From: Saprolegnia diclina VS20
Lineage: Eukaryota > Oomycota > Saprolegniomycetes > Saprolegniales > Saprolegniaceae
Direction of reading: 5' to 3'
Assembly: GCF_000281045.1 (NCBI RefSeq)
Contig: NW_008246114.1
Span: 200,508 to 234,109, forward strand
DNA: 33,602 nucleotides
Below the pieces are notes generated by a model. It saw only the letters and a program-made list of their open reading frames with translations, searched no databases and was not told where the DNA came from. This document shows, in pieces, positions 1-33,602 of the stretch (position 1 is the stretch's first letter; the number at the start of each line of letters is the position of its first letter). A program made the translations under genes and the position numbers.

Positions 1-659
1 GCGCGGACCCACGCGCGGCGCAGCGTGCCGGTCGCCGGGTCTTCGAGGTAGTTTTCGCTAATGCACTAGACGACAATATGAAGGTACACTATTGTCGATC
101 GTCCGTGCGCCATTGTATACCTCGAGGTAACACGCGTCGCGCTTCATCGCAATCGACTTGGCCAAGAAATTGCTCTCCATGACGCTCCAAATCACCGTCA
201 CTTGGGTGAGCGGCAAATGCAAGTCGGTCTCGTCGTTCACAAGCGTGTACAAGGTGACCCGGTCGAGGACGTTTTGGCTCACGACGCTCGCGTACGCACG
301 CATTTTGCGCGGCGACGTGAGCGCGTAGAAGTCGGCGACCTCCTCGAACGTCGCGCGCACCGGCGTCACGCACGTCATGCCGATGAGCGACGGGTCCTTG
401 ATGTCGACGCCTTCGTGCATCTAAAGAAGGACAATGTGTCCATCAAATAGGAACGAGACGAGGTATGTACGTTGGCGGTGCGGCGCGTCGCGGGGTTCAA
501 AAGCACTTTGGTGATGGGCAGTTTGGCCATCGACAGCGCGTTCTTGACCGTGTCCTGGACGACCTCGTGCGCTTTCGTGATGAGGTTGGCGCGGTGCAGC
601 GGCGCCAACTTGGGCGCGCGAAAGTAGTTGGGCGGCAGCGGCAGTGACGACGACGGCAT
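1..659 (-). CDS. START-like/FYVE family protein, gene A (3' part outside window)
   Basis: First three exons of a lipid-binding-type START/FYVE gene: 471..659, 121..420 and <1..65 on the minus strand. The start is the ATG at 659 because it opens the family motif LPLPxxFFxxPxL shared by the four downstream paralogs (here LPLPPNYFRAPKL). Exon 1 (63 codons) ends at GTACAT, exon 2 (100 codons) at GTATAC just after the family motif KRDxCxLE, and exon 3 starts after TCTAG in phase 0, reading CISENYLEDPATGTLRRAWV up to the window edge. Exon 2 also holds LDRVTLYTL, conserved in all copies. The C-terminal zinc finger expected from the paralogs lies off the window. START domains form a lipid-holding pocket; the assignment is by family resemblance and the ligand is unknown. 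It is the last of five head-to-tail copies. Exon structure is firm; the biochemical role is inferred. Confidence 0.8.
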
Positions 660-1734
660 CGAGATGTGAGTGACGGCCAGACAATGGCAGACTGTCCAGA
701 TGGTAGTGCACTGTCGCCGTTTTTTAATTTTGATTTTGAGTTTTGTGTTTGAGTTGGAGCCCAGCATTGTACTGGATGTTTGTAACAGGTTGGCGAACTC
801 AAAAAGGACATACGGCGATGTGGCATCGTCGAAATTGACAGACAATCATATTCGATGGGTGGCCTGATAGGTAGCCAGCGGCAATTGCCAGCATCTCGCC
901 GAATCGAATCAAGCCAAGCGAAGACGCATCGCAGCACAGAGTTTATGTGCAAAGGTAGCGACCTCTCAGTGTATACGCAGCATCGGTGGCGCCCGAAGGC
1001 CCGACCGCCGACAGAGGCTAGGTGTGATTTCCTCCGGCACTCAAAGCGTTGAACCTCAAACGACGTTCTTGAGGTTCAACAACGCGCGTCGACGGGCTCC
1101 TTGTGGGCTCCACGATCCGAGCTGGCAGCAATGATGCTCTACGTTTACTGTAGTGCGTGGCTGCTGCTGGTCTTGGCGATGAGACGCTCTACAGAAAGCT
1201 GACGAACGAGCTGAACGAGCTACTCGTTGCTGCAGTTGCTGCGATCAGCCATGACGGAAGCGAAGCTGAAGCCATCCAAGGTCCTGCGCTGCGACACGTG
1301 TGCGCGTCGAATCGGCGGTGGCTACCGGACCTGACCCGAGATATCACGATGCCAAGCATCGGAGGCCAAGATACCGAGCTGCAGCCGAGCGGTCGTAGTG
1401 TATGATCGGAGCTATGATCGGCGATACTCATCAGCGATTCAGGATCCCACCTTTGCATCTGCGTCCGTTGTAGGTCTCGATGCGACCACGTCGAGCACCA
1501 AGGACCTCACAATGCCTCTCTTCATCCTTCCTCGTGAGCGCTCTCGCTGATGCCAATCGACTAGCTGTGCTGCGAGAATGTTTGGTCTCCGCCTTTGACG
1601 ATCGAGATGCGTCAAAGTGCACATGTCGGCATCAGGTCCAGACAGAGTTCCACTGATGTGCTGCCCGCGCAACAACCCAGCGACGAGCCTGACTTCGATA
1701 CCAATCAGCCCCCTTCAATGCGCTGTGAAAGATC
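660..1734. other. spacer, no gene supported
   Basis: About 1.1 kb upstream of gene A. Short open frames occur on both strands (for example 1157-1405 plus and 1189-1458 minus), but none shows a family motif, steady codon use or a splice-consistent extension. The side nearest 1735 may hold 3' sequence of the kinase relic. I see no RNA gene or repeat. Confidence 0.5.
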
Positions 1735-2330
1735 GAGATGCTCACTTGGGGCGTGGGGAGCATTTGACTCGTAATCTGCAGTATGCTCGGACGCAGGGAT
1801 GGATCGAGCTCCGTCGCGAGGTCGAGCGCCCACGACGACGGCGTCGCCGCATCAAACGACGGCGTGAGCTCGCCGGCGACGACCTGGGCCATGAAAACTG
1901 TGGGGTCATTGGTTTCTTGGTGCGTGGATGCATGGCGTCCTTGTAGGGAAGTTGATGCGACGAGCACCGGTCCTCGGCGAGCAAGACACCTAGCCCTACT
2001 ATGAACCCTATCCCTACATTCCACACAACGTACCAAACGAGTACTGTAGACATCGGCGGCCGTCGAGTAGTTGTGGCTAATAAAGATCTCGGGCGATAAC
2101 CGTTGATAGGTCCCAATGACATTTGTGAGTGTCAGCGACCATTTCGCGCGCCTCGACAACGTTAGCGAGTTTGGTACCCTAATCCCTTTCTCCATGAGAC
2201 ATGCGCAACCACACGACCTTTTTCGAGTCGAGAAGGACATGCCATGACTTGAGATCGCGGTGGATGGTGGGAATCTCAAAGGTGTAGAGGCAAACGAGGC
2301 CGTAGACTAGATACAAAATGCTGGCTAACT
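1735..2330 (-). pseudogene. broken TKL/receptor-like protein kinase relic
   Basis: Minus-strand translation recovers the second half of a protein kinase domain in pieces. In order: YGLVCLYTFEIP then IHRDLKSWHVLLDS (catalytic loop HRD at 2254-2262); GTKLAN (expected K/DFG region, DFG lost); LTNVIGTYQRLSPEIF (activation loop and APE); NYSTAADVYS (subdomain IX); LPYKDAMHPRT; MAQVVAGELTPSFD; and LDPSLRPSI (subdomain XI). Two intron-like gaps still have GT and AG ends: a 39-nt one after LLDSKK, and one starting GTACGT after the Phe-Gly. At least two frame breaks remain: a 5-nt insertion after DVYS and a shift between KKPMT and VFMAQ. The ATP-binding lobe is not recognisable upstream, though one frame near 2470-2530 has a hydrophobic run (VGSVVAVLVGVV) that could be an old membrane segment. 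An active kinase can be ruled out as the sequence stands. Family assignment is good; TKL subgroup is inference. Confidence 0.75.
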
Positions 2331-2643
2331 GTTACCTTTCTTGCGCTCCAGCCAAAGCAGTCAAAGCGACTCGAACGTCATCGACAGATACATGCTCTCG
2401 CGCGGGGATACCGCGATACCTTTGGCTGCCACCCTCTTTGGCGCTGTATTCAGAGACGTCAAGAGTAATGTACCACACCTACCAGTACGGCGACCACGCT
2501 GCCCACCCACACATTGCTCGGTTCTGGTGGCTCTGCATCGCCAGACGCTCGCAACCCGAGGTGTACGATGCGAGAAGAGTACTGTAGTAGCTATTGTAGT
2601 ACCTACGGACATTTAAAACACCAAACCCTAAACGCCGGAACAA

Positions 2644-4188
2644 CTACAACGACGTGTGGTTGCTGCCCGACGGCGACGTTTCATCGTAGACTTCAATCGC
2701 GCCATCGAGGCCGACTTGGACACACGGCAGCCCAAACGTCTGTTCGACGGTCTCGGCGTGGGCGACGAACGACGCGTCAAGGCCAAGCCGACTGGCTTCG
2801 CCGTCCACCAACGACATGGTCACCATCGTCGATGCCGCGTGCTGACGGCGCATAAACTCGGTTCCTAGTCTCTTGGTTAGTATCAACATCGAGTATCAAG
2901 CGACAACGTACGTGGCAGCATGCCAGTGTAGCACGCCGTGCAAACCATGGCCGTGACGGTCGACTGGTGCAAGTCGATGCGGACGGCGAGGTGGCAGCTC
3001 TTACAAATGGTCTAGCATCCAATAGCGTTAGTGTCTCTTGTCCAACGAGAGAGCTAAGGATACCTCTTCACACACTTGGCACATGGTCTTGGGACCAGAA
3101 AAGACGCCAAACGCACTCCGACAGCTGCCGCACTCGGCCGCTTTGCGCTGCGCAATGCGAATCGGATGCATCGGGTGATGGAGAAAGTAGAAGGCGAGGC
3201 GCTGGCGCTGCAGATGCGGCTCGAGGCGGAGCATCTACAATGGTGTCGTCGGTCGACGCACATTCCGTCACAACGCACCGGCGGCAGCATTCGCTGGAGG
3301 CACGACTGCTGGACGAACCGGGGCACGGTGCCGTAGGCTTCCCCAATGTACACGACAAAGTAGTTGAGTACCCCGGGGCGGTCCGTCTCCATAAAGACAT
3401 GTCCCGACTAGCCGATTCCTCAACCATTAGGAAGCGAAGAATCAACTTGATACAAAAAAGAAACGTACCCGAACGAGCCGGCCACGGACCATCTTGTGGC
3501 TCTGCTCGAGCGACGGGCAGCAGTCGAGCTCGAGCGAGTGCAGCGCGCGCACCCAGCACCGGCGCACGGCCTTGGTGTCCGGGCACTGCATCTCATACTC
3601 ACGAATGGCCTATTCTCGATACATTGATACAACCGTTCATCGTATCAAGGAGGAAGACCTCGAGGACACACGAGTCGCGGCGCTTGAGAAAAGGCGACGG
3701 GCAGTCCATGGCGATCCACGAAATGCCGGCGTACTTGAGCGGCCGCTTGGTCGACCGGCGCAGCGTGTAGAGCGAGCACCGGTCGGCGGTCGAGTGCGCA
3801 AACACCTTGCCAAAGGTCGCAACGCTCTCGGTGCTGCTGAGGTTATAAAAGTCGGCGACTTCGTCCCAGGACGCGTGGACCTGCGTGACGCCAACGACGC
3901 CGTCGAGCGTCGCGTCGAGCACGTCACTGCCGTGGTAGATCTACATGTGGATAGAATATACGCTTGGGTCTCGCATCTCGGTGACGAGTCGGACGTGGGT
4001 CGTACCTGGAGACGGCGCTTGGTCTGGGCATGGACGAGCACCTTGGTCGGTGGGCCCTTGGCTGCCATCGAGACTGCATTGCGCGCGGTGAGGAAGCAAA
4101 TGTGGTGCGCTTGGTGCACAAACGCTTGGCGCTCGGACGCTGAGAGCGGCGGGCAGCGAAAGAAGTCGGGCGGCAGCGGCAAGGACAT
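2644..4188 (-). CDS. START-like/FYVE-type zinc finger protein, gene B
   Basis: Complete seven-exon gene, 408 aa: 4006..4188, 3659..3940, 3469..3609, 3279..3407, 3064..3234, 2912..3011, 2644..2864. All phases agree. Residues 1-61 carry LPLPPDFFRCPPL; about 62-245 are the START-like part, with YTLRRS, RRDSCVLE at the exon 2 end, LDCCPSLEQSH and SGHVFMETD. The zinc finger has eight cysteines at about 280, 283, 297, 300, 305, 308, 326 and 329, which is FYVE spacing. The basic R(R/K)HHCR block that binds PI3P in true FYVE domains is replaced by GPKTMCQVC, so binding of that lipid is doubtful. START-FYVE proteins are expected at membranes, but the role here is unknown. Donors are GTACGA, GTCTTC, GTACGT, GTGCGT, GTATCC and GTACGT. 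The last acceptor (ACTAG before GAACCGAG) was chosen because it alone keeps the 100-nt exon 6 and the final frame. Confidence 0.85.
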
Positions 4189-5217
4189 CCCTCCCATCGC
4201 TCCGCAAGTGAACTGCGCCTTGCACGAGCTCTTCAACCCACCGGCATCGTCTGGTTCGGCAATTGCCGTAGCCAAGTACAGTTGGTCGAAAACAGCCCTG
4301 TAGACCACGTGGAATGTAGCCCACAAGCGGATCTACCTGCGTATACGAAATGCACAATGCTGTTTAAAGTCTTATCGCTGGGTCGGCGGCGACGGCAGGC
4401 GTAAGGGCGCCCTGGAAGCCTCGAACGAGAGTGCTGGACCATAAAAAGGCGGCCACAGGTACTACCTACGGCAATTTCGAGATCGTCACCAGCTGCTCCA
4501 ACGGCAACCTCGGGATATCATTGGCGGTCGCTGTGACTCACGGCCATGGACAATCATCCAGGTGGCCACTTCGTGTCCAAGGAGCTTGAGTAAATTTTGG
4601 TCTTCGAGCCGCCAGCGTCGTCACGCTACTCGTGCCTCATCCGGTCGCCTGGCAAGCGCGCGTGGAATAGCTACAGACAACGTGCAAGGAGCCACGTTCG
4701 CGGACCGTGTTACGACCATCCTGTCTTTGCTTCACGAAGTCGCGACACAGAGGGGCTGGCGCCACAGACAAGACCTTGGCATCTGCTGCGTGCGTTGACG
4801 AGACGAGTGGGGTTGCGTCACACGACCACTTTGTCGCTGACGTGCAGGATGATGTTGGGCTTCTGCACGAACCATGCATTGTCGGCTGCTAACTTTGTCC
4901 CTTCGGAGCGCCAGCATCCTCATCAGCAACCTTTGCAAGCATCGCACGCACCCTTGATTGTATCACGAGGTGCAAAGGCCAACGCCATATATTCTCCGAG
5001 GCAGTACTGAGCAGCGCGCCTTTCTACGGACTTGTATATTGGAATCCATCCGGCTCTAGCCGCAGTATTGTGCAATATACCATTCGACTAAGGTACTAAA
5101 CGTATATTTGGCTCTACACATTTGTTGATGGACGTTATCGTCTATAGTCGATATCCAACTGCATCTCGCATCGGTACACCATAGTAGTTTCCATACAAAA
5201 TATGCCACATGAGCACA
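4189..5217. other. spacer between genes B and C, no gene supported
   Basis: About 1 kb. Open frames on both strands (4562-4798 plus, 4637-4879 minus, 4732-4947 minus) overlap one another and carry no recognised motif. One minus-strand frame near 4830-4890 (KPNIILHVSDKVVV) is protein-like but stops at once and could not be extended by splicing. It may be an old gene fragment. The stretch at 5030-5200 is AT-richer and is the 3' flank of gene C. Confidence 0.45.
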
Positions 5218-6889
5218 CTAGTAATAGCCATACTGCCCGCGTGTGCTATCGCCGGCGCCGGTGGCGGACGGTGCGACAACCGACGGTGCGTACGAGCTAA
5301 AGGACGACCGCGAGTCGAGGACGGAGAGGGCCGTTGTTGTGCGCGTAAACCCCCACTCGTCGTCGTCGTCTATCATGGTGGGTTGTGTCATCGAACTTCG
5401 GCGCCTCTCGTTTTGAGGGTATAGTTGAATCGCACGCGGCTTGTCATCGTCGTCATCGAGTGCGATGGGACCACCCACGGTGTAGACGCTGCTGGCCTCG
5501 TCCGAGAGTGTGTCTACAAATGACTGCATAAGCCAAGGCGGTCATCAACGAAAACGTAGATCAACCGCTGTGGACTGTCGTTGTTGTGCGGCGGCGCGAT
5601 GTCGGGCAGTAGCAGGTGGTGCAGACTCGAATTTTCTTTGGAAACGCCATGGTCTCGGCCTGGAGAACATGGGCACAGCGCTTGCACGCCATCTGGTAGT
5701 ATGCACATTGTCCATATTGAATCGACAATTCTACGATCCAAAATACCTTGTGGCAGAAAAAACACTGGAGTTTTTGCGAGAGCAGATGGAAACTTTTGAA
5801 ACAGAGTTCGCAAAATGGGGCTTTGGCGCGAAACGGCGCCGGCGCCACAAATGCGCGTTGCTGCATCGCGAGACGCGTTGTGATTCGGTCTTGGCAAAAA
5901 TGGTCTTCGACGCGCAGCATCTATCGATCTTTTTCAGTGCACAATATTGTCTGTAAACGTCTACCTGGCCGACAAAATGCTCCATGGCCTTGAGCTTGAT
6001 CGAGCGCGGGATCGAACCACTCGCATCGCCGCCATACGTTGAATAAAAGTCAAAGAGCCCGTCGTGGTCCAGCGACTCGAGCAAGATATGGCCCGACTAT
6101 ACATTTATTAGACAACTTGGCCAGAGCATGTGAGCGGTCGTACCCGGTAGAGCTGGCCGCGAGCAAGGCCGTGCGACGCTTCAAGCGACGGACAACACGC
6201 CAGTTCAATCGAGTTGATGACGCGGAGAAAGCCACGGCGAACGCGGTCGCCGTCAACCACAGTCACGTCCCGAATGCACTACGTATCAATGTATCAATCC
6301 AAACACCCAAAATATGAAAAATAGAAAATAAAGGAAAAACTAACAGACAATTGTGTACCTCGATGTAGCACGTGTCGCGCTTGGCGATGGCCCCCGGCAA
6401 TAGCTTGAGGATTGGCGTCTCGATCGCGGCCCAGACAACACTCGTGACCCGAAACGGCGACGTCGACCGCTCCAGCGTATACAACGTCACGCGGTCCAGG
6501 AGTGTTTGACTCGCGACCTTGCTGTACGTCCGTACTTGCTTGGCCGTTTGGAGGTGGTAAAAGTTATGGAGCTCGTCGTAATTCGTAGCGATTTGCGTCA
6601 CGCCCGTGATCCCGTCGAGCTCGGGCTGGCGCAAGTCGGGGCCGTGGTGCAGCTACATGCGGCAATGCTGTTAAGGTCCGTCAATAGCAACAAGTACAAG
6701 TACCTGGACGTGGCGCTTCGTGCGTGGGTGGGCGACCACCTTCTTGGGCGGCAGCTTGGCCATTGCAAGCGCGTTTGCAATCGTGTCGGCGCACGCCTCG
6801 TCCGCGATCGACCGGAGGTGCTGCACGTCGGCGTTCCGCAGCGGTGGGCACCGGAAGAAGCCCGGCGGCAGCGGCAGACCCTTGCTCAT
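5218..6889 (-). CDS. START-like/FYVE-type zinc finger protein, gene C
   Basis: Seven exons, about 447 aa: 6704..6889, 6359..6652, 6144..6278, 5965..6096, 5747..5920, 5576..5692, 5218..5523. The start at 6889 opens MSKGLPLPPGFFRCPPL. The START-like part includes LDRVTLYTLERS, KRDTCYIE, LACCPSLEASH and SGHILLES. The zinc finger has cysteines at about 286, 289, 302, 305, 310, 313, 331 and 334; the FYVE basic block is replaced by SQKLQCFFC. The last exon adds an acidic, Ser-rich tail (LDDDDDK and IDDDDEW) longer than in the other copies. The junction of exons 6 and 7 is the weak point. The only AG is CAG before TCATTTG, and a phase-0 donor needs GTCCAC after 5576; otherwise the frame stops a few codons later at TGA. 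In that case the protein would end just after the zinc finger and 5218-5523 would be untranslated. The acidic open frame argues for the spliced form. Confidence 0.8.
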
Positions 6890-7708
6890 TGCGGATTGTG
6901 AACTGACGCCGTCTTCGTTGCAGCAATGTCACATGTCGCAGACGACGTAGGACCGTGGCATCGACGCGTTTGGGTGTGATCGTGCAGTCTTGTGTGGGGT
7001 TGTAGCCGGCACCGCTTGCTCGATTCACTTGACTGAGCAGAGACTGGCGACATTGACAGCTTGCTGTAGCTTTGTTGGAGAGGCGTTCGGTACTACTTGC
7101 TCTGTCCTTGCGACTGCAGACATGGGGCCGTACGACGCGCTCGAGCTGGTGCCAGCCGTGACGTGACTGGTGCCAAGTAGGGACGCGAGAGCAAGCCCTG
7201 TTGGTAGTACAATTAAGATACATGATAATCGTGTCGTTGTACCGTTCGCGTCGGGACGTCTGCGGTATTCGGGCGTCGGTGCTAGCGCGCGTGATTCGTT
7301 GTCCTTTGGCGGCCAGAACGGTAAACATCTGAGTCCTATCCGGATACTTGACGTCCCCATGACAGCGACGTCCCCACGACAGAGTGCAATCTCGCTGCAC
7401 CACAGCTCTGCGTCACCGCCGTTCCGTCGCTTGAGGCTTGAGAAAGAACATCTACCACCGCACCAATTCAGCGTATTCATATACTGGTATAAGTTTAGTT
7501 AGGTGAGTCTAGAAGATACGAGATTATTCTTTCGGTACACGACCATATTCTCGACAATTTCTACTGTGTAGCTCGCATTTTTGGCTCATCGCCGTGTAAA
7601 ACACACGGGAGATACATACGTTGTAAAGATGCGTAGGGTTGGTCAAATATTGACATTCTCCACCAACAAAAACAATTTAGCGGATAAAATAAATCACTAA
7701 GTTTGCGA
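6890..7708. other. spacer between genes C and D, no gene supported
   Basis: About 0.8 kb. Minus-strand frames at 7025-7480 and 6681-7403 are open by chance of base composition and show no family motif. The region from 7490 to 7700 is AT-rich 3' flank of gene D. I see no RNA gene or repeat. Confidence 0.45.
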
Positions 7709-9327
7709 TTAACGACCACCAAAGCCCATATAATGACGTCGGGTAAGCTGGATCAAATGGTCCGAAGTTGTGTCGAGGGCATTGGTCACGTCGCGCTCGA
7801 CTTGGGACGACGTGATGGACTCGGAAGTCGCGCTGGACTCGAGCGGCGGCCGTGCGACGGTGGTCCACTTGTCCTCCGAGTCGGCGATCGACGATGCTGA
7901 AAATCGGGCGCTTTGGATCGAGCTCCACGTTGAGAGCACATCTGAGCCCCCTCGGGAGCTGTTTGTGCAGGACGGTGCGAGTTGCTTCCCGCGGCGGCTC
8001 CCTAGGAACACGCAGTGTCAAATTTTGTCTTGGAAAAACAGTATAATACCAAACTTGCGTCGTCCGCTGTTGCCACAAAAGCACTGGGTACAGAGGTCCA
8101 TGTTGTGGCGGTTGAGAATCGGCAGCCGATATGTTGTGATGCATGCGCTGCAGACAACCTATAGCACGACATTAGTACCCTTCGAACCAGCGCACATTGT
8201 CGACGCACCTGGCGGCAGAGGTAGCAGTGCGTCTTGGAGGCAAAGAGCTTGAACTTGGTGTCACAGGCTTCGCAGTATGTGATGGGCCGCGCGTCCTTGA
8301 ACCGCGGCAATGGCTGGGCTGCAGCGATCCGCGATGGCAGCCGCTGGATCGCGAGGTGATGGTCCAGGTTGAGCATCTGGACACTGTTTCATACAGTGTT
8401 TAAAAACAGAAGTGGAGGTACCTGGCCGACGATGCGCTGGAATATCTTGAGGTTCACAAACCGAGGCACGTTGCCCGGGTCGGCAACGATGTACGTGTAA
8501 AAGTAGTCGTACACGCCGATTTCGTCTGTCTCTAAAAAGACGTGCCCCGACTACACGCCACGATTTCAATACAGAATATGCATCCACTGTACAAAACAGG
8601 AAAGGGACGCACCCGCACCAAAGCACCTCGCACGACGTTGTGGGAGGCCCGGAGCGACGGACAGCAGTCGAGCGCGACCGAGTGCAGTGCGCGCACAATG
8701 CCTTTTCGCGGCGCACCACTGATGGGGTCGTCCACTTCGATCGAGCTCAGCACCTACATACAGTGTCTCGACACGGATTTCAACATGAACCAGCGTTTAC
8801 CTCGAGAAAGCACGTGTCCCGCTTGAGCGTCAGCGACTTGGAGATGAACGGACATGCGATCGCACTCCATTGAACACCCGCGTAGTAGAACGGACTCGCA
8901 ATGTCGCGTGTTTGGTCGGCCAGTGTATACAGCGTCTTCCGGTCCAAAACGATTTGGCCCACGACGCTGGCGTAGGTTTGAACCTTCTCTTCTGTCGACA
9001 AGTGGAAAAATGATAAAATTTCGTCTTGCGTGGCCTGGATCTGGGACGAGCCCGTGACGCCGTACAGTGACGCGTCGACAATGTCGTTGCCATGGTGGAG
9101 CTAGTCGCCACGGTAAGAAATACGACGAAACTCGCACTCGGATGTACCAGCGCACGACGCATGGTCGCTGGGTGCTCGACGATCTTGGCTGGTGGTGTCT
9201 TGGCCATTGTGAGAGCATTTCGCGCCGTGTCGGTGCAAATACGGTGGGCTTGGCCCACGAGGTAGTCGCGCTCGATCGTCGAGAGCGGTGGGCACGCAAA
9301 GTAACCCGGTGGGAGTGGGAAGGCCAT
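7709..9327 (-). CDS. START-like/FYVE-type zinc finger protein, gene D
   Basis: Seven exons, 436 aa: 9148..9327, 8801..9100, 8613..8753, 8422..8550, 8209..8376, 8059..8158, 7709..8001. It starts MAFPLPPGYFACPPL. The START-like part carries LDRKTLYTLADQ, KRDTCFLE, LDCCPSLRASH and SGHVFLETDE. The zinc finger has cysteines at about 285, 288, 301, 304, 309, 312, 329 and 332, with SKTHCYLC where a FYVE domain has its basic histidine block. The tail (DSEDKW, a Ser/Thr-rich stretch, then RRHYMGFGGR) has no known domain. Intron 6 (8002-8058) has no usable phase-1 GT donor. A GC donor reading GCAAGT at 8058 gives an exon 6 of exactly 100 nt, as in gene B, and restores the tail frame, so I call it a GC-AG intron. 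Confidence 0.85.
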
Positions 9328-9482
9328 GGTGGAATCCAAAATGATCGTCGACGTCGCCACGCATCCAGCACAAACATGTCGTGCTGGCCACATTGCACAT
9401 TGCGCACCTGAGACGCGCGCGCTTGAACGACGATGCAACTGTGCGCTTCTACGCGCGCACCGCAAGTTGATCCCGCCACTAG

Positions 9483-10290
9483 CTACCGCCATGGCAAACC
9501 GAGATTAAACGCGGGCTGCCACTGTTGTCGGTAGTACTTGAGATTCTGGAGGAGCCACTCTTTGTCAACGCCAAGTCCGACGAGTCGCATTCGCAACCGC
9601 CTTGAGCCACTTTCCAGTGGTGGAATATCATTGGAGGAGAAGTGCGCTCGGGGAACGCCATCGCATGACCGACGCCTATAAACACTGCAGGTGCCAGAAC
9701 TAGCGACGTCACAGTACCTGATGCAGATAAATGTCGTCCAACCTCGTAGCACTGGCCACCACGGTGTCAAAGGCGCTGCAGTATCTCAGTAAATCGTCCC
9801 TGAGTCCAGCCAGATCCATCAAGCGATTTGTCGTCGTCGCCACCCAAACGCACGGGCGTGCGATAATGTAGGATAACTCACAGTGCACCCGAGCCTTGAT
9901 TGGCAGCACACAGCTTCCTCGTGCTAAAGGTACCCGTACGAGGTGGATACGGCCAATATCACCACCACCACACGCTCGACGACAGAGCCCCAGCGCCCCT
10001 GCCGCACCCAAATGACGATATTTGGATCATACATAAAGCTTTCAAAGAAAGCTAGCCCTTCGTTTCCGACCACAGATACCTCCCGCATGGTCGCTGTCGA
10101 GCCGTGCAACACGAACGTTGCAGTGGACGTTTATGTCTTCCTTCATATGTCTCACCTACACGTAGTAGAACTAGTAGGTATGAGGCAAGTCGCAAAAGAC
10201 ATAGCCCCATTATTGTATGCGCAGTGTGGAGCCGACGTGTACCGCATCCGTTCGATGCTTGCGTGTTCACTTCGCACATATCATCTCAAG
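9483..10290 (-). pseudogene. fragments of an unidentified, probably membrane protein gene
   Basis: Several minus-strand stretches look coding but cannot be joined with consistent phase. Near 9940-10110 a frame reads VVGNEGLAFFESFMYDPN then a hydrophobic run (VVVVILAVS). Near 9720-9900 another reads LMDLAGLRDDLLRYCSAFD and ends at IYLHQ before GTACTG. Near 9483-9640 a third reads VGLGVDKEWLLQNLKYY and ends NLGLPWR with a stop. The apparent intron borders (GTACC near 9930, GTACTG near 9718) do not keep frame across the pieces, which suggests decay, though a missed exon could also explain it. I do not recognise the family. It sits on the same strand as the neighbouring array, in the spacer between D and E. 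Confidence 0.35.
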
Positions 10291-10439
10291 CCACTAGACG
10301 CGTTGTCGTTCTTGATGAAAGGTAATGTCGAATGCGTTTATAGAATTGGTTGAACAAGAGATCCCACCACTAAGTATATGCTTTCTATTCCCTACGAGTG
10401 AGTGAACACAATTTTTCCATCTAGAGTTCTATTATATTG

Positions 10440-12029
10440 TCATTGGTGGTAGAGGTGGACGGTGCTAGCGGTGCTACTCGCAATAAAACTGTCGCCGAGA
10501 TCCAAGAGAATGCGAGGCGATGCTGCGCTGTACGACGCAGTGACAAACGAAGCTTCCGACGACGACCCGTCGCGCTCGAGTACCGGGCGGCTATTGGTCC
10601 AGCGCGCATCCTCGTCAACGCTGTCGTGGCGCGGGACCATTGCAAACATGGTGGGCGGGGCACGTCCCCCTAGTGCATTGATCAGTTTTCGAAGGACCAC
10701 TGGTGCACAAGGTACCTCGCATCGAGCGCTGGGGCGTGTTGCCGCAAAAGCAGTAGGTACATAGCCGAACGACCGGCGCGGTCTCGTCGTCGAGCACGGG
10801 GACCTTGTACGCTTGAATGCAGCGCCGACAAACTATCTAGCATCCACGGACTGAGCACGAGTGCCCGCTACAAGGCGGTGGACGGACCTGGCGGCAGTGA
10901 TAGCAATGGTGCTTGCTTCGGAGAAACTGGAATTTGGTGTCGCACGACTCGCAGTATGTGATGCGGGCGCCGGACCGGTACGACGGCCGGGAAGCGCCCC
11001 CTAGTAATAAGGCCGGGAGCCGTTTCAGCGCCAAATGGGGCTCGAGGTTGAGCATCTATGATTTTCCATGAGTTCGATACTGGGGTGTAGAGAGGTGTGT
11101 GTACCTGGCCCACCATGCGCTCACACACTTTGAGGTTGAAGAATTTCGGAGTCAACCCCGGGTCGCCAATGACGTAAGCAAAGTAGTGGTCAAAGAGTCC
11201 AGGGACGCTGGTCTCGAGAAAGACGTGCCCCGACTAGACACAAACTATGAGACAATCGTGATGTGTGTAACCGTCAGATCTGACGGTTTCCAAAATGTAA
11301 CCGTACCCGGACAAAGCTGGACCGCACAATGCTATGCGACTGGCGCAGCGACGGGCAGCAGTCCAGTGCGATCGAGTGGATTGCGCGCACAAAGCCGCGG
11401 CGACGTCGGCCGGTGGCCTTGTCGTCAAAGGTAATCGTGTCGAGCACCTGTCGGAAAACCGTTTTTGTCTATACAAACATTGAAAATGGTACTAAATACC
11501 TCGAGAAAGCACGAATCGCGCTTGAGCGTGATCGCCGACGAGATGAACGGACACGCAATCACACTCCATTGGACGCCGGCATGCATGGGCGAGGTCGTCG
11601 CTCCGGGCGCCGACAAGTTGTACAACGTCTGCCGGTCCACAACGGCTTGGCCAAGGACTTTGCCGTACGTGCGGACTTTGTCGTCCGAGTTTAAATGAAA
11701 AAAATCATACAACTCGTCGTACGACGCCTTGATCTGCGACGACCCCGTGATGCCATAGTGCTCGGGCGCGTAAATGTCAGTGCCCGCGTGCAACTATTGC
11801 AAGAGACACCTTCGTTTCACAACTCTAGATACTCGAGTATCGACGATACCTGCGCACGCCGCTTCGTAAAAGCGTTGACGAGGACTTTGGTCGGCGGCGC
11901 CCGCGCCATGGTGACCGCGTTGAGCACCGTGTCGTGGCAGAGGCGCTCGGCCTGCGCCAAGAGGGTTCCATGATCGCCCGGCGAGAGCGGCGGGCACGTG
12001 AAAAAGTCCCTCGGCAGCGGCAGCGACAT
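10440..12029 (-). CDS. START-like/FYVE-type zinc finger protein, gene E
   Basis: Seven exons, 420 aa: 11850..12029, 11500..11793, 11307..11447, 11105..11233, 10888..11055, 10716..10836, 10440..10669. It starts MSLPLPRDFFTCPPL; the START-like part has VDRQTLYNL, KRDSCFLE, LDCCPSLRQSH and SGHVFLETS. This copy has the most FYVE-like finger: cysteines at about 283, 286, 299, 302, 307, 310, 330 and 333, with SKHHCYHC retaining the paired histidines, and VRLC resembling the RVC motif. The WxxD motif and the flanking arginines are absent. The last exon encodes a Ser/Ala-rich tail with no known domain. It is the first gene of the head-to-tail array. Intron 3 contains a perfect 20-bp palindrome. All intron phases match gene D. 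Confidence 0.87.
11269..11288. repeat. perfect 20-bp palindrome in intron 3 of gene E
   Basis: Two 10-nt arms, AACCGTCAGA and its exact reverse complement, abut with no spacer. It lies inside intron 3 of gene E (11234-11306). It could be a protein-binding site or an RNA hairpin, or chance; the corresponding introns of B, C and D lack it. Confidence 0.7.
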
Positions 12030-12179
12030 GGTAAATTCGCAAGTGATCGTCCATGACGACAAATGGCGTTGTCCACGATGGCAGACAAAAATCGTGTGTG
12101 ATAGCAGCAGTCACGCTTGCGAACTTCAGGTGCGCGAAGTTCAAAATATGATGTTACTTGAACCAAATATAAAATTAGA
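12030..12179. promoter_or_regulatory. upstream region of gene E
   Basis: About 150 bp between the ATG of gene E and the next coding-like sequence, so the promoter must be compact or overlap the neighbouring relic. I see no convincing CCAAT or TATA box. Confidence 0.3.
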
Positions 12180-13186
12180 AAAAAGGTACCAAGTGCGTGC
12201 ACTTGAGGTGCACATAACTTACGTGCGTGGGATTGGCCACACGTGGCATGATCGTGGCTGCCACGGCAGAGTACACGGTTGTACGGTTGTTGTTGGCACC
12301 TGGATTCGGCGATGACATCAAATTTTCGCCTATATCATGTTTAAGTACTCTGTCTCGTGGGTGCCAGACATTGGACTGCCACAGTGGGCAGGCACCGCTC
12401 GCAAGTGCGTTGAGCAGTCCAGTGCAGCGATGGGGAGACGCAGATAGATGTTCTCTGCGCATCTCGTCATGGGGCGACGACGACGACATCAAAAATGGCG
12501 TTTGAGTGCATTGCCACAACCAAATGTAGTGAATTTCATGTTGTGCTAGTTCTATGATGACTTGTGCTCAAGGCCCCTCAAAGCGACGAGGCAAATTTCG
12601 ACACGCGTCTCGCATCGTCGCACGCACACACGACGTCACGCGCGCGATGACTAACTAAAATTCGCCCACTGACCACACCGTAACGTTGATATGTGCGACA
12701 AAAACACTAGACATCGTCGACTCGACAAATAGCTACATTGACTCGGACTCGCGGAGGCGCGTACTGAACGCCGACAGCCGCGCTTCGTCCGACGCCGGCA
12801 CGCATGCATCGCTGGCGCCATTGTTCGAAAGGGCAGTCGCGTGCGCTACATTAGCTACTACATGTGGCCACATTCTCTGGCCTTGCTTCGAATTCACAGT
12901 CCCAAATGAGCTTTCCTCCGACCACTGCGCTCTCGCCAACTTGGGTGTTGACAAAATATGCATAGCAAGTACTACGTAGCGCATCCCCGTCAGTCCAGTC
13001 AATAGGGTCTGTCCACAGAGACCAACTGGCAACATATCTACCGCAATCCGTTAAGATGACAGTGTCCAACCACCCGGCGCGATGCACGTTCGGCGCTCCT
13101 TCATGCGAGTAAGCGAATCTCGACGAAGAAGCGGCGGTGGCACCCCACCCAACGCTCATCAACAAGACGAGTAGAGGTCCAGGCAC
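12180..13186 (-). pseudogene. fragments of an unidentified gene
   Basis: Coherent minus-strand reading begins at an ATG at 13186: MPGPLLVLLMSVGWG, then SSSRFAYSHEGAPNVHRAG, DTVILTDCGRYVASWSLW and CYAYFVNTQVGES, running to about 12860 before a stop that could be skipped by a GTAGTA donor. A second coherent block at 12180-12530 reads HPRDRVLKHDIGENLM then NNNRTTVYSAVAATIM and ends NPTH before a GTAAGT donor. No acceptor joins the two with certainty, and no downstream exon is found before gene E begins. It may be a small real gene, or the 5' part of a gene whose remainder is the relic at 9483-10290. Family not recognised. Confidence 0.35.
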
Positions 13187-13285
13187 AGCTGGTCACTGCA
13201 AACCACCGCTTTTCTTCAGCGCATCGAGAATTGTTGCTAGCTCGAAAGCGACGAGGGAGCTATCGACTCGATTCCCAAGAAGGTT

Positions 13286-16200
13286 TTAGTCGGTCGGCAA
13301 CATGGCAAACGCCTGCGGGTCGTCGTCACCACTACTTGCTTTGGAGAGAACGCTCTTGGGCGTGGCACCGCGCCGCGTTGTTGTCTCGGGTTGCTTGCCG
13401 ACAACCGTGAAATTGCCTCTGAAAAAGGGCGGTGGCAATGTCGACTGACGAAACACGTCGTCTACGCACACGGCGCTAAGAAATGATTGGCAATTCGTAG
13501 CGCAGTTGTACCATTCTGTTGGTTGTTGGCGCGCCCACCAAGCGTCATGGGCAGTTCCGAGAGCACTGTCGGTGTCTGTCGCCGTCGGTACTTGGTGCGG
13601 CGCTTGGACGGTGTCCCACTGCGCTCGGGGCTCCACCTAGTCGTTTATTGCTCGCATTGTCTACACTTTATCGTGGACCAACCGTACCCGGATGTGTGCA
13701 CGGCGCGAAGCGGCATTTCCATCTCGCCACTGGGCGGCAGGGTTGTATGGGGCCGGGATCGCACCGGGGCCATCGGGACGCCAGGTGTCGCGACGTCAAT
13801 ACCGGGAACGGCGCGCGCCCGCGCCAACGTCTCCATGGACGCAGCCACGTTGGCATACGGCGTCGACGGCGGTCTAGTCCATGTTTACACAAATAAAAAT
13901 GAAGGAAAATACGCAAACCGGCGGTAGTTGATGGGGACACCTAAGAGCGCCTGGAAGCGTTTGGATGGCTGCGCAGCGTACACTTCGGCCGCCGGTGTCT
14001 CGAGCACGAGTGCGTCACCAAAGGACATGGTGTAGTTGTCCATATACCGCCGGTGTTCGGTCGTCGGGCGCAGCTCGGGTGCGAGACACCGGCCGTCGTC
14101 CTCATCCGCGCCGGCAAAGAAAGGCTCGAACGGCGTATAGAGCTCCTTTAGAAACCCGATGCGCTCACGGCGCGCGCGCTCGGTCGCCACGGCATGCGCG
14201 GCGGCGTCTCTAGTCACGACCATTTAGCCGCAATAACCCTAACCGCAAGAGCAAGCGGTACCGGGACCGGGCGTCCTCGGCGAGCATGCCAACGCGGTTG
14301 GCGGCCATGGTTTCTGCATCGTGCCGACGCGCCTTGACTATTGCAGTGGCAATGAACCGCGTCTCGGCCTCAGCGTCGGTCATGAGCGCGCGTTCACGCA
14401 CAAGATCCGCGAGCCGCTGGCGCTCGCGATGCTCTTCGGCGTCCATGGCGGCCGTCTCTCGCTCGCGGGCAGCGTGTTGCCGCTCGAGTTCCCGCTGCGT
14501 CGCGAGTTCTACAACCTATCAGTGTTTCAAGTTGACACAACGAGATCGACCTTTTTGAAACGCGAGAATGCGCTTGAGCTCGACGGCGCGCGCGCGCTTC
14601 TCGGCCTTGCGCTCCTCTTCGCGCTCTTTCTCGGCGAGGGCGAGCGCCGCCAGCCGCTCTTCTTCCGCAATGCGAAGCCCTACAAAGATGCATCTTGGGA
14701 CGGGTCTTAAGCATATCCAGGTGCCATACGATCGAGGCGGTCCAGCTCCAATTGACGAAGCCGCTCGAGCTCGCGCACCTGGCCACCAAGATAGGTATGC
14801 GAATGTATCGAAGAAAACATGTACCTCGCGCACTTCGGCCTCTTCGTCGCCGTTGTAGAGGCCACAACCGGCGCGCCACCCGAGGCCCGCGATGGCGTAC
14901 GCATCTTGCGCGCTCGGTAGCGACGAAAAGAAGTACGATTGGGTATAGTCGCGGGCGGCGCGGACGCGGGGCGCCGGCTCCTCGACCACCTCGTCCTCAT
15001 GCTCGTCGTCCTAGCCGCCGCTAAGATAATGGTCTCCATAACAGGTACGTACCATGGACCGCCAGAGCTGCGCCGCCGCATCTTCCGACTCCATTTGCGC
15101 GCGGTTGCTCAGGAGCATCTCGTCTTCCCACTGCTGGCGCTCCTTGGCCTTGCGTTGCTTGGCGAGGGCATCGTAGTCGATTTTTTCGCGAACTTCGACA
15201 ATGGCCGGCGCTTCGAGCACGGGTTTGACCTCTTTAATTTCGATCGGCGGCGCCACAACGGGCTCGGGCTTGCTTTTCACTTCATCGACGTCGAACGCCA
15301 AGCGTGGCGCCGGAGCAATCTCATACAAAAGCGGGCGTGGCATCCGCCCGAGCTCCAGTAGCATCTGGAGCCGCAGCTGCCGCTTGAGCTTGAGCACCTG
15401 CCCAACGACAATATTGTCAATGCACGACGCATGATATCGATAGTACTTTTTGTTTGAGAAATTCGACGCGCGCCAAGTGCTCGGCGTTGGCGACTTGAAA
15501 GTACCAGTCGTGGTACACGTCACGATGCGCTTCGAGGTCTGCATCGCGGTGCAGAGGCGGTTTGCCCGGCTGATGAAAAGCCTGCAGCGCCGTGTAGAAC
15601 GCAACGTCAATGCCCACTTGCGATGCGGCGACTTTGACCTAACTCGTCGTGGATTAGGGTTGTCGACATAGCCGCAAATACCGTCTCGTCGGCCGCTGCT
15701 TCTTTTGCCTCGTGCCGCAAAAACTCCATGCGCGTTGGGTTGTTGGTCGTTGTCCACCACGTCAGAAAGGCAGCGCAGCGCTCCCGCACGAGTCCTTCGT
15801 CGTCTACATCCCAAGTGACACATTGTCAAAATTTGAATGTAAATTCAACATTTTCGTGAAACGTTTGAAAAAACACGAAAATCAGGAAAAATCAGGAAAA
15901 CATGATAAAAATGAGGAAAAAATGAGGAAATATCACGCAAAATCACGACAATGAACGTACCAAGCGCCAAGGCACTCACTTCGTCGGGCAAAATGATGTG
16001 GTGGCGCATGGCTTCCAAGCGCACGCGCACGTCGTTCATGGCGAGCGCGAGCTCTTTCTCTTGCTCGACGGTGCTCATGCTTTCCCATGGCACAAATTCG
16101 AGACGCGTGCCATCGGGAAGCGCAATCGGCTGGAAAAAGTCAAGTTCCAGCGCCACCAATTCCGGAGGCAGCACGATCTTGGGGACCGGCACCGGTCGTT

Positions 16201-17501
16201 TCAACCTACACACTCCCATTTGACGAAAACATATCAGCAAATCGACGGGCGATACCGCTGCAGCATGATCGCCGCAGCTTTCGAGGCCGCCGTCATCCGT
16301 GTGAGCTCCCGCTTCTGCAGCACTTCAAAGTCATATTTGGCTTGCTCTATTTGCTGGAGGCGTTCGCGAAGCAGCAGCGTACGCTCTTCTAAGCGCGACA
16401 TGCGCTTCGGCTCGTCGTCAGCTTCGTCCACGAGCCATTGGAGCTCGTCGACGCTTCCGGCTACGAGACCGCGTGTATACCTACCCCTCGTCAGCTCCGC
16501 CCTTGGAACTAACTACGTACCAGAGACAGAAGCGCGCCCAGCGAAAAAAGAGGGGACTCGCGTGGTTCTGGCTCTCGGCGTCCGAGGCGCGGGGCACCGC
16601 CAGACCAAGCATTTGCGTCTGCTTGACCACATCGTCATGGGAGAGCACGTACAAGAGCTCTTGTTTCAAAAACAGTTTTCGCGCCTACACGACCCAAGAC
16701 TTCAACCCGACTTGGATCCAGAAAAGGTACTACATTCGATTTGTGGAGGTACCACAATGTGTACCGGTTCCAGACCGCGCGGTCGGTCGCTGAGAGGTCC
16801 CCATCGAGGGGCGCTGTCGGCAAATCGACACAGTCCACCTCGGCGGCGTGCAGCACGGCAAGACACAAGACACTGCACTGCAACTCGACCATTTGCTGCG
16901 ACGACGAGAGGTCGACCCATGGCAGCTCGAGCATCTCAATCGAGAAGGGCTGGGGGGCCGCCACAAGTGATGCAAGGGGCGCCGAAGGAATGAGCGCCGT
17001 GCGCCGCCGTGCCTAGCCATGCAGCGGATACGTATCGGTGCTGCCATAAGATCTTACAGCGGCTTTAGTCTGCACTTGGAGCCAGAACGCCGGGCCGTTC
17101 TCGATCGTGGCGGGCCGCACAGCCACATCGACAATGTGTACCTCGGGGGGCAATGCTTCTTTGTGTTCCAATAACGTCATCAGTGGCTACACAACAGGCA
17201 TCATGAATGACTAGATGCAGGTACGTGAAGAAAGGTGCACCATTGGCAGCTGATTTTGGATTGCTGCTTTGCGAGGTCGCGCCGCCGTGTCGAGCTTGTA
17301 CGTGGGGTAGTGCATGCTTAGACTATCGCAGTGTTGGCTTGAAACGCCGTAGGCCGACACGACATTTAATCGCTTGGGTGTTGCTTCCAACGGCGGTGGC
17401 TTGGTCTTATAGGTGCGGGGGGCGCCGCGGGCGAGCGCGGGGGGCAGCCACGGGGTGTGCTTTTTGGCCTTGGTCTTGGCGCGTGATGGCGGAAAAATCA
17501 T
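13286..17501 (-). other. coiled-coil half of the large protein
   Basis: About 1118 aa if read from the ATG at 17501. It opens with a basic, Pro-rich stretch (KTKAKKHTPWLPP), then a mainly helical region of unknown family. An IQ-like motif (IMLQRYRP) falls at the end of exon 16247..16480, so calmodulin or a light chain could bind there. The span about 14262-15010 is a long Glu/Arg/Ala coiled coil (for example ERLAALALAEKEREEERK). The C-terminus is Ser/Thr/Pro-rich with a basic patch (KRRTKYRRRQ) and ends AFAMLPTD. I do not recognise a named family. All 16 internal introns are phase-consistent. Confidence 0.8.
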
Positions 17502-20500
17502 CTAGCGCCATATTAGGACCTGCATAGGATACGTAGAACAAAAGACCGGCGGTGCATTCACATCGTCGTCGTCGTCACTGTCGTCCTTGGCCGAGAGGCC
17601 ATACATGTCGGATGACGCGAGGTTCGAAGAGACCTACAAGTCTCTCGCTCAAAAGAGGAGGTGCACCCGCGTACTACCGTGTCGACGAGGGTGTGACGCG
17701 TCGTCGACCGGGGCTTCTCTTCGACGTCCATATGCAGCTCGATGATGGGCGCCGTCATTTCCACGTGCACAAAATAGTCTTTGTCTAAATAGACAATATG
17801 TCTGCAATCCCAACGAGGAGATGAACGCACCCGTGTCGGGCACGTCCGGGATTGAGGGCAAGGGCGGGGGGCGAGGTGGCGACGAGGGCGCGACGACGCT
17901 TGTTGGCGCAGACGAGTCGAGGGCGAGCGCCACGAGCGCTTTTTTCGAAGCTGGCATGACGCAGAGCTTGTCGAGGCTGTGCGGAAAGCATCCGACAAAC
18001 GTAATAGAGCCGCTACGCACAACTCAGTACTGAGAGACGCAAGTAGATGTACGGTGTGGCGGTGGCCGAGAAGAAGGTGCCGCACACGGGGTGGCTCGTC
18101 GCGATGCTTTGAAACGACAGCAAGGACGCACCGTCGAGCGACGTGCCAAAGAGCCAAAAGAGAATCGAGCCGTCTTTGGCCGACGTGGCCAACAGTGTAA
18201 ACTAAGTTGGACACATTGTCTCTCGCAAACATAGAAAGAGAGAGACAGACGTCAAGGTCGGGGGTCGCGCCGATGATTTGGTACACGTTGATGTCCGCGA
18301 TCGGTCGCGCATGGGCGTGGGCGACATGCGCCACCGCCTTCTTGGACGTACCAAAGTGCAGCGCTACAATAAGATCCCATCTCAAAATGATTCCCAAAAA
18401 GAAATATTGAGAAATACGCGTGGCCAGTGGGAGCTTCCACACTTCGACGCTGCCTTCGTCCGACCCCGCGCAAATGTAGTTCATTTCAAGGCCGCGCGCG
18501 ACGGTCAAGTGGTTGGAGAGCGTCCGGAAGCAGCCCACGAGCAGCCATTTTCGGTCCAGAAAGTCCCACTGCTTGACGTTGCCGTCGCACGAGACAGTCA
18601 CCATCGTGCTCGGCGGCGTCCCCCCCGGCGGTTTGGCCGACGCAAGAGGACTCAAAATCGCGAGCACGCTATCCATGGTCGTCGAGATACGTGGTGGATA
18701 CTTGGATATACCTGTCGGTGTGGGCCGCCATGGGCCCGAGGTACGTCGCGACGTGGTCGTGGAGCTGCCACGTATCGAGGCTCCCATCGGCATCGCCCGC
18801 AGTAAAGAGAAAGCTCTCGCTGTCAGCGGTATTGTTGGTCGCGCAAGCAAACGCACAGACACAGTCGGCAATCACACCTAGCATGGAACTATCAAGTTGA
18901 CACTCTGGACGCGAGCGCGCACCCGACGGACGCTTCAAAAGCTTCCAGCGCGTGCCGGTGATCGTAAAGAGGTCGATGGCGCCGTCCGACCAGCCGACGA
19001 CGCACTTGGCGAGGACAGGTGCATAGTCGAGAAACGTAATGATCGGGTTCGAGCCGTCTTGGATCTCAGCGCCGTCGTTGCGGTCGGTTGCGAGGGCTGA
19101 GACGGCAAGGCACGCATCCTCAAACACCTGCACGAACGCATTGCCAAAGAGCACGTAGCCTCGGCGCAAGGCCGCGCCCCGCGTCGCTTTCGTAAACCCG
19201 AAATCCTATGCCGTCAATAGTAAGAATATCAATGTATCAAGTCTACCCGCAGGTTGTACAGGCGCGTCGACGACGTGAGAAGACGCGAGGTCGACGACGG
19301 CGCGAGGACTTCGAGCTGCGCGAGTGTCCCATTCGCATGCAGGAGACTGATGTAATTCCGCGCGGCAAAGTGAAAATTGCAGTGAATTCCCGTCCAGGCG
19401 GGTGCTACCCCGAGAATCCTCTCAAATCATATCAACTTGATGCATGACGCACCCGTGTCAGTGGTCGAACGCATCGTCAGTGATGACGTAGGGAGGCCAA
19501 GGGGTGGCACGTAAAAGCTGGCGACGCTCAAGCTATACCCAGTCGCTTCGATTTGGAAGAGCGACACATGCCCTGCGCGATCGGTGACAACAAGGCTCCC
19601 AAACCCTATCACGTCAACTTGCCACGGGATCTTGTCCATATAACTATACCTGGCTTGGTGACAAAGGCCCCGTCCAAGCGCGTCCTCGACGGACTCTCGA
19701 CGACGGTCGTCAGCTGTAGCGCAACAACGTTGGCACAGACGGTCAGCGGTGTGTCTTCCACAAGAGAGGTGCCTTTGGCTGTGTCGTGGACGACCCACAC
19801 ATCAAAGCGCGCCGTCTCGTCCGCGTACACAAGCAGATGCTGCGTCGGTGGCACGTACACTAAGAAGCGTACGCTTCGATCCTCGGCGGCCTTGGGCAGT
19901 CGCCAGATAACATGGCCGGAAACAGCGTCAAACATACGAATGCTCCGGGCCGACGCTGCGAAAATACGCTGATTGTCATCGTCGACGCAGACCCGGTGCC
20001 ACACGGTACTCTAGTCGGCGGTTCCTTTGATCGGATGATGGACAAGTTGTCTGCAATACCTTGGTATCTTGGATGTGCAGTCGCTGGGGGCACTTGACAG
20101 TGTCGCGCCGGAGACTCGGATGACTCGCCGTCGGTGGGCGCAGGCGCGCCGACCATACCTTGAGGCCACCGTGCGTATCGGCCGAGAGCACTTCGTGGCG
20201 GACGCTGTTGATGACGCAGTCGAGCACGTCGCCTGAAAATATCTCGACAAAGGCAGGTTTGAGAATCGAGAGTACCGTCGGCGCAGAGAAGCGTGGCATC
20301 GTCGAGGGTGTTGGCGTTCGCACTAAGCAAGCGCACGGTCACCACGGCGGCGAACTCCCATCTCAATCGAGCGATGTACCTTAGAAATTTGCGATAAATC
20401 GACGAGCCTTTCTGACTCAAGACCAAAAACGCGTTGATCTACGCCGTTGCTTTGAGCCATTTCGTATCGGCGAGCGCCACGTACCCATTCGATATACAGG

Positions 20501-20743
20501 AGCCGAAGGAAGCGCTCGCCGTCGGCAGCAGGTAGCGTGAGGCGGCGCTACAAAAGGGCGTCGTCGTCTTCTTCGGCCTTGGCATAGCGCTGATACCTCG
20601 AGCTTTGTGCTCACGTTGGCGTAGACAACGAGGACCGACCCGTCCGTGACGGCGAGCGCGTCACCGCGTAAGTTGACGTCGCTGTCAACGATGGCCGCGA
20701 CGTCCAGCGGCGTCGTCTCGTGCAGCACAAGCGTGAGATCCAT
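13286..20743 (-). CDS. large WD40 plus coiled-coil protein (33 exons, single-gene model)
   Basis: Single-gene model of about 1946 aa. WD40 exons: 20597..20743, 20485..20547, 20380..20438, 20276..20322, 20060..20232, 19650..20010, 19453..19605, 19247..19404, 18923..19205, 18712..18877, 18418..18668, 18251..18363, 18053..18201, 17831..18012, 17678..17784, 17562..17633. Coiled-coil exons: 17241..17501, 17058..17186, 16734..17012, 16521..16684, 16247..16480, 15961..16205, 15682..15803, 15447..15638, 15053..15397, 14825..15010, 14730..14778, 14551..14679, 14262..14508, 13919..14209, 13688..13873, 13472..13636, 13286..13418. All phases agree. The join is a phase-0 intron (donor GTGAAT at 17561, acceptor GCTAG at 17502). 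Without it the WD40 frame stops at 17502-17504, touching an ATG at 17499-17501, so two separate genes would have no spacer. Propeller-plus-coil scaffolds are typical of cilia and flagella, and this organism type has flagellated zoospores; an axonemal role is inference. The weakest splice site is the GTGCAC donor at 17240. Confidence 0.72.
15804..15960 (-). repeat. long AT-rich intron with degenerate short repeats
   Basis: This 157-nt intron is about three times the local norm. On the minus strand it carries near-repeats of TTTTTCCTCA and TTTTTCCTGA. It separates exons 15961..16205 (donor GTACGT) and 15682..15803 (acceptor ATGTAG), so its borders are well supported. Confidence 0.75.
17502..20743 (-). 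other. WD40 propeller half of the large protein
   Basis: Residues 1-828 if joined; about the same length if separate. Repeated beta-propeller signatures are visible: THGGLKVW at about residue 128, IRMFDAVSGHVIW, RFDVWVVHD, HVSLFQIEATG, SDGAIDLFTI, GDADGSLDTWQL, VSCDGNVKQWDF, AGSDEGSVEVWKL and AKDGSILFWLF. That is enough for one or two seven-bladed propellers. It ends in a Pro-rich linker (PPRPPPLPS) and an acidic run (DDSDDDDD). The ATG at 20743 is the first in frame and has two CCAAT boxes just upstream. Several exons are tiny (47, 59 and 63 nt). Propellers bind partner proteins; no catalytic residues are expected. Confidence 0.85.
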
Positions 20744-21447
20744 CGTCGCTCTGTCCCGTCGAGGTCGGGAAACCGCCGATGCCGATTGGCTCGCTTAGCG
20801 CGGCGTGTGATTGGCCGAATGCATATCCTACCTCCAAACACTGACGACGAGCAGTCGACTTGACAGCATCCGCCATGTACCAACAAGTGTCCGCCGAGCG
20901 ATGAACAACGACATGTCGCTCGTCAAACGCGCTGCCATGTCATTGGTGTCCCTGCCCACGGCCTTGATGGCAGCTGGCGACCTTGCCTTTTTCGTAAGAA
21001 AATAGTGTACGAATCGCTGTTCATGAGGGTTGTTCCTTGGCTCCATTATCATGCATCAAGCGCTGGCACCGCCGCGTACGCAGGCGTCTGATGGAGCAAG
21101 CATGAACCCTCGAGCTCGTGTACGAACGGCGACTGCCATTCGCACAGCCTTCCCATCCAGACGCGTGCGCCAGACCCATTCCAGTACTACAACCACCCAC
21201 GCCCAACGGTACTTGGACGTCGGCGCACTTGTCGAGTATGCTTCTCTGTTTTGTACATAGCGTACGGCAACAAGAAGACCGCAACGACGCATGTACAGGC
21301 GCCTCCATCGCTGTTGCAAGTGCGTTCTCACACGATTTCCGGTCCAATTTGCACTTTCTTCCAACACTATTTCAGAACGAAGGCTTGTAGAGTTTGGATA
21401 TTGCTGCCCGGCCACTACGGAATCGAAGACCAAGCCAGCTCATCAAG
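20744..21447. promoter_or_regulatory. divergent intergenic region, WD40/coiled-coil gene and myosin
   Basis: About 700 bp between two ATGs pointing away from each other. Besides the CCAAT pair on the WD40 side I see no TATA box, RNA gene or repeat. Several open frames cross it on both strands without recognisable motifs. It should hold both promoters and 5' untranslated sequence. Confidence 0.55.
20785..20814 (-). promoter_or_regulatory. two CCAAT boxes upstream of the WD40/coiled-coil gene
   Basis: CCAAT on the minus strand (read as ATTGG on plus) at 20785-20789 and 20810-20814, about 42 and 67 nt before the ATG at 20743. NF-Y-type CCAAT boxes are common in eukaryotic promoters; function here is inferred from position and from similar clusters near 30.2 and 31.1 kb. 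Confidence 0.45.
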
Positions 21448-24400
21448 ATGGAAGGCGCCAAGGTATACGTCCCCGACGCCAAGGCGGTGTGGGCGCCGGC
21501 GACGGTCCTCCGCGCCGAAGACGGCGGCAAGCGGCTCTTGCTGCGCGTTCTCGACGAAGCCACCAAAACGAGCGCCGACAAGTGGGTCGACCTGCGCGAC
21601 GAGGGCATGCCCGAGGCCCTCCCGCTGCAAAACGTGCTCGACGCCAAGCATGGCGCGGCGACGCTCCAGGACGTCGGCGTCGAAGACATGTGCTCGCTCA
21701 ACCATCTGCACGAGCCAGCGATCGTCTTCAACCTCCGCACGCGCTTTGCGGTGCAGTGCCCGTACACGTACACGGGCAGCATCGTGGTCGCGATCAACCC
21801 GTACGCGTGGCTCAACCTCTACTCAAAGGAAACGCAGCGGCTGTACGCTGGCGACCGCTCCGGGCTGCCGCCGCACGTCTACGCGACAAGCGCGGCCGCG
21901 TTCGAGTCGATGGCGCTCTACGACCGCCCGCAGAGTACGACTCGGATTCCATTGCCCACTGCGCTCACATTGCATTGCATCTAGGTATCCTCGTCAGCGG
22001 CGAGTCGGGTGCAGGCAAGACCGAGACCGTCAAGATCATGATGGAGCACCTTGCGAGCCTCAGCACGGACCCAAACATGAGTATCATCGACAAGGTGCTC
22101 AAGTCCAACCCGCTCCTCGAGGCCTTTGGCAACGCCAAGACTGTCCGGAACGACAACTCGAGTCGGTTTGGCAAGTTTACGCAGCTGCAGTTTGACGCGG
22201 ACCAGCGCATGGTCGGCGCAAAATGCCGGCACTACCTCCTCGAGAAGTCGCGCGTCATCGGCCAAGCCGAGTACGAGCGCAACTACCACATCTTCTACCA
22301 GCTCAAGGCGTCAAAAGAGCCCGAGTGGGCCCTCGCCGAGACGACGTTCACGTACCTTCGCGACGATGCACCGCTGCTTCTGGACGGCGAGACGGACGCA
22401 ACACGATACCAGACGACCCGTGACGCGCTCTCGACGATCGGCGTGTCATTCGACGAGCAAATGGCGCTGCTCAACGCCCTCGCCGGCATCCTGCACTTGG
22501 GCCAAGTGGCATTTGCGACCAAAGCCGAGAACGCCGAAGAGTGTGCGCCCCTCACGTCGTCGCCGCACTGGGCGCACGCGTGTCGCCTGCTCGGGTTTGA
22601 GGTCGACCCGACCGCCTTGGGAAGCGCGCTCTGCAGCCGGACGGTCAAGGCGCGCATGGAGGTCTATGTCGTGCCGTTGACGATCGACCAAGCGACGGCC
22701 AACCGCGATGCACTCGCCAAAGAAGTGTACGCGCGCCTCTTTGGCCACCTCGTGCAGCGGGTCAATGAGAGCATCTCGAACGACGAGGCCATGGTCGGTC
22801 ACATGGATCTGCTCGACATCTTTGGCTTTGAAGCGTTCGAGACCAACCGGTTTGAACAGTTTTGTATCAACTTTGCCAACGAAAAGCTCCAGCAAAAGTT
22901 TACCCACGACGTCTTCAAGAGCGTCCAGGACGTACGTCACGCTTGATACGTTGATAGTATTTGTGTTGTTGATGATATATGATAGGAGTACACGCAAGAA
23001 GGGCTTGGCTGGACGTACGTGAGCTTCCGCGACAACCAAGACATGCTCGACATGCTCGAAGCGCCGCTCGGCGTCATCTCGCTCCTCAACGACGAGTGCA
23101 TTCGACCGATGGGCAACGACCTCGCGTTCTGCTCCAAGGTGCTCTCGACGCATGACGCAAATCCGCGCTTGGACAAGCAGCGCGCGCGGGTATCTATCCA
23201 TCTATCCATGTATCCATCTATCCGAATCCTCAAATCGATCGGTAGCTGAGCGCAGCGCACTTTGCGTTGCGGCACTATGCAGGCACCGTCATGTACCACG
23301 TTGAAGCGTTCGTCGATACCAACAAGGACGCGCTCTCGTCCGATGTCCTCGCGCTGCTCGGCGCCAGTGCCAACACCATCATCGCCAGTGTCTTTGAACC
23401 GGCACCGATCAAGAAGCCGAGTGTCCTTGGCGGCCGCCGCCAGTCGACCGCGTCGTTCATGGGTACATGCTCTCTCGATTCTTCTTTTTGTTTCAACTTG
23501 ATATGTTTAGGCGAGACGGTCATTTCCAAGTTCAAGGCGCAGCTCACGGGTCTCATGGCCGACATTAGCGATACGCAGACGCACTACATTCGGTGCATCA
23601 AGCCCAACAGCGCAAAGTCGAGCACGCTCTATGACGTGCCGGGCGTCATCGAGCAGCTGCGCTGCGCCGGCGTCGTCGAAGCCATTCGCATCTCGCGTGC
23701 GGCATTTCCCAACAAAATGTCGCACGAACGCTTCTTGCAGCGGTTCTTTGTCATGTGGAAGGATGACGCGCCGCCGAAATCGGGCGCGACGGTCGCGACA
23801 GCGTGCGTCACGGTCGCGTCCGGGCTGCTCGGCGCGCCCGAGTCCAAGGACACGTTCGTCATGGGCTCGCACCATATGTACTTTGCGGCCAACGTCCTCG
23901 AAGACCTCGAGCACCGGCGGATCCTCTTTGTGCAAGACCGTGCGATCGCGATCCAGCGCGTCTTCAAAGGGTACGCCTCGATACCTCGATACCTCGATAC
24001 CTTGATACATTTGGACGCGATGAGACTTATCAAACACTTGATATATAGGTACCGCGTGCGCAAGATGTATACGCGTGTGCGCTCGGCCATTGTTCGGCTG
24101 CAAGCCAACTTTCGCCGCCGCCAACGCCGCCGCCGGTTCCAGCTCGTGCGCCGACGCTGCATTCTCTTGCAGTCGCTCTGGCGCGGTCGCCACGCGCGGT
24201 CGGCGCTGCATCAGCACAAGCTGTACACGAGCGCGGTTGTCTTGCAGCGCAACTGGCGCACGTACAAGGCCCAAAAGTCGTATTTGCGACTTCGCGCCGC
24301 CGTCGTCGCGATCCAAGGCCAAATCAAACAACGCAAGCTCGAGGCCAAGCGCAAGCTCGAGGCGGACGAGCTGGCCAAGCAGCAGAGCATCGAGCACGAG

Positions 24401-25394
24401 CTCCACGTGCTGCAGATTCGTTTGGACGAGGAAAAGGCCATGCGCGCCCAAATGGAAGCCGCCAACTCGACGCTCCAGCAGCAGCTCCAAGACGAGCAGC
24501 GACCGTCGTCGCTCGCGCGTGGAAGCGCCGACGACCTCTCGCTTCTGGTACGACTCGATGTTTGTGTTTTCGTCTTTTTCGTATTTTTCGTATTTTTTGC
24601 GTATTTTTTGCGTACTTTTTTCAAAATGTGCGTGTTTGTGTCGTGAACGGGCGACTTGAACGCTATGCGTAGGACGACTCGGGCCGCATGCTCTCGACGC
24701 TGCAGCTGCAGGTCACCAAGTGGCGCGACCTCCACGCGTCGGCGTCCCACGAGCTCGAGGGACTTCGGTCGGAGAACAAGCGCATCAAGGAAGCGTACAC
24801 GGCGGCCGGCGCCTCCTTTGCAGCGCTCAACCAGCACAACAAGCAGCAGTCGAAAGCGAATCTGCGTCTCATGAGCACCCACGCGGCGCTCATCAAGAGC
24901 CAAGAGGAGAAGATGAAGAAGTACATCAAGCAGGTCCACGACCTCAAGGAAGAGGTCCGGCTGTCGAAAGCCTCGACGCTGCACGACGATAGCACCCAAG
25001 ACGTACGCCTTTGATTCCTCTCTGGTCGTGATGTAGCACTGTGGTGTAGCATGTGCTTCAAGTGCTTCGGGATGCCCGCGTGTCGCCCGACGTCCTGGCC
25101 AAAGTCCGCACCTGCTTTGACGGCAGCGCGCCAACGTACCGTCTTGTTGTTGAAGCAGCTCACATGGAAATGCGATACGACTGTAGGCACGAGGTGGAGA
25201 TCGACGAACGGCACTCGGACGCGTACTCGATCGGCGAAGGCTCGACGGCGACGACGGCGGCAACGACCAACTGGGCCCACCCGCAGGGCAAGATGCGTCC
25301 GTCGAGCACGAGCTCCATGTACTACGACGACGAGAAGCACCGCAAGTCCAAGATCGGCGGCATGTTCAAAAAGATGTTCAAGAAGGACGATTAG
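21448..25394 (+). CDS. unconventional myosin heavy chain
   Basis: Actin-based motor, about 1145 aa in nine exons: 21448..21934, 21985..22931, 22986..23189, 23246..23462, 23511..23970, 24049..24547, 24673..25002, 25050..25135, 25187..25394. Residues 1-60 look like an SH3-like subdomain. The motor head shows the P-loop GESGAGKT (about 168-175), switch I (NDNSSRFGKF), switch II (DIFGFEAFE, about 440-448) and HYIRCIKPN. The residue 16 positions before DALAK is Glu (ARMEVYVV), fitting the TEDS rule for a motor that needs no head phosphorylation. Four or five IQ motifs follow from about residue 760 (AIQRVFKGYRVRK and later LLQSLWRG, VLQRNWRT), then a coiled coil to about 1040, so dimerisation is likely. 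The tail is short, ends in a basic patch (KKMFKKMFKKDD) and lacks FYVE, FERM or WW domains. The last intron (25136-25186) is 51 nt and its removal keeps the frame. Oomycete myosin class not assigned. Confidence 0.93.
23191..23223 (+). repeat. tetranucleotide microsatellite in myosin intron 3
   Basis: An impure run of TATC/CATC units fills the first half of intron 3 (23190-23245). It lies just after the donor and could vary in length between strains. Confidence 0.8.
23976..24007 (+). repeat. four tandem 8-bp units in myosin intron 5
   Basis: Three exact copies of CCTCGATA and a fourth reading CCTTGATA. The last unit matches the TTGATA motif found in many introns of the window, suggesting slippage from an intron element. 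Confidence 0.85.
24548..24672 (+). repeat. T-rich expanded myosin intron 6
   Basis: A 125-nt intron with direct repeats of TTTTTCGTAT and then TTTTTTGCGTA. Borders (GTACGA and GCGTAG) are fixed by the flanking coiled-coil frame. It resembles the T-rich long introns at 15804-15960 and 28760-28883. Confidence 0.75.
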
Positions 25395-25534
25395 CTGGAC
25401 TCCTCAACTTGATATATTGATAGTATATACCTCGACCTGATATGTTGATAATTTAGTATATACCCTATCGCCCCGTCGATGGCGTTTGAAACTCAGTCGA
25501 ACTAAAAACAAACGTTTTTGTGAGTAGGACCCAT
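25395..25534. other. 3' flank of myosin
   Basis: Short AT-rich stretch with three TTGATA-type motifs (TTGATATATTGATA and TGTTGATA) between the myosin stop and the repeat block. It probably holds the myosin 3' end; no clear AATAAA is seen. Confidence 0.4.
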
Positions 25535-26106
25535 CTATTCGTAGTTGACTATCGCAATTCCCCAAATATTCTTGGCGGAATGTGATAATTACTTGTGGCG
25601 CGGCAGGGTATCGTAAAGAGTGGGCGACTTCGCTTGTTGAACGTGCGTGTATACACGCCAAAGCCCCGGTAAACGCGGAAAAGTGAGGTCATTTTGCCGT
25701 AAAGTGATCATTTTGACGGTACACTTGTGTGAATTATGGTACGCGTATGTGGTGCAACACCATGTCTCTGACTCGTTCCGTCTCCCTCGCCTGTTCCGTC
25801 TCCCTCGCCTGTTCAGTCTCCCTCGCCTCGTCCCCGTTCTGGTCTTCTCCATGCAGGTCCTGCGTGTCTTTTGTATTACGTGTCTATGACAATATTGACC
25901 AGCTCATCCATAACTACATAATTCACTCTCCAATTTGCATCACTGTGTTCAAGCCTCCTCTCAGGGCTTGGGTCTCAGCACGGCGGTGAAGCATACGTAC
26001 GAGCAGTTGATTGACGAGACACATCCTTGATCCCTCCTGGTAAGGCAGCTTGCTCAATGGCGTCCGTCGATACCGTCCACCACGGACTCCTCTTCCTCTC
26101 TCTTGG
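25535..26106. repeat. repeat unit, copy 1 (segments A, X, B)
   Basis: About 572 bp in three parts. A is 25535-25747, X is 25748-25995, and B starts at 25996 and ends at about 26108, sharing its last bases with copy 2. A and B recur at 26107-26307 and 26304-26416, while X is unique here. A carries conserved stretches such as TTGGCGGAAYGTGATAATTA. X contains three tandem 18-bp units (25775-25828) rich in CTCCCTCGCC. No open frame with protein character spans the unit. It could be a non-autonomous element or a local duplication. Confidence 0.8.
25775..25828 (+). repeat. three tandem 18-bp units
   Basis: Unit GTTCCGTCTCCCTCGCCT, exact in the first two copies and with one change in the third. It lies within the X block of repeat copy 1. 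Confidence 0.85.
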
Positions 26107-26416
26107 CTATTCGTAGTTGACTATCGCAATTCACCAAATATTCTTGGCGGAACGTGATAATTACTTGTGGCGCGGCAGGGTATCGTAAAGAGTGGCGACT
26201 TTGCTTGTTGAAAGTGCGTGTATACACAGTAAACGCGGAAAAGTGAGGTCATATTGCCGTAAAGTGATCATTTTGACGGTACACTTGTGTGAATTACGGT
26301 ACGCGTACGAGCAGTTGATCGACGAGACACATCCTTGATCCCTCCTGGTAAGGCAGCTTGCTCAATGGCGTCCGTCGATACCGTCCACCACGGACTCCTC
26401 TTCCTCTCTCTTGGCT
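26107..26416. repeat. repeat unit, copy 2 (segments A and B, X missing)
   Basis: Tandem copy of 25535-26106. A' (26107-26307) matches A closely, with scattered substitutions and a ~12-bp gap near 26227. B' (26304-26416) is nearly identical to B. A' runs straight into B' through GTACGCGTACGA, so the X block was either deleted here or inserted in copy 1; short GTACG homology lies at both edges. Sequence from 26417 to the stop of the next gene at 26545 is unremarkable. Confidence 0.8.
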
Positions 26417-26544
26417 CAACCTTGACGCCCATCATCAATTCGACTTTGGAATCGATCCAGATTCAACTATCTAGTACCGAGTTAGAGACAAGTGGTTCAA
26501 TGGGTTAGAAACGCAACGCTCTGCTACCAGCAAGCGCCGCCAAC

Positions 26545-29500
26545 TTAGCTCATGCTGGCGCCGTGATCACGCGGACGGAGCTTCTTGTCGACTTTGGTGA
26601 GGTCGCCGACGTTGTCCGAGATGACGCCCGAGACCCCATGCATCTTTTGAAACTGCACCTTGTCATGGCCCGTGTTGTGGTTGCCCCACGTCCAGAGGTG
26701 CAAGTGGTCGTTGCGGATGTGGCGGATCCACTTGGGCTTGGTGAAGAGCGGGAGCGAGTTGGTCACAATGCCCTGGAGCTGCTCCATGCGGCTGAACGGG
26801 ACCGCCGTCTCGAGCGAGATGGTCCGCACATCAGGCACAAGCCCCGTGATCTAGCACAATGCTGTGGGTCCACAATGGAGACGAGAATACGTACGTCGGT
26901 GCCGCACGTAAGGAAGAAGACAGGGTACCGTGTCTGCTTGGCCCGGAGCAGGACGCACACGTCGGGCTCAAAGCATGAAAAGACAATGTTGCGCCGGCCG
27001 TTGGCGTGCTCGAAAATGCACGCAAGGATGTCGTCCAAGTACGCATTCATCTCGAACGCGTCGAGGCTCCGGAGGCATGGGGCGTCCGGCGGGTCCACTG
27101 GGTACTTGATTTCGACGTTGAGACCCACGTAGGGGGGTACGTGCGTCAGCAAGTTTTGCAGCGTCGGAAAGAGCTCCGAGAGCGCCGTCCAGTCGACCTT
27201 GGTCGTGGAAGGGGTCGTCGTCGTCGGCGGGGTACGGGGGGTACGGGTCGACTTGGTCGTCTTTGTCTTGACGAGCTTGAGCCAGTGCTTGCGCACGAGC
27301 TGCTGCAAGCGCGGACCGTCCGTGACCGACTTGCCGTGACGCCACTCGACGTTGTTCAACTGCGCGAGCGTCAAGTCATGGAGCCCCGTCTTCGTGAACG
27401 CCCCCGGCGACCGCCCGCGACGGTCTTCGAGCGCCGCCTTGAAGAAGAAGTCGTGGTACACCACCGGGACGCGGTCCTTGGACAGTTGCACGTCGAACTC
27501 GATCCAGTCGGCGCCGTGGAGGCCAGCAACGACAAAGGACGTGAGCGTATTTTCGCGAATGTGCGACGTACGATACCCGAGTGCCTAGTTCAACATCATA
27601 AATGCGTTAAAAACTATAAAATCAAAACGAAACAAGAAGGCGAGCGCTACCTGGTAGTACGATCGACCGAGGCCGCGGTGGCCCATGTCGAGCGCCGGGC
27701 CGTGCAGCCATTGCGTGCGGAACGCCGATGCGAGCGTGTTGTCCTTGTGCACAAATGGCTTGAGGTGCAGATACCGCAAGAGCAATTCGCCGACGACTAC
27801 GCCCGCACAAATGACAAGTTGTCCATGATGGAGCGTTATACAAGTACCCGAAAACGACGGCGACAGCAACGGTGCTGAGAGCGCGCCGTTGGTGCGGTGG
27901 AGCTGGGACGCCACGAGCACACTCGTGCCAAGCACAGAGTCCGTGGTCACATCGACCACATCAATGGCCACCGACGCCGACGCCGGCAAATGCCCGAGAC
28001 GAAACACCTAGCTTCTCATCAGGTCGATATACCTCAATGGCGACAGCGTACCTGCAGCGTGTCTTGGGCCACGAACGGCGTCTTGCGCGACGGTGTAGTC
28101 GTCAAAAGCGGCAGCCCCGACGCGACCACGTCGGCGTGCGCTGCCAGCAGCGACATCGCGTCAAGTCCGTGCGCGGCCATGACTGCGGCAAAGTCGTCAC
28201 GGTGCAGACGCAAGAGCGTCACCGCGCCCTTGGCGACGACCTGCGCACTGCGGTTCGCGCCGCTCACGAGGGCCTACGCTGACACTGAGCACAAGCAACG
28301 GCACCATATCGCCGCACCAGTTCGCCCAGGTACGCGCCCGGCCCGAGCTCGAAGAAGGTAGCCGTGCCCTGCGTCGTCGTCGGGCCCTGGACGGCGACGA
28401 CACCCGCGTCGATCAGGATCAAGTGGTGGCGGTCTTGGCCAATCGAAAGAATCGGCTGCGTGTCCGCAAACGTGACGCGCTCGAGCTTGGCCGTGAGCTC
28501 GTGACGCACGTGCGTCGGCAGCGTCGTCAGAAGCGACACAACGTCGAGTCCTTTCGATAGCAACGTCGGGAGCGGCAGCGCATTGCCGAGAAGTTCGCGA
28601 TCCAAATGCGGCGTCGGCGTCGCGACGTCCACCGCGCGCAAATCCGCACAGTACGGTGCGTGGACAGTCGACGCCGATGGCTGCCCCAGGACGCGCGCTT
28701 GGAGGTAGATGGACCGCTGCACCTTGTCGGCAAAGGTCACGGACGGCTTCTTGTCAAAGCTACATGCTCGTCGTCAGAGTCGTCCCGATACAACACACTG
28801 TAACATCGTGTCCAATACAGGAAATATACAGAAAAATACAGGAAATCGACAGAAAAAAGATAGAGAAAGAACAGACCACGCACCTTCCAAAGACGAGGCG
28901 GAGCTCGGGCGCCGCACCCGGCGCGAGCCATTGCCCCTACATACCCAGCATGCATGAGACAAAATGGTAGTCGGATCGGAAGGCGTACGTCGATGTGGGA
29001 CTGGCCATCGCCGAGCAACCGGTTGTCCAAGCCAAACCACCCATCGAGGATCTACGCCTTAGATTAGCACCGCAGTAGTGCGCGTCGTATACATACCGGC
29101 GGCGCCAAATGCGCTGGCGTAAACGCTTGGAGCTGTGCAAACTGCAAACTCGTGTGCGCAGCTTCGTGCTGCACGCGAATGTACCGCGCACTGGTCGTCA
29201 ATGGCCACTCAAACTGCGTCGCCGCCGAGGCAAACCTAGTCCCATAAGGCTACCATTGGCCATGGACTAGAACAAGAAGAGCAATGTCTACCGCATCGAT
29301 GCCAGCGCTTGCTTCTTCGCCGCGTCCAACGACAGATTGGCGAACGGCGTGTCGGAGAGTAGCACCCACACCGGCACGAGGCGGTCCAAGAACATGTCTT
29401 GGCGGTTCCAGAGCACGAGCTTGGTGAGCGGCGTGCTCTAAAGCGTAGGTAGTACAAGGTTGCAGCATTAGTCCAAGGCCATACCGCGAGCAGGTCGACT

Positions 29501-30139
29501 TGCCAGTACGGCTGGTCTTGCACGGTCGTGCGACAGCACATGTGCTCGAAATGGCCGCTCGTGTTGCCGTTGACGGCCAGCTCCGGCACGCGGGGGCCCG
29601 GCACTAGTCAGCGTCGTCAGTAGCATCAGAACGTCAAGGCTAGGCGCGGATGTACATACCCGGTCCCGCGGGCGCCACAAAGATCGAGCTTTGCGTGACC
29701 GGTTTGTGCCTACGCGCGCCACGTCGCATCTGTACATAGTCGACAGCAAGAGCTTACAGCGCCACGTTGGTCCCGCCGGCGACGCGCGTGCGGTTGCCAG
29801 GCAACGACTCCCAGAGCACAAGGGCACCGGAGCGGTCCAGCACAATGTACTTGTACTCGATCAGCGCGTACATGGCGACCTCGAGAGTCGCCTCCCAGAG
29901 CGTCGATGCGCCAGCGTGCTTCTTGAGCGGAACTAGAGAAAGCATGAGCGCGGCGATTGCCTGGCGGCGTCGCATTACCCGCTTTGGCCACGTCCCATGC
30001 GCCGAGCTCTAAGCAGGACGATGAGATGCTGCGTGGACGACGAGAGGAGCGTACCCGAGACGTTGCCGACGACGGCGACGTAGCGGTCGTCGGCGGTGAG
30101 CGGCGCCGCCGTGTGGATCTGGAAGAGGACCGCGGCCAT
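26545..30139 (-). CDS. glycerophosphodiester phosphodiesterase with CBM20, discoidin-like and cyclic-nucleotide-binding domains
   Basis: Fifteen exons, 941 aa, every phase consistent: 30055..30139, 29979..30008, 29758..29932, 29660..29709, 29485..29603, 29292..29437, 29097..29235, 28989..29051, 28884..28936, 28318..28759, 28052..28273, 27848..28007, 27651..27796, 26895..27584, 26545..26850. Residues 1-97 are a CBM20 glycan-binding fold (ELGAWD, LWEATLEV, EYKYIVLD, LWESLPGNR). About 115-248 resemble an F5/8 type C (discoidin) domain (ELAVNGN, PYWQVDLLA, LVLWNRQDMFLDRLVPVWVL, ARYIRVQHE). About 358-475 are a cyclic-nucleotide-binding domain whose phosphate cassette GELALVSGANRSAQV keeps the Glu and Arg. 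About 598-930 are the GDPD catalytic domain: GHRG (His601), Glu621, Glu639, Asp641 and His654, with a Thr/Pro-rich insert. CBM20 plus GDPD is the plan of GPCPD1/GDE5, which hydrolyses glycerophosphocholine; the extra domains suggest cAMP or cGMP control (inference). No signal peptide is seen, so it is probably cytosolic. Confidence 0.88.
28760..28883 (-). repeat. T-rich expanded intron in the phosphodiesterase gene
   Basis: A 124-nt intron with degenerate repeats of ATTTCCTGTA on the minus strand, between exons 28884..28936 (donor GTGCGT) and 28318..28759 (acceptor ATGTAG). Confidence 0.7.
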
Positions 30140-30202
30140 GGCTCGATCAAGTTGACGAAACGTCAGTGGCCGAAAGATTTGCGCCCGGCGAGCGCCCCAC
30201 GG

Positions 30203-30266
30203 ATTGGTCAAAAATCGTCCTGTGTTTTCATTGGTGCAAAATCAGATTCGCATGCACGCGGATTGG
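30203..30266 (-). promoter_or_regulatory. three CCAAT boxes upstream of the phosphodiesterase
   Basis: CCAAT on the minus strand (ATTGG on plus) at 30203-30207, 30230-30234 and 30262-30266, spaced about 27 and 32 nt, and 64-127 nt upstream of the ATG at 30139. The even spacing and promoter position suggest NF-Y-type sites. Confidence 0.55.
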
Positions 30267-31062
30267 TGCGTTGCGTGGCGCAAGGACGTGACACATCCCA
30301 CGTCGCTTGGTGCGGCCAAGGGTCCCTTATCCGCAGACCTTTGCCGAGAGATACCTCTAGCGTCCAAGCTCTAGAGATCGCTCGAGTCGGCTTGATGTAG
30401 ATTCAAACAAGGTAGCGAGATGTAGCCTTAGTGTGGCCATAGCCGCCTGTCTAGCGTCCGAGGAGCCACCTCGTCTCTGCAGCTTCAACGTCCACGATGC
30501 AAACCTTTATTGAAGCAGGCAACTCTGCGTAATGGTTAGCCGTGTGAGTCACGCGAAAAGCACGTTCTGCGAACGTACTCTGGTATCCACACTTTTGCGG
30601 ACAACAAGGACAGACCCCAGAGGGGTGGCTCAGCACCAGTGGACAGACCCAAGGAGAAATTAGGTTGGCGCAAGAACAACCCTACGATTAGGACCTTGTC
30701 GGCGCTCACACGAGCCGTCTATCCATAGGCGCGTCTTGAAGGACCCGAACATCGTCCTGTTGTATCATTGCGCGCTTGCCTTCCCAGCAATCACATCGTC
30801 GACCATTGTCACTACGTCTCTAAGAAGCCGCGCAGCAAACTCGGGCATCAAACCAGCGTTTAAACCGCTAAATGTAAGGTCGTTTACGACGGTAGAACAC
30901 CAATGGCCAATCAAACGAATTGAGAATGTCAACCCTGCACATGTAGGCATCTATCGTGCATCGTATATGACAGCGTACTATCGATAACTTTAGTGTAGAA
31001 CTGCACCCAATGCCAGCTCGATCCAACGTCTCGTTCGGTGGCGCGCCAAACGTTTGCATTTG

Positions 31063-31101
31063 ATTGGCTGCCGCGCACGTCGGTTTTCAAACGCAGCCAA
31101 T
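31063..31101 (+). promoter_or_regulatory. inverted pair of CCAAT boxes upstream of the Rab gene
   Basis: ATTGG at 31063-31067 and CCAAT at 31097-31101, 110-150 nt before the ATG at 31214. They are followed by CGCCATTTCC and CGCCATTTTG, which resemble the pyrimidine-flanked CATT core of oomycete initiators; that last point is tentative. Confidence 0.45.
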
Positions 31102-31213
31102 CCGCGTGCGCCATTTCCGTTCAAGGCGCCATTTTGACACGGGACGCTGGATCCATGGCCCGAAATAGACAAAAAAGCGCGCTCGACAGTGCAAGTTTTG
31201 ATTTCGCGCTTCG

Positions 31214-32425
31214 ATGGCCACACCGTCTCCGACCCACGCACCCCTTGACATTGTCACGCCGGCGACGACGACGCCGACGCTGTCGTATACGGCGGTCGAG
31301 GCAACGCCGCCGCCACTTCAAACCCGTCCGTCACTCACATTGGACGACGTGGCGGCAAGCATCACCAAGTTTGTGTCCAAGATCAACCTCTTGCCGGATG
31401 TGCCGCCGACGCCCAAGGAATTTCTTACGAAATTCTACACGGAGCGGAATCTGCCCGAGAAGCTCAAAGACATCGATGCACTCGTGACGTACTACCAAGA
31501 CGGGCGCATGCATTGGCTCTACGTCGAGCTCGACAAAAAGTACGAGATTGTACATATTGTCCTCCTCATGGGACCATCTTGCATTCTGTAGCTACGGTAC
31601 CAACTTTGTCGCCAACCCGCCGTGCCGCGAAGTGCCGCGTCGCCAAGCGTCGCTTGTCGCGCCGGTCGTGGCCGTCCCAGCCAAACCATCCGTCAACAAA
31701 GGTTTGCAATCGAAATAGCAACTATCACGGTGAACTACACTCCGCCTATAGTGATTCTATTGGGCAACTCGGGGGTCGGCAAGACCAATCTGCTCAGCCG
31801 CCTCAACAAGGGCGAGTTCAGCACCGACTTTGCGTCGACCATTGGCGTCGAGTTTCTCACGCATGTGATGGAGATTGACGGCACGAGCGTCAAGGCGCAG
31901 ATCTGGGACACGGCCGGTGAGCCCTTGTCGCCGGTTCAATACCGCTCACGCGATATATTTTGTAGGCCAGGAGCGGTTCCATGCCATGATGGGCACCTAC
32001 TATCGCAAGGCCGTCGGCGCCCTCCTTGTCTTTGACGTGAGCGACCCCGTTTCGTTTGAAGGCATCCAGCGCTGGCTGGACCAGCTCCTTCAGGTACCGA
32101 GTCGGTTTGAAATATAGCCTCTCACTAACGGGGGTAGGTGGCCGAGCCCGGCCTCGCCGCCGTGTTGGTCGGCAACAAGGCGGACGTCGAGCCGAGCAAG
32201 CGCATGGTGTCGATGGCCGAGGCGCAGCGATTCGCGACCGCCCACCACATGAACTACATTGAAACATCGGCGAAAACGGGCGCCAATGTCGACCGCGCGT
32301 TCCGCGATTTGCTCACGACCGTGCACCGGACACAGTCGCTTTCCCTCGAGAGCCGCGGTCGCACGCTGTCGGGACTTGATCTCACAGCGCCAACGCACAC
32401 TACATCGTCGACCGACTGCTGCTAA
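31214..32425 (+). CDS. Rab-family small GTPase with N-terminal extension
   Basis: Membrane-traffic GTPase, 338 aa in five exons: 31214..31539, 31592..31701, 31752..31916, 31966..32093, 32138..32425. All phases agree. The GTPase core starts near residue 146: P-loop GNSGVGKT (150-157), switch I STIGVEF, WDTAGQERF, NKAD (256-259) and ETSAK (285-289). It ends CC, the geranylgeranylation signal that anchors Rabs to membranes. Typical Rabs have about 200 residues, so roughly 145 extra residues lie in front: a Thr/Pro-rich start, then a folded-looking stretch ([19 protein letters not shown], then [17 protein letters not shown]) and a Pro/Val-rich linker. I do not recognise that domain. The ATG at 31214 is the first in frame; no internal Met precedes the P-loop closely, which supports the long form. 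The Rab subfamily is not assigned. Confidence 0.9.
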
Positions 32426-33123
32426 AGGCCTTCGTCGGAGGCGATACGCTCGTATCGAGAACACTATCTTTTTACACCCATAAATTTATTGAAAAATCAT
32501 CTTTTCATTCTCTACAACGAGCTGGTATGCGCACAGCTTGGCTCTACTCCAGGGTATTCGTTCACATCGTTATGCATCTGGCCCCATTTGACGCAAAGCG
32601 GTCGAAAAGCGGCCGAGGTTGGTCACGAAGAATCGTGATATTTGGATGGAGAAACTCACATCTACAATAGCAATTTCTGGGCAGTTAGGATCGCGAGCGT
32701 CAGGTATAGTCGAAGGGCTTGACAAGAAAACGACCACATTTGAAATGGTGCGTACACAAGCAGAGCTACACGTGCAACCGTGCATGTGCCTCTACTACTG
32801 CACCCTCCAGTCTTTTCTAGTACTAGTACAGAAGGGTCTGCCGCTGCCATTCGAGATGCTGTTGTCGGTCGCCACCTTGCAAGACCGCCTCCCTTCACTT
32901 TGCACTTTGCTCATTTTGCAGAGGAAGATCGCTCCTGCTCATGGTATGAAAACCCCATCTTTGAGTCTTAATTTCTCGGCCCATAAGTCTCGACCGATCG
33001 AGTGACATACAGTCGAACCTGTCTATATGCATATCCCGAGACTCAATAATCCTCTTGGGTGTGATATATCACCTATTGTATTTTTTTGTTCACCGAGCGT
33101 AATTAAATCAACGTGGTTTGCCG
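32426..33123. other. intergenic region, no gene supported
   Basis: About 700 bp after the Rab stop. The first part (32450-32510) is AT-rich with ATAAAT-like signals and is probably the Rab 3' end. A plus frame at 32619-33005 and minus frames at 32570-32898 overlap without recognisable motifs. The stretch 33000-33120 is AT-rich and precedes the helix-turn-helix ORF. Confidence 0.45.
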
Positions 33124-33423
33124 ATGGCGAAGCAGAAGGCGCCCAAGTCGCGCGCCGCGGCGAAGGACGCTGCTAAGAAGATGAGATCGTCGCCCAACGT
33201 CTATGACATAACCAAAATCCTCGACTTCTACCATGCAAACGGCTGTAACCAGACGCGCACGGCCACGTACTTCAACGCCAACGGTTTTCCCAACATTAGC
33301 CAAACCACCGTCTCGCGCATGGTCCGCGACGAAGCCCGATGGCGCACTATGGCTGAGAAGACTGTCTGTCTCGAGGTTGTTCGCGAACGTCCCGTGCGCT
33401 ACGTCGACGACGAAGATGCCTGA
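33124..33423 (+). CDS. small CENP-B/pogo-type helix-turn-helix protein, transposase-derived
   Basis: Intronless ORF of 99 aa. A Lys/Ala-rich start (MAKQKAPKSRAAAKDAAKK) leads into a helix-turn-helix resembling the N-terminal DNA-binding part of pogo/Tigger transposases and CENP-B: ITKILDFYHANGCNQTRTA then ISQTTVSRMVRDEARWR. It ends in an acidic tail (YVDDEDA) with an in-frame TGA. The second CENP-B helix-turn-helix and the DDE catalytic domain are missing, and no continuation is seen in the last 180 bp, so it is either a truncated element or a domesticated DNA-binding protein. The ATG at 33124 is preferred over the upstream TTG. Terminal inverted repeats are not visible, but the window ends here. 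Confidence 0.6.
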   Translation: MAKQKAPKSRAAAKDAAKKMRSSPNVYDITKILDFYHANGCNQTRTATYFNANGFPNISQTTVSRMVRDEARWRTMAEKTVCLEVVRERPVRYVDDEDA

Positions 33424-33602
33424 TGGACAAATAGATAGCTGGCGCGCGAATGTAGTTTTGATCACAACGAAAAAAATTATACCCGAGCCAAATATGTTTA
33501 CCTTCCACAAATAATAAGCCTCTCGGATGCATAAATATCCACTATGCGTATAGGCAGTTTCGACTGTAGCGCGTTGTGATCTCCAAAGTGTCGTCTCTCG
33601 AC

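Follow-up and report, generated by a model that had tools for sequence, protein, structure and literature searches.

A GPCPD1-type glycerophosphodiesterase of oomycetes with an F5/8-like domain and a cyclic-nucleotide-binding domain most likely nested in a C2-like domain

A single gene of 15 exons

We analysed a window of 33,602 nucleotides (the whole stretch of DNA under study) from Saprolegnia diclina VS20. Positions 26545..30139 hold, on the minus strand, a gene for a GPCPD1-type glycerophosphodiesterase. Rebuilding the frame from the sequence, we recovered exactly the phase-consistent chain of 15 exons proposed in a preliminary description of the window. It runs from an ATG at 30139 to a stop at 26545, with a coding sequence of 2826 nt for 941 aa. 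All 14 introns are GT-AG and measure 44–124 nt, the longest being intron 9 (28883-28760; 124 nt versus 44–66 nt for the others). The joined frame is free of internal stops, and retention of 7 of the 14 introns would bring in an in-frame stop.

We compared the 941-aa product with predicted proteins from related organisms. SPRG_11756 (P0001) of Saprolegnia parasitica, a predicted protein of 939 aa, is 90–91% identical and collinear over every exon junction; the sole length difference is a 2-aa gap in a Thr/Pro-rich linker. Full-length collinear predicted proteins were also found in Achlya hypogyna (69% identity) and Aphanomyces stellatus (47%). Because these full-length orthologues, which are independent gene predictions and not RNA, are collinear, they support the exon chain, and at the level of predicted proteins the reading as one gene is confirmed. 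We did not find a second gene with the same architecture in the 54.15-Mb, 169-contig assembly: P0001 gave 14 matches, of which 9 lie within the gene and 5 are on other contigs and cover the cyclic-nucleotide-binding part only. The GDPD family alone was matched at three further places in the assembly.

The amino terminus is a starch-binding type CBM20 domain (29775..30133, minus strand; aa 3–91, exons 1–3; Pfam CBM_20 E 2e-15, 56.7 bits versus a cut-off of 23.3). Its best solved relative is a glucoamylase starch-binding domain. Among 51 aligned proteins, 16 are gapped at the positions of W33, K66, and W79, and the three residues are invariant in all 35 oomycete or unnamed proteins that cover them. 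Glycogen binding by the CBM20 of GPCPD1 has been mentioned as unpublished work (PMC11138102, excerpt).

At the C terminus lies the GDPD catalytic domain (26581..27698, minus strand; aa 595–930), which Pfam finds above cut-off at aa 601–922 (E 3e-39). The HRG, EN, ExD, HD, and ExK residues, which we take to be catalytic, are all intact. With an N-terminal CBM20, a C2_GDE1-like middle domain, and a GDPD domain, the protein has the composition of the GPCPD1/GDE5 type. Animal GPCPD1/GDE5/EDI3 has the same domains in the same order and the same catalytic residues, which bears out the GPCPD1-like identity first proposed. The protein is most likely a cytosolic glycerophosphocholine phosphodiesterase, with substrate and location read from its sequence relatives. 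It is an ordinary enzyme class in an unusual oomycete architecture.

An F5/8-like domain and a probably nested cyclic-nucleotide-binding domain

Behind the CBM20 lies an F5/8 type C or F-type-lectin-like domain (29112..29765, minus strand; aa 95–243, exons 3–7), supported by F5_F8_type_C_2 and by similarity to the solved lectin FBP32. The Pfam match at aa 123–223 (E 7e-6, 27.1 bits) falls just under the cut-off of 27.8. The closest solved relatives are F-type lectins, FBP32 being the best (E 2.6e-10). The discoidin-like assignment of the preliminary description is supported, and its CBM20, cyclic-nucleotide, and GDPD assignments all score above their Pfam cut-offs. We scanned eight relatives for the same profile. 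Three passed the cut-off (P0003, 35.1 bits; P0055, 38.1; P0031, 32.6), two had matches below it (P0021, 27.7; P0016, 17.0), and three were unmatched (P0057, P0056, and P0054), P0057 having a sub-cut-off match to a sister profile. The gene model of P0054, from Aphanomyces invadans, has no F5/8 match, which may reflect loss or an annotation error.

The preliminary description predicted targeting by glycan or lipid binding. The fucose motif of F-type lectins is given as HX24RXDX4(R/K) (PMC5712786, excerpt). The 941-aa protein has R165, D167, and R172, and T139/T140 at the position of the His. The RXDX4R part is kept in Saprolegnia and Achlya and not outside them; the motif Asp occurs in none of the aligned non-saprolegnialean sequences. 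The jelly-roll similarity is shared with F-type lectins, CBM47, and NedA-like F5/8 domains (the match being to FBP32), but the motif His is missing here, which rules out a canonical fucose lectin. For lack of the His, and with the remaining motif residues confined to Saprolegnia and Achlya, glycan targeting through the F5/8 domain is doubtful.

The next domain is a cyclic-nucleotide-binding (CNB) domain with its helices (28100..28611, minus strand; aa 337–492). Pfam cNMP_binding matches aa 382–469 (E 9e-12, 45.3 bits versus a cut-off of 27.5), and the protein has the features of a CNB fold. On either side of it we found parts of a fifth domain that the preliminary description had missed. A first half of a C2_GDE1-like middle domain (28636..29051, minus strand; aa 249–328, strands 1–5) is supported by profile matches that are weak singly and by strand order. 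A second half (27753..28060, minus strand; aa 506–576, strands 6–10) is recognised by Pfam, profile-profile comparison, and a custom HMM. The Pfam C2_GDE1 match is partial (aa 506–576, profile positions 70–149 of 150) and scores 24.0 bits versus a cut-off of 27. Among relatives, P0031 (32.6) and P0058 (33.1) are above that cut-off and P0054, P0021, and P0016 below it; the Pfam scan of P0003 gave no C2_GDE1 match. In animal GPCPD1 relatives C2_GDE1 covers the whole middle region, for example aa 139–309 of P0064 (profile 4–150).

We built the custom HMM from 20 non-inserted GPCPD1 middle regions and searched with it at a relaxed threshold. It matched the 941-aa protein with an overall E of 3.8e-14, carried by the second half: HMM positions 23–58 aligned at aa 254–299 (i-E 0.017) and 162–221 at aa 532–591 (i-E 4.6e-12). 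The matches flanked the cNMP domain in the expected order in 10 of the 11 oomycete proteins searched; in the eleventh, P0054, the second half alone was matched. Second-half matches had i-E values of 3.1e-6 or better. First-half matches ranged from 2.4e-4 (P0048 of P. infestans) to 4.3 and were significant alone in one protein only, and a chance match of comparable weakness occurred elsewhere in P0051 (i-E 4.4). Profile-profile alignment with hhalign against the GPCPD1 middle domain gave a probability of 43 (E 2.5e-4) for the first half and of 98.6 for the second.

The predicted structure of P0001 (mean pLDDT 84.2, pTM 0.88) agrees with this arrangement. Five strands precede the CNB domain (268–270, 280–285, 294–296, 304–311, and 323–326), the CNB domain and its helices occupy 337–492, and five more strands follow (506–513, 520–527, 533–539, 548–556, and 562–573). 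These ten strands pair in order with the ten of the uninterrupted middle domain of the mollusc protein P0069 (pLDDT 85.8), whose strands 1–5 lie at 129–131, 138–144, 149–151, 161–169, and 197–202 and strands 6–10 at 226–232, 238–246, 258–265, 274–283, and 288–299. The pairing of strand 5 (323–326 with 197–202) is by order alone, and an extra P0001 strand (249–253) ahead of the ten has no P0069 counterpart. The Foldseek and VIA match lists consisted of GDPD and CNB chains and were uninformative for the CBM20, F5/8, and C2 folds.

Taken together, the profile matches and strand order that flank the CNB domain suggest that it is most likely nested in the C2-like sandwich, within the loop that joins strand 5 to strand 6, a reading that is supported, not proven. 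The two C2 halves would pack together, judging from the strand correspondence. The four domains first named are all present, but the cNMP domain appears to sit within the C2-like domain and not as a bead on a string. This differs from PKA regulatory subunits, PKG, and CNG channels, since here a single CNB domain would be nested in the C2-like domain of a metabolic phosphodiesterase.

The phosphate-binding cassette across oomycetes

The phosphate-binding cassette GAYLGELALVSGANRSAQVV (28235..28338, minus strand; aa 428–447) is split by intron 10 (28317-28274), which falls within GELALVSGANRSAQV (residues 432–446). The cassette had been called intact-looking, and it does have G432, E433, L434, A435, and R442 (nine after the Glu), followed by S443, with the spacing of PKG. 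In PKG I-beta, the contacts to the cyclic phosphate and the ribose come from the Gly182–Ala185 amides, Arg192, and Glu183, and Thr193 gives a preference for cGMP (PMC3080414, excerpt). The residue after the cassette Arg is Ser in Saprolegnia, Thr in PKG, and Ala in PKA.

We scored the cassette residues in the aligned family. Each of the five usable Saprolegniales (the partial protein P0009 of Thraustotheca left out) keeps the Gly, the Glu, the Ala, and the Arg; over these five, positions 443 (S, S, S, R, T) and 444 (A, A, V, V, I) vary. In all 39 other domain-bearing sequences (oomycete or unnamed), Asn takes the place of the Gly; these sequences are not all independent, P0031 and P0058 sharing a species and P0043 and P0044 likewise. 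In the same 39, the Glu is kept in 37, the Ala is replaced by Gly or Ser in 34, and the position of the Arg holds Arg in 16 and Lys in 11. The number 39 stands for 45 other sequences minus 4 that are gapped and minus P0022 and P0046, which are apparently domain-less and misaligned; with these two counted, the cassette Gly occurs in none of 41 usable non-Saprolegniales sequences. The Pfam cNMP domain is nevertheless recognised in 8 named genera outside the Saprolegniales. Scores can be low, as in P0031 (27.6, barely over the 27.5 cut-off) and in P0016 of Pythium insidiosum (16.6, under it).

Conservation of the cassette relative to the rest of the CNB domain also differs between the groups. The 941-aa protein shares 80% of its cassette with Achlya and 70% with A. 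stellatus, versus 57% and 39% for the remainder of the domain. A further 23 proteins, oomycete or unnamed, show barely higher conservation in the cassette than elsewhere in the domain (0.62 versus 0.57). Over four Saprolegniales, 12 of 20 cassette positions and 23 of 79 others are invariant (Fisher p 0.011). With P0054 of A. invadans added as a fifth, the counts are 8 of 20 and 15 of 79 (p 0.049); both tests treat related sequences as independent. In sliding windows of 20 residues the cassette is among the best within the CNB domain, tied with starts 423–425, and 68 of 574 windows before the GDPD domain, mostly at the CBM20-F5/8 border, are at least as invariant.

With these modest statistics, the pattern points to selection for nucleotide binding on the Saprolegniales cassette and to a departure common to the other lineage. 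The other oomycete sequences sampled have the domain but a changed cassette; there it must either serve some role other than canonical nucleotide binding or be subject to drift. Binding may have been altered and not simply lost, since Lys or Arg and the Glu often remain. The PKAR of trypanosomatids binds nucleosides after changes at such positions (PMC10959531, excerpt).

Distribution, origin, and possible regulation

We next searched with the C2b-GDPD part of P0001 and obtained 442 proteins at E <= 1e-10; domains were read for the 120 matches listed. By precomputed Pfam domains, at least 26 from these 120 have all four of CBM20, F5/8, cNMP, and GDPD. At least 41 combine cNMP with GDPD, and every one of the 28 among them with a named organism comes from an oomycete. 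Among the matches listed, the latter combination occurs in Saprolegnia, Achlya, Aphanomyces, Phytophthora, Nothophytophthora, Peronospora, Hyaloperonospora, Peronosclerospora, Plasmopara, Globisporangium, and Lagenidium. Such a survey had been proposed at the outset, and it found the architecture across oomycete genera. Homologues with the same architecture rule out an oddity of this window, and by its sequences the combination defines an oomycete family of wide distribution. Database entries for some members already carry the name 'Glycerophosphocholine phosphodiesterase GPCPD1' or 'gde1'.

In the animal, Triparma, and fungal proteins scanned, the two extra domains are not matched. F5/8 and cNMP were unmatched in the animal proteins P0064, P0069, and P0071, the middle domain of P0069 being unbroken, and P0056 of Triparma has CBM20 and GDPD matches only. 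Fungal Gde1 (SPX-ankyrin-C2_GDE1-GDPD; P0068 and P0084) shares the C-terminal C2_GDE1 and GDPD domains, but the two proteins scanned have SPX and/or ankyrin repeats in front and no match to CBM20, F5/8, or cNMP. The ancestral enzyme would have consisted of CBM20, a C2-like domain, and GDPD. On the line to oomycetes, an F5/8 (F-type-lectin-like) domain would have been gained behind the CBM20, and a CNB domain inserted in the C2-like loop between strands 5 and 6. P0055 and P0057 have F5/8 matches (that of P0057 below cut-off) and no Pfam cNMP match, but their tree placement is weak (supports 47 and 27), so the tree does not order the F5/8 and cNMP gains. With the F5/8-cNMP part as query, 6 proteins were found from the 7,992 best word-sharing candidates scored: P0001, P0002, and four with F5/8 and without cNMP or GDPD.

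The preliminary description knew of no described GPCPD1-like enzyme with both a discoidin-like and a cyclic-nucleotide domain. In the literature searched we likewise found no paper describing the combination, although a bare supplementary-table entry may exist; as database sequences, however, such proteins form the oomycete-wide family above. CBM20/CBM47 proteins of Phytophthora parasitica, one with a discoidin domain, have been reported (PMC4176579, excerpt) and may include the present family. It is established that many new combinations of domains exist in oomycetes; bigrams such as the GPCR-bigrams likewise fuse common signalling and metabolic domains, and the excerpted texts of both sources make no mention of the present combination (PMC6033456, PMC3681718).

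How might the CNB domain act? With 19 exon-level matches to class III cyclase domains and 91 matches to CNB domains in the genome, cyclic nucleotide signalling is probably available in the organism. In the Saprolegniales, cAMP or cGMP would bind at the cassette, since the residues for contact with the cyclic phosphate and the ribose are still in place. Binding would move the C-terminal CNB helices (478–492), which lead into C2-like strand 6. As these helices run into the second C2 half, which precedes the barrel, their movement would shift the C2-GDPD interface ahead of the catalytic barrel and change activity. We give close to an even chance to this whole account, in which the domains were inserted as above and cAMP or cGMP binding at the Saprolegniales cassette alters a GPCPD1-type activity. 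The variation at positions 443, where PKG has its selectivity Thr, and 444 counts against it, as do the modest conservation signal of the cassette and the mostly non-significant matches to the first C2 half. By group, gating by cAMP or cGMP is plausible in the Saprolegniales and doubtful in other oomycetes.

The departure of the cassette in all 39 other sequences, with a domain that Pfam still recognises, also fits a nested domain that no longer senses, or never sensed, cAMP or cGMP in any oomycete. The Saprolegniales cassette would then be merely less eroded, and the domain would be a structural or protein-docking module or bind another small ligand. The ligand change in trypanosomatid PKAR is a precedent, and the five-sequence conservation test reached only p 0.049. 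Drift would not, however, leave the Saprolegniales cassette with higher conservation than the remainder of the CNB domain, and none of the residues that contact phosphate and ribose (Gly, Glu, Ala, and Arg) is missing; we hold this explanation to be a serious possibility that falls somewhat short of even. The same conservation is left unexplained if the protein is a plain, unregulated GPCPD1 housekeeping enzyme whose CBM20, F5/8, and CNB domains serve solely to place it at storage glucan, at the membrane, or with partners. The invariant CBM20 residues and the unpublished glycogen binding would suit such an enzyme, which we nevertheless consider improbable.

Finally, the exon model could wrongly join two neighbouring genes. 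The unusual length of intron 9 and the fact that the orthologues are all gene predictions would allow this, but full-length collinear proteins elsewhere span intron 9, and C2 halves lie on either side of the cNMP domain. The idea is hardly credible: collinear orthologues, including both sides of intron 9, lead us to reject a two-gene artefact.

Annotation by name as 'GPCPD1' hides two extra domains in many oomycetes. Intact and altered cassettes in the same architecture offer a natural comparison for ligand change in CNB domains and for regulation by a domain inside a domain. To our knowledge, direct second-messenger control without a kinase is not known for any GPCPD1 enzyme. Should the enzyme of the Saprolegniales respond to cAMP or cGMP, the turnover of phospholipid head groups would be under direct, kinase-free control by a second messenger.

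Surroundings of the glycerophosphodiesterase gene

The plus-strand neighbour of the glycerophosphodiesterase gene is a myosin gene (window 21261-24643, +). We found Myosin_head matches in two open frames (E 1.8e-105 and E 2.1e-38) and an IQ-motif match in the second (E 6.2e-6). The myosin gene (+) and the glycerophosphodiesterase gene (-) are adjacent and convergent.

The intergenic stretch that separates them contains three direct-repeat pairs (window 25535-26416) of 113, 89, and 79 nt, with spacings of 308, 572, and 560, respectively. The copies are 97-99% identical within pairs, and three pairs this similar suggest a recent local segmental duplication.

cNMP-binding domains elsewhere in the assembly

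A search of the assembly revealed a single reading frame with at least three cNMP-binding domains at G000:C30:172863-173825 (another contig), listed as open over 4686 aa.

The F5/8 region and a relative lacking the cNMP match

Across four Saprolegniales, few stretches of the glycerophosphodiesterase other than its catalytic domain are as invariant as the CBM20-F5/8 border (aa 65-142, window 29518-29855).

The GPCPD1-like relative P0055 (1111 aa, ENA) gave CBM20, F5/8, and GDPD matches but no cNMP match in the domain profile scan, and the tree of homologues assigned it no firm position. Because its F5/8 part is similar to that of Saprolegnia while the cNMP match is absent, P0055 may represent the state that preceded the cNMP insertion.
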